64,000 bases of DNA, taken from the NCBI GenBank assembly GCA_900320515.1, contig ONSJ01000004.1, positions 1-64,000 of the forward strand, read 5' to 3'. Below are positions 1 to 64,000 of the stretch, piece after piece (the stretch's first letter is position 1; every line of letters begins with the position of its first letter). The DNA comes from an uncultured Methanobrevibacter sp. (GTDB lineage: Archaea; Methanobacteriota; Methanobacteria; Methanobacteriales; Methanobacteriaceae). The position numbers and the translations under genes were made by a program. The notes under the pieces are model-generated. The model did no database searches. It was not told the DNA's origin and saw nothing but the letters and a program-made list of their open reading frames with translations.

Positions 1-1
1 T

Positions 2-1048
2 CTTAACTTAGCATTTATTGGACACGTTGACCACGGAAAATCCACTTTAGTTGGACACTTATTATTAAAAGCTGGTGCAATCGCTGAACAACAATTAGAC
101 GACGGAGAAAACAAATTCAGATTTGTTATGGACAAATTAGGAGAAGAAAGGGAAAGAGGAGTAACTATCGACTTAGCTCACCAAAAATTCTCCACCAAAA
201 AATACGACTATACTGTAGTGGACTGTCCTGGACACAGAGACTTCGTTAAAAACATGATCACCGGTGCTTCCCAAGCAGACGCTGGTGTTTTAGTAGTTGC
301 AGCAGACGACGGTGTAATGCCTCAAACTAAAGAACACGTGTTCTTATCAAAAACTTTAGGTATCAACCAATTAATCGTTGCAATCAACAAAATCGACTTA
401 GTTGATTACTCCGAAGACAAATACAATGAATTAAAAGAAGAAGTTTCAAACTTAATCAAAACCGTAGGTTTCAACCCTGCTGACGTACCTTTCATCCCAT
501 TATCTGCATTTGAAGGTGACAACATTAACGATGCATCTCCAAACACTACCTGGTACAAAGGAGACAACTTAATTGATGCATTAGACAAATTAACTCCACC
601 TGAAAAACCTACTGACTTACCTTTAAGGATCCCTATCCAAGATGTTTACTCCATCACTGGTGTAGGAACCGTACCTGTAGGTAGAGTAGAAACTGGTGTA
701 ATGAAAAAAGGTGAAAACGTTATCTTTGAACCAGCTGGAGCTTCCGGAGAAGTTAAATCTATCGAAATGCACCACGAACAATTTGAAGTTGCTGAACCTG
801 GTGACAACATCGGATTCAACGTAAGAGGTGTAGGTAAAAACGATATCAGAAGAGGAGACGTAGCAGGACACACTGACTCTGCTCCTACCGTAGCAAAAGA
901 ATTCGACGCACAAATCGTTGTTTTACAACACCCTGGTGTAATTACCGTTGGATACACTCCTGTATTCCACTGTCACACTTCCCAAGTAGCATGTACTTTC
1001 TTAGAATTATCCAAACCGCAGCAAAATAAGTTTGTAAACAATATTTAG
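2..1048 (+). CDS. tuf: Translation elongation factor 1-alpha (aEF1A), 5' cut by window edge, abnormal truncated C-terminus
   Basis: GTPase that delivers aminoacyl-tRNA to the ribosome. The frame is open from base 2 and shows the P-loop GHVDHGKST (residues 6-14 of the visible part), the switch region [13 protein letters not shown] and NKID, then domain II (VPVGRVETG) and the start of domain III ([20 protein letters not shown]). About 350 residues are visible, whereas archaeal EF-1alpha is about 413 residues. After LEL the protein should run some 60 more residues, but here it reads [12 protein letters not shown] and stops. Just past the break, another frame reads GCA GCA AAA TAA (A-A-K-stop), which resembles a normal EF-1alpha C-terminus. 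I infer an internal deletion of roughly 55-60 codons with a frame change, either real or an assembly error. rpsJ follows, as is usual in archaea. Confidence 0.9.
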
Positions 1049-1067
1049 AAAGTAATTTTTTACTTTC
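1048..1067 (+). terminator. Stem-loop plus T-rich tract after EF-1alpha
   Basis: An 8-bp perfect inverted repeat (GAAAGTAA / TTACTTTC, loop TTTT) starts on the last base of the EF-1alpha stop codon and is followed by a T-rich run. It lies between EF-1alpha and the ribosome binding site of rpsJ, so it may attenuate or end upstream transcripts. Confidence 0.5.
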
Positions 1068-1095
1068 TTTCTTTTTGTTTTTTGGAGGAGAATAA

Positions 1096-1404
1096 ATGAA
1101 TCAAGCAAGAATTAAACTTACTGGAACTGACCCAGAAAAATTAGCATACGTATGTGATCAACTTAAAAAAATTGCTGAAAGAACTGGTGTCGACTTATCT
1201 GGTCCTATCCCTTTACCAACTAAAAAGTTAGTTGTACCAACAAGAAAATCTCCGGATGGAGAAGGTAAAGCTTCATGGGAAAAATGGGAACTCAGAATTC
1301 ATAAACGTTTAATCGGTATTGGAGCTGACGAACGTGCTATGAGACAAGTCATGAAAGTAAACGTTCCTGATAATGTAAGTATTGAAATTGAACTTAAAGG
1401 ATAA
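1096..1404 (+). CDS. rpsJ: Small ribosomal subunit protein S10 (uS10)
   Basis: 30S subunit protein of 102 residues, the usual archaeal S10 length. The sequence [16 protein letters not shown], the GPIPLPTK loop and the basic [15 protein letters not shown] stretch are diagnostic. The start is fixed by a strong GGAGGAG ribosome binding site 6-7 bases upstream of ATG. In archaea S10 commonly follows EF-1alpha, as it does here. A stem-loop begins at its stop codon and a serine tRNA lies just beyond. Confidence 0.97.
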
Positions 1405-1428
1405 ATATTTAGAATCCTTCTAAATATT
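1404..1428 (+). terminator. Stem-loop at the end of rpsJ
   Basis: An 11-bp perfect inverted repeat (AATATTTAGAA / TTCTAAATATT, loop TCC) begins on the last base of the rpsJ stop codon and is followed by CCTTTTC. It separates rpsJ from the tRNA and could be a terminator or a processing signal. Confidence 0.5.
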
Positions 1429-1439
1429 CCTTTTCACAT

Positions 1440-1523
1440 GCCGAGATAGTCTAGTCTGGTAAGGCGCAGGACTTGAAATCCTGTGAGGTCACCCTCGCCT
1501 GGGTTCAAATCCCAGTCTCGGCG
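1440..1523 (+). tRNA. tRNA-Ser (anticodon TGA)
   Basis: A complete cloverleaf can be read. The acceptor stem is GCCGAGA / TCTCGGC, with a D-arm with GGTAAGGC, an anticodon loop CTTGAAA giving TGA, a long variable arm as expected for a class II serine tRNA, and a T-arm with GGTTCAAATCC. G1523 is the discriminator base. CCA is not encoded and no intron is seen. Confidence 0.95.
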
Positions 1524-1536
1524 TTTATTTTTATAT

Positions 1537-2328
1537 CTATTTTTTAAAAAAAGTTTTTAGCTTAATATCTAATTCGTCAAGATTAGATACAATATCATTT
1601 TTATTTAATTCATCTATTTTTGGTCTTTGAATCATCACAACTGCAACATCCTTTTCATTTGCAGACTGGATTTTTTCAATGACTCCACCCACATCGCCGC
1701 TTTCCTTTGTAATCATCACGCCTGCATCATACTTTTCAATCAGCTCAAGGTTTTCCTCAAGACTGGCGGTACCTTTCATCGGAATGATGTGGGACGGATC
1801 AATGCCCAGCTTTTCACATTTTTCAATGGAGCTTTCCACCTTCAGTATTCTTGGGTAGAACCTGCCGACGTCAACATGTTTCAGGATGTCTTCCATGGTG
1901 TTGGCTCCTGCAAAATGCAGCACGTTTCCTTGACTGAATTTGCTTTCAATCAATTTTCCCGCTTCGTCAAATGAATCTGCATAATGGATATGCGATGTGT
2001 CCATGTTTTCAAGGTTGGTGGTAGGTCTCTCAAAGCGGATGTATGGCATTTCCAGTTCATTGGCGATGCTAGCACTTGTCTGTGTGATATGTTTGGCGAA
2101 TGGATGTGTTGCATCAATCAGCACATCAAAATTTTCCCTTTTGATTATTTCAATGATTTCATCTTTTGGAAGCGGGCGGGCAATCACCTCATCGCTTCCG
2201 GCGTCCATGGCCAGTTCTGCCCCGTATTCTGTTGTGGTGGTAGTTAGGATATGATAATCGTGAGTTTCTTTGATATGTTCGATTATGTTTGTTGAGTCCT
2301 TTGTTCCGCCAAGTAATAGTATCTTCAT
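1537..2328 (-). CDS. cbiJ: Precorrin-6A / cobalt-precorrin-6A reductase
   Basis: NAD(P)H-dependent reductase of the corrin ring in anaerobic cobalamin synthesis. This methanogen needs cobamides for the MtrA corrinoid protein. The 263-residue length fits the CobK/CbiJ family. Seen in the sequence are the N-terminal nucleotide-binding start MKILLLGGTKDS, the IDATHPFAKHI motif near residues 90-100, RFERP and the C-terminal GVMITKESG segment. The gene overlaps the upstream P-type ATPase by 4 bases (ATGA), so the two are co-transcribed and probably translationally coupled, although no functional link is obvious. The other cobalamin genes are not in the window. Confidence 0.9.
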   Translation of the reverse strand: MKILLLGGTKDSTNIIEHIKETHDYHILTTTTTEYGAELAMDAGSDEVIARPLPKDEIIEIIKRENFDVLIDATHPFAKHITQTSASIANELEMPYIRFERPTTNLENMDTSHIHYADSFDEAGKLIESKFSQGNVLHFAGANTMEDILKHVDVGRFYPRILKVESSIEKCEKLGIDPSHIIPMKGTASLEENLELIEKYDAGVMITKESGDVGGVIEKIQSANEKDVAVVMIQRPKIDELNKNDIVSNLDELDIKLKTFFKK

Positions 2329-4754
2329 TTTATCACTCTTTTCATTATTCTTTCAGCTATCACTATTGTAAATGCGACGATTATGATTACCGCCCAGTCA
2401 ATCAATGAGATTGCTGTGGTCCTGAATATGATTTGCAGCTGCGGCAGGTATATGATTAACAATTGAAGTAGGAATGATAAGACAATGGCCGCATAAAGGT
2501 AAGTGCTCGGCTTGTCTGAATTTGCTTTCCTGTTGTATGCATTAAACAGTTGATACATTACGAACAGTGTAAATGCAACGGTCATCGCTTTGCTTTTGCT
2601 TGAATTTATGCTCAGCTGATAGCTGAATACTGCAATTGTTCCAATTGCCATTACGATTCCGGAAATCAATATTTCAATCAGGGTCTTTTTGGTCAGAATG
2701 TCGCCTGTTTCGGGAGGGCGATGCATAAGGTCCTTTTCGGCACCTTCAATTCCCAATGTTTGGGCCGGCGGACCGTCCATTACAATATTCAGCCATAACA
2801 GCTGAACAGGATTGAATGGAAGTGGCAGGCTTAGCAGGGATGTTCCGATAATTGTCAGTATGGCCCCGACATTTGTTGAGACCTGGAACTTGACGAACCT
2901 TTTGATGTTGTCATATATCTTACGGCCTTCCTTGACTGCCTTGACAATTGTTGCAAAGTCGTTGTTTTCTAAAATCATGTCTGCTGATTCCTTTGCAACG
3001 TCTGTACCGTCACCCATTGCAACACCGATTGATGCCTTTTTAAGTGCTGGCGCATCGTTTACGCCGTCACCTGTCATTGCAACAATGTTGTCTGAACTTT
3101 TAAGTGCTTCAACGATCCTCATTTTCTGCTTTGGCTTTACCCTTGCATACACTTGTATGTCATCTGCAATTGCCAGGTACTCTTCGGTGGTGAGCTTTTC
3201 AAGTTCCTCTCCGGTTATTGTCCTTCCTGTTGTAAGGATTCCCAGGTTTTTTGCAATTGAGCAGGCTGTCTTTTCATGATCGCCTGTAATCATCTTTACC
3301 TTGATTCCGGCTTTCAGGCAATCGCTTACGGCCTTTTTGGCATCTTTTTTCGGAGGGTCGGCAAGTCCGAGAAGTCCTGTGAAAGTCAGATTTTCCTCAG
3401 GCTCATCATCATCTTCAACCTTGTATGCAAATCCGATTACTCTCAAGCCATGACCGCTCATTTCATCAATTTTTTTAATTATAATTTCCTTGCTTTCAGC
3501 ATCAATAATTTTAATACTTCCATCATAATCTATGTGTTTGCACTTGTCTAGAATTATTTCTGGAGCACCTTTTGTAAAAACAATATTCTTTTCACCGTTT
3601 AGGCTATGTATGGTGGTCATCATTTTACGATTGCTGTCAAGAGGTATTTCATCAACTCTTTTTAAGTCGCCTTTATGATTTTGGCAGAATTTTAAAATCC
3701 CTCCATCAGTCTGGTCGCCTATGGCTTCTCCGTTTGAGATGCTGGCGTTGTTGCATAGTTTTCCAATTTCCAGTGTTCTGTCTTCATTTGTAAAATAGGA
3801 TTCAACAACGGTCATTTTGTTTTCGGTCAGTGTACCTGTCTTGTCACTGCAGATGATTGTGCATGACCCCAATGTTTCAACAGACAATAATCTTTTGACG
3901 ATTGCCTGAGATTTGGCCATCTCGGACATGCCTAATGCAAGTGTCAATGTCAAAACGGCAGGTAACCCTTCAGGAATTGCCGCAACGGCAAGGGAAACTG
4001 CAGTCATGAATGTCTCGACAAGTGGAATTCCTTTGAACAGTTCCAAAACAAAGATGGCGATACACACGGCAATTGCAATTAGTGAAAGTGTCTTTCCAAG
4101 CCTTCCCACTTTTGCCTTCAATGGGGTGTCCTCGTCATCCTCCTGAACAACTTCCGCAATCTCGCCGACTTGGGTCTTCATTCCGATGGCTTTGACAACG
4201 CCCACTGCATTTCCGGAAAGGATATTGCAGTCCATATAGACTTCATCTTCAATTTCCTTTTTGACCGCTTCGGATTCTCCGGTCAGGGATGATTCGTCAC
4301 AGGCCAGGTTATTTGCTTCAATCAATATCAAATCTGCCGGTATCTTGTCTCCCTCTTCAAGTATTACGATGTCTCCGATTGTCAGCTCTTCGGAATTTAT
4401 CTGCTCGATTCTGTTTTCCCTTTTGACCACTGCAGTTTTAACAATCAGATTCTTTAGGCTTTCAACTGCCTTTTGGGAGCGGTATTCCTGAATGAAACCC
4501 ATGATGACATTCAAAAGAACTGCAAGCATGATTACGCAGGCATCAATGACATCCCCAATTGCATAGGCCGCAACGGCCGCAACTATAAGCAGGCCTATCA
4601 GAATATCAATAAATTGGATTAGGAAGAGTTTGATTAATGGTGTCGGCTTTTTCTCTTCAATCTTGTTCAGACCATACTCCTTTTGCCTTTCAAGGACTTC
4701 CTGTTTGCTGAGCCCCTCTGCTGATGAGTCAAATTGCGATAGAACGTTTTCCAT
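2325..4754 (-). CDS. P-type cation-transporting ATPase, Ca2+ (type IIA) like
   Basis: Integral membrane ion pump of 809 residues. It shows the actuator motif LTGES, the transmembrane ion-site motif PEGLPAVLTLTLALG, the phosphorylation site DKTGTLT, the KGAPE nucleotide-binding motif and the hinge TGDGVNDAP. About ten membrane segments can be counted, in the order N-terminal cation ATPase domain, two helices, actuator, two helices, P/N domains and a six-helix C-terminal block. PEGLP in helix 4 is typical of Ca2+ (SERCA/PMCA-type) pumps, but Mn2+ or another divalent ion is possible. The start is set by GGTGAT upstream of ATG. The gene follows the UPF0146 gene after 4 bases and overlaps cbiJ. 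Confidence 0.92.
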   Translation of the reverse strand: MENVLSQFDSSAEGLSKQEVLERQKEYGLNKIEEKKPTPLIKLFLIQFIDILIGLLIVAAVAAYAIGDVIDACVIMLAVLLNVIMGFIQEYRSQKAVESLKNLIVKTAVVKRENRIEQINSEELTIGDIVILEEGDKIPADLILIEANNLACDESSLTGESEAVKKEIEDEVYMDCNILSGNAVGVVKAIGMKTQVGEIAEVVQEDDEDTPLKAKVGRLGKTLSLIAIAVCIAIFVLELFKGIPLVETFMTAVSLAVAAIPEGLPAVLTLTLALGMSEMAKSQAIVKRLLSVETLGSCTIICSDKTGTLTENKMTVVESYFTNEDRTLEIGKLCNNASISNGEAIGDQTDGGILKFCQNHKGDLKRVDEIPLDSNRKMMTTIHSLNGEKNIVFTKGAPEIILDKCKHIDYDGSIKIIDAESKEIIIKKIDEMSGHGLRVIGFAYKVEDDDEPEENLTFTGLLGLADPPKKDAKKAVSDCLKAGIKVKMITGDHEKTACSIAKNLGILTTGRTITGEELEKLTTEEYLAIADDIQVYARVKPKQKMRIVEALKSSDNIVAMTGDGVNDAPALKKASIGVAMGDGTDVAKESADMILENNDFATIVKAVKEGRKIYDNIKRFVKFQVSTNVGAILTIIGTSLLSLPLPFNPVQLLWLNIVMDGPPAQTLGIEGAEKDLMHRPPETGDILTKKTLIEILISGIVMAIGTIAVFSYQLSINSSKSKAMTVAFTLFVMYQLFNAYNRKANSDKPSTYLYAAIVLSFLLQLLIIYLPQLQIIFRTTAISLIDWAVIIIVAFTIVIAERIMKRVIK

Positions 4755-4758
4755 TACA

Positions 4759-5148
4759 TCACCTTAAAGTGTAAAAACTTGCCCTTTTGAAATTTTTTAA
4801 TTTCATTTTAGCGTTGCCTGTATTTAAATCTTCGTTTGTCAACGGCTTGATTATGAGCTGGGATCCGATTTCAACTGCGAGATTGACGATGTATGGCTGA
4901 AGTTCGCTTGGGGGTCTTATTGAATAGATGATGTCAATATCTTTGTATAAATCCATATTGGGATTTGTAATGTCGTCCTTTATGACTGTTTCATCTTTCG
5001 GAGCAATATCCGTTTTAATCAAATCTATATTGTCTTTTGAAGCCAGATAATCTGCGATTCTGTCAAACTTTCCCACTGCAATTTCGGCAATTTTGACATT
5101 TCTGTTTTCAGTTTCGCTTAAGATATACTCGGCAAAATCGTCCCACAT
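4759..5148 (-). CDS. UPF0146 family protein
   Basis: Protein of 129 residues from a small archaeal family of unknown function. It looks like a reduced Rossmann-like fold: a strand NVKIAEIAVGKFDRIADYL, then DLIKTDIAP and DIIYSIRPPSELQPYIVNLA, which are in positions reminiscent of SAM-dependent methyltransferases, although no complete SAM-binding glycine loop is visible. It is the first gene of the UPF0146 / P-ATPase / cbiJ operon. Function unknown. Confidence 0.8.
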   Translation of the reverse strand: MWDDFAEYILSETENRNVKIAEIAVGKFDRIADYLASKDNIDLIKTDIAPKDETVIKDDITNPNMDLYKDIDIIYSIRPPSELQPYIVNLAVEIGSQLIIKPLTNEDLNTGNAKMKLKNFKRASFYTLR

Positions 5149-5220
5149 TTTTTAATCCTCACTTTAATATTATTGTCATCAAAACTATTAAATACATTGA
5201 TTTTTAAATTTTAATTTGCT

Positions 5221-5673
5221 ATGCTTGTAAGGAAATTTAAGCCAAATGATTTAAAAAGAGTTTATGAAATAGAAAACATGTCCTTCAACCAGTCTTATGG
5301 CATCAAAATGTTCCAGCAGCTGTATGAAATGGGTGTCGGTTTTTTGGTGGCAGAAGAAGATGGATATGTCATTGGATATGTTCTTTTTTGGATTAAATAT
5401 GAAAATCAGGGCCATATAATTTCCATTGCAGTGGACAAGAATTACCGTCGCCTTAAAGCCGGAACACAACTTCTTATAAGGGCAATATCAGTGTTGTCGC
5501 TTCTAAATCTTGACACTATTTATCTGGAAGTCAATGAAAACAACACTGGGGCAGTCGAATTTTACAAGACATTCAATTTTAAAATAGATAGGGTTGTTCC
5601 GGGATATTATGAAGATGGTGCAGGTGCCATACTGATGTATCTGCACTTAAATGCGGGTAAAATTCCCAGATAG
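5221..5673 (+). CDS. rimI: GNAT N-acetyltransferase, RimI / ArdA-type N-terminal acetylase
   Basis: Protein of 150 residues that transfers acetyl from acetyl-CoA, in archaea usually to protein N-termini. It carries the full GNAT fold: MLVRKFKPNDLKRVYEIE, the strand IISIAVDKNYRRLKAGTQLL with the acetyl-CoA loop (R-x-x-K-A-G variant of R/Q-x-x-G-x-G/A), and YLEVNENNTGAVEFYKTFNFK near the C-terminus, all typical of RimI. Its 3' end overlaps the convergent zinc-ribbon gene by 27 bp. The first loop glycine is replaced by lysine, as happens in some archaeal homologues. Confidence 0.85.
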   Translation: MLVRKFKPNDLKRVYEIENMSFNQSYGIKMFQQLYEMGVGFLVAEEDGYVIGYVLFWIKYENQGHIISIAVDKNYRRLKAGTQLLIRAISVLSLLNLDTIYLEVNENNTGAVEFYKTFNFKIDRVVPGYYEDGAGAILMYLHLNAGKIPR

Positions 5674-6165
5674 TATTTGTTTGTATTGGGATATTGCATC
5701 TGCAGGGATGTTTCCGGTTGCATATAATACGGCTATTAGCGCAATGTAGAATACGAATATTGCCAATTGGATATGCCCATGCTTTCGAGCAACAGGGTCC
5801 TTTCTTGTTGACAGATAGATTGCAATGATCAATCCAAGAATTCCGCCCAAAATTGAGAAAAGATAACCGAAAAATATCAGCCATCTGCTTGTCATGTTTT
5901 GCTTTTGTTCGGGAGGACTCTGCACAACCTCTTTTTGAATGACAATAGGACCAAGGTTAGTGGTGCTTGTTTTTTCAAATTGTTGCTTAAAGATTAATGG
6001 AGTACCACATTTGACACAATATTCGGCTTCCGGAGGATTGTGGAATCCGCATGATGGGCATGTGTCTGAATCCACTTCTATTTTTGGAAATTCATGTCCG
6101 CATTTTATACAAAAACCATAACTATCGTCTGCAGCACTTCCGCATTGGGGGCATCTTCTAATCAT
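5647..6165 (-). CDS. Double zinc-ribbon membrane protein
   Basis: Protein of 172 residues with two N-terminal CxxC...CxxC zinc ribbons (CPQCG...CIKCG at about 5-21 and CPSCG...CVKCG at about 36-53), a polar linker, and two predicted transmembrane helices (about 95-117 and 134-155). Such proteins are common in Methanobrevibacter and their partners are unknown. The ribbons probably face the cytoplasm. Two other zinc-ribbon proteins lie at 33.4-35.2 kb. It converges on and overlaps rimI. Confidence 0.75.
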   Translation of the reverse strand: MIRRCPQCGSAADDSYGFCIKCGHEFPKIEVDSDTCPSCGFHNPPEAEYCVKCGTPLIFKQQFEKTSTTNLGPIVIQKEVVQSPPEQKQNMTSRWLIFFGYLFSILGGILGLIIAIYLSTRKDPVARKHGHIQLAIFVFYIALIAVLYATGNIPADAISQYKQILSGNFTRI

Positions 6166-6258
6166 ACTATCACTTAATTAAATAATTGATAGCAATTACC
6201 TTATAAATGTTTTTAAATTTAGTTAAGTTTATTATGCTTGTCTAAGATAGATATTTTA

Positions 6259-7224
6259 ATGATTGAAAAAATCGAAATCACACAAAGGTTTAATTTTAAA
6301 AGGCTTAATCGCCACTATGAGTGTTTCACCATTGATATGATTAACAACAATGCATATTATAAGATCTCAGAGAGGGGAAGCGGCGATAAGTTTTTGAGCG
6401 AACATTCCCTTTGTGACTCATCATGGATTGACATACTGGTCGACTTGAGGAAGAGCATGACCAGCAGGATTCATAATTTCACCGATTCCCAAAAGGATAA
6501 ATTCCTGCATGATTTTGATGATTTGAAATTGTTTGATGGCTTTGTCTCAGAAGAGTTCACTTATTTTGAAAAGATAGAGCTTATCTATTCATGCAACGTC
6601 ATAATATATTCGACGGACAATTTCGAGGAATACAGCTTCAAGAACAATTTCCCTCCAAACTGGATTGGATTCGGAGAAATATTAAAGGAACTATTTGATT
6701 TTGATGTTCTGCACCTCAACTATCAAAAGCAGCTCGTAACTCCACTTTATTTTGACATCAGAAAGGACGGCGTTTATTTGGAAGATAAATTGGATATTAA
6801 GGCAATTGAATTTGGCCATTATCAGACATATCCTTATGAGCTTCCAAATCCTCGGCTGATCATTAATTTTTCTGAAGGTAGAATCGACGGATACATTGAA
6901 AAGGAACTGACTGAAAGGGATAAAAAGCTAATTTTGGGATTGCTTGAGAGATATCATGTCTACATGTGGATTTTTGATGAATATCACAAGAAGTCAAATG
7001 CCCGTGACCCCGATGATCTGGAAGGGTATGACTGGTATCTGGAAATTGTCTTTGAGGGTGACATCATCTGGCATATCTTTGGATATAATGACTATCCTGA
7101 CACTTACGTTGGCCTGGCACGTGAGGTGATTGAAATCACAGGCATGGATCTGCTTGAAGTTGATACTATTTCTTATGGTGATTTGGAACTCTTTGAAAAG
7201 TTTGGAAAATTGAAATTATGTTGA
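6259..7224 (+). CDS. Hypothetical protein with two similar halves
   Basis: Not recognised. It has 321 residues from ATG 6259, and an in-frame TTG at 6238 would add seven. Neither start has a clear ribosome binding site. A TATA-like TTATAAAT at 6201-6208 suggests a short leader. It is an acidic, soluble protein rich in aromatic residues. Two segments resemble each other: FPPNWIGFGEILKELF followed by DFDVL (about 135-156) and YPDTYVGLAREVIEIT followed by GMDLL (about 277-299). Each follows a beta-rich stretch, so the protein may be a tandem domain duplication. It converges on the toxin-antitoxin-like cluster. Confidence 0.6.
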   Translation: MIEKIEITQRFNFKRLNRHYECFTIDMINNNAYYKISERGSGDKFLSEHSLCDSSWIDILVDLRKSMTSRIHNFTDSQKDKFLHDFDDLKLFDGFVSEEFTYFEKIELIYSCNVIIYSTDNFEEYSFKNNFPPNWIGFGEILKELFDFDVLHLNYQKQLVTPLYFDIRKDGVYLEDKLDIKAIEFGHYQTYPYELPNPRLIINFSEGRIDGYIEKELTERDKKLILGLLERYHVYMWIFDEYHKKSNARDPDDLEGYDWYLEIVFEGDIIWHIFGYNDYPDTYVGLAREVIEITGMDLLEVDTISYGDLELFEKFGKLKLC

Positions 7225-7226
7225 TA

Positions 7227-7242
7227 GGTATTATTCAATACC
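7227..7242. terminator. Shared stem-loop between convergent genes
   Basis: A 6-bp inverted repeat (GGTATT / AATACC, loop ATTC) begins 2 bases after the stop of the rightward hypothetical gene and covers the stop codon of the leftward antitoxin-like gene. Confidence 0.35.
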
Positions 7243-7440
7243 CAATGCCCGCTTGACTTCGGTCAAATATTTTTTGGAATGGACTTCTTCAAAAAGGTCT
7301 TCATCAATATTGTCTTCCATTATTCCCCTGTTGATATAATTCCAAATCAATTGGTCAACGGATATATTTAGTTCTTTGGCCTTTTTTTCAGTTAACATTT
7401 TGAGTCTTTCATTGTCGAATTCATAATCAAAAATCATCAT
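7231..7440 (-). CDS. Small antitoxin-like protein, downstream of PIN toxin
   Basis: Protein of 69 residues. The N-terminal part (EKKAKELNISVDQLIWNYINRGI) looks like the short DNA-binding/dimerisation region of ribbon-helix-helix or VapB-type antitoxins, followed by an acidic tail that could wrap the toxin. The same pattern, L-x-x-KK-x3-LN-x4-LI-x2-YI-x-RG, appears in the protein upstream of the PIN gene (7862-8131), so the two are probably paralogues. The start is ATGATG preceded by GGTGAT, 8 bases after the PIN gene stop. The role as antitoxin is inferred. Confidence 0.6.
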   Translation of the reverse strand: MMIFDYEFDNERLKMLTEKKAKELNISVDQLIWNYINRGIMEDNIDEDLFEEVHSKKYLTEVKRALGIE

Positions 7441-7448
7441 ATCACCTT

Positions 7449-7844
7449 TTAGGCCATTGATATTACCTCGTATTTTCCAATTTTTTTAAAACAGGCATCA
7501 AAGGAAACAATCCTTGTAATTCCCATTTCCATCATTGTTGTTAAAATGGTGCAGTCACTATAATTGATTGTGTTTGAATACCATCCATTAATCTCCAATG
7601 ATTTCAGATAGTCGTTTTTAGTTAGGGGAATTACCATGTTTTCGGCACAAATATTTTCATAAGTCTTTTTGAGATTTTTTCTTGATCCGACAGTTCTGTT
7701 CAATGTTTCAACCATTACTGTGGTGTTAATCACTGTTGTTTCATTTAATTCATTCAATTGATTTCTAATCTTCATCGAATCTTCATGATGGATGTCTTTT
7801 TTGTCCATCAGTCCATGAAAATATCCTGTATCTAGAAAAATCAT
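7449..7844 (-). CDS. PIN-domain ribonuclease, VapC-like toxin
   Basis: Protein of 131 residues, the usual VapC length. PIN-domain acidic residues can be seen: D5 in MIFLDTGYF, E46 in VMVETLNRT, D97 in INYSDCTIL and D115 in IVSFDACFKKIG. These would bind Mg2+/Mn2+ in the nuclease site, and VapC toxins typically cut tRNA or rRNA. The gene sits between two small antitoxin-like genes and probably forms an operon with both (gaps of 17 and 8 bp). The C-terminal GKYEVISMA is also typical of the family. Confidence 0.85.
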   Translation of the reverse strand: MIFLDTGYFHGLMDKKDIHHEDSMKIRNQLNELNETTVINTTVMVETLNRTVGSRKNLKKTYENICAENMVIPLTKNDYLKSLEINGWYSNTINYSDCTILTTMMEMGITRIVSFDACFKKIGKYEVISMA

Positions 7845-7861
7845 CGAAATTCTCCCTAAAT

Positions 7862-8131
7862 CTATTCATTTAACAATCCGACAAAGTAATCAAAATTATG
7901 TTTTTTTGGAGGAATGCCTCTTTTTTTGTCTTTTTCAACTGCTTTTCTACCTAATTCCATAAGCTCTTCTTCACTACGTGTAGGAGGCTCATAATAATCA
8001 TCAATAAATAATCCTCTCATAATATAGCGGGTAATTAACTTATTGATGGGGAGGTTTAGTGTACTTGATTTTTTAGTTAACTGCAATTCAATCATTTTAT
8101 CACCTGTTTTTTCTTCAAAATCAGACATCAT
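7862..8131 (-). CDS. Small antitoxin-like protein, upstream of PIN toxin
   Basis: Protein of 89 residues and the first gene of the three-gene cluster. The central TKKSSTLNLPINKLITRYIMRGLFIDD matches the downstream 69-residue protein, and the C-terminal half is charged (EEELMELGRKAVEKDKKRG). Two starts are possible. ATG 8131 has GAGGTGGT upstream. ATG 8095 (MIELQLTKK) has an internal GGTGAT, so two forms might be made. The antitoxin role is inferred from position and size. Confidence 0.6.
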   Translation of the reverse strand: MMSDFEEKTGDKMIELQLTKKSSTLNLPINKLITRYIMRGLFIDDYYEPPTRSEEELMELGRKAVEKDKKRGIPPKKHNFDYFVGLLNE

Positions 8132-8517
8132 ACCACCTCATGATTACTAATTATAATATTCTTTTTGGAGGTTATTAATATTGTGGAATTACCAACCATG
8201 AAATACTGCTTAGCATAATATAGCATATTTTTTTCGACATTTGATGGTCAAAAAATTAATTTGCATTACACTGGAAATTATACTAAAATATCTGATAATT
8301 ACTTAAATTAGATTATGTTTTAATCATATTTAAAAATATTGATTCATTAAAAAAATGAATAACAGTTATTGTTATTTTTAAATTATTTTTTTAGCTTAAA
8401 ATTACTTGTTTTTTAAAAATAAAGTATAAAAAGTATTTATTCAAGTGTAAATTTTTTAATAATAAATTGAAATTTGAAAGAATGGCAATTAAAAAGTTGT
8501 GGAAAAATGGTAAAAAG
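8132..8517. other. AT-rich intergenic region, promoter side of the toxin cluster
   Basis: No coding frame is credible in these ~385 bases. Two short inverted repeats overlap: 8342-8360 (ATTCATT / AATGAAT) and 8358-8376 (AATAACA / TGTTATT). Both are followed by a T-rich tract, but no rightward gene lies upstream of them. The right end is the 3' flank of the dus gene. Confidence 0.5.
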
Positions 8518-9495
8518 TCAGCTGACTAGCTCAATATATTCTTCAAGCAAATCAAACAATTCTTCTTTTGTATTCATCTTAAATATTCTTGGCTTTATCT
8601 CGGAGCTTCTCCACTGGCCCTTCAGATAATATGCCGTATGTGTCCTCATCTTGTGCATTGCAACCTTTTCGGGTCTGATTTCGCTAAGCAGTTCCGCATG
8701 CCTTTTGATCATTTCGATTTTCTCATCCAGTGTGACTTCTTCAGGCTCTATTCCTTCATCAAGATAGTCAATGCACTGCCTTATGAGCCAGGGGTTTCCA
8801 AGAACGCCACGGCCGATCATCACTGCATCGCAGCCTGTTTCATCAATCATTTTGCGGGCATCATAACATGACCATATGTCTCCGTTTCCAATGACTGGTA
8901 TTGAAAGGGATTCCTTCACGTCCTTGATTATTGACCAGTCTGCACTTTCGCCGTATCTCTGCTCTCTTGTTCTTGGATGGACTGTTATTGCTGATGCTCC
9001 TGCATCCTCAACAATTCCTGCAACTTCAAGGGCATTGATGCAGCTTTCATCCCATCCACTTCTGATTTTTGCGGTTACCGGAACATGGACGCTTTCAACA
9101 ACAGCTTCCACGATTTCACCAATCTTTTGAGGGTTTTTGAGAAGCGCACTTCCTGCCTGTGATCTGACTGCCACCTTTGGAACCGGACAGCCCATGTTGA
9201 TGTCGATGATGTCAGGTTTCATGGTATTTTCAATGTATTCTGCAGCTATCTTGAATGATTTGGCTTCGGCTCCAAATATCTGCTGGGAAATTGGCCTTTC
9301 TGCATCTGTCATATAAAGCATTTCCTGTGTTCTTGTGTTTTCATACATTATTGCCTTATCTGACACCATTTCAGTTTCAATCAGTCCGCATCCCATTGAT
9401 TTTATGATTCTTCTGAATGCCGAATCGCATATTCCTGCCATGGGTGCAAGGACCACCTGATTGTCTATTTTAACATTTCCGATTTTCCATTTCAT
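8518..9495 (-). CDS. dus: tRNA-dihydrouridine synthase
   Basis: FMN-dependent enzyme that reduces uridine to dihydrouridine in the tRNA D-loop. It has 325 residues from ATG 9495 (MKWKIGNVKI); an upstream GTG at 9504 would add three residues but looks like part of the ribosome binding site. Dus hallmarks are LAPMAGICDSAFR near the N-terminus, the INMGCPVPKV motif with the catalytic cysteine, KIRSGWD, ITVHPRTREQRY, the phosphate-binding IGNGDIW and VMIGRGVLGNPWL. It diverges from the aRF1 gene, giving two translation-related genes from a shared AT-rich promoter region. Confidence 0.93.
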   Translation of the reverse strand: MKWKIGNVKIDNQVVLAPMAGICDSAFRRIIKSMGCGLIETEMVSDKAIMYENTRTQEMLYMTDAERPISQQIFGAEAKSFKIAAEYIENTMKPDIIDINMGCPVPKVAVRSQAGSALLKNPQKIGEIVEAVVESVHVPVTAKIRSGWDESCINALEVAGIVEDAGASAITVHPRTREQRYGESADWSIIKDVKESLSIPVIGNGDIWSCYDARKMIDETGCDAVMIGRGVLGNPWLIRQCIDYLDEGIEPEEVTLDEKIEMIKRHAELLSEIRPEKVAMHKMRTHTAYYLKGQWRSSEIKPRIFKMNTKEELFDLLEEYIELVS

Positions 9496-9603
9496 AGAAG
9501 TCACATTGAATTATGCAGTTTTTCCGTGTTTTTTCATTAATTATTTATATTTGTATTTATATAATTATATCTATTATATTAATTTAATTATTATAGGGAT
9601 AAC

Positions 9604-10848
9604 ATGGCTAGTGTATCATCAAAAGAATTATATGAATTTAAAAAGACATTAAAAGAATTAGCAAATAAGAGAGGTAGAGGTACTGAGCTTGTTTCCGTTT
9701 ATATTCCACCAACCAAACAATTGAGTGATGTTGGTAAGCACATGAGAGATGAAATGGGTCAGAGTGCTAACATTAAGAGTAAACAAACAAGAAAAAACGT
9801 ACAGTCTGCAATTGCGGTTATTTTGGAGAGCATCAAATTATACAAACAGCCTCCTGAAAACGGTATCGTCCTTTTTGTGGGTATGATTCCTAAAGGCGGT
9901 CCTGGAACTGAAAAGATGGAGAAATACATTTTGGAGCCGCCTGAACCTGTTCAGACTTACTGGTATAAATGTAACAATGAGTTTTTCGTAGAGCCTTTGG
10001 AGTACATGATTGAGGAGCACGACGTCTATGGTGTGGCTGTTATTGACAGAAACGAAGCTACATACGGTACATTAAAAGGTAAAAGGGAAAACATTCTAGG
10101 TCACTTGACAAGTGGAGTTCCTGGAAAACATAAGGCCGGGGGTCAGTCACAGAGAAGGTTTGACCGTGTAATTGAGGATCTCGCTCACCAGTTTTTAAAA
10201 CGTATCGGAGACCACATGAACGAGGCTTACCTTCCTTTAAAAGATGATTTGAAGGGAATCATTCTTGGTGGTCCGGGCTTTACCAAAAAAGATTTCTATG
10301 ATGGTGACTATCTTCAGTATGAGCTTAAAGATAAGGTAATATCAATTGTAGACACTTCCTACACTGGTGAAGAGGGAATCCGTGAGGTCATCACAAAATC
10401 CGCCGATGATTTGGAAAACCTTGACGTAATGCATGAAAAGAAACTTGTTCAAAGGTTCATCAAGGAGCTGATTAAGGAAAAGGGTCTTGCATCCTATGGG
10501 GAGGATGAGGTCAGAAGAAACCTGATTATGGGTGCAGTTGACGTATTGCTTTTGTCTGAGGATTTGTCAAGCATGCGTAAGACATTCGTCTGTTCAGGCT
10601 GCGGTCACGAGGAAAAAATCACCGTCAAGTCCCAGGCTGAAGCGGACAACATGCATAAGAAGTGTCCTGACTGCGGTGACAATCTCAAAGAGCAGGATTC
10701 AATAGACATTGATGATGAATTTGTTGAATTGGCTGAAGAGATGAATACTGATGTTGAATTCATTTCCACTGAAACTGAAGAAGGTATGCAACTGTTCAGG
10801 GCATTTGGTGGAATTGCAGCAGTTTTAAGGTATTACGTAGACTATTAA
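9604..10848 (+). CDS. prf1: Peptide chain release factor aRF1
   Basis: Recognises all three stop codons and triggers peptide release. The 414-residue length is normal for archaeal/eukaryotic class I release factors. The stop-codon recognition motif NIKS is at 56-59, the catalytic GGQ at 179-181 in the strongly basic context [12 protein letters not shown], and a Cys-pair element (CSGCG...CPDCG) sits in the C-terminal domain. ATG 9604 is preceded by AGGGAT. Its stop codon starts a long stem-loop shared with the convergent small gene. Confidence 0.97.
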
Positions 10849-11081
10849 TTATAACAGTTTGGAGACTTGTCCAAATGTGTTATAATATTACTTTTTCTTT
10901 TTTCTTTTTTTGTATAATATTCGCTTAGACCTTCCTCTTGGCGTATCTGGTTGATTATTTTGAAAAATATCTGTTTGGGGACGGTCTTTTCTTTGTTTAG
11001 TTCCACATATAGTGAATGCATGCTCCTGTTTTTGCTCAGATAATTTTCCTTGAGTGTTTCATATTGACTTTTGCTTATCAT
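10845..11081 (-). CDS. Hypothetical small protein, possible helix-turn-helix
   Basis: Protein of 78 residues, mostly helical and basic: [16 protein letters not shown], then [14 protein letters not shown] and [31 protein letters not shown]. The middle looks like a short helix-turn-helix followed by a basic tail, but I cannot name a family. The start ATG has GTGAT upstream. The last codons lie in the terminator stem-loop of prf1 and overlap prf1 by 4 bases, so the extreme C-terminus is probably not under strong protein-level constraint. Confidence 0.55.
10848..10886. terminator. Long bidirectional stem-loop between prf1 and a convergent small gene
   Basis: A 9-bp arm pair (ATTATAACA / TGTTATAAT), a small internal loop, then a 6-bp pair (TTTGGA / TCCAAA) around loop GACTTG. 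It starts on the last base of the prf1 stop codon, is followed by TATTACTTTTTCTTTTTTC on the + strand, and encodes the last dozen codons of the leftward gene. Confidence 0.55.
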
Positions 11082-12887
<1,806 letters not shown>

Positions 12888-12973
12888 ATGTCCTTGCTTA
12901 TTTTTTCTTTTTTTTAGTATAATTATAGTGATTTAGGAAATTATTAATTAAATAAATTAAATATATTACTTTG

Positions 12974-13534
12974 ATGTTTACCTATCCAAGAGTTTTAAGG
13001 AAAAAGGATTTGAAAAATATTTCCAAATATCCCTGTGATGAGGAGATTAAAGACGCTTACACTAAATATTTGACAAATTACTCATTTGAGGAGTTTGTAG
13101 GCTTCTGCAGCGATAACAGTGAGAAAAGTCTGGAAGATAGAATATTCGAGTTCACCGATTTGCAGCTGGAAAAATTCGAACCGAATTCTCTAATTTGGGT
13201 TTCTCATGTGATGATTAATTTCATGATATACTTCAATGTAAATCTGGATTATAGCCAGTATTATGATGCCTACGCTTCAGCTATCCAGATGACAGTTCTT
13301 TCATGCGCCATGAAAATGTCAATAGAAAAGATTTCCTTTGAGGAGGTTCCATTCCCTGAAAATTCCAAAATATGTTTTGAAAAATTTTTCAGGGCACGTC
13401 CTGATTTCAGATTCAATTTAAAAAAGGATTGCGAACTAGCTTATAAGTCATTCAATACCAATTTTAATTTCACAGACGAGGAGTTCTATATTAAAATGGA
13501 AGACCATTTCCAGAAAAACGGTTATTTGGCATGA
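12974..13534 (+). CDS. Hypothetical protein
   Basis: Not recognised. It has 186 residues from ATG 12974, with an adjacent in-frame TTG. It is soluble, acidic to neutral, rich in Phe/Tyr and Lys, and probably all-helical. There is no signal peptide, membrane segment or known motif. It stands alone between gdhA and the thioredoxin/CcdA pair, and its AT-rich promoter region is only ~85 bp. Possibly lineage-specific. Confidence 0.55.
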   Translation: MFTYPRVLRKKDLKNISKYPCDEEIKDAYTKYLTNYSFEEFVGFCSDNSEKSLEDRIFEFTDLQLEKFEPNSLIWVSHVMINFMIYFNVNLDYSQYYDAYASAIQMTVLSCAMKMSIEKISFEEVPFPENSKICFEKFFRARPDFRFNLKKDCELAYKSFNTNFNFTDEEFYIKMEDHFQKNGYLA

Positions 13535-13604
13535 CGCTTATTTTTGCTATCTCAAAGAACGATTAAGAATAACTTTATAAATAATTATTTTTAGATTATT
13601 CCAT

Positions 13605-14027
13605 ATGAAAAAATATGTCTTTATCTTAATGGCCATCATGTTGCTTGCAGTGGCTCCTGCGGCGTATAGTGCGGATTTTGAAAACAGCACCATTCAGGGC
13701 CTGAACATGACAACTGACATTGATTTGGCAATGAATGCGGCACAGAGTGAAAACAAGTCTGTAGCAATATTCTTTGATCAGGCCAGTTGCGCTTACTGCG
13801 ACATGCTGAAAAATAATGTCTTAAGCAATTCTGATGTTCAAAAACAGCTGAATGAAAATTATGTCGTCCTTCTGGTTGACATCAATGAAAATCCTAAATT
13901 CGCCGATAAGTACAGGGTTTACGGAACTCCTATCATCAAGTTCATCGAGCCTAGCGGCAAGGTTACTCATGAAATCCAGGGATATGTCGAGGCTGATGAA
14001 TTTCTAAAGGAGCTTAAGGAGATATAA
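13605..14027 (+). CDS. Secreted thioredoxin-fold protein (CxxC)
   Basis: Protein of 140 residues with a clear N-terminal signal sequence (MKKYVFILMAIMLLAVAPAA, then YSA), so the thioredoxin domain acts outside the membrane. The active site is SCAYCDML near residues 60-67, followed by YRVYGTPIIKFIEPSGK with the cis-proline (TP) typical of the fold. It resembles DUF255/thioredoxin_7-type proteins. The next gene, a CcdA-like membrane protein, starts immediately after the stop codon, so the membrane protein probably passes electrons to this one. Confidence 0.88.
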   Translation: MKKYVFILMAIMLLAVAPAAYSADFENSTIQGLNMTTDIDLAMNAAQSENKSVAIFFDQASCAYCDMLKNNVLSNSDVQKQLNENYVVLLVDINENPKFADKYRVYGTPIIKFIEPSGKVTHEIQGYVEADEFLKELKEI

Positions 14028-14648
14028 ATGGAAATATTTCCTCTGATTTCCTTTTTTACGGGAGTAATTTCAATATTGTCTCCCTGCATCCTGCCGGTAA
14101 TACCCATATTCGTAGCTTTCAGCCTGAAAACAAAGTCAAAAAGCGAAATAGTTTCATTCACCTTGGGACTGTTGAGCGTTTTTCTGGTTATAGTTCTTCT
14201 GACCGGATTTTTCACATCCATTGTGTACTCATACATTTTCTATATAAGGATTTTTTCGGCTGTGCTTCTTCTCGCAATCGGAATTTTGATGCTTGTTGAC
14301 TATTCATTCAGTTTCAGCGTTAAATTGCCGAAAGAGAGTGACGGAATTGTCGGCTCATTCATTTTGGGATTCATAACATCAATTTCATGGGCGCCGTGCT
14401 ACAGCGCATATCTGATTTCTCTCATAACACTTTTAGTGTCTTCCAGCGACTGGCCGTACGCCGTTTTCAATATAATTTTATACTGTCTGGGCTTTGGATT
14501 GATGCTATTCGTTTTAAGCCTTCTGATTTCAAGAATAAATCTTGAAAAACTGATTGGAAAAACAAGATACATTCCAAAAATATTCGCTGTTTTGATAATT
14601 ATTGGAGCGGTCTATCTGTTTTGGGAGTCATTCAAGGTGATGATTTAG
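14028..14648 (+). CDS. ccdA: CcdA / DsbD-type transmembrane thiol-disulfide electron carrier
   Basis: Six-helix membrane protein of 206 residues that moves reducing equivalents from cytoplasmic thioredoxin across the membrane. The two characteristic cysteines are present: SPCILPVIP in helix 1 (about residue 20) and WAPCYSAYL in helix 4 (about residue 125). Its ATG directly follows the TAA of the secreted thioredoxin-fold gene, so the two are translationally coupled and presumably work as a pair in extracytoplasmic disulfide reduction. Confidence 0.88.
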   Translation: MEIFPLISFFTGVISILSPCILPVIPIFVAFSLKTKSKSEIVSFTLGLLSVFLVIVLLTGFFTSIVYSYIFYIRIFSAVLLLAIGILMLVDYSFSFSVKLPKESDGIVGSFILGFITSISWAPCYSAYLISLITLLVSSSDWPYAVFNIILYCLGFGLMLFVLSLLISRINLEKLIGKTRYIPKIFAVLIIIGAVYLFWESFKVMI

Positions 14649-14717
14649 GGGATTGTCGGTTAATATTTTGTAAAAAAATTAATAATGATGATTAATAAAT
14701 AGTTATCTGGTGTAATT

Positions 14718-15116
14718 ATGGCTAATTTTGATACAATAGAAAGCGCAAGGGAATTCTTTTATAAAGACAAATTTGCAGTAAATGCAGGCATAACATTGGA
14801 TGAGCTGACAGAAGACAAGGCGGTTTGCAGCTTAAAGATAACCGACGACCATAAGAATGCTTATGGTGGAGTGATGGGCGGTGTTATATTCACACTGGCT
14901 GATTTTGCATTTGCAGTTCTGTCAAATCAGATTCACCAACTGACTGTCGCTCAGCAGGTAAGCATCAATTATCTGTCCGCTCCAAAAGGCGAAAAGCTGA
15001 TTGCTGAGGCAACATGCCGCAAAAGCGGACGCACATCATCAATCGTAATCGTCAATATCTGTGATGACATCGGACGTGACGTCGCCCAGTTTGTCGGAAC
15101 CGGATTTAAGTTATAG
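14718..15116 (+). CDS. Hotdog-fold thioesterase, PaaI family
   Basis: Protein of 132 residues with the PaaI-type acyl-CoA thioesterase pattern: CSLKITDDHKNAYGGVMGGVIFTLADFAFAVLSN (active-site Asn/Gly/Asp region at about 43-68), VSINYLSAPKGEKLIAEA and a C-terminal beta strand. It probably hydrolyses an aryl- or acyl-CoA; the substrate is unknown. It is a stand-alone gene convergent with a TPR protein. Confidence 0.85.
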   Translation: MANFDTIESAREFFYKDKFAVNAGITLDELTEDKAVCSLKITDDHKNAYGGVMGGVIFTLADFAFAVLSNQIHQLTVAQQVSINYLSAPKGEKLIAEATCRKSGRTSSIVIVNICDDIGRDVAQFVGTGFKL

Positions 15117-15136
15117 TGAGTTCTTTTAAAAACTCA
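15117..15136. terminator. Stem-loop between convergent thioesterase and TPR genes
   Basis: A 6-bp pair (TGAGTT / AACTCA) with an inner TTT/AAA extension lies directly after the thioesterase stop codon and 2 bases before the TPR gene stop. Confidence 0.35.
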
Positions 15137-15138
15137 AT

Positions 15139-16038
15139 TCATCCCTTTTCTTCAAATCCGAGAAACACATTTATTTTTTTCATGCGGTCAAGGAGCTTGA
15201 AAAACTCCTTATGCTTTACTATTCCTCCGCTGGTGGGATTTATCTCAAATGCCTTTTCAAATGATGTTATTGCATCGCTGATGTGGCCTGTCCTTATGAA
15301 CAGTTCACCTTGGGCAAACCAGATTTCAGCATATTCGGAGCTCATGTCCAGCGCTTTTTTGAAATAATCTCTTGAAGCATTGAAGTTTTCCATTTCAAAG
15401 CTCTCCACTGCCTTTAGCATCAAATCATGTGACGTTATTGTCAGGTTGTATTTCCTTTTAAGCATTTGTGATTTGAGAGAGATTGCCGCCTTGTTTTTGG
15501 GTTCGATTTCAAAAACCAGATTGTAGCATTTCTCGGCTTCCTCAAATCTATTCAGTTCAACCAGGTTTCTGCCTTTTGAAAGAAGTGATCCGATATGGTA
15601 GGGATGCTTTTTTAATATCTCTTCTATACAGTCCAGCGCCTCCCTGTGTCGCTTTTCTTTTTCAAGATAATATGATTTTTGAAAGAGGGCATTCATGTCT
15701 TTTGAATCGATTTTCAGTATTTCATCAATGACTTCCATCACTTCCCATGTTCTTTCAAGGGAGACCAGTGCCGGAATCTTTAATATTAGAATCTCCTTTA
15801 CGGTTTCATGTTTTAGAATCTCATCGCATTCCTTTAAAAGTATCTCGCTGTATCCTTTTGATGTGTCCTCATCTCCAAGCACATGATATATGAATGCAAG
15901 GTTATTCAGGATTGCGATGTTGCTTGGATCTTGTGCAAGGGCTTTCAGATACATGTTTCTCGCCTTATACATCTGTCCCTTGTTGAAGTATTTTTCTGCC
16001 TTTTCAATTGTCTTTTCCAGGCTGTTTCTCCTAAACAT
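15139..16038 (-). CDS. Tetratricopeptide (TPR) repeat protein
   Basis: Protein of 299 residues built almost wholly of ~34-residue TPR units, for example AEKYFNKGQMYKARNMYLKALAQDPSNIAILNNLA and AEIWFAQGELFIRTGHISDAITSFEKAFEINPTS. About seven repeats are visible. There is no signal peptide or membrane helix, so it is probably a cytoplasmic protein-interaction scaffold. It has its own strong GGAGG site 7 bases before ATG and overlaps the preceding short TPR gene by 8 bp. These are therefore two genes, not a frameshift. Confidence 0.8.
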   Translation of the reverse strand: MFRRNSLEKTIEKAEKYFNKGQMYKARNMYLKALAQDPSNIAILNNLAFIYHVLGDEDTSKGYSEILLKECDEILKHETVKEILILKIPALVSLERTWEVMEVIDEILKIDSKDMNALFQKSYYLEKEKRHREALDCIEEILKKHPYHIGSLLSKGRNLVELNRFEEAEKCYNLVFEIEPKNKAAISLKSQMLKRKYNLTITSHDLMLKAVESFEMENFNASRDYFKKALDMSSEYAEIWFAQGELFIRTGHISDAITSFEKAFEINPTSGGIVKHKEFFKLLDRMKKINVFLGFEEKG

Positions 16039-16330
16039 ATGATGCCTCCTTTAGGAATTTTATGATGTTGAACAGTGCAATCAGGCTATTCGGATTCAGA
16101 TTCAAAAGTTCATTTGTTGTTTCCAGGGATTTATATGGTTTGTTTAGTTGGTTCAGGGAGTGTATTTTATATTGGAGCGCCGTTTCATTTTTCGGATGTC
16201 TGTCACAGAGTTTGACGATGTTTCTGTGATAATTCTCAGCCTTTTTGTTTTGCTTTGTAATTTCATAAACCTCTGCGATTTCATTCATGCGCCTTATATT
16301 TTCAAAATCAATATTGCTTTTATCTTGCAT
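16031..16330 (-). CDS. Short TPR-like protein
   Basis: Protein of 99 residues from ATG 16330, preceded by GGTGA; a TTG 12 bases upstream is also in frame. Two to three TPR-like helical pairs are visible (MNEIAEVYEITKQNKKAENYHRNIV, and LNQLNKPYKSLETTNELLNLNPNS). It overlaps the start of the longer TPR gene by 8 bp, which suggests coupled translation and a joint role. Function unknown. Confidence 0.65.
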   Translation of the reverse strand: MQDKSNIDFENIRRMNEIAEVYEITKQNKKAENYHRNIVKLCDRHPKNETALQYKIHSLNQLNKPYKSLETTNELLNLNPNSLIALFNIIKFLKEASYV

Positions 16331-16438
16331 ATTTTTCACCAAAACTTTTTGTAATTACTGATTATTGTTTTAATCGCTTTTAAATCTATGTATGGACTAA
16401 TTGCAATATTGTAATGAACTTGTAATTATTTTAAGTCA

Positions 16439-16466
16439 ATATAAATATTGCTTTCACCATGGTGTT
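16439..16466 (+). promoter_or_regulatory. TATA-like promoter with CACCATGGTG palindrome
   Basis: An ATATAAAT box at about 16439-16446 is followed by the perfect 10-bp palindrome CACCATGGTG at 16455-16464. No protein gene starts downstream for 350 bases, so it could drive the candidate small RNA described next. Confidence 0.3.
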
Positions 16467-16590
16467 TTGATTTCAAAAACCATTTGTTTTATTAATGATG
16501 AAATCAATAACTATTAAGTGACTGATTAACAAGTCGTGAAAAATAGCAAATTCGGAGTTGCACTGCCGTAACTTCGAATTTTTTTATATG
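16466..16590 (+). ncRNA. Candidate small non-coding RNA ending in an intrinsic-type terminator
   Basis: In a ~485-bp gap without a credible ORF there is a TATA-like box, a hairpin at 16459-16483 (ATGGT + TTTTGA pairing with TCAAAA + ACCAT), and a 12-bp stem at 16548-16559 / 16570-16581 (one G-T pair, loop GCACTGCCGT) followed by a T run. A stem-loop plus T run with no protein gene ending there suggests a transcript of about 120 nt. The orientation follows the T run. This is inference, and no known RNA family is recognised. Confidence 0.3.
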
Positions 16591-16815
16591 ATTCGGATTG
16601 TTGATAGTCGCAACATTAATGATGTGATTTTTGACAAATTTTTTGCCAACCATTTAATTCAAATTCCAATTAATTAAACCATTATCATTGCATGGGGAGT
16701 ATAATTTAATTCACTTCACATTCAATTTTTTCACTTTGTATCTATCTTTTCAAAAATATCATTTTCATCATCTACATCACAACATATAATTATCTAGTTT
16801 TCTAAAAACATTACT

Positions 16816-17334
16816 ATGGAACTTATAGATGTTATGCTCAAGAGAAGAAGTACAAGGAAATTCAATGACGAGCCGGTGACAAGGGAGGAGCTGGACAAGA
16901 TTCTTCAGGCCGCTCTTCTTGCGCCGACCAGCATGAACCGCAAGCCGTGCAATTTCATGGTGGTTGAGCGAAAGGAGACATTGACTGATTTGGCAAATTC
17001 TAAAGATCATGGTGCAGGCTTGATTGGTGGCGCCGATAAGGCCATTGTCGTAGTTGCAGATACCATGGTTGCCGATACATGGATTGAAGATTCCTCCATT
17101 GCCCTGACCTATATGCATCTGATGGCTACAGAGCTTGGCCTTGGAAGCTGCTGGGTTCAGATTCATTTGAGGTCCAAAAACGGAAAAGATTCCGAAGAGA
17201 TTGTCAGGGACATTCTGAAAATCGATGACCACTACAGGGTTGTAGGCATCATGGCATTGGGCCATTCCGACGATATCCCTCCTGCACATGAGCTGGCAGA
17301 TGTCGATAAGAACAAGGTTCATTTCATAGTTTAG
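16816..17334 (+). CDS. Nitroreductase family protein
   Basis: FMN-dependent NAD(P)H oxidoreductase of 172 residues. Family marks are MELIDVMLKRRSTRKFNDEPVTREELDKILQAALLAPTSMNRKP at the N-terminus (FMN phosphate-binding RRSTRKF), ADTWIEDSSIALTYMHLMATELGLGSCWVQ in the dimer-forming middle, and VVGIMALGHSDDIPPAH at the C-terminus. The physiological substrate is unknown. A second, different nitroreductase lies at 58.2 kb. Confidence 0.88.
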   Translation: MELIDVMLKRRSTRKFNDEPVTREELDKILQAALLAPTSMNRKPCNFMVVERKETLTDLANSKDHGAGLIGGADKAIVVVADTMVADTWIEDSSIALTYMHLMATELGLGSCWVQIHLRSKNGKDSEEIVRDILKIDDHYRVVGIMALGHSDDIPPAHELADVDKNKVHFIV

Positions 17335-17408
17335 CTACTTTGCACCCTTGACAAGTTACAAAATCTTTATTAACGTTTCAAATTAACATTTAATCAGAGG
17401 GATTAAAA

Positions 17409-17699
17409 ATGCATGTTAAAGATTTATTGGATAATTTAGATATTAGGGTCAAGTTGCCGCAGCATTGGTATTCAACAGACATCAGCAATGATTTTGAAGA
17501 CCCAACTCTTTTGGAAAATGATGAGATAATCAAAATTGAGGCTGCTGGCGAGAAAAACACCAAAGTGATTGTCATTGATGTGAATGACGGTATGAGCGTT
17601 GTCACAAGGTTTCCCGACGGCAAGGTCATTGGAGTCAAGTACTTGGGAAACAAGGATGATTTTGAGTATATTGGAAAACCTTCCGAACTGTATTTCTGA
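17409..17699 (+). CDS. Hypothetical protein
   Basis: Not recognised. It has 96 residues and is mostly beta-strand: DIRVKLPQHWYST, ENDEIIKIEAAG, TKVIVIDVNDGMSVVTRFPDGKVIGVKYLG. The start ATG has AGAGGGAT upstream. No cysteines, signal peptide or membrane segment. It lies just upstream of the mtrA-like gene in the same direction, 60 bp away, but mtrA has its own strong ribosome binding site and probably its own promoter. Confidence 0.6.
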   Translation: MHVKDLLDNLDIRVKLPQHWYSTDISNDFEDPTLLENDEIIKIEAAGEKNTKVIVIDVNDGMSVVTRFPDGKVIGVKYLGNKDDFEYIGKPSELYF

Positions 17700-17759
17700 T
17701 GAAAATATTTATATATTCATTTAAATATAATCACAATTATACTATAGGAGGAATCAATT

Positions 17760-18323
17760 ATGGTTGATAAAAAAGCCCCTGCAGATGGTTGGCCGGTAAT
17801 CAGCGGTGACTATGTTGTGGGAGATCCGGAAAGTCCAGTTGCAGTAACTACTCTTGCTTCCCACATTGAAGCAGAATTGACAGGAGCAGCTATTGCAGGC
17901 CCATGTAAAACAGAAAACTTAGGCATTGAAAAGGTTGTAGCGAATATTATATCAAATCCGAATATCAGATTCTTGATTTTGGCTGGTGCGGAAGTGCAAG
18001 GTCACATTACCGGTCAAAGTATCATAGCATTGTATGAGAACGGTGCAGATCCTGACAAAAAGAAAATAACTGGCGCTACAGGAGCAATTCCATTCGTTGA
18101 AAATGTTCCTCTCGAGGGTATTGAAAGATTCCAGCAACAGTTGGAAATTGTTGATTTGATTGATACTGAAGATATCGGAACAATCCAATCAAAAATCAAC
18201 GAATGTGTTGAAAAGGATCCTGGTGCACTTGAAGCCGATCCGATTGTCATGGAAGTTGACGAGGAAGAAGAAAAAATGGTCATCGTCGACAAAAAAGGCA
18301 AAAAGGAAAAATCTGAGGCATAA
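17760..18323 (+). CDS. mtrA: Stand-alone MtrA (tetrahydromethanopterin S-methyltransferase subunit A), soluble form
   Basis: MtrA carries the cob(I)amide that takes the methyl group from methyl-H4MPT and passes it to coenzyme M. This 187-residue copy has the corrinoid domain, with the Co-ligating histidine candidate H82 in [13 protein letters not shown] and the conserved [14 protein letters not shown] start. After residue ~165 the canonical C-terminal membrane helix is replaced by the charged tail [22 protein letters not shown]. No other mtr genes surround it. It is therefore a paralogue that is not anchored in the Mtr complex. It has a strong GGAGGAAT site. Its exact role is unknown. Confidence 0.9.
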
Positions 18324-18694
18324 CTGTCTCAGTATCTCTATTTTTTTTATTTTAAGTTTTTTTTCAGTTAATGGGCTTTTGCCTATTTTTTTCTAATTTT
18401 ATAATATTTTGTTTTTGAATTTTTTTGCATGTACACATCTGCGATTTTGCACTTTTTTGCATTTTTTCAAAAAATACAAAAAACTTTATATATGTCCTAA
18501 AATAAATAATATTTTACAGCTTAACAACTGTAATTTTTTGAAAAACATAATTAAAATAGTTAAGTTTATATACTATTAAAACCAATGTAATATTGAAAAG
18601 TGCATAACTTTTCAAAAAATGCATTGACTGTTACTAAAAAAATCACACCATTGTATTTTAAGGTGCATTATAAAAGAATAAGCGAGGTAATAAT
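18324..18694. promoter_or_regulatory. Long AT-rich leader region with TGCA-rich inverted repeat
   Basis: A T-rich terminator of mtrA lies at 18335-18365. TGCACTTTTTTGCATTTTTTCAA-like runs follow near 18449. A perfect 7-bp inverted repeat (GAAAAGT / ACTTTTC, spacer GCATA) lies at 18595-18613 and a related TGCATTGA follows. No ORF is credible. The repeat may be an operator for the gene at 18695. Confidence 0.35.
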
Positions 18695-19039
18695 ATGAAC
18701 CCAAATATTAATTGGAGCGAAAAAGTTAAAGATTTGGATGAAACAATTAGAAAAGAAATTGGTATGGAAGAAGAAAACGAAGCTAAACATATCTTAATCA
18801 AAGTTCAAACAAAGTCTGCTGAATCAATTGAACCTGCATTCATTGTCGGGGAAGATGAGACATTTCTTGATTTGTTTGTCTTGTCCCCACAAGGTTCAGG
18901 CCTTACTTCAACAGCTGTGTTAAAGAATAACATTCAAAGTGTAGGAGTTATCGGAGGAGTCTCCGCTGAAAAAGTCGACCCTTCTGAAATTCCTGATGAA
19001 ACACCGCTACTCGATGACGTAGCCGGTCTTTACCAATAA
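18695..19039 (+). CDS. Hypothetical protein
   Basis: Not recognised. It has 114 residues, is acidic and probably cytoplasmic. The N-terminal helix (INWSEKVKDLDETIRKEIGMEE) is followed by a beta-rich middle (KHILIKVQTKSAESIEPAFIVGEDETFLDLFVLSP) and a glycine-rich turn (SVGVIGGVS). The start ATG has GCGAGGTAAT upstream. It precedes the HsdS-like gene by 78 bp, but a strong stem-loop immediately after its stop codon may separate the two transcripts. Confidence 0.6.
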   Translation: MNPNINWSEKVKDLDETIRKEIGMEEENEAKHILIKVQTKSAESIEPAFIVGEDETFLDLFVLSPQGSGLTSTAVLKNNIQSVGVIGGVSAEKVDPSEIPDETPLLDDVAGLYQ

Positions 19040-19068
19040 ATTAGTTTTGGCTCACCACCAAAACTAAT
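19040..19068 (+). terminator. Stem-loop after the 114-residue gene
   Basis: An 11-bp perfect inverted repeat (ATTAGTTTTGG / CCAAAACTAAT, 7-base loop) begins on the base after the stop codon. Unlike the other terminators in the window it has no T run behind it, so it may act in RNA processing or attenuation before the HsdS gene. Confidence 0.4.
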
Positions 19069-19116
19069 GCTCATTCAACCACCATCTTCAAATAACTTTC
19101 TTTGAAAGGGATTAAC

Positions 19117-19680
19117 ATGCAAAAGATGATACTTAATGATATGGCCGAAATATTTTCCGGCCTATCATATAGACGTTACTTAGATGAAAATGGGGAGGAC
19201 TTCAAAGTCATTGTTCAAAGGTCCATTAAAAAGGACGGAGATCTGTCTGATTTTGAAGAGATATCTCTAAAAAGCAATATTAAAGAAAGATATTTTACAC
19301 AAAAAAATGATGTTTTGATGAAAATGACCTATCCATATGATGTCGTTTGTGTAAAAGAGGAAAACCTTGTTATAAGTGATAGGATAGCAATAATAAGGCT
19401 TAAAGAAGGTTATGATCCGGAGTTCATTGCCCATCTCCTGACCAATGCCCATATTAAAAAGCAGCTCCACGAGCTTGGGGGCAGCGGCAAGATACCTCAC
19501 ACCTCACTAAAGGAGATTAAACAACTTCAGATTATTGTTCCGGATTTGAAAACACAAATGAAATATGGGGAACTTTTAAACACCATAAACGATAAGATTA
19601 TTGAGGATTTGCGTCAAGTGGAATATGACAGGCACCTTAAGGAAGCGATACTTAATGATTTATGGGGTGAAGGTAAATGA
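19117..19680 (+). CDS. hsdS: Half-size type I restriction specificity protein (HsdS-like, one target-recognition domain)
   Basis: Protein of 187 residues from ATG 19117 with AAAGGG upstream. Type I S subunits recognise the DNA target through two target-recognition domains and are ~400 residues. This one has a single domain (LNDMAEIFSGLSYRR ... LVISDRIAIIRLKEGYDPEFIAHLLTN ... GSGKIPHTSLKEIKQLQIIVPDLKTQ) and one C-terminal spacer helix (KYGELLNTINDKIIEDLRQ), so a functional unit would need to dimerise. It overlaps the HsdM-like gene by 4 bp. No HsdR is in the window. Confidence 0.82.
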   Translation: MQKMILNDMAEIFSGLSYRRYLDENGEDFKVIVQRSIKKDGDLSDFEEISLKSNIKERYFTQKNDVLMKMTYPYDVVCVKEENLVISDRIAIIRLKEGYDPEFIAHLLTNAHIKKQLHELGGSGKIPHTSLKEIKQLQIIVPDLKTQMKYGELLNTINDKIIEDLRQVEYDRHLKEAILNDLWGEGK

Positions 19681-21350
19681 GGAATAGGAAATCCATAAAT
19701 TATAAGATTTTAAGAATGCTGATGTCTCAATCAAGGGGATATAAGCTTCCTCCTGAAACAGACTACATTGTCATGTATGCATTTTTGTATAAATACTGCT
19801 CAGATACCATAAAAGATTTTTTACAGCTTGAATTGAAGGACAAGGAACTCACTATTGATGAAGCTTACAGGGATAATGGCTATCAGGAACATTTGCTTTT
19901 TGATTCACTCAAATTAAACGGTTTTTATATTAAAAGTTCTGAAGCTTTCATTGAGGAAGTCGTTAACAACAACTACTCAAAACCTGGGTTTTTGTCTGAT
20001 TTCTTAAAGGTATTTCCCGAAAACATTGTATTCAGTTCAGAATATCACAATTCCGATTATTTTGATTATATGTTTGCAACCATCGACAATGAAATCGACA
20101 CATTCAAGTTCACAAGCGAAGAGGCTCACAATGTCGGTGAGATAATTAACCTGATTTCTCAATTCGATGTTTTCGATTCAGATTTCGAGTTCAGCGAGGT
20201 GTTCAGCATAATTTCAGATTCCAAACTGATGCACATCGGTTCAAATCCAGAATACATTAATCAGATTCTGTCTCGAATCGTGTTGTCCGAGAAAAAAACC
20301 ATCAACAGCGCATATGATCCATTCATAAAGGATGGGGGGTCCATAATGAAGTTATACGAAAGTATAGGATATGACCTGAAGTATTGCTATGGTAAGGATT
20401 CGCACAAGCTCAATTACTTTTATACTCTTGTAAAATTCTTCATAAATCATTTATCATTCAAAGATGTCTTCTTAAAGAATGAGGATGCATTGGATTCCAT
20501 TGACATTAATGGGTCATCATTTGATGTCATATTGTCAAAGATTCCAATTGCCATAAAGAACTACTATTCATCAAATGTCAATCAAAGCAGGGAAATTGCT
20601 AAAAGAAATAAGCGCAGCGAACTCGAAAGCCTGCTTCTGGATAACTTCGGCATGGATGGGGACTCATTCAAGCAGGACAGTGAATTGAATATTGCTTTGG
20701 AAAATCTTGTTGAAAAGATTGATCTTGAAAATGAATCCGGAACCGATTTTATTGGAGAATATGAATCACTTAAAGAAAGCGAATTTCTGTTTTTGCTCAA
20801 TCTTATTGATTCTCTAAAGGATGATGGAATAATGGCGGTAAGCATTTCCGAGAATTTCCTGTTTAAAAACTCCCTGGAAACCCTTAGAAAATATCTCACA
20901 TGCAAGAAAAACTATATCGAGGCCATCATTCGAATTCCAAATGAAATCATACGTTCCAGACCTGAAGTGGTTATTGTATTTAAGAAAAACAGGCAAAATG
21001 ATGACATTCTATTTATTGACATGGCAGCGGACTACGAAACTCAAAGAAGCGGCCGCGCATATCCCGGACTATTTAGAAAAAATCTCATATTGGATAATAA
21101 TACAATGGCCAAAATGGAAAATGTCTATCTAAACAAACTGACAATACCAAAATTTTCCAATCTGATTTCCGTTGAAGAAATAAAATGCAATGCTTTCAAT
21201 TTGTCAGTTTCCCGTTATGTGGACACTTTTGAAGGGGAATTCATTTCACTTGACCAGTTGGCTGATGAAAAAGAGGAAATCGAATCAAATATAAATAGTT
21301 TGAATCTTAAAATAGAAAAAATGATGGATGAATTAGATATCAGATTTTAA
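19677..21350 (+). CDS. hsdM: HsdM-like N-6 DNA methyltransferase homologue with degenerate catalytic motifs
   Basis: Protein of 557 residues. The C-terminal two thirds follow the type I modification subunit: FLFLLNLIDSLKDDGIMAVSISENFLF, YIEAIIRIPNEIIRS, VVIVFKKNRQNDDILFIDMA, FSNLISVEEIKCNAFNLSVSRYVD, then a coiled coil. The motifs needed for catalysis differ. The SAM-binding DPxxGxGG is DPFIKDGGS (214-222), and the catalytic NPPF/Y after DVIL is SKIP (287-290), replacing Asn by Lys. I infer a catalytically inactive, DNA-binding homologue. Coupled to the half HsdS; convergent with the ARPP-1 gene with an 18-bp overlap. Confidence 0.78.
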   Translation: MRNRKSINYKILRMLMSQSRGYKLPPETDYIVMYAFLYKYCSDTIKDFLQLELKDKELTIDEAYRDNGYQEHLLFDSLKLNGFYIKSSEAFIEEVVNNNYSKPGFLSDFLKVFPENIVFSSEYHNSDYFDYMFATIDNEIDTFKFTSEEAHNVGEIINLISQFDVFDSDFEFSEVFSIISDSKLMHIGSNPEYINQILSRIVLSEKKTINSAYDPFIKDGGSIMKLYESIGYDLKYCYGKDSHKLNYFYTLVKFFINHLSFKDVFLKNEDALDSIDINGSSFDVILSKIPIAIKNYYSSNVNQSREIAKRNKRSELESLLLDNFGMDGDSFKQDSELNIALENLVEKIDLENESGTDFIGEYESLKESEFLFLLNLIDSLKDDGIMAVSISENFLFKNSLETLRKYLTCKKNYIEAIIRIPNEIIRSRPEVVIVFKKNRQNDDILFIDMAADYETQRSGRAYPGLFRKNLILDNNTMAKMENVYLNKLTIPKFSNLISVEEIKCNAFNLSVSRYVDTFEGEFISLDQLADEKEEIESNINSLNLKIEKMMDELDIRF

Positions 21351-22271
21351 ACTGATATCGTCATTAATCTCATCCTCAAACTTAATTTTTAACTTTGTGA
21401 AGTATGATAAATGGACAATTTTATCTTTATATGAGTATAACCTTCCAAGACCATCATCATTTTCAAATTCAAAGGTTTCCTCAAGGCCGATGTTGTCTCT
21501 CTTTTCAAATGTTGAATTCAGTGCGTTTTGGATAACTCCTTTTGCGGCATCAACATTTATTGTAAATGTTTCATTTTCAACTTTTGAGTCAATCAGATAG
21601 CTTTTCAATATCTTTTCATGAAATTCCTTGTATATTTCAGGGTTTAAGAATAATTCAAAGCCTTTGATTTCTCCATTTACAATGATTAAAACACCATTCT
21701 GCCCAGGTTCAACGTTGAACTCTTTTAGTATCTTGTTATGATCTATTTTCAGGTGTTCATAGCTCTCTTCCATTGCACAGGTAGGAGAGGCAAAATCGTT
21801 TTCAACCTCAAGACTATTGATGGATGACCAGATGACATTCTGAAATGAGTCCTGCTTTCTTGAGGCATATTCCTTTGCCCGTCTTGTGTTATAGTTTGCA
21901 ATATACTTTGATTGTTTGAATTCGCTTTTGTATGCCCATCTTCCTTTTTCAGTGCAGCTTACAGGTATTTTCATATGGCTTTTCGCATTGACCAGGATGG
22001 TGGAATTGACGAGACGGTTCTGGTCTCCTCCAACAATCTCTTCACCGTCAATCAGAATCAGCGGAACAACTGAATTGTTTTTAACAATTACCGTATTCAC
22101 TGTGGATGTTTCACATTCCTTGACTTCGACAAGTCCCAATTCAAGGCCTTTTTTAAGGGTCAACAGGTCAATGTATGATTTTTCAGTTTTTAATGGAATT
22201 ATCGCCAGGTTTTCATGTACCTGCGGATTTAAGAGTTCAATTTCATTTTCAAGTGCCATCATTTTCATCAT
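21333..22271 (-). CDS. ARPP-1 domain protein
   Basis: Protein of 312 residues that matches what I know of the ARPP-1 family (named for association with ADP-ribosylglycohydrolase-like and rhodanese/phosphatase proteins). The key segment is PLILIDGEEIVGGDQNRLVNSTILVNAKSHMKIPVSCTEKGRW (about 71-113), then a charged helical stretch (RRAKEYASRKQDSFQNVIWSSI) and a C-terminal domain with VLIIVNGEIKGFELF. The biochemical activity is unknown to me. The gene follows the HIRAN gene after 2 bases, so they form an operon. It converges on and overlaps the HsdM-like gene. Confidence 0.75.
   Translation of the reverse strand: MMKMMALENEIELLNPQVHENLAIIPLKTEKSYIDLLTLKKGLELGLVEVKECETSTVNTVIVKNNSVVPLILIDGEEIVGGDQNRLVNSTILVNAKSHMKIPVSCTEKGRWAYKSEFKQSKYIANYNTRRAKEYASRKQDSFQNVIWSSINSLEVENDFASPTCAMEESYEHLKIDHNKILKEFNVEPGQNGVLIIVNGEIKGFELFLNPEIYKEFHEKILKSYLIDSKVENETFTINVDAAKGVIQNALNSTFEKRDNIGLEETFEFENDDGLGRLYSYKDKIVHLSYFTKLKIKFEDEINDDISLKSDI
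21336..21359. terminator. Shared stem-loop inside the overlap of hsdM and the ARPP-1 gene
   Basis: An 8-bp perfect inverted repeat (GATATCAG / CTGATATC, loop ATTTTAAA) spans the 3' ends of the two convergent genes. The hsdM stop codon lies in the loop. Confidence 0.45.
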
Positions 22272-22273
22272 CT

Positions 22274-22660
22274 TCAGTAGTGTTTTTTAATGTATTCGAT
22301 ATCCAGTTCTGCGGGGTTTTCGCTTAAGTAATGAACGTCGCTTTCAGGATTTTCAATTTCTTCTATGAATTCGTCAGATGTCAATACTTTTGCTATAGCG
22401 TTGTGGTCAGTTATGAATTTGATTCGGGCATAATACTCGTCTTCGATTTTGTCATAAACCCTTCCGGAACTCATGCATCCTTTTATAACTGAATTGACGC
22501 TATTTGCAAGATATCCTATTTTTCCAAAATATCTCATCTCACAGGCTATTGCCTCCGCATCATATTTGTTGTCAGGTTCCTTAACTAGTTTGACTATTCC
22601 ATCCAGTTTAAGGGGTTTGGAGCCATGAAATTTGTTAAATGCAATGATTGTTATATACAC
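22274..22660 (-). CDS. HIRAN-domain protein
   Basis: Protein of 128 residues, essentially one HIRAN domain plus a C-terminal tail. The pattern LDGIVKLVKEPDNKYDAEAIACEM...GKIGYLANSVNSVIKGCM is diagnostic. HIRAN domains bind single-stranded DNA ends or damaged DNA in eukaryotic helicases and occur as single-domain proteins in prokaryotes. The start is GTG 22660, chosen because GAGGTGAA lies upstream; an overlapping ATG is in another frame and stops at once. Co-transcribed with the ARPP-1 gene. Confidence 0.8.
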   Translation of the reverse strand: MYITIIAFNKFHGSKPLKLDGIVKLVKEPDNKYDAEAIACEMRYFGKIGYLANSVNSVIKGCMSSGRVYDKIEDEYYARIKFITDHNAIAKVLTSDEFIEEIENPESDVHYLSENPAELDIEYIKKHY

Positions 22661-22750
22661 ATTTTCACCTCTTGTATTTAAATTGTGTCAATCTCTTTGA
22701 TAAGGTTTTCTTGTAAATGGTCTTGGTGGTCAAAAAAATAGGAAAAATTG

Positions 22751-22770
22751 TAGTAGATTATAATCTACTA
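22751..22770 (-). terminator. 20-bp perfect palindrome at the end of gfcR
   Basis: TAGTAGATTATAATCTACTA is a perfect palindrome spanning the gfcR stop codon, which falls at the hairpin centre. On the minus strand it is followed by CAATTTTTCCTATTTTTTT, consistent with termination of the long leftward operon before the HIRAN gene. Confidence 0.55.
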
Positions 22771-23369
22771 ACTTTAATTAAAGATTCAACAGGTATGCCT
22801 TCAATTTCTGAAAGTCCTGCCTTATCGATTAGGACTGTAACGCAAGTAGGTTCTCCGCCAAGGTCCTTCACGGTGTGAATTACCTCTTTTGCGGTTGTTC
22901 CGCTTGTGATTACATCGTCAACTATAACGACTTTCTTGCCTTCGACGTTTGCGAAGTTGGTACTCATTGTACCTTCATCATCACTTTCATCAGCATCCTT
23001 TCTGTGCTTGTGAGGGTGGAAAATGGCTAAGGAAGTGTCTTCGCCTGCCATGTCTTCAATCAGGTCTGCCATCACGGTTGCAAATGGAATTCCGCTGACT
23101 GCAACACCAACAACAGTGTCAACATCTCCATGTGATAATGCCATATCGCTTAAAGCGCCTGAAACATAACTTAAACGGGTGGAATTTCCACCGATGCTTT
23201 TCCAATTGATAGCAAAGTCAACTGGCGCTTCAGCTTTTACTTCTTCTGTTTTCTGGAGAGTTAACCATCTGGCGGTATCCATACTAACATTAAGTTCATC
23301 AGCTATCTCACCGGTTGTAAATCCGTGTTGTCTTAGTTCTTGAGCTTTTTGAATTAATTTTTGTTTCAC
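22758..23369 (-). CDS. gfcR: GfcR, HTH plus orotate-phosphoribosyltransferase-like regulator
   Basis: Protein of 203 residues with an N-terminal helix-turn-helix ([22 protein letters not shown], about 15-36) and a PRTase domain with the PRPP-binding motif [17 protein letters not shown] (about 146-162). In haloarchaea GfcR regulates central carbon metabolism genes. The target here is unknown, and the PRTase part probably senses a phosphosugar or PRPP. It is the last gene of a leftward operon behind a Gfo/Idh/MocA oxidoreductase and ends in a 20-bp palindromic terminator. Confidence 0.9.
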
Positions 23370-23377
23370 ATTATCAC

Positions 23378-24334
23378 CTATTCGAGTTGTTCAAAACTAA
23401 TTGGTTTATGTTCTTTGGAGGATCTGTTCGCAGCGATGACCATTTTAAGAGCTTTGAGTCCATCTTCACCGGTAATCTCCGGCTCCTCTTTGTTCATCAC
23501 TGAATTTAAGAATGAGTTTAATTCACTTTTAAGAGGTTCTTCATGCTTGATTTGAATGTCTTGAGCAAATTTACCATATACTTCAATACTTTGTTTGATG
23601 TAGTCTACAGATATGATTCCTGCGGTACCTGTAAGCTCTAATTCTCTACGCTTATATGGTGTAAGCCAGTTAACTTCAATGATTCCGGTTGACTCATTGT
23701 CAAAGTTAACCATTATCTCTGCATGGTCTTCAAATTCACTGTCGTCAAAACTGCAGTTCATTGAACCGTAAACTTGGGTAACTTCCTCTTCAAATAAATA
23801 ATTCATAATGTCTAAATCGTGAATAGCTAAATCTATTGAAACACCAACGTCCTTGATTCTTGGTGGGAGTGGTCCTACTCTTTTTGCGAATGCGGATACT
23901 ACATCGCCAATGACTCCGTCATCAATAAGTTCTTTAGCTTTTTGAACAGCAGGATTGAATCGTTCAACATGTCCTGTCGCAAGAAGAACTCCTGCCTCTT
24001 TAGCAGCAGCAATCATTTCTTCAGCTTCTTCCACTGTAAATGCAATCGGTTTTTCCACCAGAACATGCTTTCCATTCTTGATAGCTTCCATTACCACCGC
24101 ATGGTGGAATGTGGTCGGTACACATACGCTTACCGCTTCTATTTCAGGATTTTCCAATAGTTCGCTATATTCTGTAAAACCTTTGGCACCATATTTCTTT
24201 TCAATTTTTTTGAGTGCTCTTTCGCTTACATCACTTACAGCGAGTAAATTCGCTTGTTCCATTTTGTGGTAGACACGAACATGGTTTTCACCCATCGCTC
24301 CTACTCCGACAACTCCTACGTTAATAGTTTTCAA
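23378..24334 (-). CDS. Gfo/Idh/MocA family NAD(P)-dependent oxidoreductase
   Basis: Protein of 318 residues. The N-terminal Rossmann motif [17 protein letters not shown], the family signature [18 protein letters not shown] (with the catalytic-site lysine EKP), and the substrate-domain helix [19 protein letters not shown] (D and H near residues 170-176) are visible. It probably oxidises or reduces a sugar derivative or myo-inositol-like compound; the substrate is not predictable. The start is TTG 24334 with GGAGGAAT 7 bases upstream. It sits between hemC and gfcR with short gaps. Confidence 0.9.
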
Positions 24335-24348
24335 TTTAATTCCTCCGT

Positions 24349-25218
24349 TTAAACATAATCTGTGAAAATTTTTCCGATGCGCCTGCCAAGTTCAACCGCA
24401 TCCTTTACGGATCCTTTTTCACTGTGCTCTTTAAGGATTTCTCCTTCTTTAGTCAATAATATTGAGTAAATATTAAATTTGTTGTTATTCATTTGTGCTA
24501 TTGAACCGATTGGCCATTGACAGCCGACGCCCAGCTCTTCCAACACTTTCTTTTCTGCAAATACTTCTTGCATTGAAATGTAATCATTTAATTTAGATAT
24601 TTTCTCTTTCATTTCACTATCCTTACGGGTAATTATTGCCAATGCACCCTGGCCAGCAGGTGGTGTAATATAATCTAGCGGAAATACATTTTTAATGTAT
24701 TGGGTTAGATTTAACCTTTTTAAGCCGGCTTGTGCCATTATGGTGGCATCCAAATCGCTTTCCAGAGCTTTTTGAATTCTGGTTTCAATATTTCCTCTGA
24801 TAGGTTTGAGTTCAAATTCTTTATTATAATGATTACAAAATGCTTCTCTTCTAAGACTGCTTGTTCCAAGCTTTGAACCCGGGCCCAAGTCGTTCCAGTC
24901 TTTTTTGGAGATAAGCACTTCATTTGGAGATTCACGTTTTGGAACAGCCACGATTTCCAAATCCTCATCGAGTTCGGTAGGCAAATCCTTAAAGCTGTGC
25001 ACGGTGAAATCAACTTCTTCTTCCAGAAGGGCTATATCCAGTTCTTTGGTAAAGAGTCCCTTTGAATCCATGTTGTACAATTGGGATGTAGTGATTTTAT
25101 CTCCTTTTGTTTTAATAATTTCAACATCAATAGATTCTCCGGTTATTTTAGATAAATCCGCACATACTTGATTTGTTTGTGCTAAAGCTAATTTACTACC
25201 GCGTGTTCCTACAATCAT
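24349..25218 (-). CDS. hemC: Hydroxymethylbilane synthase (porphobilinogen deaminase)
   Basis: Joins four porphobilinogen units into hydroxymethylbilane, the linear precursor of all tetrapyrroles (F430, corrinoids). It has 289 residues. Motifs: GTRGSKLALAQTN, DFTVHSFKDLPTELDEDL, GTSSLRREA, RGNIETRIQKAL, PPAGQGALAI, and the dipyrromethane cofactor cysteine C233 in EELGVGCQWPIGS. Cofactor and substrate residues are intact. It lies 14 bp before the Gfo/Idh gene in the same operon and about 110 bp downstream of cfbE. Confidence 0.96.
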   Translation of the reverse strand: MIVGTRGSKLALAQTNQVCADLSKITGESIDVEIIKTKGDKITTSQLYNMDSKGLFTKELDIALLEEEVDFTVHSFKDLPTELDEDLEIVAVPKRESPNEVLISKKDWNDLGPGSKLGTSSLRREAFCNHYNKEFELKPIRGNIETRIQKALESDLDATIMAQAGLKRLNLTQYIKNVFPLDYITPPAGQGALAIITRKDSEMKEKISKLNDYISMQEVFAEKKVLEELGVGCQWPIGSIAQMNNNKFNIYSILLTKEGEILKEHSEKGSVKDAVELGRRIGKIFTDYV

Positions 25219-25327
25219 TAAGTATCTCCATTTGAAAATTTTTCTTTATAGTGCAACCTATAAGATTTTGTTACATTATTAATTTTTAGAATTAATCTAT
25301 ATTAAATGTTTCAATTTTTTGAAAAAT

Positions 25328-26743
25328 TCATCTTTGTGAAAGTTTGCGGTAATCAGACCTGTAAATGAAAAGAAGGTTTTTGTCATTGCTTATAGCTAAA
25401 TCATAAACGTCACAATAATTCTTGAAGTATTGAGTTTTTTTAGTTAATCTTGGCTCAATTGACAATCCCAATTCACCGGTCAGGATGATGTCTGTGTTTA
25501 GTGTGTTTAAAAAATCGGATAGTTTTTCTTCATCAATCTCTTCACATGTAATTCCGTAATCTCCGCCGATTGAGATATAGTAATCCTTCAAATTTTGAAT
25601 CATGTTGATGGATTCCTTTATGGCCTCTGTATTCAATCCTGGATTGATCTCTTCAATGATGGTGGAATTTTCAATTGTTTTTTTAGTTGTTCTGCCAGGT
25701 ATGCCCTTGTAGTTTCCAAGCCCTTTTATTATCTTGCCGGATTCGATTTCCAGACTGAGACAAGTCAATATCACTCCCAAAACATTGCTTACGTGGTGCG
25801 GTCCCGGAGCAAATGTTTTCACTTTGATCTTACCTGAAATGAGGTTGCCATTTATTGTTTTTATATTGTTATAGGCGATTTCCAGGCTGGTCTGGTCAAG
25901 GTCATATTCTGCATTTTCAACGTACAGGTTTGCTGTGTGGTCAGTCAGGGAAAATGTGTTGGTCATTTCATGTTTGATGTCTGAATAGTACTCATCCAGA
26001 GCCTCCTTTTGAATGCATACGCATCTGCATCTGAATACCTGTTTTTTGGCCTCACTGGCGGTGCTTCTTCCCTTTGCAATGGGATAGTCTTCAACGATAT
26101 TCAGTAAAAGTCCCACATCCCCAATTCCGCTCACTCCCAATGATGATTCAAAGATTGCTGAGTTGTATTTTCTTAAGTTTTCACTCACAACGGTGCCTTC
26201 GGCTATTTTGCAAATGGGATTGGCTATCTTGTAGGCTAAATCAACTGTTTCTTTAATGTTTGCAGGGGCAATTGAGATGTCCTTTTTTAAAACGATTTCC
26301 TCTTTATTCTCATATAGAAATGCTCCAAGGCTGGACAATATCAAGGGGTTTTCGTCAATAAGAATTTCCTTAAGCATAAATGCAGAGGTTGTTTTTCCCT
26401 TAACTCCGGTTATTTCAACTTTGGGGATTCCATCTCCCCAATCCTTAAGGATTTCTGTGATGATTTCATGATGGCTCTGGAAAGTCCAGTTCAAATCAGG
26501 GTTGAATGATCTTATTTCATCAAAGCTTAAAGGCATGTGGATGGGATAGATTACATTCATATCTCCTTTAAAGTCACTCAATTCATCCAACTGTATTAGT
26601 TCAACGCCATAGACCTCAAGCATTTTGGCATCGATGCCTTTCAATGTGTTGTACAGGTCATAAGCAAGAACATTGCCCTTTTTGGACAAACTGACGGCTA
26701 TTTTTACTCCGCCATGCGTCAAATCAATTATAAGATTGTTCAT
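25328..26743 (-). CDS. cfbE: Coenzyme F430 synthetase (Mur-ligase-like)
   Basis: ATP-dependent ligase-type enzyme that closes the carbocyclic ring of seco-F430 to make coenzyme F430, the nickel cofactor of methyl-coenzyme M reductase. It has 471 residues in the MurD-like layout: ATP-binding ITGVKGKTTSAFMLKEIL (about 112-129), the central domain with SSLGVSGIGDVGLLLNIVEDYPIAKGR, and the C-terminal ligase domain with GIPGRTTKKTIEN. Standard Mur ligases act in peptidoglycan, which archaea lack, and the N-terminal DLTHGGVKIA is methanogen-specific. It is 8 bp downstream of the NADP phosphatase/NAD kinase. Confidence 0.85.
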   Translation of the reverse strand: MNNLIIDLTHGGVKIAVSLSKKGNVLAYDLYNTLKGIDAKMLEVYGVELIQLDELSDFKGDMNVIYPIHMPLSFDEIRSFNPDLNWTFQSHHEIITEILKDWGDGIPKVEITGVKGKTTSAFMLKEILIDENPLILSSLGAFLYENKEEIVLKKDISIAPANIKETVDLAYKIANPICKIAEGTVVSENLRKYNSAIFESSLGVSGIGDVGLLLNIVEDYPIAKGRSTASEAKKQVFRCRCVCIQKEALDEYYSDIKHEMTNTFSLTDHTANLYVENAEYDLDQTSLEIAYNNIKTINGNLISGKIKVKTFAPGPHHVSNVLGVILTCLSLEIESGKIIKGLGNYKGIPGRTTKKTIENSTIIEEINPGLNTEAIKESINMIQNLKDYYISIGGDYGITCEEIDEEKLSDFLNTLNTDIILTGELGLSIEPRLTKKTQYFKNYCDVYDLAISNDKNLLFIYRSDYRKLSQR

Positions 26744-26751
26744 TGTTGCAC

Positions 26752-28602
26752 CTAGGAGGATTTTTTGATTCCGCCTTCGTTTAATTTGTCTTTAACTTTT
26801 TCATAGAAGTATTTGGTTGAAGTTCTAATGAAAAGAGCATCTTTAGGGGATTTTTTGAACTTGATTTCCTCTTCATATTTTGCCTCTTCATTAATCTGGC
26901 CGTCCATAACGAATACTGCATTTTTACCTTTTTTAAGCAATTTGACGGTAATTTCACTGTTGTCTGATACGACAAATGGTCTGGCTCCCAGTTTGTATGG
27001 ACAAATTGGGTTTATGATAAATCCTGCAACTTTAGGATCCACAATAGGGCCTCCTGCAGACATTGAATATGCTGTTGAACCGCTTGGTGTCGAAATGATC
27101 AGTCCGTCGGCTCTCACCTCTTCGATGATTTCTCCGTCGACCAGTATCTGGAAATGAAGCATTTTTGCCGGCTTGTCTGTCATCACCACGACTTCGTTCA
27201 TGGCCTTGAAGTTGTGGTTTTCGTGGGATACTATGAGTCGTGTTCTTTTTTCTTTGTAGTATTCTCCCTTCATGATTTCTTCCAGTGCATCAAAGGTATG
27301 CTCAACTTCGATTTCTGTTAAAAATCCGACGGTACCCATGTTTATTCCAAATAATGGAACGTTGTTGTGCATTTTATTGTGTGCCCTTAGAAGTGTTCCG
27401 TCCCCTCCAAGAATCAGGGCCATGTCGCAGTCGAAATCAAAGAGGTTCTCTGATATCTTTTCGTAGTCAATGTTAAAGTTGATGTCATCCAGCATCGGTG
27501 CGATTTTAGGGTATTCATCTTTGCTTTCCTGAATTATTTTATCTAAATCTGGATTTTCCTTTAATTTAACCAGTTCATGCACCAATTGATTTTCTATGAT
27601 TACCTCACGGCCATTTGTAAGAAGGTAGTCAATTATTCTTGCGGCAAATACGATTGGTGGGGTCTGGTCAATTCTTGATATGATTCCGATTTTACCGATT
27701 ATGTCTGCCTGGTTATTGTTCAGTATGTCAATCATTTGCTTGTGCATTATTTCATTGTTTGCAGCAACAACGATTGCCTTTTCGTAAATGCTCAATACGT
27801 TATTGAGCTTTTGGCCGTATTTGTCGGTTATGATTCCTCCCGCTTCCTCAAGTATTAATTTTCCTGCAGCGATATCAATTATTCTGCTTCCTCTCAAATC
27901 AAGAAATGCATCATATTTTCCGCTTGCAACATAGGAAAGCTCTAAAACGACACTTCCTAAAACTCTCATACGACGTGCGCTGTCGACCAGTTTTGAAGCT
28001 TCTGAAGTTCCGGATTTTGTGAATCCTCCAAGTGTCATTTGATTGACTTTAATGACATTGCTTGGTTTGACCTTTTCATTGTTCAATTTGCACCCTTTAC
28101 CTTTTTCCGCTTCAAAGAAGTTACCGTTTGCTAGATTGTATAAAAATCCGAGTTCGACATCATTGATTGTTGCAATGCGTCCCTGATTGACATCTGCAAT
28201 TGCAATTGAAATGGCATAAGCGGGGATTTTTTTTATTGCGTTTGTTGTTCCGTCGACTGGATCGATTAAAAATATGAATTTTGGAGTTTCGTCCTCTTTC
28301 AAATCAGTACGTTTCAGCTCTTGGGTTAAGTTAATTCTTCTTTTGGTTCCTTTTCCTAATTTTACTTCTCCAATTTCTTCGCTGACTAAATAGGAATAGA
28401 CATTTGCATTTTTCAATATTGTGACAATTTTTTCTTCTGCAACTTGGTCTATGAAAGATGTGGGGGTTCCGTCAGCACCGGTCTTTACTTCTGCACCGGC
28501 CAGCTCTGTTCCGGCATACTCCCTTACTGCAGGTCCGACTTCCTTAATTATTTTATTTGCTAATCTTCTGGCGATTTTCCGGGTTTTTTCATCCATTTTC
28601 AT
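26752..28602 (-). CDS. Bifunctional NADP phosphatase / NAD kinase
   Basis: Fusion protein of 616 residues that both makes and degrades NADP, as known for a homologous methanogen fusion enzyme. The N-terminal ~290 residues are an inositol-monophosphatase-type phosphatase (SEEIGE, FLIDPVDGTTNAIKKIP, and SRIIDIAAGKLILEEAGG metal-site motifs). Residues ~300-616 are the NAD kinase, with GGDGTLLRAHNKM, GINMGTVGFLTEI and SGSTAYSMSAGGPIVDP. The start ATG overlaps the stop of the arginine decarboxylase gene by one base (TAATG), so translation is coupled. Confidence 0.94.
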   Translation of the reverse strand: MKMDEKTRKIARRLANKIIKEVGPAVREYAGTELAGAEVKTGADGTPTSFIDQVAEEKIVTILKNANVYSYLVSEEIGEVKLGKGTKRRINLTQELKRTDLKEDETPKFIFLIDPVDGTTNAIKKIPAYAISIAIADVNQGRIATINDVELGFLYNLANGNFFEAEKGKGCKLNNEKVKPSNVIKVNQMTLGGFTKSGTSEASKLVDSARRMRVLGSVVLELSYVASGKYDAFLDLRGSRIIDIAAGKLILEEAGGIITDKYGQKLNNVLSIYEKAIVVAANNEIMHKQMIDILNNNQADIIGKIGIISRIDQTPPIVFAARIIDYLLTNGREVIIENQLVHELVKLKENPDLDKIIQESKDEYPKIAPMLDDINFNIDYEKISENLFDFDCDMALILGGDGTLLRAHNKMHNNVPLFGINMGTVGFLTEIEVEHTFDALEEIMKGEYYKEKRTRLIVSHENHNFKAMNEVVVMTDKPAKMLHFQILVDGEIIEEVRADGLIISTPSGSTAYSMSAGGPIVDPKVAGFIINPICPYKLGARPFVVSDNSEITVKLLKKGKNAVFVMDGQINEEAKYEEEIKFKKSPKDALFIRTSTKYFYEKVKDKLNEGGIKKSS

Positions 28603-29060
28603 TACTCCACGATGTCGTCATTCAAATAAACTACTGAGGATATGCATGATGCAATGTTTTCAACTTTTGTAGTTGAATATTCGATAATCAGTTCATTTAT
28701 TTCTACTTCACGCTTATCCATCATGTATTTTACCATTTCCTTAGCTTCATCAATTAGTTCCGTAGGGGTTCTGTTGATTCCTGATGTCTCAACGACACAA
28801 CCCAATTCCTCTCCGATAGCCAATCCAATTACAGCAGTAATTTCGTCTCCGGGATTGTCTGAAGTGATTTCTGATAAGACGCAGTTTACCATAGCGCCAG
28901 CTTTTAATTTTGGCAGCTTTTGGATTTCGGCATTACCTGCAAGCATGCTGGATACTTTAATGAGGTTTACATCTCCAATTCCAGCACTTGTCAGCGCATT
29001 ATCAAATGCATTCAATTTTGTTGGTCCTTCATCCTTTCCTGAAACTATTGCTATCTTCAT
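28602..29060 (-). CDS. pdaD: Pyruvoyl-dependent arginine decarboxylase
   Basis: Converts arginine to agmatine, the first step of archaeal polyamine synthesis. The 152-residue proenzyme should cleave itself between S37 and S38 in IKVSSML to make the pyruvoyl group on the alpha chain. Family marks include the VSSML site, LPKLKAGAMVNCVLSEI, the NPGDEITAVIGLAIGEELGCVVE strand and E-rich C-terminal helix. The segment after the site (AGNAEIQ) differs from the PPG seen in classical members. It diverges from aIF5A and agmatinase, which fits polyamine production for aIF5A modification. Confidence 0.85.
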   Translation of the reverse strand: MKIAIVSGKDEGPTKLNAFDNALTSAGIGDVNLIKVSSMLAGNAEIQKLPKLKAGAMVNCVLSEITSDNPGDEITAVIGLAIGEELGCVVETSGINRTPTELIDEAKEMVKYMMDKREVEINELIIEYSTTKVENIASCISSVVYLNDDIVE

Positions 29061-29254
29061 TTTATCACAATTCTAATTTATGTTTTTCAATGTATTTAAA
29101 TAATTTAATTAATTTAATATTTTTGGAATATAATTTTTTTGAGATGATTAAACGAATACTTTATATAAAATGGAAAAGATAATTTATATTAATCTAATAA
29201 TATTCCTTATTATAAGATTAAAAACCGGTTTTTAAAAAAAATGGAGGAAAATTA

Positions 29255-29650
29255 ATGTCAACAAAAGTTGTAGAAATTAAAACATTAAAAGTTGGAAAAT
29301 ACATTGTTTTAGGAGGAGAAGCTTGTAAAATCATTAGTTACACCACTTCATCTCCTGGTAAACACGGAGCTGCAAAAGCAAGAATTGAAGCAGTCGGTGT
29401 TTTCGATAATCAAAAAAGAAGTCTTGTAAAACCTGTAGATAACAAAGTAGATATTCCTATTATCGACAAAAGATTAGGACAAGTAATCTCTATCCAAGGC
29501 GACAACGTACAAATCATGGATATGGAAAACTATGATACAATTGACTTACCAATGCCTGAAGACTTAAAAGATGCAATCGTTGAAGGTATTGAAGTAGAAT
29601 ACATTGTTGCTATGGGAAATATGAAAATTATGAGAACTAGAGGATCATAA
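29255..29650 (+). CDS. eif5a: Translation factor aIF5A
   Basis: Ribosome-binding factor that relieves stalling at polyproline and other hard sites and needs a (deoxy)hypusine-type modification. It has 131 residues. The modified lysine is K36 in [14 protein letters not shown], in an N-terminal SH3-like domain, followed by the OB-fold C-terminal domain. GGAGGAAA precedes ATG. It is flanked on one side by the divergent arginine decarboxylase and on the other by agmatinase, which make the polyamine used to modify this lysine. A T-rich terminator follows directly. Confidence 0.97.
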
Positions 29651-29687
29651 GTTCTCTTTTTTATTTTTCCTTTTTTTTAGATTAATT

Positions 29688-30554
29688 ATGCTTTTAAATA
29701 CCTATGAACCATGGAAATTTGCATTTTCTTGTGAAAATGATGAAATAACTGAAAATTCATTTGGAATTATCGGAGTTCCATTTGACAGCACTACTTCTTA
29801 TCACTCCGGTTCACGTTTGGGGCCAATTGTTGTTCGTGAAGCTTCATTTGGTTTTGAAAAATATAATACTGTTTTTAATAAAGATTTGACAACTCGTTTT
29901 CATGATTTCGGGGATGTAAACGTTGTTCCCGGCAACTGTGAGGCAACTTGCAGGATAGTTGAGGACACTGTCAATGAAATTTTGGACTTGAACATCCGCC
30001 CGATAGTCATCGGCGGCGAGCATTCAGCTTCCATAGGAGCCATCAAGGCATTGATTAAAAGATATGGGAAACTGACAGTGGTACACCTGGATGCCCACAG
30101 GGACCTTGCATTTGACTTTATCGGTGAAAAGTATTCTCATGCAACTGTAATGAGAAGGGCTCATGAAATGGGAGTCGATTTGGTTCAAATCGGAATCAGA
30201 TCTTCTTCGGCTGATGAAAATGAATTTGTAAAATCAACATATAATATCCAAACATTCAAGAATAAGGATGTCCACAAGCATATGGATGCCATTGAGTATT
30301 TCCTGATAAATATTGATGGGCCTATTTACATTTCAATAGATATTGATGTTATGGATCCTTCTATTGCTCCGAATGTCGGTAATCCTACTCCTGGAGGATT
30401 ATTCATTTCTGAAATCGAAGCAATTATTGAAACTTTGGCTCACAGAAATGTTGTTGGGCTGGATGTTGTTGAGACTGCCAGCAACAGGCTAGGAGATAGC
30501 ACTGCTGTTGTAGCAGCGAAAATCATTTATGATTTTTTAACATTGGTTGAATAA
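29688..30554 (+). CDS. speB: Agmatinase
   Basis: Mn2+-dependent ureohydrolase that splits agmatine to putrescine and urea. It has 288 residues. The metal-binding motifs are present: GGEHSASIGAIKAL (His), VHLDAHRDLAFDF (Asp-His-Asp) and ISIDIDVMDPSIAPNVGNPTPGGL (Asp-Asp). DSTTSYHSGSRLGP at the N-terminus is typical of agmatinase. It follows aIF5A by 37 bp and probably shares the polyamine context with pdaD. Confidence 0.95.
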   Translation: MLLNTYEPWKFAFSCENDEITENSFGIIGVPFDSTTSYHSGSRLGPIVVREASFGFEKYNTVFNKDLTTRFHDFGDVNVVPGNCEATCRIVEDTVNEILDLNIRPIVIGGEHSASIGAIKALIKRYGKLTVVHLDAHRDLAFDFIGEKYSHATVMRRAHEMGVDLVQIGIRSSSADENEFVKSTYNIQTFKNKDVHKHMDAIEYFLINIDGPIYISIDIDVMDPSIAPNVGNPTPGGLFISEIEAIIETLAHRNVVGLDVVETASNRLGDSTAVVAAKIIYDFLTLVE

Positions 30555-30639
30555 TTCTGATGTAAAAAAATAATAGATAGATTTAATATCGCTTTTTTTT
30601 AAATAGTAATATATGAATTAAATTTTTTTTGATGATTAT

Positions 30640-31977
30640 ATGCTGGACAATTTTTTCAAATTAAGTGAAAATGGTACTGATTTCAAGACAGAAATCGCAG
30701 CAGGCATTACCACATTCCTTGCAATGGCCTATATTTTGGGGGTAAATCCGGTTGTTTTGTCTGATGGAGGAATGCCTGCTGCTGGAGTGTTCTTTGCCAC
30801 TGCAGTATCTTCTGCTATTGCTTGTTTTATTATGGGTCTGGTTGCTAAATATCCGATTGGATTGGCTCCCGGTATGGGGCTGAACGCATTGTTTACATAT
30901 ACGATTATATTGGCGATGGGAAACACTTGGGAAACTGCTCTTGCTGCTGTATTCCTCTCAAGCATTATCTTTTTGATAATCACCATTTCAGGTTTGAGGG
31001 AAGCAATCCTAAATGCCATTCCTATTGACTTGAAGTTAGGTATTGGTGCGGCCATCGGATTTTTCCTGGCATTTTTAGGATTAAAAGGTGCTGGAATCAT
31101 CGTTGCTGACCCATCCGCTATTGTTCGCATGGGATCTCTTATAACTCCTCCAACGCTTCTTGCATTGATTGGCATTATCATTACATTGGTTTTATATGTG
31201 AAGAAACTTCCTGCTGCAGTATTTATCGGTTTGATTGTGACTGCCATAATTGGAGTGATTTTTACTGCTTGCGGATTTGGTGCTGGCAACATATTGATGC
31301 CTTCCCTTCCGTCACATATCGTATCGGCCAATTTTGATTTGTCATTGTTTTGCGGATTCATCAGAGGGTTCCCACAGCTGTTCTCAAACATTCCGAACCT
31401 GATGATGATTTTGTTTTCACTGATATTCGTAACGTTCTTTGATACAACAGGAACTCTGATGAGTTTGGGAAGGCAATGCGGATTCATTGATGATGAAGGC
31501 CAGGCCGTCGGAATTGAAAAGGCATTCATGGCTGATGCAGTTGGAGGCATTGTCGGTGCAGTATTGGGTACCAGTACCGTTACTGCATTTGTGGAAAGTG
31601 CTGCGGGTATCGGAAACGGCGGCAGGACAGGCCTGACAGCTATCGTCACAGGTTTACTGTTCCTTCTTTCAATATTCTTTGCGCCATTGATATTGGGACT
31701 GTTCACTTCCCCTGTTACCTGTGCAGCGTTGGTGATTGTCGGCATATTGATGATAGGGCAGTTAAAGAATGTTCAGTGGGACAGTTTGATTGTGGCGGCA
31801 TCCGTATTCATGACTATCATCATGATGATTCTGACCTACTCCATTTCATTAGGTATCGCTTGGGGATTTGTGATTTACACAGTCACAAGCATTGCTAGCG
31901 GAAAGGCAAGGGATTTGGGTTGGGGAATCTGGCTGATGGTCATAGTATTCATTATATATCTGTTCTTTGGACTTTAA
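30640..31977 (+). CDS. NCS2-family purine permease (AzgA-like)
   Basis: Integral membrane transporter of 445 residues with about 12 to 14 predicted helices. AzgA/guanine-hypoxanthine permease marks are TEIAAGITTFLAMAYILGVNP at the N-terminus, GLAPGMGLNALFTYTI, DLKLGIGAAIGFFLAFLGLKGAG and GTSTVTAFVESAAGIGNGGRTGLTAIVTG. It probably imports adenine, guanine or hypoxanthine by proton symport. An adenine deaminase gene lies 6 kb away in the window, which fits purine salvage. It is convergent with a small HTH regulator. Confidence 0.9.
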   Translation: MLDNFFKLSENGTDFKTEIAAGITTFLAMAYILGVNPVVLSDGGMPAAGVFFATAVSSAIACFIMGLVAKYPIGLAPGMGLNALFTYTIILAMGNTWETALAAVFLSSIIFLIITISGLREAILNAIPIDLKLGIGAAIGFFLAFLGLKGAGIIVADPSAIVRMGSLITPPTLLALIGIIITLVLYVKKLPAAVFIGLIVTAIIGVIFTACGFGAGNILMPSLPSHIVSANFDLSLFCGFIRGFPQLFSNIPNLMMILFSLIFVTFFDTTGTLMSLGRQCGFIDDEGQAVGIEKAFMADAVGGIVGAVLGTSTVTAFVESAAGIGNGGRTGLTAIVTGLLFLLSIFFAPLILGLFTSPVTCAALVIVGILMIGQLKNVQWDSLIVAASVFMTIIMMILTYSISLGIAWGFVIYTVTSIASGKARDLGWGIWLMVIVFIIYLFFGL

Positions 31978-31995
31978 ACTTTTATTTTTTTAAAA

Positions 31996-32274
31996 TCAGT
32001 CGTTATAGTCTTTTTCTACCTTGTCAAGATAATATTTGCCTTTGTCGGTGATGCTGTAAAATCTGTATCTTTTGTCTTCTTCGTTGAGACATTTCACCAA
32101 CTCCGCTTCTTTTAGTGTCTTTAGATATTTGGATACGTGATTGCTGTTGTCATTGATGTCCTTACTTATCTTTGATGGGATTTTATCTTCTTTTTTTAAG
32201 GATTTCAGCACTTTTACTCTTTTTTTGGAACGTGCCAACAGTGATATAATGCTCATATCATCTTTTTTTCTCAT
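31996..32274 (-). CDS. Winged-helix HTH transcriptional regulator (ArsR-like)
   Basis: Protein of 92 residues with a winged helix: LARSKKRVKVLKSLKKEDKIPSKISKDINDNSNHVSKYLKTLKEAELVKCLNEEDKRYRFYSITDKGKYYL. There are no clear metal-binding cysteines, so the signal is unknown. The gene diverges from a four-gene operon, and a perfect 16-bp palindrome (32319-32334) lies between the two starts. The regulator probably binds this site and controls both itself and the operon. Confidence 0.8.
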   Translation of the reverse strand: MRKKDDMSIISLLARSKKRVKVLKSLKKEDKIPSKISKDINDNSNHVSKYLKTLKEAELVKCLNEEDKRYRFYSITDKGKYYLDKVEKDYND

Positions 32275-32318
32275 GGTTTTGAATTTAGAATTTGGCTATT
32301 TAATAGATATGTATAGGA

Positions 32319-32334
32319 TATTAGCATGCTAATA
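32319..32334. promoter_or_regulatory. Perfect 16-bp palindrome, candidate operator
   Basis: TATTAGCATGCTAATA lies in the divergent intergenic region, 45 bp from the regulator start and just upstream of a TATA-like TTTATATG (32341-32348) for the rightward operon. Position and symmetry fit a dimeric HTH protein site. Confidence 0.55.
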
Positions 32335-32385
32335 GCAATGTTTATATGATGTGTTTACTAAAGTTATTAATACCAAAAGTAGGTG

Positions 32386-32886
32386 ATGTCTATCAAGAAA
32401 AAATGGTTATTGCTGATGGTTATTTTGGCATTGGTTTGTGTTACTGCAGTTAATTCATTTGCAACATCCTCTCAGGATTTTGATGGGTTGTTTACAATGG
32501 ATGTTCCATTAGGTCAGCATTATAGTGATTTAACCTGGTGCCATTCCAATAAAGCATTAGGATGTACTAAACAATACTGTGAAGATAATTCAGATTGTGT
32601 AATTGGGGAAGATGATTTTGCAGTCTATTATTATGATGATTCCAGATTACCTGTTGGGGAATCAAATGCGGCTGATCATGCAGTTCATGTGCTGACCACT
32701 ACATTTATCTATGACTTTTATCAAAGTGATGGAGATTTGATTATATTGCATAATAATATTGATATGCGGAATCTGCCTGAATATGTTGTAGGCGTTAGAA
32801 ATGATGACAGCAGTAAAGTTGTTTTTGTTGGTGGATATGACCTCAATATGTTAAAGAAATATGCAAAGTCTGTTGAATTTAAATAG
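32386..32886 (+). CDS. Hypothetical secreted protein
   Basis: Protein of 166 residues from ATG 32386, with an in-frame GTG directly before it. It has an N-terminal signal sequence (KKKWLLLMVILALVCVTAVNSFATS) and four cysteines in the mature part (W-C-HSNKALG-C-TKQY-C-EDNSD-C), spaced so that they could form two disulfides outside the cell. The C-terminal half is mixed alpha/beta (VVGVRNDDSSKVVFVGGYDLNMLKKYA). I do not recognise the family. It is the first gene of an operon with a coiled-coil protein and two zinc-ribbon proteins, behind a palindromic operator. Confidence 0.65.
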   Translation: MSIKKKWLLLMVILALVCVTAVNSFATSSQDFDGLFTMDVPLGQHYSDLTWCHSNKALGCTKQYCEDNSDCVIGEDDFAVYYYDDSRLPVGESNAADHAVHVLTTTFIYDFYQSDGDLIILHNNIDMRNLPEYVVGVRNDDSSKVVFVGGYDLNMLKKYAKSVEFK

Positions 32887-32894
32887 GTGATAGA

Positions 32895-33440
32895 ATGTTG
32901 GTGCGAAATTTAGATTTTTTATCAATACCAAAGGAATTTTCCAAAGTAGAAGTTGACATTTATGATGGAAAATCAATAGCATTAGTATATATTGAAAATA
33001 AAGGATATTCTTTAGTATTAAAAAAAGATGAAGATATTGATTCAGTATTTTTACTCAAGACAGATATTCTTCCAAGTAATGTTAATGGGCACTCAGATAG
33101 GGAGGATTTCATTAATGTAATTAAAATGTTGCTTGATAAGGTTTACAGTGTCGCAGATATAAAAGAATACGAGAAACAACATCAGGAACATGTATTTTTA
33201 AGGTTAATGGACATGTTAAATGAAGGAACTGATGTGATGATGATTTCCGAGGAAACCTCAAAAACATATACTGACATTGAAAAAGGTTTCATGAAACTGG
33301 AACTGGATATTATGGATAATAAAATCAATGCTTTAAACAGTTCTGTTGCAGATGTGTCTAATAATTTAGATTCTACTGTTAAAGATATTGAGGAAAATGC
33401 ATGGGGAAATAGAATTAGAAAAACAATTAATCAACAGTAG
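32895..33440 (+). CDS. Hypothetical protein with C-terminal coiled coil
   Basis: Protein of 181 residues. The N-terminal half is beta-rich (KVEVDIYDGKSIALVYIENKGYSLVLKKDED), the centre is helical and the C-terminus looks like a coiled coil (EKGFMKLELDIMDNKINALNSSVADVSNNLDSTVKDI). No signal peptide. The start ATG has GGTGAT, 8 bp after the secreted protein gene. The family is not recognised. Part of the operon 32386-35239. Confidence 0.65.
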   Translation: MLVRNLDFLSIPKEFSKVEVDIYDGKSIALVYIENKGYSLVLKKDEDIDSVFLLKTDILPSNVNGHSDREDFINVIKMLLDKVYSVADIKEYEKQHQEHVFLRLMDMLNEGTDVMMISEETSKTYTDIEKGFMKLELDIMDNKINALNSSVADVSNNLDSTVKDIEENAWGNRIRKTINQQ

Positions 33441-33448
33441 GTGAGCTA

Positions 33449-34411
33449 ATGGTTAAATGTAATAATTGTGGGGCTGAAGTTGTAGGTTCTGACTTCTGCT
33501 TTAATTGCGGCGAGAAAGTAGAAAAATTTGAAGCTAATTCTGATATTTGTCCAAAATGTGGAACAAAAAATAAAAAAGACACTAATTTCTGTGTTGAATG
33601 TGGTCATAGGTTGGCTAATGGGGCTTCTGTTTCATCCAAACAGCAGGAATGGAATGCACGGCGTGATGAAATTATTGCAAGGTATGATAAACTTGCTGAG
33701 GAATTTGGAATTAAGGACGAAGATTATTTCTTAACAAGTGTTCGTAGGTTTAACAGACTGGAGAAAGGCACTTCAAAGCATAATACTGTAAATGCTCTTT
33801 TTACTGATGTATATGCAGTTACCTCTGGTGGAATTCCATTCATGAATTTATCAAAGGCATTTGGTAATGAGACTATGATTGATGGATTTTTCATGATTAA
33901 AGAGGATAAATTTGTATTTATGGAAATCGATAATCGTGATTGGAAAAAGGTTAATGCAGGAATAAATAACTTTTATTTTGATAAAATTGTTTCAATGAGA
34001 GTTACTTTAGGTTTAGGTGATGAAAGTAGGTATGAAGATATAACCAAGCGTGCACCTACTTCTGCTCATGATATTAAGAGATATATTCAAAATGATATTC
34101 AATCTCTTAAAGCCACAAGGTTTAAAGATATGATTGCTAATAATGATAGTGCTGACATGTTTGATAGATTATTAATTAAGCTTGTTGATAACACGTTTTA
34201 TGAGATTAGGCTTCCAAGTTATCAATTCGGTCAAAATCTTGTAGATTTATTTGAATCTTTAAGAAATCAACCACAAAAGGTCATTATTGAAAATCAAAAT
34301 GCTGAACCGAGCAAAGCACAGCAATTAAAAGAATTTCAGCAATTACTAGAATCTAATGTAATAACACAAGAGGAATTTGATCAACTTAAAAAAAATTTAT
34401 TATTTAATTAA
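33449..34411 (+). CDS. Zinc-ribbon protein with PH-like and SHOCT domains
   Basis: Protein of 320 residues. Two zinc ribbons are at the N-terminus (CNNCG...CFNCG at 4-20; CPKCG...CVECG at 33-50). The middle (about 75-265) alternates strands like a bacterial PH domain (VNALFTDVYAVTSGGIPFMN, FMIKEDKFVFMEIDNRDW, LLIKLVDNTFYEIRLPSYQF). The last ~30 residues (KAQQLKEFQQLLESNVITQEEFDQLKKNLL) are a SHOCT motif, a short helical oligomerisation element. The gene has GGTGAGC before ATG and lies 8 bp after the coiled-coil gene. Role unknown. Confidence 0.75.
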   Translation: MVKCNNCGAEVVGSDFCFNCGEKVEKFEANSDICPKCGTKNKKDTNFCVECGHRLANGASVSSKQQEWNARRDEIIARYDKLAEEFGIKDEDYFLTSVRRFNRLEKGTSKHNTVNALFTDVYAVTSGGIPFMNLSKAFGNETMIDGFFMIKEDKFVFMEIDNRDWKKVNAGINNFYFDKIVSMRVTLGLGDESRYEDITKRAPTSAHDIKRYIQNDIQSLKATRFKDMIANNDSADMFDRLLIKLVDNTFYEIRLPSYQFGQNLVDLFESLRNQPQKVIIENQNAEPSKAQQLKEFQQLLESNVITQEEFDQLKKNLLFN

Positions 34412-34423
34412 TTGGGTGATTTG

Positions 34424-35239
34424 ATGGTTAAATGTTCCAATTGCGGTTTGGATGTGAGCGATGATTTTAAGAACTGTCCAAATTGTGGAAGCAATATTAA
34501 ATTAGAAGAAGAAAATAATTCTTCTGATGCAGATAATGTTATCAAATGCAGTAACTGTGGTAATGAGGTAAGTAGTGATGATGATTTTTGCCACAATTGC
34601 GGCAATAAAATCGAACGCGTCGACAAAGCTTTAAGATGTGAATCTTGTGGATCTGAATTGCCTGAGAATACTTTATTTTGTCCTACATGCGGTTCAAAAG
34701 TAAACATTCGAGTAAAAAAAATTCAAGCAGGTGCCTGTCCAAATTGCGGAATCCAATTAAAGGATGATGTTGAGTTTTGCCCAGAATGCGGAACCAATAT
34801 TTCAACTGGGGAGGTTTCAAAGTTCGAATCTGCTCCCACTTCTTTTTTAGATAAAATCAATCTGGGAATGATTATCATACCTACGATAATTGCATTGATT
34901 GCAGCAATAATCTTGTCATTAATCGGATTGTTCATTGGTTTTTCATGGGTGTCTTTTGTAATAGCCATTATTCTGGCTGTAGGATTTTTTGCAGGAATTA
35001 TTGATAATGAAGCTAATGCTATTGTATTCGGTTTGATTGTTGGATTGATTCTGGGAATTCTAGAGTATCCTTTGGTCGAACTCATGTTTGGAAGTTTTGC
35101 TGCCGGATTCTATGAGGGATTTTTTGGAGGGCATTTGATTCTGCTGATTATTTTGGGAATAATAATTGCTTATGTTTCAAATATTTACCTTAAAGATACT
35201 ATTTTGGGAGTTATGAAAAATTTTAAGGGAATGTTATAG
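34424..35239 (+). CDS. Membrane protein with four zinc ribbons
   Basis: Protein of 271 residues. The start is ATG 34424, since GGTGAT lies just upstream, not the TTG at 34412. Four CxxCG ribbons fill residues 1-~135 (CSNCG..CPNCG, CSNCG..CHNCG, CESCG..CPTCG, CPNCG..CPECG), followed by about five hydrophobic helices rich in Ile/Gly. The ribbons should face the cytoplasm. It is the last gene of the operon. A short stem-loop (35228-35249) spans its stop codon and is followed by a long T run. Confidence 0.75.
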   Translation: MVKCSNCGLDVSDDFKNCPNCGSNIKLEEENNSSDADNVIKCSNCGNEVSSDDDFCHNCGNKIERVDKALRCESCGSELPENTLFCPTCGSKVNIRVKKIQAGACPNCGIQLKDDVEFCPECGTNISTGEVSKFESAPTSFLDKINLGMIIIPTIIALIAAIILSLIGLFIGFSWVSFVIAIILAVGFFAGIIDNEANAIVFGLIVGLILGILEYPLVELMFGSFAAGFYEGFFGGHLILLIILGIIIAYVSNIYLKDTILGVMKNFKGML

Positions 35240-35276
35240 ATTTTATTCCTTTTTTCTCTTTTTTTTTTTAATGTGG

Positions 35277-36104
35277 TCAGGATTTCATTCTAAATCTGAT
35301 GTCTCGAATTGTAGAAATTACTGGGACCAACAGGAACAGATACATAAAATCCTCTGAAATGGTGTAGCCCAAAATATTTACGGCAAGGGTAAGGATTATA
35401 ATGAGGATGAACGTATTTATAACGTATCTTTTTTCACTTTTTGAAGGTTTTTTCTCTAAAAATCCTTTAGTATATGCATGATGATACATTATTAAAAAGG
35501 TCAGGATTGTCAAAAATATATTTATTCCAAATAGCACTTCCGCTATGAAAAACTGTGAATAATTACCCATAATGGATGTTGTAAAGGGAGTAACGGATAT
35601 GCATGCCAAAAAGAACATATGTATCCATAAATGAAGTATATTAAATGAATCAATCTTTAAAAATTCATGATGATAAATCCAAAAGGAACTGACCAGAATA
35701 AAACTTACAATGGTTAAACCAAAAGTATGGGCATTTGATTGTAAAAAAGTTATAAAATCCATTTCATTTAACAATTCGATTCCTGGCAAAGCCAGACTAA
35801 AGACTAAAAGAGTCATTACCATGCCGAAAATGCCGTCAGTCAAACCTATCAATCTTCCGGGGTCGATATCAATATTGCTATCGAAAGTTTGCATAAACTC
35901 TTGAAAGAACCCATTTTCTATTTTATCTACTTTTTTTTCGACAGTGGGGTTTGTTAAGTATTTTTCTTTAAACTCGTCCCTAAATGATTTGACTCTTTCA
36001 AAATCTTCTTCATCCAACTCTTCTGCTATGTCATAAAGCCCTGATTTAAAGTAATTTTTTAAGCTTTCATAATCATGAAACTCTTCAAACTCATCATCCT
36101 TGAT
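35277..36104 (-). CDS. TMEM175-like potassium channel family protein, probable ATC start
   Basis: Membrane protein of the DUF1211/TMEM175 family, prokaryotic K+ channels. The signature first helix RLIGLTDGIFGMVMTLLVFSL is present, followed by five more helices. Two starts are possible. TTG 36017 gives 246 residues but has no good ribosome binding site. The frame stays open upstream, and an ATC at 36104 has GGTGAT at exactly the spacing used before ATG elsewhere here, giving 275 residues with an acidic N-terminal extension. I prefer the upstream start, either as a non-standard start codon or a mutated ATG. Convergent with the zinc-ribbon operon. Confidence 0.7.
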   Translation of the reverse strand: MKDDEFEEFHDYESLKNYFKSGLYDIAEELDEEDFERVKSFRDEFKEKYLTNPTVEKKVDKIENGFFQEFMQTFDSNIDIDPGRLIGLTDGIFGMVMTLLVFSLALPGIELLNEMDFITFLQSNAHTFGLTIVSFILVSSFWIYHHEFLKIDSFNILHLWIHMFFLACISVTPFTTSIMGNYSQFFIAEVLFGINIFLTILTFLIMYHHAYTKGFLEKKPSKSEKRYVINTFILIIILTLAVNILGYTISEDFMYLFLLVPVISTIRDIRFRMKS

Positions 36105-36256
36105 ATTATCACCAATCTCTTGTTAATTTAAAGTATGTATTTAGTAAATATATAATTTTTTTACTTCTCAAATGGGCTCTTTCAACAATATATCAATAAA
36201 ATTAAATATTACCAAAACCAAAGTTATAATATTAACTAAAAATGGAGCATATTGTT

Positions 36257-37477
36257 ATGAATAAAAGAACTATTGAGCTTTCTGGCCATATTATCGACTC
36301 ATTGACTTTAACAAGAACAATGGGTATAATCATGGACAAAGGCGGAGAATTTGACATATTGGAAATTGATATTGGACGTAAAAAGTCAGACGTAAGTCAT
36401 GCAAAGATTGAAGTATCAGCTGATTCTCCCGAATTGTTGGATTCTATTTTAGATGAATTGTCTGTTTTAGGTGCATCAATTGATGAGATTAAGGAAGTCA
36501 ATCTTGTTGCATCAACTAAAGACAAAGTTGCTCCAGAGGGCTTTTATTCATCATCTAATCATACAACACATATTTTCTACAATGGAAATTGGATTCCTGT
36601 CGAAGATATTGAAATGGACTGTCTTGTAGTTGTGGATGAAAATGAGAAAAGGGCATTTGTAAAGCCTATATCTGATGTTAAGGCTGGAGACAAGATAGTT
36701 GTTGGCCTTGATGGGGTTAAGGTCACACCTCCTCACAGATCACGTGACGAACAGCAAGTGTTTGAGTTCATGAACAGTGAAGTTTCTTCCGAAAAACCTT
36801 TAATGAATCTCATCAATGGTATTGCTGATGAAATGAAGGAAATTAAGGAAAAAGGCGGAAAAATAGGTATTGTTGGAGGACCAGCAATAGTTCACACAGG
36901 TTCCGGCAAATACTTGGCGGCTCTTGTTAAGGAAGGATACATCGATGTCATCATGGCGGGAAACGCTCTTGCAACTCATGATATCGAATCAAACCTCTTC
37001 GGCACTTCATTAGGTATTGAAGTCGAAACCGGAAGGATTGTAGCTCACGGTCACACTCACCATATGAGGGCAATCAACAGAATCAACAACTCAGGCTCCA
37101 TTAAAAAAGCGGTTGAAGATGGCACTTTGACCGGAGGTATCATGTATGAGTGCATTAAAAATGATGTTCCATTTGTTCTTGCAGGTTCAATTCGTGACGA
37201 TGGGCCTTTGCCTGATGTCATAACCGACATTACCGAAGCCCAAAGGATAATGAGGCATTATGCTCAGGAAGTGGACATGGTCATCATGATTGCAACCATG
37301 CTTCATTCTATTGCAACAGGAAATCTTCTCCCTTCAAGGGTTAAAAGTATCTGTGTGGATATCAATCCGTCCACCGTTACAAAATTATCAGACAGGGGAA
37401 GCGCTCAGGTTGTTGGTATTGTAACGGATATTGGTACATTCCTGCCACTTCTCTACAATGCTCTCATGGAGGATTGA
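36257..37477 (+). CDS. LOR/SDH-domain protein (TIGR00300), probable ornithine cyclodeaminase
   Basis: Protein of 406 residues from ATG 36257, chosen because the family begins (M)[14 protein letters not shown] and GGAG lies 9 bases upstream; ATG 36242 is also in frame. The N-terminal LOR/SDH-conserved region is followed by an NAD-binding domain ([23 protein letters not shown] and [18 protein letters not shown]). Archaeal members were reported to convert ornithine to proline, which replaces the usual proline pathway in these methanogens. The 3' end overlaps the frame of adenine deaminase, whose ribosome binding site lies inside this gene. Confidence 0.82.
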
Positions 37478-37479
37478 GC

Positions 37480-39195
37480 ATGTCATTTACGGCATATATT
37501 CTTGATGTGATAACTGATACGATATATCCCGCAAAAATTACAATAGAAAACGGATTATTTAAAGAGATTACTCCAATCACACTTGATGAAAAATATTTGG
37601 TTGATGTTGAAGGATTAATTGTTCCAGGATTCATTGATTCTCATATTCATATTGAAAGTAGTATGCTTACTCCTGCTCAATTTGCCAAGATTGCAGTTCG
37701 TCACGGCACTACTGCTGTCGTTTGCGACCCTCATGAAATAGCTAATGTTTTGGGAATTGAAGGGGTTGAAGCAATGATTGATAATGCAAAACAGGTTCCT
37801 TTTAATTTTTATTTCGCAGCACCCTCCTGTGTGCCAGCCACTCCATTTGAAACATCAGGTGCTATTTTAGGCGCATCAGATATTGAGTATTTGCTTAAGA
37901 AGGATGAAATTGTTGCACTGGGGGAAATGATGAATTTTCCGGGTGTTATAAATGGTGATGAGGAGGTTATTCGTAAGATTGAATTGGCAAAACAATACGG
38001 CAAGCCAATTGATGGTCATGCTCCATTGCTTTCCCGTGATGATTTGGATAAATACCTTGCACAGGGTATAAGCACTGACCACGAATGCAGCAATATTATT
38101 GAAGCCCTCGAAAAAAAGCTGAAAGGTATGAAAATTATGGTGAGGGACGGTTCATCCGCCCTAAATATGGAAGGACTTTTTGATATATATAATGATGATT
38201 CGTTTCTTAAATATCAAAATGAGTTTAACGTCTTTTTTAAAGATATTTTTGACAATAAGATTTATTCTCCATTATTTGATTTCATTGTAAGTGATGATAA
38301 ACATCCAAATGATTTAATCAAGGGTCATCTAAACTTGTCCATTAAAAAAGCGATTAATCTTGGTATTGATGTCTTAAAGGCAATTCATATGGTAACGATT
38401 AATCCCGCACAACATTATAATCTGAATTGCGGAGCCATTGTGGAAGGTGCGAAGGCAGATTTTATTGTTCTTGAGAGCATATATGAATGTAATGTCTTAA
38501 AAACATATATTGGTGGGGAATGTGTCTTTGATGGAGAAAATGTTTTATTTGATGTTCCGGAAATTGAATTTGAGAATAGTATAAATGCTTCCAAAAAAAC
38601 CGCCAGTGATTTTGACATACATTATGGTGGTGATGAATGTGAAGTCAATGTAATCGAGAGTTTGGATGGGGAGTTGTTGACCAAGAAGGCAACTGCGAGA
38701 TTACAGGTTAAGGATGGCATAGTTCAGCCTGATATTAATCAGGATGTTTTAAAGATTGCTGTTGTGGAACGTTACGGTGGAAATACAGTTGTAAATGCAT
38801 TCATCAATGGATTTGAACTTAAAAAAGGAGCTATCGCTTCATCAGTTGCTCATGATTCACATAATATAATTGTCATTGGCTGTGATTCAGAAACTATGGC
38901 GCAGGCCGTTAATCAGATAATTGATGATGGAGGTGGCATTTCTATTGTAAGTTCAGATTTCAATCATTCATTGCCGCTTCCGATTGCAGGATTGATGTCT
39001 AATGAAGATGCATATGATGTTGCCCATGATGTGGGTGTCCTGCGCAGTATGGCAAATGATTTGGGCTGTCAGCTTGAAGCTCCGTTCATGACAATGGCAT
39101 TTATGGCATTGCTTGTCATTCCGTCAATCAAGATTTCAGATAAGGGACTCTTCGATGGAGATAACTTTGAATTTATGGATGTGATTATTGATTAG
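37480..39195 (+). CDS. ade: Adenine deaminase
   Basis: Hydrolyses adenine to hypoxanthine and ammonia in purine salvage. It has 571 residues from ATG 37480, fixed by GGAGG 7 bases upstream. Amidohydrolase-fold marks are [19 protein letters not shown] (metal-binding HxH), [30 protein letters not shown] and [12 protein letters not shown], and the C-terminal adenine deaminase domain ([34 protein letters not shown]) is complete. Transcribed with the ornithine cyclodeaminase-like gene. The two convergent stop codons of ade and the DUF447 gene overlap. Confidence 0.95.
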
Positions 39196-39219
39196 AGGTT
39201 ATGTCCTCTTTTAATCAAT
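39187..39219. terminator. Shared stem-loop over the overlapping stops of ade and the DUF447 gene
   Basis: An inverted repeat with a TTGATTA / TAATCAA outer pair, a small bulge and an AGAGG / CCTCT inner pair around a six-base loop. Both stop codons (39192-39195) lie in the left arm. Confidence 0.4.
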
Positions 39220-39827
39220 TCTTTTTTTATTTTCCGCATCGCTTTTATATCTTCTTTTCTTCCAACCTTTAAAACGACGCGGTTTGCCTCTTTAAAATGG
39301 GTCAGGTATTCCTCTTTTTTTGCATCATCAACCAAATCAAAGCGTGTTAAATTGGTCAAGGATTCAATAACATATCCGAATCCTCTATTCATGGCTTTGG
39401 CAGGTTTGTTGATTATCAAATCGGTTGCTTCTGATTTAAATACAATCGCTTCACCTTTCTTTTTTATCGGATCGCTTTGCTTGACCGCTTCGGTAAATTT
39501 AAATGCTTCACATTTGAAATATGCATCAGCACTTTTGAGGGACATGTCATCATTGAAATGGCTTTGAGGCAAATTTCCCAAGGTGGAAGTCTTAAACAGT
39601 TCTGGATCATGGGTGATATTGACAATAAACTCTTTTTCACGGACAATATTGTCCAAAGTATGGCTCCCCTTAAAAATACGATTGACGATTCTGTTTTCGC
39701 CGGCACACAGCACACCGATCGGTGCGGCATTTTTGGTCCCATCCTCATTTTTTGTTGTTATTATCGTTTCGTATTGTCTGCCCTTTTCCATTCCAATTGA
39801 AGTTAAATTTACTTTCATATTAACCAT
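39192..39827 (-). CDS. DUF447 family protein, probable flavin-binding
   Basis: Protein of 211 residues of an archaeal family with a split-barrel, FMN-binding-type fold: [25 protein letters not shown] at the N-terminus is like flavin reductase/pyridoxamine oxidase folds, followed by [19 protein letters not shown] and a helical C-terminus ([19 protein letters not shown]). The reaction is unknown. The gene is alone, converging on ade with a 4-bp overlap of the stop codons. Confidence 0.78.
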
Positions 39828-39901
39828 TTTTAAAAAACCTTTTTATATCTTGATTAACAATATAATAATTATAATATTTAATTTTAAAGGAGTTTTGAGC
39901 T

Positions 39902-40912
39902 ATGAAATATAAGATGTATGATGAGATGATGGAACAACCGGATTCCCTTAGAAAAACTTTTGAAAGTGAAATGTCTACTATGGATGAAGTTTCTAACTTA
40001 ATTTCAGATAAGGATAAAATCTATTTAATCGGTTGTGGAAGTTCTATTTCAACCTGTTATAGTGTAAGGGATGCAATAAGGATGTCCTCCACTAATATCG
40101 ACATTGAAGTATATACAGGCTATGAATTTTACTATAATAAGAAATTGGTTGAAAATGAGAATACAATAGCTATTTTCACATCACAATCCGGTGAGACCGC
40201 CGATACTCTTGCTTCACTTAGAAGAGCAAATGAATTTAATATACACACTGTTTCAATTTCAAACGAACCTGAAAGTTCAATGATTAAAGAAGCTAAAACT
40301 CCAATTGTCACTAGGTGTGAAACTGAAACTGCAATATTGGGTACAAAAACTTATATCACCCAACTTGCATGCTTATATCAAATCTTATTCACTGCCAGTG
40401 ATTATGAAGCTAAAGATGAATTGTTGGCTCAGTTAGCTCAAATGCCTGATACTATTGAAGAGTTATTAAAAACCACGGAATATTCCAACAGATTATTGGC
40501 AGAGGATTTCAAAAAAGAGGATATTTTCTACTGTTTAGGTTCCGGACCAAACTTTGGTCTTGCTTATAAGTTGGCAATGACCATGCTTATGGAAGGTGCA
40601 ATCAAGCATGCTTGCCCTGAGTATTCTGCTGAATTCAGACATGGATTGATTGAAAGGGCAGAAAAAGGTGTTCCTATCATATTTTTAAGGTCTGACTTCG
40701 AATCTGATGAAATTACTGACAAGGCAATCGACTTTTCTGAAAACTTGAAATTGAAATCAATCATTTATGAGTTAAAGGACTATGCTGATGTCGACAAGTT
40801 ATTGTCTCCGTTTGTCCTTGTAATTCCATTGGAATGGTTCATCTATTACCTGGCACATTATAATGGTGAAGATCCTGGTGCTACAAGACACATCGGAAAA
40901 GTCAGATATTAA
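39902..40912 (+). CDS. Double SIS-domain phosphosugar-binding protein
   Basis: Protein of 336 residues with two SIS domains, like the isomerase half of glucosamine-6-phosphate synthase but without the glutaminase half. Domain 1: [44 protein letters not shown]. Domain 2: [44 protein letters not shown]. The C-terminus ([17 protein letters not shown]) is typical of GlmS/AgaS/FrlB-type deglycases or aminosugar isomerases. The substrate is unknown, perhaps an amino sugar for the pseudomurein wall. GGAG precedes ATG. Confidence 0.85.
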
Positions 40913-40931
40913 TTTTTTAAAAATAAGTAAA

Positions 40932-40952
40932 AATGTGGATTTATTCCACATT
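40932..40952. terminator. Shared stem-loop between the SIS and hsp20 genes
   Basis: An 8-bp perfect inverted repeat (AATGTGGA / TCCACATT, loop TTTAT). The stop codon of the leftward hsp20 gene falls in the loop. Confidence 0.5.
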
Positions 40953-41498
40953 AATTTTATGTTTTGGTATAATCAATTTTGGAATGTTTATGATAACGAT
41001 TCCATTTGTGAATTTTGCAGTGATGTTTTCTAAATCAAGGCTGTTTTCAAATCTTACTGTTTTTACACATTTTCCTGATTTTATTGAGGATGCAATTACT
41101 TCTGCTTCTTCTTCAAATTCATCGATGTATGCATTGAAGTTAGCTTCAATAGTCAAGTCATTGTCTCCTGCTTCAATCATTACATCTTCTTTGGAAACGC
41201 CTGGAACTGCTGCTTTTATATGGTAAGCCTCTTTGGTTTCGATTAAATCAATGTCAATGGTTTGAACAGTGGATTTTTTATATTCAGAATATTTTCTATC
41301 TGCATTTTTTTGCATATTTTTGATGTATTCTTTGAATTCATCAATGCTGGCATATAAATCGTTGATTACTCCATCACCTAAGTTTTTTCTTTTTTCTTTT
41401 GTTTCTTCATTATTGTCATTAATTTCTTCTTCTTGTTCATCATTGAATTCTTCTTTTTTGTCAGAAACTTTTGTATCAATGGTTTCGGAATCTACCAT
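40941..41498 (-). CDS. hsp20: Small heat-shock protein Hsp20 / alpha-crystallin
   Basis: ATP-independent chaperone of 185 residues from ATG 41498, 10 bases after GGAG; an in-frame GTG at 41507 is part of that leader. The N-terminal ~70 residues are unusually acidic and probably disordered (EEEINDNNEETKEKRKN). The alpha-crystallin domain follows (VQTIDIDLIETKEAYHIKAAVPGVSKEDVMIEAGDNDLTIEA ... ENITAKFTNGIVIINIPK). The final KLIIPKHKINVE includes an IxI-like oligomerisation tail. Upstream region 41508-41833 holds its promoter. Confidence 0.9.
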   Translation of the reverse strand: MVDSETIDTKVSDKKEEFNDEQEEEINDNNEETKEKRKNLGDGVINDLYASIDEFKEYIKNMQKNADRKYSEYKKSTVQTIDIDLIETKEAYHIKAAVPGVSKEDVMIEAGDNDLTIEANFNAYIDEFEEEAEVIASSIKSGKCVKTVRFENSLDLENITAKFTNGIVIINIPKLIIPKHKINVE

Positions 41499-41507
41499 AG
41501 TTTTCAC

Positions 41508-41833
41508 ACTCCTTATATGGGGTTTTTTATAATTATGTTTTAATTACATTATGTTACTATATAAACTTTTCTATTAAATTTACTAAAAGTTATTAAAACT
41601 TAATTTTTTCAATCTTTTGTTTTTCATAGGGATGGTGCTTTATTTTTTTGAATTCCTAAATTATTTTATTGATGTTTTAAATAATGCTTTTTGAATTGTT
41701 AAAATTAAATTATACTTATTTTAATCAGTAATTTGGATGATATTAATTGGTTGGTGATTTGGTTATGTGAAAAATTAATGGATATTATATATTACATAAA
41801 GGTTTATCTTTATAAAAACATATATATACTATC
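41508..41833. promoter_or_regulatory. Divergent AT-rich promoter region of hsp20 and an unknown gene
   Basis: About 325 bases, very AT-rich, with no credible gene. It must contain the heat-shock promoter on the left and the promoter of the 200-residue gene on the right (TATA-like TTTATAAAAACATATATATA at 41810-41829). I see no clear operator repeat. Confidence 0.4.
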
Positions 41834-42436
41834 ATGTCTGTTAAAAAAAAGTTTTCCCTTGCTATTGTTGATGTTGAAAAAATAGAGGAAGTTAATAAAG
41901 TTATAATCAAACATGCATTCAATGTCCAACAGTATTCCACGTATCTTTATTTTAATTTGAATCCCATCCGTCCTGATGATGTTTACATGGATATCACCCT
42001 TTTTCAATTAAATTCTGAAGATGAATCCTCTTTGAATAAAAAATTGAATGATTTAATTGAAGAAATTGATCAGTTAAATACTGAATATGCCATTAGGGAT
42101 GAGGATACTCATGAGATGATTGTAGAAATTGAGCATGTGCTTGCTCTCAATATTAAATTTGACAATGTTAAACGTATTACTAAAGGCACATATGAAAAAA
42201 TTGATGCAATAAATTTCTTTAAGACAGAATTTGGAATATGTAAAAGTTATAATCCTAATTTTAGGCCAATTGAAAATGATTCAATTGAAAATAAGGAAGT
42301 TAGGCCGGAAACCATTTATTTGTTTTCGGACTCTGCAGAAAACCTTTCAAAATTAAAAGATTTAATTAGCGAAAAAATTATGGAAATTGACCCTGATTTT
42401 GAAATTGAATCTGGTCCATTCATATTTATAGATTAA
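41834..42436 (+). CDS. Hypothetical protein
   Basis: Not recognised. It has 200 residues, is acidic and soluble. It alternates strands and helices: KFSLAIVDVEKIEEVNKVIIKHAF, DVYMDITLFQLN, helix ESSLNKKLNDLIEEIDQLN, HEMIVEIEHVLALNIKFDNVKRI, TIYLFSDSAENLSKLKDLISEKI. No cysteine clusters, signal peptide or membrane segments. It begins only ~15 bases after a strong TATA-like stretch, so the transcript may be nearly leaderless. It is alone between hsp20 and the NOG GTPase operon. Confidence 0.6.
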   Translation: MSVKKKFSLAIVDVEKIEEVNKVIIKHAFNVQQYSTYLYFNLNPIRPDDVYMDITLFQLNSEDESSLNKKLNDLIEEIDQLNTEYAIRDEDTHEMIVEIEHVLALNIKFDNVKRITKGTYEKIDAINFFKTEFGICKSYNPNFRPIENDSIENKEVRPETIYLFSDSAENLSKLKDLISEKIMEIDPDFEIESGPFIFID

Positions 42437-42552
42437 AAAGCAGAAAAAGTAAATGATTAAATAAAGAATTTTTTCATCATTATTCAATCTCCATCACTTA
42501 TTTTCAACTAGCGATGACATGATTTAAATTTCCTAAACTGCATTGCAAAGCA

Positions 42553-43581
42553 TTAGTAATATTCATCGTCGTCATCGTCTTGTTCAAAATCACGTTCTAT
42601 TTTTTTGATTCTGCCGATTTTCTTATTAATCTCTTCAATTCCCTCTCCTTCAATCGCTGAAATAAAAATTGAGTTTTCCTCGTCGTCGATGTATTCCTTG
42701 AGATGTTCCTTATCTTTAACAAGATCCATCTTGTTAAATAAATACACGATAGGTATTTCAGAAAATATTTTTTCAATCTGCTTTAGGAGATTGTACTGGT
42801 TGTCCAGGTGGAATCCGCAGGTTTCGGATGCATCAAAGATAAATAGTATTGCGTCAGCCAGATGCTCAAGTGCAACAATCGCATTCATTTCAATGTCATT
42901 CATTTCTAATACTGGTCTGTCGAGCAGTCCTGGAGTGTCGATTATCTGGATATGTTTCCAGCGCATTTCAGTGTGGCCAATCTGAATACCTTTTGTTGTA
43001 AAAGGGTAGTTTGCAACTTGTGGATCTGCGCTGCTTAGTTGTGTAAGCAATGTGGATTTCCCCACATTTGGAAATCCTGCAATGACTATTGTAGTTGCAT
43101 CGAAATCGATTGTCGGCATATTCCTCAAATTCTGCTTTGCAAAATCCAGGAAATCCAAGTTAGGCTTAATCTTGTTCACGACAGATGCGATTCTGCCGTA
43201 GGCCTGTTTTTGTATTGCAGTTGCCCTTTCAGATGGATTTTTCCTGATTTTAGCACCATATTCCTTTTCAAGTTGGGTTATAATTCCGTAAGCCCAGTTA
43301 AGTCCTCCAAGCGCCTGTTTCATATCGTCCACTCCGACAGTGATGTCGATGTAGTCCTGATAGAAGGGGTGCATGCTTTCAATTTCAGGAACTGCATCCA
43401 AAATTGATTTGAGTTTATCTTTAATGACTTGACAGGATGTGACAACACGTCTTTCCTCAATCCTTTTGCCTTTCAGGTGCTTAGGTATTTTTTGAGACCT
43501 GAGTAAATCTGCTTGTTTTTTACCTCTGCTGAATCCCTTGTCCAATATTTCATCAGGAGTAGGTATTGTTGGTATCATCAT
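42553..43581 (-). CDS. NOG1-type Obg-family GTPase
   Basis: Archaeal homologue of the ribosome-assembly GTPase NOG1, acting on the large subunit. It has 342 residues from ATG 43581 with GTGAT upstream. The N-terminal helical NOG domain (about 1-160) precedes the G domain: G1 GFPNVGKST, G2 region FTTKGIQIGH, G3 DTPGLLDRP, G4 NKMD, G5 ISA. The C-terminal tail is strongly acidic (FEQDDDDDEYY) and contains no large C-terminal NOGCT extension, as is usual in archaea. It is the last gene of the TldD / AMMECR1 / NOG operon. Confidence 0.92.
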   Translation of the reverse strand: MMIPTIPTPDEILDKGFSRGKKQADLLRSQKIPKHLKGKRIEERRVVTSCQVIKDKLKSILDAVPEIESMHPFYQDYIDITVGVDDMKQALGGLNWAYGIITQLEKEYGAKIRKNPSERATAIQKQAYGRIASVVNKIKPNLDFLDFAKQNLRNMPTIDFDATTIVIAGFPNVGKSTLLTQLSSADPQVANYPFTTKGIQIGHTEMRWKHIQIIDTPGLLDRPVLEMNDIEMNAIVALEHLADAILFIFDASETCGFHLDNQYNLLKQIEKIFSEIPIVYLFNKMDLVKDKEHLKEYIDDEENSIFISAIEGEGIEEINKKIGRIKKIERDFEQDDDDDEYY

Positions 43582-43590
43582 TATTATCAC

Positions 43591-44148
43591 TTATTTAAAA
43601 ATTTGTCCTTGGAATTTGTACACATCGCAGCTTTCATCCATCCAGCTGTCTGCGCTGATTCCGGCTTTCATGCATGTGTGGTCTAAAAAGTCTTCTTTTG
43701 TAAATGCATTTTCAACTGCAACCTGTGGAAGCAGCAGTCCTCTTGCATATCCTTTCTGTATTATTAATCCGTCACGGCCGATTTCAATTTCATCAAAGTA
43801 CTGATCAGGATGTGCCACAACAATCATTTCGGGCTTTGTCAAAACGGTCACTTCAAATTCCAGTTCCTCAAATTCCTTTTCAGTAATCTGATTGAATCTT
43901 GGGTCGTTAAATGCTGCGGCTATTGCAACCTCTATTGTTGCGTCAATTGCAGGTTTGACAGGTTCTGCATATCCAATGCATCCTCTTAAATTATTATTTT
44001 TGTTAATTGTTACAAATACTCCTAACGGCTCATCCAATTCAATTGGATAATCGTCAGGTTTAACCAATGTTTTTCCGGTGTCCAGGAAGTATTTGACTGA
44101 TGCCATTGCGATATCCACCAAATAGTCTCCTGCTCTCTCAGTTATCAT
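43591..44148 (-). CDS. AMMECR1 domain protein
   Basis: Protein of 185 residues from a widely conserved family (human AMMECR1 homologue) of unknown biochemical role, possibly linked to RNA or protein modification. Seen: the near-invariant LRGCIGYAEPVKPAI (about 54-68), AAFNDPRFNQITEKEFEELEFEVTVLTKPE and the C-terminal GRDGLIIQKGYARGLLLPQVAVEN. The start ATG overlaps the TAA of tldD (TAAATG), so translation is coupled. The NOG GTPase follows after 9 bp. Confidence 0.92.
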   Translation of the reverse strand: MITERAGDYLVDIAMASVKYFLDTGKTLVKPDDYPIELDEPLGVFVTINKNNNLRGCIGYAEPVKPAIDATIEVAIAAAFNDPRFNQITEKEFEELEFEVTVLTKPEMIVVAHPDQYFDEIEIGRDGLIIQKGYARGLLLPQVAVENAFTKEDFLDHTCMKAGISADSWMDESCDVYKFQGQIFK

Positions 44149-45519
44149 TTATCCCATTCCTCCAACAAGTGCATTCAAGATTCTTGTATGTGGTCCACCA
44201 TCACCTACTGGGGCTGTTTGACCGCCTTTTCCACAAAATCCAACACTTAACTTAAAGTCGTTGCCGATTGCGTCAATGTTTTTCAATGTTTCCAGAATGT
44301 TTCCGGACAGTGATACATCTCTTAGATGTGTTGTGATTTCGCCGTTTTCAATCATATATCCTTCAGCGGCGTTAAATTGGAAGATGCCCTTGCCTGTATC
44401 GACTTGTCCTCCTCTTGAACCTTTAAGGTAAATTCCATTGTCTATGCCTTCAAATAGTTCGCTGACTTCCATGTCTCCAGGCTGAAGGAATGTGTTGCTC
44501 ATTCTGACAATTGGCTGGTCTGCAATGATTGACCTTGCATTTCCAGAGGAGGTCATTCCCAGTTTTGATGAGGTTGACCTTGAATTCAAAAGGGAAATAA
44601 GCTTTCCATCCTTGACCAGCTGATTTGGTTTTGTTTTGACTCCTTCAACATCATATGGATAATATCCGAAACCATCCTTGAGACTTGCATCATCAAAGAT
44701 ATTTACAATGTCTGATGCGATTTGAGTTCCGATTTTGTCTTTGAGAATAGAATCATTTTGCAAAATCAAATCACCTTCAACTGCATGGCCTAAAGCTTCA
44801 TGAATCAGTACCCCAGTCAGTTCAGGGTCTGCTATTACTGGAAATTGGCCTGAAGGTGCAGGTTTTGCATCGAGTAATCTGACTGCCTTTTCACCAATCT
44901 TTCTTCCGAACTCTTCAATGTCGGCGTCGGCAATGACTTCAAATCCCTTGACTCCTCCAAGACTTCCATGTCCGAATTGGATTATTTTTCCATCGGTTGC
45001 AGATGCATTCAATGCCATTCTGACTCTGGATGTCTTCATTTGGATTTCACTGCCTTCGCTGTTCATGAACAGCTCATTGACTTCGCTGTCACCGTAGCTT
45101 ACTGTTGTACTGTTTACCTTATCAATTGTGGCGGCATCATTTGCCTGCTTCATTATGTCGTTTTTTTCTTCAATTGATATGTCTTTAAACGGTATTTTAA
45201 CATCCACTTCCACTTTATCTTTTACAATATCGCTTTCACTTAATTCAACGTCTCCTTTAAGTGAATTTGATAACTTTAAAGCGGTTTCAGTTATTTCATT
45301 GATTTTTGATAAGTCTGTTGTATATGCAAAACCCCATGCTCCATTATTTAACACTCTTATTCTTGCTCCTAAGCTCATTCCAGTGTTAATTTCATCGACA
45401 TTTCCATCTTTCATTAATATGGAAGTATTGTCGCCCATTCCAAATCTGATATCTATGTAATCCACTTTTGGGCTTGTTTTTGCAATAACATTTTCGAATA
45501 AATTTATATATTCTTCCAT
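44149..45519 (-). CDS. tldD: TldD family metalloprotease
   Basis: Zinc protease of the TldD/PmbA (TldE) pair, which cleaves small peptides and matures some modified peptides. It has 456 residues from ATG 45519 with GTGAT upstream; a TTG 12 bases earlier is part of that signal. The metal motif HEALGHAVEGD (HExxxH, near 240-245) and a distal cysteine (FCGKGGQTAPVGDGGP) mark it as TldD rather than TldE. The TldE partner is not in the window. It is the first gene of an operon with AMMECR1 and NOG. Confidence 0.92.
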   Translation of the reverse strand: MEEYINLFENVIAKTSPKVDYIDIRFGMGDNTSILMKDGNVDEINTGMSLGARIRVLNNGAWGFAYTTDLSKINEITETALKLSNSLKGDVELSESDIVKDKVEVDVKIPFKDISIEEKNDIMKQANDAATIDKVNSTTVSYGDSEVNELFMNSEGSEIQMKTSRVRMALNASATDGKIIQFGHGSLGGVKGFEVIADADIEEFGRKIGEKAVRLLDAKPAPSGQFPVIADPELTGVLIHEALGHAVEGDLILQNDSILKDKIGTQIASDIVNIFDDASLKDGFGYYPYDVEGVKTKPNQLVKDGKLISLLNSRSTSSKLGMTSSGNARSIIADQPIVRMSNTFLQPGDMEVSELFEGIDNGIYLKGSRGGQVDTGKGIFQFNAAEGYMIENGEITTHLRDVSLSGNILETLKNIDAIGNDFKLSVGFCGKGGQTAPVGDGGPHTRILNALVGGMG

Positions 45520-45629
45520 TTTATCACTCAAAAAGATTTATACAATACTAATTTTATATTAACTATTAAATAAAACTTTATTAATTAGAATGTATAATAT
45601 AACAATTGTTAAATAAATTTGGTGATGTA

Positions 45630-46835
45630 ATGTTTATCATTGTAGGAACTGGTGCGGGAGGAGCAATTCTGGCAAAAGAGTTGGCGGAAAATAACCTGCC
45701 CGTAACCATTTTGGAAAAAGGACCGTATATAAAATCAAAGGATGCATTTGAATATTATGACAAATACAATGACTCAGTAGACCTGTTGACTACCACATGC
45801 ATTGGCGGTGCAACAATCGTTTCAATGTCAAACATGGTAAGGGCACTTGATGAGGAGCTTTTGGACTTTGATGTGGATTTAACTGAAGCATATGAATATG
45901 TTGATGGCCTTGTTGGGGTTCATGAGCTCGATGACTCTCATATCGGCAAGGGAACTCAAGCATTTTTAGACGCTGGTCGTGAACTAGGTCTTAAAACAGT
46001 CAAAATGCCAAAGGCAATCCGGGAAGAGGATTGCATTCAGTGTGGAAAATGTGCATTTGGTTGTCCTGCAGATGCCAAATGGTCCGGAAAGGATTTCGTT
46101 GATGATGCAGTTGAAGCCGGCGCTACACTGATAACTGAAGCTGAAGTAACTGAGCTGATTATTGAGGACAATTCCATTAAAGGTGTCAAATACCTCAAGG
46201 ATGATAATGAAGAGAATCTTCTCGGTGATTATGTGGTGCTTTCTGCAGGTGCAATATCCTCTGCACTGATTTTGAGAAGGGCTGGAATCGATGCTGGCCG
46301 TGAAATATTCTTTGATCCGTTTGTCAGCGTCGGAGGATATCTTAAGGATATAAACTTTAACACTGAAGTCCAGATGGCTGGACTTGTTATCGGTGAAAAT
46401 TTCGTTCTGTCCCCTCATTTTTCATCATTCATCCGTGCAAACATTCCAGATGATTCAGTAACTGATAAGGATATACTAAGCATCATGGTCAAAACGGCTG
46501 ATGAGTGCAAGGGATATATCGACGATGACGGTGAGGTCTACAAGACAAATACCATTCAGGACATAAGATATCTGGCTGAAGGTGTTGCAACAGCAGGTTT
46601 TATTTTAGAAAAAGCAGGTGTCGACCCGAATACAATAGGTTCAACAGTCTATAGAGGAGCACACCCTGGAGGAACCGCAAAAATTGGTGAAATAGTTGAC
46701 AGCAATCTTGAAACTGAAATTTCCAATCTATTCGTTTGTGATGCAAGTGTATTGCCTATATCTCCTGGAAAACCTCCAATATTGACAATACTTGCATTAT
46801 CCAAAAGATTGGCGGATTATCTAAAAAATAAATAG
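45630..46835 (+). CDS. GMC-type FAD oxidoreductase with an inserted 4Fe-4S motif
   Basis: Protein of 401 residues from ATG 45630, fixed by GGTGAT. The N-terminal FAD fold (IIVGTGAGGAILAKELAEN) and the C-terminal GMC signature (YRGAHPGGTAKIGEIVDSNLETEISNLFVCDASVLPISPGKPPILTILALSKRLADYL) are clear. Between them, about 130-145, lies CIQCGKCAFGCP, a complete Cx2Cx2Cx3CP ferredoxin-type cluster motif, which classical GMC enzymes lack. The enzyme may pass electrons from an alcohol or 2-hydroxyacid to an Fe-S carrier. It is slightly shorter than usual GMC enzymes. Substrate unknown. Confidence 0.85.
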   Translation: MFIIVGTGAGGAILAKELAENNLPVTILEKGPYIKSKDAFEYYDKYNDSVDLLTTTCIGGATIVSMSNMVRALDEELLDFDVDLTEAYEYVDGLVGVHELDDSHIGKGTQAFLDAGRELGLKTVKMPKAIREEDCIQCGKCAFGCPADAKWSGKDFVDDAVEAGATLITEAEVTELIIEDNSIKGVKYLKDDNEENLLGDYVVLSAGAISSALILRRAGIDAGREIFFDPFVSVGGYLKDINFNTEVQMAGLVIGENFVLSPHFSSFIRANIPDDSVTDKDILSIMVKTADECKGYIDDDGEVYKTNTIQDIRYLAEGVATAGFILEKAGVDPNTIGSTVYRGAHPGGTAKIGEIVDSNLETEISNLFVCDASVLPISPGKPPILTILALSKRLADYLKNK

Positions 46836-46839
46836 AAGA

Positions 46840-47310
46840 TTATTCGAATTGCTTTTCGATATCTTCTGTTTTTATTAATTTTTCACAGTAATGGCATCTG
46901 ACCACTGGAGGATACTCTCTAACGACATTGAAGAGAGGTGTTATCGGTTCATTTTCAAAATTTGTAATGCACTTTGGATTTGTGCATTTAATTATTGAAC
47001 TAATCTTTTTTGGAAGGACAATTTTATCTTTTTTTATGGGTTTGAAATCCCTGATAATATTGATTGTAGCTTTTGGAGCAATTAGAGCAATTTGATTAAG
47101 CTCGCTGTGGTCAAGTTCCCTGTTTTCGATTTTTACAATGTCTTTTCTTTCAATTTCGCCTGAAGATACATTCATGGCCACTGTGACATTACTTGTTTCA
47201 TCATCGGGAAGGTTCAAAATCTTTAGGATGTGCAATGCTTTGTTGGCAGTAATATGGTCTATTACAGTACCATTTTCAATAGCTCTAATTTTTAGTTCTG
47301 ATTTTGTCAT
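46840..47310 (-). CDS. pyrI: Aspartate carbamoyltransferase regulatory subunit
   Basis: Regulatory partner of PyrB in pyrimidine synthesis, binding CTP/ATP. It has 156 residues. N-terminal allosteric domain: [25 protein letters not shown]-terminal zinc site with four cysteines: CTNPKC...CHYCEK (about 110-140), which contacts the catalytic chain. The start ATG has AGGTG upstream. pyrB is not in the window. It is the last gene of the leftward hisA / ribL / argC / flavodoxin / pyrI cluster. Confidence 0.95.
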
Positions 47311-47318
47311 AGTAACAC

Positions 47319-47807
47319 CTAATACATTTTCAAATCTTTCATTTCAATTATTGCTTCAGTATCTCTAACTAATTTTTCGGGACTTTTGTTTTTAGTCGCA
47401 ATTGTAAAGCTCTCAATGACTCTGGCTCCACGTAATTTAACTTTCTCTTCAAGTCTGCCGATGTTGGATTCGCCACGGTTGGCATCCATTGTAGCAAACA
47501 GTATAACATCTTTTGCTCTAAGGTCGCATCTGTCAATAATTGTTAATATTGCAGGAGTGGGATTTCCGTTCCAGGTAGGGGTTCCAAAGTATACTGTATC
47601 ATAGCCTTTCAAATCTACTTTGGCAGGGACAATGTCGGTTTTTGTTTCTCTGAATGCGCTGATTGATGCAAATAATCTGTTTTTGAGTCCATCACGATTT
47701 TTTAAATCATGAATTCTTGCCAAATCGGCATTCAAGTTTTTAGCTAGTGTTTTTGCAACTAAATCGGTTGTTCCTCCATTAGAATAATACACAATTATTC
47801 TTTTCAT
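47319..47807 (-). CDS. Flavodoxin-like protein
   Basis: FMN-binding electron carrier of 162 residues. The N-terminal phosphate loop is [19 protein letters not shown] (S/T-rich after the first strand), the 60s loop [16 protein letters not shown] and the 90s region [14 protein letters not shown]. The C-terminus is shorter than in long-chain flavodoxins. Its electron partner is unknown. Gap of 8 bp to pyrI and 23 bp from argC. Confidence 0.88.
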
Positions 47808-47830
47808 GTTTTTTCCCTCTTTGTATGATT

Positions 47831-48853
47831 TTAAGGATGAAGACCCAAGTGTCTTAGGCCTAAGGTTTCATCAATTCCCAAAATAATGTTCATATTTTGT
47901 ATTGCCTGGCCTGATGCACCTTTGACAAGGTTATCAATGGCAGATAACATTACAAGTCTTCCGGTATCATCAATCTCAAATCCTCCAATATGGACAAAGT
48001 TGGATCCGCGAACTGAACTCAAATGAGGAATTTCGCCTTCATCCATGAGTTTAATGAAGAATTCTTCGCCATATTCCTTTTCGTATAATTTTCTGATTTC
48101 ATCAGGAGTGATGTCTAAATTCTCATCAGTCAAAAAGCTGTGGCTTGTGGTTTGGATTCCACGGTTGACCGGCACCAGATGAGGTGTAAATGAAACTTTG
48201 ACATCTTCAAATCCATGCAGTTCCTGTTGGATTTCAGACATATGCCTGTGTGAAGAAATTTTATATGGATTTACATTGTCTGCGATATTAGGATAGTGTG
48301 TAGTTGCTGACGGGTTAACGCCTGCTCCACTGACTCCTGTTTTTGAATCAATAATGATTCGATCTACCAGGTCATTTTTAACCAATGGATAGGATGATAG
48401 GATTGCACCGGTTGGGAAGCATCCTGGGTTTGCAACAAGGTTTGCCTTTTTAATTTCCTCCCTGTACAATTCAGGAAGCCCAAAGGCACCCTTATTTTCC
48501 TTATCGGTATGTTCCATGCCGTACCATTTTTCATAAACTGCAGTGTCACGATATCTGTAGTCTCCACTCAAATCAACTACTTTTGCACCGGTTTCCAGGA
48601 TTTCAGGCACAATTTTCATTGATGCACCATGAGGGGTGGCGGTAAATACGACATCCGCATCTAATTCAGACGGACTTTTATTTTTGAATACAAGTCCTGA
48701 ATCTCTAACGTGGGGGTGGATTTTATGTGCAGGAGTTCCATCGTACTGTCTGGAGGTGATGTCTGTAATTTCCACTTCCGGATGGTTTGAAAGCATTCTT
48801 AAAAGTTCTCCGCCAGTATATCCACTTGCTCCAATAATTGCTACTTTAAACAT
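47831..48853 (-). CDS. argC: N-acetyl-gamma-glutamyl-phosphate reductase
   Basis: NADPH-dependent reductase of arginine/ornithine synthesis. It has 340 residues. Marks: NADP site [18 protein letters not shown], catalytic cysteine [12 protein letters not shown] (near 148), [13 protein letters not shown], and [17 protein letters not shown]. The start has GGAGATAATAAAATG. It feeds arginine to the arginine decarboxylase and ornithine to the cyclodeaminase-like enzyme elsewhere in this window. Confidence 0.96.
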
Positions 48854-48865
48854 TTTATTATCTCC

Positions 48866-49327
48866 TTAATCTTCACAATGATCTAGAATTTTTCCTTCGA
48901 AATCAGTATTTTCAATTTTTCTAATGATTTTGCAGCTGCTGTCAAGTTCACAGTCACGATATTTTTCAATACGCACTGCTTTCGCTTTAAATCCCCTTTT
49001 GTCAAGGGCCTCTTGCAGTTTTCCAACATCGTGGTTTTGGTCAGCTCCAACGGTAATGATGTCGGGGTCAATTTCCCTTACGATTTTGAAAACATCGCCA
49101 TTCGCATCACCTAAATAAGCATCAGTTACGGGTTTTAACATTTTAATTAATTCCAGGCGTTGGTCCTCTCCAACGATAGGCACTCTTTTTCTTCTTTCAA
49201 CTGTTGCATCTCTTGCTACAACAACATAAAGTTCAGCATCTTCTCCACCAAGTTTTCTGGACTCTTCCAAGTAAACTCCGTGTCCAGGGTGGAGTATGTC
49301 AAATGTTCCGGTCGCCATTACTTTCAT
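48866..49327 (-). CDS. ribL: Archaeal FAD synthase (cytidylyltransferase-like)
   Basis: Adenylyltransferase making FAD from FMN. It has 153 residues. The nucleotidyltransferase motif GTFDILHPGHGVYLEESRKLG (HxGH) is at the N-terminus, with VVVARDATVERRKR, and the archaeal RibL-type C-terminus with several cysteines (CELDSSCKIIR) follows. Distinct from bacterial RibF, and much shorter. It lies between hisA and argC with 4 and 12 bp gaps, and next to a flavodoxin that needs FMN. Confidence 0.92.
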   Translation of the reverse strand: MKVMATGTFDILHPGHGVYLEESRKLGGEDAELYVVVARDATVERRKRVPIVGEDQRLELIKMLKPVTDAYLGDANGDVFKIVREIDPDIITVGADQNHDVGKLQEALDKRGFKAKAVRIEKYRDCELDSSCKIIRKIENTDFEGKILDHCED

Positions 49328-49331
49328 TCAA

Positions 49332-50069
49332 TTACCTCTTTTGATATTTTAAAGCTTCAGTCAAATCAATTTTATCAGTATAAAGTGCAGAACCGATTAC
49401 AACTCCTTCCACACCGCTTTTATTTAGTTTTTTAATGTCATCTATTGTTGTTATTCCTCCGGAATAAACAATAGGCAAATCTACAGATTTTTTTAACTCT
49501 TCTACAGGTTCTGTGTAAAATCCGCCCAAAAGCCCTTCGACGTCAACGTTTGTAAACAGAATGCTTCCGGCACCATGCTCCTTGAACTCCTGTGAAATTT
49601 CACTTGGGCTTTTGTCAATTTTTTCCTGCCATCCCTTAATGACTACCCTGTTGTCTTTGCTGTCAAGTGATATCATTATTCTGTCTGAACCGTATTCGTT
49701 TGACAGTTCGGCGATTGTTTCAGGTTGTTGAATTCCCATTGTTCCGATAATTATCCTTTCAATATCAAGGTCTAACAATTGGCGGGCATATTCTGTGCTT
49801 CTTATTCCTCCGCCAAGCTGTATTGGGACACTGACTTCCTTTAGGATTTTTTTAATGATGTCAAAGCTGGCCACTCCATTTATTGTGCCGTCCAAATCAA
49901 TGACATGGATATTTTTAGCTCCCAAATCTTCCCAATGTTTTGCAACAAGTTCAGGATTGTCTATTTCAACCATTTCACTTCCAGGTTCGCCTTGGACAAG
50001 TTGGACACATTTTCCATTCTTTATGTCCACTGCAGGCATTATTAACATTTCATGTTCATTAAATGACAT
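49332..50069 (-). CDS. hisA: Phosphoribosylformimino-AICAR-P isomerase
   Basis: Histidine biosynthesis, TIM-barrel Amadori isomerase of 245 residues. Marks: MPAVDIKNGKCVQLVQGEPGS (catalytic Asp), NIHVIDLDGTINGVASF, PIQLGGGIRS, IIGTMGIQQP, and IVYSGGITTIDDIKKL with the second phosphate-binding GG. It is the first gene of the cluster that continues to pyrI. Other his genes are not in the window. Confidence 0.96.
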   Translation of the reverse strand: MSFNEHEMLIMPAVDIKNGKCVQLVQGEPGSEMVEIDNPELVAKHWEDLGAKNIHVIDLDGTINGVASFDIIKKILKEVSVPIQLGGGIRSTEYARQLLDLDIERIIIGTMGIQQPETIAELSNEYGSDRIMISLDSKDNRVVIKGWQEKIDKSPSEISQEFKEHGAGSILFTNVDVEGLLGGFYTEPVEELKKSVDLPIVYSGGITTIDDIKKLNKSGVEGVVIGSALYTDKIDLTEALKYQKR

Positions 50070-50200
50070 TTGGATTTTTCCTGTAATATTTTATTATAAT
50101 TAAAGTTTTAGTTTTGAAATCTTTTATAATTATTGTTTTTTTCATTTTTTGCATTTCAATTTGAATACTTTATTAAAGATTAGTAATATAATTAATAGTA

Positions 50201-50905
50201 ATGAGTAAAATTATTGAATTCAAAAATGTTGATAAAATTTACAAAACCGGAGACCACGTTCTAAAGGCTATGGATAATGTAAACTTCACAATTGATGAGG
50301 GGGAATTTGTGGTAATTCTTGGTCCGTCAGGAGCAGGCAAATCAACTCTTTTAAACCTTTTGGGAGGTCTTGACACTGTTACTTCGGGCCAGATTATCGT
50401 CAATAACCATCATGTGGAGGAATTCAATGATGATGAACTTACCGGTTATCGGGCAGAGAATGTAGGATTCATATTTCAGTTTTATAACCTGATTCCAAAC
50501 CTAACCGCTCTTGAAAATGTTGAGCTTATGAGGGACATTGTTGATGTGGATATTAATGGACTGGAAGTCCTGGACTCTGTTGGACTCAAAAATCATGCAA
50601 ATCAGTTTCCAGCACAATTGTCTGGTGGAGAACAGCAAAGGGTATCTATTGCAAGAGCAGTTGCCAAACAGCCTACAATGCTTTTATGTGATGAGCCGAC
50701 AGGTGCATTGGACTCTAATACAGGTGTCCTAATTCTGAACCTGCTTCAGCATATGAGCAATGACAAGGGAACTACGGTTATCATTGTAACTCACAATGCA
50801 ATTTTGGCCGAAGCGGCTGATAAGGTCATTAGGATTAAAAATGGTCAAATAGAAAGTATTGTTGTTAATGAAAATCCTAAGAATGTTGCTGATTTGGAAT
50901 GGTGA
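50201..50905 (+). CDS. ABC transporter ATP-binding protein, LolD/MacB type
   Basis: ATPase subunit of 234 residues. Walker [10 protein letters not shown] (about 39-47), Q-loop [11 protein letters not shown], signature LSGGEQQR, Walker [13 protein letters not shown], His switch VTHN. The [17 protein letters not shown] stretch is typical of LolD/FtsE-like ATPases that work with FtsX-type permeases. The permease follows 137 bp downstream. A short hairpin plus T run (50979-50997) lies between the two genes. Confidence 0.95.
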
Positions 50906-51042
50906 TGTTTTTAGGTACGCACCGAATGATGACGTGTCTGTGATATTCGATTCGTTCGACTTGAAAATTTAGGAATTGTTTGAATGTTCAAATTTTTCTA
51001 TCATCACTAAATTTAAATCTTATTTTTTTCATAGTATATACC

Positions 51043-53298
51043 ATGTCTTTATTTAAAAAAATGCTAAGGGATATAAAAATTAACAAGGCGCAATTTATTG
51101 CTATATTCCTAATGGCATTTATAGGCATTTTTGCATATACTGGGATTTATGCAGAGTATTATGGATTAGTGCAGACTTCCGATGGGTTCTACACGGATAC
51201 GAACATGGCTGATGCATGGGTTTACAACACTGATTTTGATGATGCCTCAGTGGATAAGGTCAATGAATTTACAACCCAATCGGACAGGCAGGAGGTGGTT
51301 GAATCACAGGCAAAGCTTGAAAACAAACCGGATGTCACGCTGCACTTTATAGAAAAGGGAACGATTTCTAAATTTTACACAACAGAAGGTGAAGACTTTA
51401 ACCCCGATGATACTTCCGGTGTTTGGTTGGATGCTCGTTTTGCAGATGCCCGTAATTTAAAAGTTGGAGATAAGATAAGCTTTGAATTTGACAATCAAAC
51501 AGTCAAAAAAGAAATTAAGGGACTGGGCTATTCACCGGAATATATCTATGAAGTGTCTCCAAATTCCTTAACTCCTGATTTTAAAGAAATGGGCTTTGCA
51601 TACCTGTCCGCTAAATCATACCCTCATGATTTGAAATACAATACCCTGCTTGTTAAATACGACTCATCTTATGATGATTTTATGGATAAAATCTCTTCAA
51701 TTGATTATCTTTCGGTCACTAAAAAAGAGGATCATTTAAGTGTATCCAAATTCTCTGATGAAATGGCACAGCATAAGATGATTGGGAATGTTTTTCCGAT
51801 TGTATTTATTTTAGTCACTTTTCTAACTCTTTTAACCACAATGTCAAGAATCGTGACTCATCAGCGTTCTCAAATTGGAATCCTTAAGGCGGTAGGATTT
51901 AAGGATAAGGTAATCATCATGCATTATCTTGCTTATGCTTTCTTTCCGGTTCTTGCCGGGTCAATCATTGGATTGATTACGGGGCCAATGATAATTCCAC
52001 AAATGTTTTATCCGTCAATGATGAGAAGCTACAGCATGCCTAGCTGGCATCCGGGTTTTGACATGAGTTTCATCTACATTGCAGTGCTGATGGTTGCATT
52101 ATCAGTGTTAGTTACCTATTTTTCATGTAGGATAATCTCAAGGGAAAATCCTGCAGATACGTTACGGCCAAAAGCGCCCAATACCTCTTCAAAAACCCAT
52201 ATCGAAAAATCAAGGATCTGGAACCGGTTAAGCTTTAATCTCAGATGGAATTTGAGGGATGCAAGTAGAAACAACTTTAGGGCATTGATGGTAATAATTG
52301 GAGTGATGGGTTGTGTAGCGCTGCTGATTGCGGCATTTGGAATGAATGACAGCATGCATGAGCTGAAATCATGGGAATATGATGATATCACTCATTATGA
52401 GTCAAAATTACTGCTTTCAAAAGAGGCCAATCCGATGGAGCTTTATTATATTTTAAATGAAACAAACGGCAGCTTTATAATGCAGCAATCAATTGAAATG
52501 AAGGCCAATGATGTTGAAGACACGGTATCGCTTTTGGTATCAAATAACACGGATTTGATATCATACACGGACAGCAATCGAAATTCAATTGAAATAGAGG
52601 AAGGGGATGTTTCCATTTCCACTAAACTGGCGGAAAAGTTTAATCTGACAATTGGAGATAAAATCAGATGGCATATTGTCGGTGAGGATAAGTGGGTTGC
52701 ATCAAAGATTGGCCAGGTGCATGCAGAGCCAATCTCACAGGGGCTGATAATGTCTCCGGACACTTTAGAGGATCAGGGATTGAATTTCACTCCTACAAAT
52801 ATCATCACTGATGAGAAATTTGGTGAAAACTTTGATTCAATAAAATCAACCACCAGCACGGAAAAGATGAAAAAGAGTTGGGACCAAATGACTTCGGCAG
52901 TAATGATGATGGTTTCCGTGGTGACATTTGTAGCAGTGGCATTGGCAATTCTAGTTATATATAATCTTGAAATTTTATCATTCACTGAAATGAAGAGGGA
53001 AATTGCTACATTGAAGGTTTTAGGATTTAAGACAAAGATATTGCGGAAGTTATTGCTGACTCAAAACGTTTTTTTCACCGCAATAGGTTTTATTTTGGGA
53101 ATTCCGTTGGGATTCTACTTCATGACCCTGATGATGAATGCTGCCGGCGATTCCATTTATTATGTTCCTACATTGACATGGGGTAACATATTGCTGTCTG
53201 CCGTCATAACATTCACAATTTCAATTGGCGTCAACTTACTGTTTTCTGATAAAATAAACGATTTGAATATGGTTGAAGCACTTAAAGATGTTGAGTAG
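51043..53298 (+). CDS. ABC transporter permease, FtsX/MacB family
   Basis: Large permease of 751 residues from ATG 51043 (MSLFKKMLRDIKINKAQF). The frame is open further upstream but that part has no ribosome binding site. It has one N-terminal helix, a large extracytoplasmic domain (about 45-245), three helices (about 255-365), a fourth helix with a second outer domain, and three C-terminal helices, the two-FtsX layout. FtsX motifs are MSRIVTHQRSQIGILKAVGFK and MKREIATLKVLGFKTKILRKLL. With the ATPase it may act as an exporter or mechanotransmission system. Substrate unknown. Confidence 0.9.
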   Translation: MSLFKKMLRDIKINKAQFIAIFLMAFIGIFAYTGIYAEYYGLVQTSDGFYTDTNMADAWVYNTDFDDASVDKVNEFTTQSDRQEVVESQAKLENKPDVTLHFIEKGTISKFYTTEGEDFNPDDTSGVWLDARFADARNLKVGDKISFEFDNQTVKKEIKGLGYSPEYIYEVSPNSLTPDFKEMGFAYLSAKSYPHDLKYNTLLVKYDSSYDDFMDKISSIDYLSVTKKEDHLSVSKFSDEMAQHKMIGNVFPIVFILVTFLTLLTTMSRIVTHQRSQIGILKAVGFKDKVIIMHYLAYAFFPVLAGSIIGLITGPMIIPQMFYPSMMRSYSMPSWHPGFDMSFIYIAVLMVALSVLVTYFSCRIISRENPADTLRPKAPNTSSKTHIEKSRIWNRLSFNLRWNLRDASRNNFRALMVIIGVMGCVALLIAAFGMNDSMHELKSWEYDDITHYESKLLLSKEANPMELYYILNETNGSFIMQQSIEMKANDVEDTVSLLVSNNTDLISYTDSNRNSIEIEEGDVSISTKLAEKFNLTIGDKIRWHIVGEDKWVASKIGQVHAEPISQGLIMSPDTLEDQGLNFTPTNIITDEKFGENFDSIKSTTSTEKMKKSWDQMTSAVMMMVSVVTFVAVALAILVIYNLEILSFTEMKREIATLKVLGFKTKILRKLLLTQNVFFTAIGFILGIPLGFYFMTLMMNAAGDSIYYVPTLTWGNILLSAVITFTISIGVNLLFSDKINDLNMVEALKDVE

Positions 53299-53318
53299 TG
53301 TTAATTATGGTGTATTAA

Positions 53319-53933
53319 TCAGTTTTTAAGAGAATAAATGATTGACCTTATGATTGATATCAAACAGCAGATGCTGATTGCAAGGGGATATCCTAAAAAT
53401 GCAATTACCAAACCGATAATGAAAAGTATGAATGGAACAACTAATGCATTTTTTACAGCTAAAGCTTCTAATAGATATTCTTGGTCGGGATTAATTTCCA
53501 GCAAGGATTTTGCCATCCAAAATAATATGATATTGACTATAATGAAATCTAATCCGTATAATACTTCGGCAAGTAAAGAAAAAGGATTATTTGCAACAAA
53601 TGTGGTTAAATAAGGAAGTAATGAAATAATCAATAGCAAAAGGATATTTTGCCAAATGATTTTTGCGTTGATCCTTTCAACATGATTGTAAATTATATGA
53701 TGATACTGCCATAGGTTGGTGCAAACTAAAAAACTTATCAGATATGCAAAATATGAGGTTTTAAGTGCTAAAATTGATTGAATTGATGCAGTGGCGGGTT
53801 GCGGCAATTCCAAAACCAAAACTGTTACAATAATTGCGATAATTGCATCATAAAAGGCTTCCAATCTGTTTGTTGACATGTAATTTTCATTCATAGCTAT
53901 CATTTTCCGCATATAATTCAAAATTAAAATCAA
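53319..53933 (-). CDS. TMEM175-like membrane protein (second copy)
   Basis: Membrane protein of 204 residues or fewer. The TMEM175/DUF1211 signature is NRLEAFYDAIIAIIVTVLVLELPQP in helix 1, followed by about five more helices. Several starts are possible: TTG 53933, or ATG at 53912, 53903 or 53894. None has a clear ribosome binding site; 53894 (MNENYMSTNRLEAF) would give the usual short N-terminus. It is a smaller paralogue of the gene at 35.3-36.1 kb and lacks its long acidic N-terminus. Convergent with the FtsX permease. Confidence 0.78.
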   Translation of the reverse strand: MILILNYMRKMIAMNENYMSTNRLEAFYDAIIAIIVTVLVLELPQPATASIQSILALKTSYFAYLISFLVCTNLWQYHHIIYNHVERINAKIIWQNILLLLIISLLPYLTTFVANNPFSLLAEVLYGLDFIIVNIILFWMAKSLLEINPDQEYLLEALAVKNALVVPFILFIIGLVIAFLGYPLAISICCLISIIRSIIYSLKN

Positions 53934-54082
53934 TTAAATTCTTTCTTGAAATTCCTATTTATTTTTTTTTGAATTTTCTAGGAGCCTATTCGATAGGTTG
54001 TAATGGTTTGAGAATTGAATAATTTATGTCATGTAGAAATCCTTTTATTTTTTAAGGGACAAAATCTAATTTAGATGATTTT

Positions 54083-54631
54083 ATGAATGATTCAATGAAT
54101 ATGTATGATGATTTTTCAAATGTTGTTTCAAACGAGGAAAGCATCTCAACAGAATCCGTTTTAGATGTATTGAAGGAATATGCGGGAACCATTTCAGTAT
54201 TTGATTTGATGGCAGTCAATGCAGAAATGATTGAGGAAAGCAAATATGTGCAGGACAGCTATAAACACAAAAGTCATGAAGTCTATGCCAAATACTTTTT
54301 AGGTCGCATCAAGGATGTTCACAGCGACGATAACAAGTATGAACATGACATTGATAAAGAGGAGTTTATTGATGCCATATCCACCTTAAAGTCATATCAT
54401 ATTAATGAATCAGTCACTTCAAAGACCAAATTCCCGTTAATCTATGGGATAATTTCAATTTACACCACTTTTATTCTGGAGGAACCCATCCATCCGGTGG
54501 GCACACCGTTTCCAGGTTCCCTATATGTTGAAGAGAAGGACGGCAAATTCTACTGTCCGGTCAAGGATGCCAATCTCGAATCTCCGAATGCGGTTTGCAA
54601 GATGTGCCTTGCTGAGCAACTGGAATTTTAA
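54083..54631 (+). CDS. DUF2115 (UPF0305) family protein
   Basis: Protein of 182 residues from a methanogen family of unknown function. The helical N-terminal part contains LKEYAGTISVFDLMAVNAEMIEE, and the C-terminus has the diagnostic HPVGTPFPGSLYVEEKDGKFYCPVKDANLESPNAVCKMCLAEQLEF, with three cysteines (YC, VC, MC) that could bind a metal. There is no membrane segment. The role of this family is unknown to me. Stand-alone gene. Confidence 0.8.
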   Translation: MNDSMNMYDDFSNVVSNEESISTESVLDVLKEYAGTISVFDLMAVNAEMIEESKYVQDSYKHKSHEVYAKYFLGRIKDVHSDDNKYEHDIDKEEFIDAISTLKSYHINESVTSKTKFPLIYGIISIYTTFILEEPIHPVGTPFPGSLYVEEKDGKFYCPVKDANLESPNAVCKMCLAEQLEF

Positions 54632-54764
54632 CATTTCGAACCAACATTTATATTTTGCTAATTTTTGTAAATATTATTCAACATTTTTTTTGTTTATGGC
54701 AATAAATATATATGCTTTTAATATAAACCTATTATTGACTAAAAGTTAGCGAGATGATACTTTT

Positions 54765-57700
54765 ATGTTAGATAAGAAATGGATGGTGCTTGCAATATTT
54801 TTCATATCTTTGGTTGCAGTCTCTACTGTTAGTGCAGCTGAAGATGCTGGCGATGTTGCTGCCATAGATAATGATACACAAACAATTACAATAACAAATG
54901 ATATAGCGACAGACGAAATACAGGATGATACTTTGAAGGTATCTGCGAATGATGAAAGCGATGACGCGTTGGCAGCGTCAAATAATGAAGAAATCTTAAC
55001 TAATGTGTCAGAATGTTATGTAAATTCTAGTTATGTCGGTGATGAATATGGGACTAAGGAACAACCATATTCAACTTTAAATGATGCTTTAAACGCAAGC
55101 GGTAGGAAAGACGGGGACATAATTCATATTGCTGCTGGAGAATATACGGGTATTGAAGAGAATATAGGATTGACAATCAATCATAATTTAACATTTACAG
55201 GTTTTGGCCCTGGTGAAGTTGTATTCGATGCAGAAGGCGAAGGCACAATTTTCTTTGTTGAAGCTCGCGAAATTAACATCACCGGAATAACATTTAAAAA
55301 TGCAATGAATGTAGAAAGTTCCGGAGGAGCACTTTATTTTGAAAATGGATTGGTAAATAGTCATATTGGCGGTGATTTCATAAACAACCATGCTTATGAG
55401 GGTGGTGCGATATTTGTCAATGGAACCATCGAAAACTCATTGATTTCCGCTTATTTTGCAAATAACTCTGCCATTATGGGTGGTGCAATTTGTACTGGAA
55501 GCATTATCAACACGGAAATAGATGGTGATTTCTTCAACAATACCGCAAAAGTCGCTGATGACTATCCCTTAATTGAAGATTTGGGTTGTCTTGGGGGAGC
55601 CATATTCTCCAGTGGAGTTATCGAGGATTCATCGATTGAAGGTGACTTTGTACTTAACCAGGCCGGTAATTTGGGCGGAGCGATATTTGTTCTTGAAGGA
55701 ATTGACAGATCCAAGGTCACCGGCAGTTTCATGCATAACATTGCTCTGCTTGGAGGTGCACTAAATACTCCATCTATAAAAAATTCCAATATTTCTGCTA
55801 AATTTATAAACAACACTGCTTTGATAGGTGGAGCAATAAATACAAACTTCATTTTCGATGCGAATATAGATTCAGATTTCACAAATAACACTGCAGATTT
55901 AAACCTTATGGGTCTTATTGATGTGGAGGAAATTGAAGAATATCTCAGTGATCATGTTGATGAAAAGATTTTAGAGTTTATTTTGAACTTTACTCAGAAA
56001 TATGATATAGGCCTTGGTTTTGGTGGCGCTATAACTGTTGCCGGCGAGGTTGAAAATTCCAATATTGTCGGGGAGTTCATAAATAATGGAGGCGCTGATG
56101 CAGGTGGTGCCATATCTGTTCTTGGAGTTGTAAAAAACTCTTTCATTTTAGGCAGTTTTGAGTTCAATCATGCAAAAGTCGGCGGGTCATTGTTCCTTCC
56201 TGTTGTAAAGAATTCGACCATTGAGGGTGATTTCTTATTCAACTATGCTGTCCAAGGTGGAGCAATCTTTGCGGTTTTCGCAAACCAAACTAACATTTCC
56301 GGTAATTTCCTTTCAAATGATGCATTGAATGATGTAGATTTAATTGGTGCTGACCTTCTTGCATGGGGAGGTGCAATCTGCATTGATGGAATTCTGGAAA
56401 ATTCCAAAATCAACGGTACCTTTGTAGAAAACAGGGCTACCGAGTTGGGCGGTGCAATAGGTGGTGTTGACTTAGTAATAAATTCCAACATTACTGGCTA
56501 TTTCATTAAGAACAGCGCTAAGATTGGTGGTGCAATGGATCTTCCATTCTTACAATATTCCAATATCGACGGTTTCTTTGTCAACAACACTGCTGCTATA
56601 GGTGGCGCAATTAGTGCATGCTATGTCAATGCTTCTCAAATATACGCTCATTTTGTAAACAATACCGTTGTTAATTATCAGATGGGAGATGCTATTGTTC
56701 CTGAAATGATCGAATATAATGACCATGCCTTGCCTGTCGGTTTGGGAGGTGCAATATGCATTGTTGGAGCAGCTGAAAATTCCATGTTCACAGGTGATTA
56801 TGTATTGAACTCCGCTTTGGCAGGAGGTGCAATATTTGTATATGGAATTGAGATTCCTAAACTTAAAATGACTAGGCCTTTCAATAACAATGCTATTTAT
56901 TCCCGTTTCGTATATAATGGCGCTTATGAAGGCGGTGCGATTTTAATTAATGCAACATCAATCGAAAATGATATCAACTCTAATTTCATAAGCAATAATG
57001 CTATGGATGAGGGAATTGTTTCTTTCTATCGTGAAAGCATCAATGATACAATATCCTATTGTTTATTTATGAACAATCAGGCTAAATCAATCATCTATGT
57101 CGAATCCGCAGATGGTACAAATATAACCCGGAATATTCTCTTGAATGCTGTCAGAACTTATGATATCTATCATAGCAGCGGTTCAAAATTGAATGCTAAT
57201 GAAAATTGGTTTGGTCATAATGCAACTAATTACAAGGAGTTCCCATTAATAAATGGTACTGCCGAATGCAGCACATGGTTGTTCTTAAATGCCACAGCCA
57301 ACCCTAATCCTGTTCAATATTTGGGAAGTTCCAACATTGTATTTGACCTGTTCCGTTATAATGTTACAGGTTCTATCGGGAAATATAATGCCTCTATTTT
57401 GGAGCCTGTTGGTTTGGGAATAACCTCAACAAATGGTAATGTTGACAAAAACATGTCCACCTTTGGAGATGTCATCAAGTTCTCTTCAAACGGCAAGAAA
57501 GGAATCATAACCGCATCACTTGCCAATGCCAAATATTCTGTTGAAATCAAGTGTGTGCCTAGAATATCTGCCGATGATTTAGTAATGGATTATCTGGGAG
57601 CAAATTACAGAATTCAGGTATTTGACGAGGATGGAAATCCTGCTGTGGGCGAAACCGTTAAAATAACCGTGAACGGCATAACATATGTGGAAAAAGTCGA

Positions 57701-58124
57701 CAAGGACGGTTATGCTACATTGCCAATCAGGCTGATGCCAAAAACTTATGCAATCACTTCAACATTTAAGGGAACCACTGTCACAAAGACACTTAAGGTC
57801 AAAAACACCCTAAAGGCCAAAAAGTCATTCACTGTCAAAAAGACTGCTAAAAAATTGGTCTTAAAGGCAACTCTCAAATGGAGTAACGGAAAAGCAATTG
57901 CTGGCAAAAAGGTTTCCTTCAAGTTTAAAGGTAAAATATTCACCGTAAAAACCAACAAGAATGGTATAGCAAAAATTACCTTCTCTGTTAAGATGGTCAG
58001 TAACAAAATAGTGAAACTTACCTTTAAGAAGAATGTTGTCAATCTCAGTTTAGGCAAAACATACAAGATGGTGGTCCGTTACAAAAATGAGACCGCTAAA
58101 TCAAAATTGGTAGTCAAAAAGTAA
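54765..58124 (+). CDS. Adhesin-like protein, beta-helix with C-terminal Ig-like domains
   Basis: Secreted surface protein of 1119 residues. It has an N-terminal signal peptide (KKWMVLAIFFISLVAVSTVSA). Residues ~85-830 form a right-handed parallel beta-helix, with recurring NSxIxGxFxxNxAxxGGAI repeats of about 30 residues and many Asn ladders and N-glycosylation-type NxS/T sites. Residues ~930-1119 hold two basic Ig-like units (VKNTLKAKKSFTVKKTAKKLVLKATLKW..., KKVSFKFKGKIFTVKTNKNGIAKITF), typical of Methanobrevibacter adhesin-like proteins and suited to binding acidic pseudomurein or host glycans. No sortase motif or C-terminal membrane anchor is seen. Confidence 0.9.
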   Translation: MLDKKWMVLAIFFISLVAVSTVSAAEDAGDVAAIDNDTQTITITNDIATDEIQDDTLKVSANDESDDALAASNNEEILTNVSECYVNSSYVGDEYGTKEQPYSTLNDALNASGRKDGDIIHIAAGEYTGIEENIGLTINHNLTFTGFGPGEVVFDAEGEGTIFFVEAREINITGITFKNAMNVESSGGALYFENGLVNSHIGGDFINNHAYEGGAIFVNGTIENSLISAYFANNSAIMGGAICTGSIINTEIDGDFFNNTAKVADDYPLIEDLGCLGGAIFSSGVIEDSSIEGDFVLNQAGNLGGAIFVLEGIDRSKVTGSFMHNIALLGGALNTPSIKNSNISAKFINNTALIGGAINTNFIFDANIDSDFTNNTADLNLMGLIDVEEIEEYLSDHVDEKILEFILNFTQKYDIGLGFGGAITVAGEVENSNIVGEFINNGGADAGGAISVLGVVKNSFILGSFEFNHAKVGGSLFLPVVKNSTIEGDFLFNYAVQGGAIFAVFANQTNISGNFLSNDALNDVDLIGADLLAWGGAICIDGILENSKINGTFVENRATELGGAIGGVDLVINSNITGYFIKNSAKIGGAMDLPFLQYSNIDGFFVNNTAAIGGAISACYVNASQIYAHFVNNTVVNYQMGDAIVPEMIEYNDHALPVGLGGAICIVGAAENSMFTGDYVLNSALAGGAIFVYGIEIPKLKMTRPFNNNAIYSRFVYNGAYEGGAILINATSIENDINSNFISNNAMDEGIVSFYRESINDTISYCLFMNNQAKSIIYVESADGTNITRNILLNAVRTYDIYHSSGSKLNANENWFGHNATNYKEFPLINGTAECSTWLFLNATANPNPVQYLGSSNIVFDLFRYNVTGSIGKYNASILEPVGLGITSTNGNVDKNMSTFGDVIKFSSNGKKGIITASLANAKYSVEIKCVPRISADDLVMDYLGANYRIQVFDEDGNPAVGETVKITVNGITYVEKVDKDGYATLPIRLMPKTYAITSTFKGTTVTKTLKVKNTLKAKKSFTVKKTAKKLVLKATLKWSNGKAIAGKKVSFKFKGKIFTVKTNKNGIAKITFSVKMVSNKIVKLTFKKNVVNLSLGKTYKMVVRYKNETAKSKLVVKK

Positions 58125-58142
58125 TTGCTTCGCCAATTACTT
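58119..58142 (+). terminator. Intrinsic-type terminator overlapping the adhesin stop codon
   Basis: A 9-bp perfect inverted repeat (AAGTAATTG / CAATTACTT, loop CTTCGC) whose left arm includes the stop codon, followed by a T-rich run. Confidence 0.6.
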
Positions 58143-58215
58143 TCTCTTTTTATTTTTTTCAAATGTATTCTTCTTTAAGATATTTCGATATTGATTAATC
58201 ATGATTGTTGATAAT

Positions 58216-58938
58216 ATGGATTTAAAGGAAACGATATACAAAAGGCAGTCTATCAGAAAGTATGATAAGACTCCATTGGACTCAAAGACATTGGATGGAT
58301 TAAGGACATTCATTGACAATACTCGGGTCTTGAATCCCAACATCAAATGGAGCTATGATATTGTCGGATCTGAAAACGTCAGAATGCTTCAGAGATTCAA
58401 ATCTCCTCATTATTTGTTGATATTTTCAGAAAGTAAGGAAAATTACCTGCAGAATATCGGTTTCATATTTCAGCAGGTTGATTTGTACCTTCAAAGCAAT
58501 GGAATCGGGTCCTGCTGGATAGGTGCCGGAAGTCCTAAAAATTATGAAAATCCTAATCCTGAACAGGATTTTGTAATTTTGATGATGTTCGGTAGGCCAC
58601 AAGGCGAAATCTATAGAGAACTCTCTCAGTTTGAAAGGAAAATCATATGTGAAATTTCAGACGAGCGCGATGACAGGCTGATGCCTGCAAGATATGCTCC
58701 CTCTGCTGCAAACACGCAGACATGGTACTTTACACATAATAAAGACGGCAGCTATAACGTATACAGGAATAAGCGCAGAATACGCTTGAATAAGAAGATG
58801 GATGCATGGAATCAGGTTGACATTGGAATTGCGTTGGCGCACATGTATGTTGCAAATCCAGAAACATTCGAATTCAGTCCTGACGGGCCTCATGAAGACT
58901 TGAAGAATAAGATTTTTGAAGGAAGATTCACCATTTAA
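58216..58938 (+). CDS. Nitroreductase family protein (TM1586-like)
   Basis: Protein of 240 residues from ATG 58216 (MDLKETIYKRQSIRKYDK); ATG 58201 in frame would add five. FMN-phosphate motif KRQSIRKYD, then SPHYLLIFSES, FQQVDLYLQSNGIGSCWIG and a C-terminal half (RYAPSAANTQTWYFTHNKDG). This two-part arrangement matches the putative NiRdase TM1586 type, which has a tandem half-nitroreductase fold in one chain. Substrate unknown. It differs from the shorter nitroreductase at 16.8 kb. Confidence 0.82.
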   Translation: MDLKETIYKRQSIRKYDKTPLDSKTLDGLRTFIDNTRVLNPNIKWSYDIVGSENVRMLQRFKSPHYLLIFSESKENYLQNIGFIFQQVDLYLQSNGIGSCWIGAGSPKNYENPNPEQDFVILMMFGRPQGEIYRELSQFERKIICEISDERDDRLMPARYAPSAANTQTWYFTHNKDGSYNVYRNKRRIRLNKKMDAWNQVDIGIALAHMYVANPETFEFSPDGPHEDLKNKIFEGRFTI

Positions 58939-58974
58939 GGCATTCTTACTAATTTATGATTTAAGATGATAAAT

Positions 58975-59439
58975 ATGGAAAATGTAAATGATTGGAAAGG
59001 AATTACAGGACAGCTCGTGTCATTCAAAAGTGAAGTCGGAGACTCACAAAAGATAACATTTGTAGGATCTCCAGGAGTCTGCACTCCATTTGCTGAACTG
59101 TTGGCTTATGCTGTAAGGGATAGGCAAACTTATTTCATTCCGTTGCTGGATGCAGATGACTGCCATCAGTTTGAAGCCAAAGATTATGCAATGGTCTTGA
59201 GTGATGAGGTTTCAAATCCGAATGATTCCGATGCAGTCGTATTGCTGGGCGGATTGTCAATGCCGAAATATGATGTTGATACCGAAGATGTAAAGGCTTT
59301 GGTCAAGAGCATCCTAAAAGAGGATGGTCTTTTAATCGGCGTTTGCTTCATGGACATGTTCGCCAAAGCAGGCTGGCTGGAAAAGATAGATTTTGACTGT
59401 GTCATTGACGGAACATTGACGGGTGTTGTTAAAAAATAA
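58975..59439 (+). CDS. DUF2124 family protein
   Basis: Protein of 154 residues from ATG 58975 with GATGAT upstream; ATG 58966 is in frame. A methanogen family of unknown function: KITFVGSPGVCTPFAELLAYAVRDR, FIPLLDADDC, VVLLGGLSMPKYDVDTEDVKALV, GLLIGVCFMDMFAKAGW. The strand-loop VGSPGVCTPF and the second VLLGG strand give a Rossmann-like look, with conserved cysteines. It precedes the metal-sensor/ATPase pair but is separated by its operators. Confidence 0.78.
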   Translation: MENVNDWKGITGQLVSFKSEVGDSQKITFVGSPGVCTPFAELLAYAVRDRQTYFIPLLDADDCHQFEAKDYAMVLSDEVSNPNDSDAVVLLGGLSMPKYDVDTEDVKALVKSILKEDGLLIGVCFMDMFAKAGWLEKIDFDCVIDGTLTGVVKK

Positions 59440-59461
59440 CACATTTATTTTTTTAGATTAA

Positions 59462-59483
59462 CATATCACGATATCATGATATG
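59462..59483. promoter_or_regulatory. Near-palindrome, candidate operator 1 of the ArsR/ATPase unit
   Basis: CATATCA and TGATATG arms (7 bp each) surround CGATATCA, which itself has GATATC. It lies 5-35 bases upstream of the TATA-like TTTAAATA at 59490-59497. Confidence 0.55.
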
Positions 59484-59502
59484 ACAACATTTAAATACAT
59501 AA

Positions 59503-59518
59503 ACATATCATAATATGT
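59503..59518. promoter_or_regulatory. Inverted repeat, candidate operator 2 of the ArsR/ATPase unit
   Basis: ACATAT and ATATGT arms around CATA, sharing the CATATCA half-site with operator 1. It sits just downstream of the TATA box, where a bound repressor would block transcription start. Confidence 0.5.
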
Positions 59519-59542
59519 AAATATATAATATATGTGATGGAA

Positions 59543-59917
59543 ATGAAAAAAAATAATCTTGAAAACGAAAACGATGATATGTGTGAAGTCTTCAACTCTC
59601 ATGAGGATGTTGTTGGCCGTGTAAGAGAACGCATACCTGACGAAGCTGAATTCGCTGAGCTATCAGAATTTTTCAAAATATTTGGAAATCCGACAAGATT
59701 AAAAATTATTTCCCTGCTTAGTATTGAAGATTTGTGTGTTTGTGATATTTGTGAAGCACTTGATTTAAACCAAACAACAGTTTCAAATCAATTGAGAATA
59801 TTGCGTGCAAATAATATTGTCAAATACCAAAAAGAGGGTAAGATGGCAAGATATTCGCTCACAGACCTTCACATAGAAATGATTTACAAAGTGGGATTGG
59901 AACATATATTAGAATAA
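59543..59917 (+). CDS. ArsR/SmtB-family metal-sensing repressor
   Basis: Winged-helix repressor of 124 residues from ATG 59543; GTGATGG upstream also gives in-frame GTG and ATG 6 and 9 bases earlier. The alpha-3 metal site motif DLCVCDICEAL (cysteines about 71 and 73) resembles ELCVCDL in Cd/Pb/As-sensing members, and the recognition helix is NQTTVSNQLRILRANNIVKYQKEGKMARYSL. An N-terminal cysteine (DDMCEVF) may complete the site. It lies 18 bp before the heavy-metal ATPase and two inverted repeats precede it, so it probably controls both. Confidence 0.9.
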   Translation: MKKNNLENENDDMCEVFNSHEDVVGRVRERIPDEAEFAELSEFFKIFGNPTRLKIISLLSIEDLCVCDICEALDLNQTTVSNQLRILRANNIVKYQKEGKMARYSLTDLHIEMIYKVGLEHILE

Positions 59918-59935
59918 TTTTTAATTGGTGATAAA

Positions 59936-62449
59936 ATGGTAGAAAATAGATGTTATGATGCAGATTGTGACGACGAAAACTGTCACAATCCGGAACATTT
60001 TAACTACATCTGTTTGGATCCGAACTGTGATGAGATTCACTGTGAAAATCCCGATCATTATGATAAGAAGTTGCTAAGAGATTATCAAGAAAAAACTGAT
60101 TTAAGCGTATACGACCATCGTGAAGAAATTGATTATGATGAGGATGTTGACATAAGCCTTTGTGGCTGTCCAGATTGTGCAGATGATGATGGCCATGAGC
60201 ACAGTCATGACCATGAGCATGAGCACAGTCATGACCATGAGCATGGTCACGAGCACCACCATGGACATAATCAGGGGCATGAGCATCATCATGAGCATGA
60301 TGAGAATGAGGTTTGTACTGATGATGATTGTGGTTGTCATGACCATGGGCACGGTCACGAGCATCACCATGGACATAATCAGGGGCATGAGCATCATCAT
60401 GAGCATGATGAGAATGAGGTTTGTACTGATGATGATTGTGGTTGTCATGACCATAACCATGATGAAGATGTTGAATTTAGCTTATGTGGTTGTCCGGATT
60501 GTGCAGATGATGATGACCATGGACATGAACATTCCCATGGTGATGATGAGCTGTTGGCCGAAGGAAAGCCATTAATTGCAAACAGACCTATACAAATCAT
60601 TGTTTCAAGTGGTATTCTGTTTGTTTTAGGCCATGTTTTTGAATGGTTATCATTCAGCCCTACTGTTGTAACTATCACTTATATGATTGGTGCTGCCATT
60701 GCAGGTTATGAAATAGCTATTTTGGCATATAAATCATTGGTCAATAGGCACACTGTCGGTCCGGCAATGCTGATGTGTATCGCTTGTGTTGCATCATTTA
60801 TCATTGGTCATCCTGAAGAAGGTGCAGCAGTAACCTTCCTTTATTATATTGCAGAATTTTTAGAAGACTATGCCGAACACAGGGCAAAACGTTCAATCAA
60901 GTCATTGGTTGAAATAGCTCCTGATAATGCAAGGGTTAAAGTTGGCGATAAGGAAGAGATAAAACATGTTGATGAAGTTGAAGTCGGTGATATTGTCATT
61001 GTAAAGCCTGGGGACAAGGTTCCTTTGGATGGAAAAGTTGTTTCAGGTTCATCATCAATCAATCAGGCTTCCATCACTGGTGAAAGCGTGCCTGTTTTAA
61101 AGGAAGTTGGTGATGAGGTATTTTCAGGTACTGTTAATGAAGAAGGATATCTGGAAATCGAAGTGACCAAAGCGGCTAAGGATTCAGTCATCTCAAAAAT
61201 CGTAACATTGGTCAAAAGATCACAGCTCAACAGGTCTGAAACTGAAACTATGGTTGAAAAGGTGGCAAAATATTATACTCCAATCATGATGGTTGCTGCG
61301 ATTTGCATCGCAGTTATTCCGCCATTCCTATTGGGCCAGCCGCTGGTTGATTGGGTTTATAAGGCTCTTTCACTTCTGGTAATTTCATGTCCTTGTGCAT
61401 TTTTAATTTCAACACCTGTTGGAATGGTTTCTGCTATCACTTCTGCCACCAGAAACGGTGTTATCATTAAAGGCAGTACCTATGTTGAAGAGATGCGTAA
61501 TATCAAGGCAGTAATCTTTGATAAAACAGGTACTTTAACAGAAGGAAAATTGGCATTGAGTGATGTTAAAGTATTGGATGAAAATTATTCGGAAGAGGAA
61601 ATTGTCAGAATTGCGGCAGCAATGGAATTCCAGTCTTCTCACCCGATTGCTCAGGCTATTGTAAACTATGCCGATGAAAACGATATCATTTTTGACAGTG
61701 TGGATGAGTTTAAAAACGTTCCGGGCAAGGGAATTGTTGCAAACATCAAAGGCGAACAATTTTATGCCGCTAATGAGTCATTAATTGAAGGAAGCTCATT
61801 TGAGATATCAAGAGATGAGATCAATAGTTTTTCATCTGAAGGAAAAACAATAGTCTTTGTTGGTAATGCAAAAAATGTAATGGGTATGATTACAGTATCC
61901 GATAAAATCAGGTCAAATGCTTCTGAAGTTATTGCCGATTTAAAGGCAAAAGGTGTAGAAACTGTAATGCTCACTGGTGATAATAAGATGGCGGCCACAA
62001 AAGTTGCTGAAGAGATTGGAATCCAGCATGTTTTCTCCAATCTGCTTCCTGAAGACAAGTTGAACATCTTGGATGCCATCAGAAACAAGTTTGGTGATGT
62101 TGCCATGGTTGGTGACGGCATAAACGATGCGCCTGCCCTTGCACGTGCAAATATAGGTATTGCAATGGGTGCGGCAGGTTCTGATGTGGCCATCGAAACC
62201 GCTGATGTTGCTTTGATGCAGGATGATATTTCAAAACTTCCGTATTTGTTGGCTTTAAGCCATAAGACAATGGGCATTATCAAACAGAACATCACTCTGG
62301 CGATAGCGGTCAAATTATTATGTGTAATCTTGGCTGTTTTGGGTATCATTACACTGATGATGTCTGTCGGATTTGGGGATTTAGGTTTAACATTGTTTGT
62401 TATCCTGAATTCATTTAGAATTGGAATGGTGAAAGATCCACTATTCTAA
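59936..62449 (+). CDS. zntA: Heavy-metal P-type ATPase (Zn/Cd/Pb-type) with His/Cys-rich N-terminus
   Basis: Efflux pump of 837 residues. The first ~210 residues contain no usual HMA domain but two CxxxxC...CxNPxH repeats (about 5-40), LCGCPDCADDD twice, and a long His-rich part with a 36-residue tandem repeat. Helices follow, then ITGESVP (actuator), SCPCAFLIS (CPC metal site), DKTGTLTEG, SSHPIAQ (HP locus) and GDGINDAPALARANIG. CPC and SHP fit Zn2+/Cd2+/Pb2+ pumps. GGTGAT precedes ATG. Co-transcribed with the ArsR-type sensor. Confidence 0.93.
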   Translation: MVENRCYDADCDDENCHNPEHFNYICLDPNCDEIHCENPDHYDKKLLRDYQEKTDLSVYDHREEIDYDEDVDISLCGCPDCADDDGHEHSHDHEHEHSHDHEHGHEHHHGHNQGHEHHHEHDENEVCTDDDCGCHDHGHGHEHHHGHNQGHEHHHEHDENEVCTDDDCGCHDHNHDEDVEFSLCGCPDCADDDDHGHEHSHGDDELLAEGKPLIANRPIQIIVSSGILFVLGHVFEWLSFSPTVVTITYMIGAAIAGYEIAILAYKSLVNRHTVGPAMLMCIACVASFIIGHPEEGAAVTFLYYIAEFLEDYAEHRAKRSIKSLVEIAPDNARVKVGDKEEIKHVDEVEVGDIVIVKPGDKVPLDGKVVSGSSSINQASITGESVPVLKEVGDEVFSGTVNEEGYLEIEVTKAAKDSVISKIVTLVKRSQLNRSETETMVEKVAKYYTPIMMVAAICIAVIPPFLLGQPLVDWVYKALSLLVISCPCAFLISTPVGMVSAITSATRNGVIIKGSTYVEEMRNIKAVIFDKTGTLTEGKLALSDVKVLDENYSEEEIVRIAAAMEFQSSHPIAQAIVNYADENDIIFDSVDEFKNVPGKGIVANIKGEQFYAANESLIEGSSFEISRDEINSFSSEGKTIVFVGNAKNVMGMITVSDKIRSNASEVIADLKAKGVETVMLTGDNKMAATKVAEEIGIQHVFSNLLPEDKLNILDAIRNKFGDVAMVGDGINDAPALARANIGIAMGAAGSDVAIETADVALMQDDISKLPYLLALSHKTMGIIKQNITLAIAVKLLCVILAVLGIITLMMSVGFGDLGLTLFVILNSFRIGMVKDPLF
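60245..60460 (+). repeat. 108-bp tandem repeat in the metal-binding region of the ATPase
   Basis: Two copies, 60245-60352 and 60353-60460, are nearly identical at the DNA level; I see one C/T difference near the start and a few at the end. Each encodes 36 residues (GHEHHHGHNQGHEHHH, then EHDENEVCTDDDCGC). The identity points to a recent duplication. Confidence 0.85.
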
Positions 62450-62506
62450 TCTCTATTTTTTTTTAAACCTTCATTTTTTAGATTTTTTAAGCAATATTTT
62501 CAAAAT

Positions 62507-62683
62507 GTAATACTTTTCAGCGTTAATTCTCAAATAAGTAATACTATTTTTAAGTTTGGATTGATTTTATAGAAATTTTTAAATAGTTCTTTTTCTGAAA
62601 ATATTAATTGTAATATCTTTTATTTAATAAGTATTACTAATTAATTAATAATTTATAAAAAAGTAATACTCTGTTGATATTAC
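62507..62683. promoter_or_regulatory. Repeated GTAATAC half-sites upstream of the substrate-binding protein gene
   Basis: GTAATAC or its complement GTATTAC occurs at 62507-62513, 62538-62544, 62631-62637 (inverted) and 62663-62669, and a partial ATATTAC at 62677-62683. Three copies lie in AGTAATACT or AGTATTACT. The inverted 62631/62663 pair is spaced by 25 bases. Placement suggests a multi-site operator, perhaps for a nickel regulator. Confidence 0.5.
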
Positions 62684-62714
62684 TTTGGATTTAATTTTTA
62701 ATGAGGAAAATAAA

Positions 62715-64000
62715 ATGGAAACAAAATATATTATTGGTGCAATTGTGGCCATTATCGCAATAGTTGGTATTGGTGCAGTTGTTTTGGGAGGCGGGAACAC
62801 ACATCATGCTCCTAATGAATTGGTAGCTTGTGTTGCTGCTCATGGAGAAGAGCCTGAATTTGGTTTCGACCCAATGCACGGTTGGGGATACCATGATTCC
62901 GGAACAGAACCTCTTATACAAAGTACAATTCTCAAAAGGGATAAGGACAATAATTTCGTAAATGATTTGGCGACAGATTACAAAATATCTGATAACTATA
63001 AAAAATACACGGTGACTATTCGTGATGATGTCAATTTCACTGACGGTTCAAAATTAACCGCAAAAGATGTGGCATTTTCATACAACACTGCAAAAGAAAT
63101 GGGTGAAGGAGCAGATTTAAGTTCCATGAATGAAGCCAAGGCTGATGGAAATAAAGTAGTATTCACTCTCAATAAATCTGATTCAACTTTTATCAACAAA
63201 TTGACTGATGTCGGTATCGTACCGGAAGCAGGTTACAACAACGAAACATATGGTCAAAATCCAATAGGGTCAGGACCTTATAAACTGGCTCAATGGGATA
63301 AAGGACAACAATTTATCTTAGAGAAAAACACTGACTACTATGGAAAAGAACCATACTTCGAAAAAATAACCAACCTATTCTTAGATCCTGATGCAGCATT
63401 TGCGGCAGTTAAAAACGGTGATGTTGACATTGCTGAAGTACAACTTGCATATGCAAATGAATCTGTAAAAGGATATCACATGGAATACTTCGATTCTATT
63501 GACATACGTGGAATTTCATTACCTACTGAAATGGATACCGGAAAAGTAAGTGAAGACAATGTCACTATCGGTAACAATGTAACTGGCGACCCTGCTGTCA
63601 GGGAAGCATTGAACGTTGGTATTAACAGACAATCATTGTTGGATGGCGCATTCAATGGATACGGTAATGTGTCATACAATGGTGTGGCAAGTCAATTGCC
63701 TTGGGCGTTCAATTCCACTTTCAAAGACGGTAACGTTAACCAAGCAAAAGAAATCCTCTCAAATGCAGGATGGAAAGATACAAACGGTGATGGAATTGTA
63801 GAGAAAAATGGAACTCCTGCAGCATTTTCAGTATATTACAACTCAAAAGCAACTGAAAGACAGGCAATTGCAGTGGCTGTTTCAGAACAAGCTAAAGAAA
63901 TAGGAATTGACATTACTCCGGTAGGAGGAAGCTGGGACGACATCGACCCTAACATATACTCCCAAGGAGTTGTATGGGGATTCGGTTCAGCAGATCCGTT
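62715..64000 (+). CDS. ABC transporter substrate-binding protein, peptide/nickel (SBP_bac_5) family, 3' cut by window edge
   Basis: Extracellular binding protein; 428 codons are visible. An N-terminal hydrophobic segment (YIIGAIVAIIAIVGIGAVVLGGG) anchors or secretes it; no lipobox cysteine is present. SBP_bac_5 marks: the N-terminal GFDPMHGWG, YTVTIRDDVNFTDGSKLTAKDVAFSYN, GSGPYKLAQWDKGQQFILEKNTDYYG and VREALNVGINRQSLLDG. Family members bind peptides, nickel chelates or other solutes. Nickel is plausible because methanogens need it for F430 and hydrogenases, and because of the repeated operator-like sites upstream. The start ATG has a GAGG-like site (ATGAGGAAA). Confidence 0.9.
   Translation, partial: METKYIIGAIVAIIAIVGIGAVVLGGGNTHHAPNELVACVAAHGEEPEFGFDPMHGWGYHDSGTEPLIQSTILKRDKDNNFVNDLATDYKISDNYKKYTVTIRDDVNFTDGSKLTAKDVAFSYNTAKEMGEGADLSSMNEAKADGNKVVFTLNKSDSTFINKLTDVGIVPEAGYNNETYGQNPIGSGPYKLAQWDKGQQFILEKNTDYYGKEPYFEKITNLFLDPDAAFAAVKNGDVDIAEVQLAYANESVKGYHMEYFDSIDIRGISLPTEMDTGKVSEDNVTIGNNVTGDPAVREALNVGINRQSLLDGAFNGYGNVSYNGVASQLPWAFNSTFKDGNVNQAKEILSNAGWKDTNGDGIVEKNGTPAAFSVYYNSKATERQAIAVAVSEQAKEIGIDITPVGGSWDDIDPNIYSQGVVWGFGSADP

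Follow-up and report, generated by a model that had tools for sequence, protein, structure and literature searches.

A HIRAN/ARPP-1 gene pair in Methanobacteriota and the HsdS/HsdM-like genes beside it

A conserved two-gene neighbourhood of HIRAN and ARPP was reported in 2022 by Iyer and colleagues (PMC9503650, section 3.8, Fig. 7c), who noted an absolutely conserved cysteine and glutamine in ARPP and proposed that the protein acts on sugar or ribose moieties through the invariant cysteine, perhaps by an SRAP-like covalent crosslinking. ARPP (DUF6569) is also found in ARG-centred anti-ADP-ribosylation systems, and relatives of it occur with sugar deacetylases (PMC9503650). The HIRAN domains so far studied bind DNA ends (PMC4666394, PMC8262856); in HLTF, the dinucleotide pocket is flanked by residues Y72 and Y93 (PMC4666394), and HIRAN domains are present in putative HipN antitoxins and HipL kinases (PMC8262856). 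The pair described here is, therefore, not new, and a sequence-only reading of this locus, which had taken it to be part of something not covered by known systems, was mistaken as far as the pair is concerned, since the pair is drawn in Fig. 7c of that 2022 paper.

Layout of the locus

The window, the whole 64,000-nucleotide stretch of DNA that was analysed, comes from the genome of a gut methanogen, a Methanobrevibacter, assembled in 69 contigs (G000, contig C40). The first gene of the pair encodes a HIRAN-domain protein of 128 aa (22274-22660, minus strand), with a GTG start preceded by an AGGTG ribosome site, and the second encodes ARPP-1 (PF20208/DUF6569; 21333-22271, minus strand; 312 aa), with 2 bp between the HIRAN stop and the ARPP-1 start. 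Two plus-strand genes outside this unit face it: a single-TRD HsdS-like protein (19117-19680; 187 aa from the ATG at 19117; PF01420, E 6e-10) and an HsdM-like, predicted pseudo-methyltransferase (19677-21350), which converges on ARPP-1 so that the 3′ ends of the two genes overlap by exactly 18 bp (21333-21350). The coordinates and domain names that the sequence-only reading had assigned to HIRAN and ARPP-1 were correct, as was the length of this overlap.

On the other side of the pair lies a GfcR-like, orotate phosphoribosyltransferase-like regulator (22758-23369, minus strand; NF002620, 255.8 bits), a fixed flanking gene that borders the site throughout the loci of the genus that were compared. 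A perfect palindrome, TAGTAGATTATAATCTACTA (22751-22770), spans the gfcR stop and is followed by T-runs on the minus strand. This element could be a terminator or a regulator site, and the palindrome and T-runs, if they act as a terminator, would set HIRAN-ARPP-1 apart as a separate transcription unit. One half of the palindrome, TAGTAGAT, recurs at several empty sites. The intergenic slot between HIRAN and gfcR is variable, as it is occupied in 12 loci (L076, L084, L116 and others) by a gene of ~646 aa that we take, from its sequence, to be a Kef-type cation/proton antiporter.

Pairing and conservation of HIRAN and ARPP-1

A survey of 152 genomes of Methanobacteriota, counting full or near-full genes, gave 91 copies of ARPP-1, and 66 of these had a same-strand HIRAN gene directly upstream. 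Viewed from the other partner, ARPP-1 was the next gene after HIRAN in 66 of the 75 close HIRAN relatives in Methanobacteriota. This adjacency is far above chance and, with co-directional pairs in several genera, bears out the coupling of the two genes that had been read from the window. The other 25 of the 91 ARPP-1 genes in Methanobacteriota stand without HIRAN, so the partnership is not everywhere an obligate one. In other genera the pair persists in changing contexts, with ARPP-1 identities of 34-47%, and in the loci compared the ARPP-1 start mostly overlaps the HIRAN end or lies within ~30 bp of it. Pairwise dN/dS was 0.02-0.10 for both genes, with synonymous sites saturated in some comparisons, and both are under purifying selection. 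Two loci (L064 and L065, in genomes G008 and G023) have the order ARPP-HIRAN-470aa-ARPP, with two diverged ARPP-1 genes. Additional HIRAN matches (e.g. G000:C37:58850-58966) fall in open frames of ~300 codons that are present several to a genome in many genomes of the genus, with no adjacent ARPP-1.

Away from the site studied here, the neighbours of the pair are housekeeping genes in unrelated contexts, presumably CobD, PurF and a U32 peptidase among them as judged from their sequences, and a defence island was rejected on these grounds. Clustering of neighbours gave no recurring third partner, only locally conserved genes, and the putative Kef-type antiporter gene is confined to the site studied here. 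No relatives were found in viral contigs or phage records, by which a viral or phage source was rejected, and in plasmid records the only matches were in Pimelobacter and Granulicella.

The HIRAN protein matched PF08797 at 32.2 bits (E 1e-7), above the cut-off of 24.7, and all 33 of its aligned relatives match this profile too. Its AF2 model (pLDDT 79, pTM 0.69) was compared with Foldseek, and the top 16 hits were either HLTF HIRAN (4xzg/4s0n, including the DNA-bound form) or lp_0118 (3k2y), with probability 1.00 and a best E of ~1e-3, HLTF HIRAN being the best match; as modelled, the protein has the HIRAN fold. An Asp beside the position of HLTF Y93 is invariant in the relatives, and the Tyr at the Y93 position itself, which stacks on DNA in HLTF, is kept in most of them and replaced by Phe, His or Gln in some, so that DNA-end binding by this protein is likely but not certain.

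The match of ARPP-1 to PF20208 was full-length (264 bits, E 2e-78, positions 2-297). Twenty columns are invariant in 47 sequences with and without a HIRAN partner, including Q84, N85, R86, C106, E108, R111, R130, Q144 and W148, and C106 is the one invariant Cys. Neither profile search nor fold comparison of the AF2 model (pLDDT 87.8, pTM 0.86) with solved and viral structures returned a solved relative, so the label of enzyme rests on the invariant residues; no defence family was matched consistently, and no biochemistry of ARPP-1 was found in the literature. A short protein of ~230 aa that matches the N-terminal part of ARPP-1 only was seen at L134:4483-5175 (minus strand), with similar proteins in other Methanobacteriaceae (G035, G050, G076, G079, G003, G006, G009 and G012). 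The L134 copy has a signal-peptide-like start and retains a Cys and a Gln close to where ARPP has its own, and this short protein may be a secreted relative.

HsdS, HsdM and the shared site

In type I systems, HsdM is usually more conserved than HsdS. The reverse pattern was observed here, with HsdS identity staying at or above ~62% across 38 aligned orthologues and HsdM identity falling to ~40%. Both NPP[YF] (motif IV) and GxGG (motif I) are gone from HsdM in 38 of 38 orthologues. Nevertheless, dN/dS for HsdS/HsdM is ~0.05, and HsdM is under purifying selection despite the loss of both catalytic motifs. HsdM of this type is confined to one genus, and HsdS/HsdM always lie between o114 and gfcR with no HsdR (L032-L035, L063, L067, L094-L106); in this genome, a type I HsdR is absent from the operon and the three HSDR_N genes are on other contigs. 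Type I restriction-modification was rejected for HsdS/HsdM on the loss of both HsdM motifs in all 38 orthologues and the lack of HsdR in the operon. Judged by these motifs, HsdM is a conserved pseudo-methyltransferase, apparently an odder feature of the locus than the pair, and this conserved, motif-dead HsdM and its single-TRD HsdS merit separate study.

The backbone NitR-o96-MtrA-o114 ... GfcR-MocA-HemC recurs over much of the genus, and the content of its o114-GfcR interval differs among genomes. Neither unit is present in L154, L156 and L159, while 12 intact sites (L094-L103, L105-L106) hold HsdS-HsdM without the pair, and at several sites of this kind the HsdM and GfcR stops are only tens of bp apart. 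Both units are present, with HsdM and ARPP-1 convergent, in 27 of the 40 genomes with HsdM. L090 (genome G118) has the pair but no HsdS-HsdM. HsdM is missing from 34 of the 66 pair-bearing genomes, a count in which G151 was scored as lacking HsdM and does have it. Because many of the genomes are metagenome assemblies, an isolated absence may reflect a gap in the assembly, a caveat that does not touch the intact empty sites.

The raw association of HsdM with the pair in 63 genomes was strong when kinship was ignored (17/6/7/33, Fisher p 1.3e-5). On a genus tree built from HemC, MocA and GfcR of these 63 genomes, seven independent contrasts differed in the pair, and HsdM differed in the same direction in 0.2 of them on average. 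The co-occurrence disappears once relatedness is allowed for, and, with so few contrasts, this is absence of evidence for co-variation and not proof of independence. The distribution of the pair is patchy, with ~10 changes on the genus tree. The ARPP-1 copies at this site group in a single clade, within which a few relocated copies also fall; this grouping is consistent with one insertion that was then inherited, and in places lost or relocated. The position shared by HsdM and the pair looks like that one insertion inherited down one clade, and the conserved 3′ overlap, whose length is 18 bp at 11 of the 25 related loci and 21, 11, 4 or 0 bp at the others, would then be an inherited junction. 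From one group of the genus to another, the overlap takes lengths of 4, 11 and 18 bp, spaced 7 bp apart; the exceptions are 21 and 0.

The sequence-only reading had joined HsdS, HsdM, HIRAN and ARPP-1 into one DNA-recognition or defence module of four genes, and the convergence of 27 of 40 HsdM orthologues on ARPP-1, the conservation of the overlap and the raw co-occurrence in the genus (p 1e-5) would be expected of such a module. The two units come and go independently at the site, however: HsdS/HsdM precede GfcR without the pair at the 12 intact sites, G118 has the pair alone, about half of the pair-bearing genomes (34/66) lack HsdM, and HsdM hardly follows the pair across the seven contrasts. 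One insertion with inheritance, supported by the single clade of site copies, explains the neighbourhood. On the intact empty sites and the contrasts, we rejected the four-gene module, which we consider very improbable indeed; HsdS/HsdM appear to be independent and only positional neighbours of the pair. Thus, the neighbourhood survey upheld the linkage of HIRAN with ARPP-1 as a recurrent one, but not the linkage with HsdM/S as a functional unit, and splitting the pair from these neighbours avoids a false defence-system claim.

Possible functions and relation to known systems

The analysis establishes for the pair its co-direction, near-zero spacing, conservation and purifying selection, together with the HIRAN fold and the invariant polar residues of ARPP-1. 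We hold it almost certain that HIRAN followed by ARPP-1 is an operon whose two genes have moved and disappeared together in Methanobacteriaceae, and that in this clade a single insertion placed it between hsdM and gfcR. The whole reading, in which this operon combines presentation of an end by HIRAN with action on a sugar by ARPP-1, is tentative, with a probability of about 0.4. In such a scheme, HIRAN would bind a 3′ DNA end, another nucleic-acid end or damaged nucleic acid and present it to ARPP-1, where the invariant Cys/Gln/Asn/Arg/Glu residues may act on the sugar or ribose of a damaged or modified end or capture it covalently. Stated as a prokaryotic DNA-end repair or surveillance unit, with HIRAN delivering damaged or modified 3′ ends and a Cys106/Gln84 site of ARPP-1 forming a covalent sugar or thioester intermediate, the proposal seems to us unlikely to hold in full. 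ARPP-1 is widespread, and a concrete substrate hypothesis is suggested by its close tie, in archaeal operons that are easy to define, to a predicted reader of DNA ends.

The pair could instead serve metabolism or stress housekeeping rather than DNA ends, with ARPP-1 taking RNA or small molecules (free ADP-ribose, nucleotides or other sugar compounds) as substrates and HIRAN serving as a general sensor. Its location among housekeeping genes (CobD, PurF and peptidase U32, as we name them from sequence, and HemC/GfcR) and not in defence islands is consistent with this, as is the short ARPP N-terminal-like protein of Methanobacteriaceae with its signal-peptide-like start. ARPP-1 relatives are also neighbours of ARG in bacteria, and of sugar deacetylases (PMC9503650); the ADP-ribose in the Pfam name ARPP-1 refers to these ARG (ADP-ribosylglycohydrolase) neighbours and to rhodanese-phosphatase neighbours in bacteria. 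The partner here, however, is HIRAN, the studied members of which bind DNA ends (PMC4666394, PMC8262856), and no ADP-ribose gene is linked to the locus: no ARG, rhodanese-type phosphatase, Nudix or WYL was found among nine proteins scanned at 17.4-24.3 kb, and this genome has its two ARG genes elsewhere, on other contigs. The ADP-ribose context first suggested for the family thus holds for bacterial ARG systems, but not near the archaeal locus, and a metabolic role for the pair is somewhat doubtful. A toxin-antitoxin or abortive-infection module, in which the small HIRAN gene regulates or restrains an ARPP-1 toxin, would account for a small gene placed ahead of a larger one at near-zero spacing and for the patchy distribution, and would agree with the HIRAN domains of putative HipN antitoxins and HipL kinases (PMC8262856) and with a weak, HIRAN-level match to the phage-defence candidate PDC-M03B. 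Such a role is improbable given that ARPP-1 stands without HIRAN in 25 of 91 cases and matches no defence family consistently, that phage and viral contigs gave no matches and plasmids only those in Pimelobacter and Granulicella, and that the genomic contexts are not defence islands.

The SRAP reaction needs an N-terminal Cys. ARPP-1 resembles the abasic-site crosslinking proteins of this family (HMCES/YedK) in a conserved Cys that would act on sugar, an analogy taken from PMC9503650, but its only invariant Cys is at residue 106, and the same ring would be impossible without cleavage. Since this Cys is internal, ARPP-1 does not copy the SRAP reaction as such, and an SRAP-type crosslinker was rejected; its chemistry might instead involve a thiohemiacetal, a nucleophilic Cys or an internal Cys-Gln thioester. 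With HipN/HipL toxin-antitoxin modules the pair shares a HIRAN domain in a small gene unit, but it has no HipA kinase and no HipS-like domain. The ARG-centred anti-ADP-ribosylation systems likewise contain ARPP, and the Pimelobacter plasmid copy adjoins ARG, whereas the archaeal pair is without an adjacent ARG, rhodanese-type phosphatase, Nudix or WYL regulator. In its predicted fold, and in having the (Y)D motif that belongs to the DNA-end pocket, the HIRAN protein resembles the HLTF/Rad5 HIRAN domain, but it stands alone at 128 aa, with no helicase or RING and with 13-14% identity over the aligned structure. Like the HIRAN-ARPP neighbourhood of PMC9503650, the locus has the two domains as separate adjacent genes and the same invariant Cys and Gln in ARPP; to that account, which contains no archaeal survey, the present analysis adds 66 pairs in Methanobacteriota and documents how they have changed place and that they appear independent of HsdM/S there.
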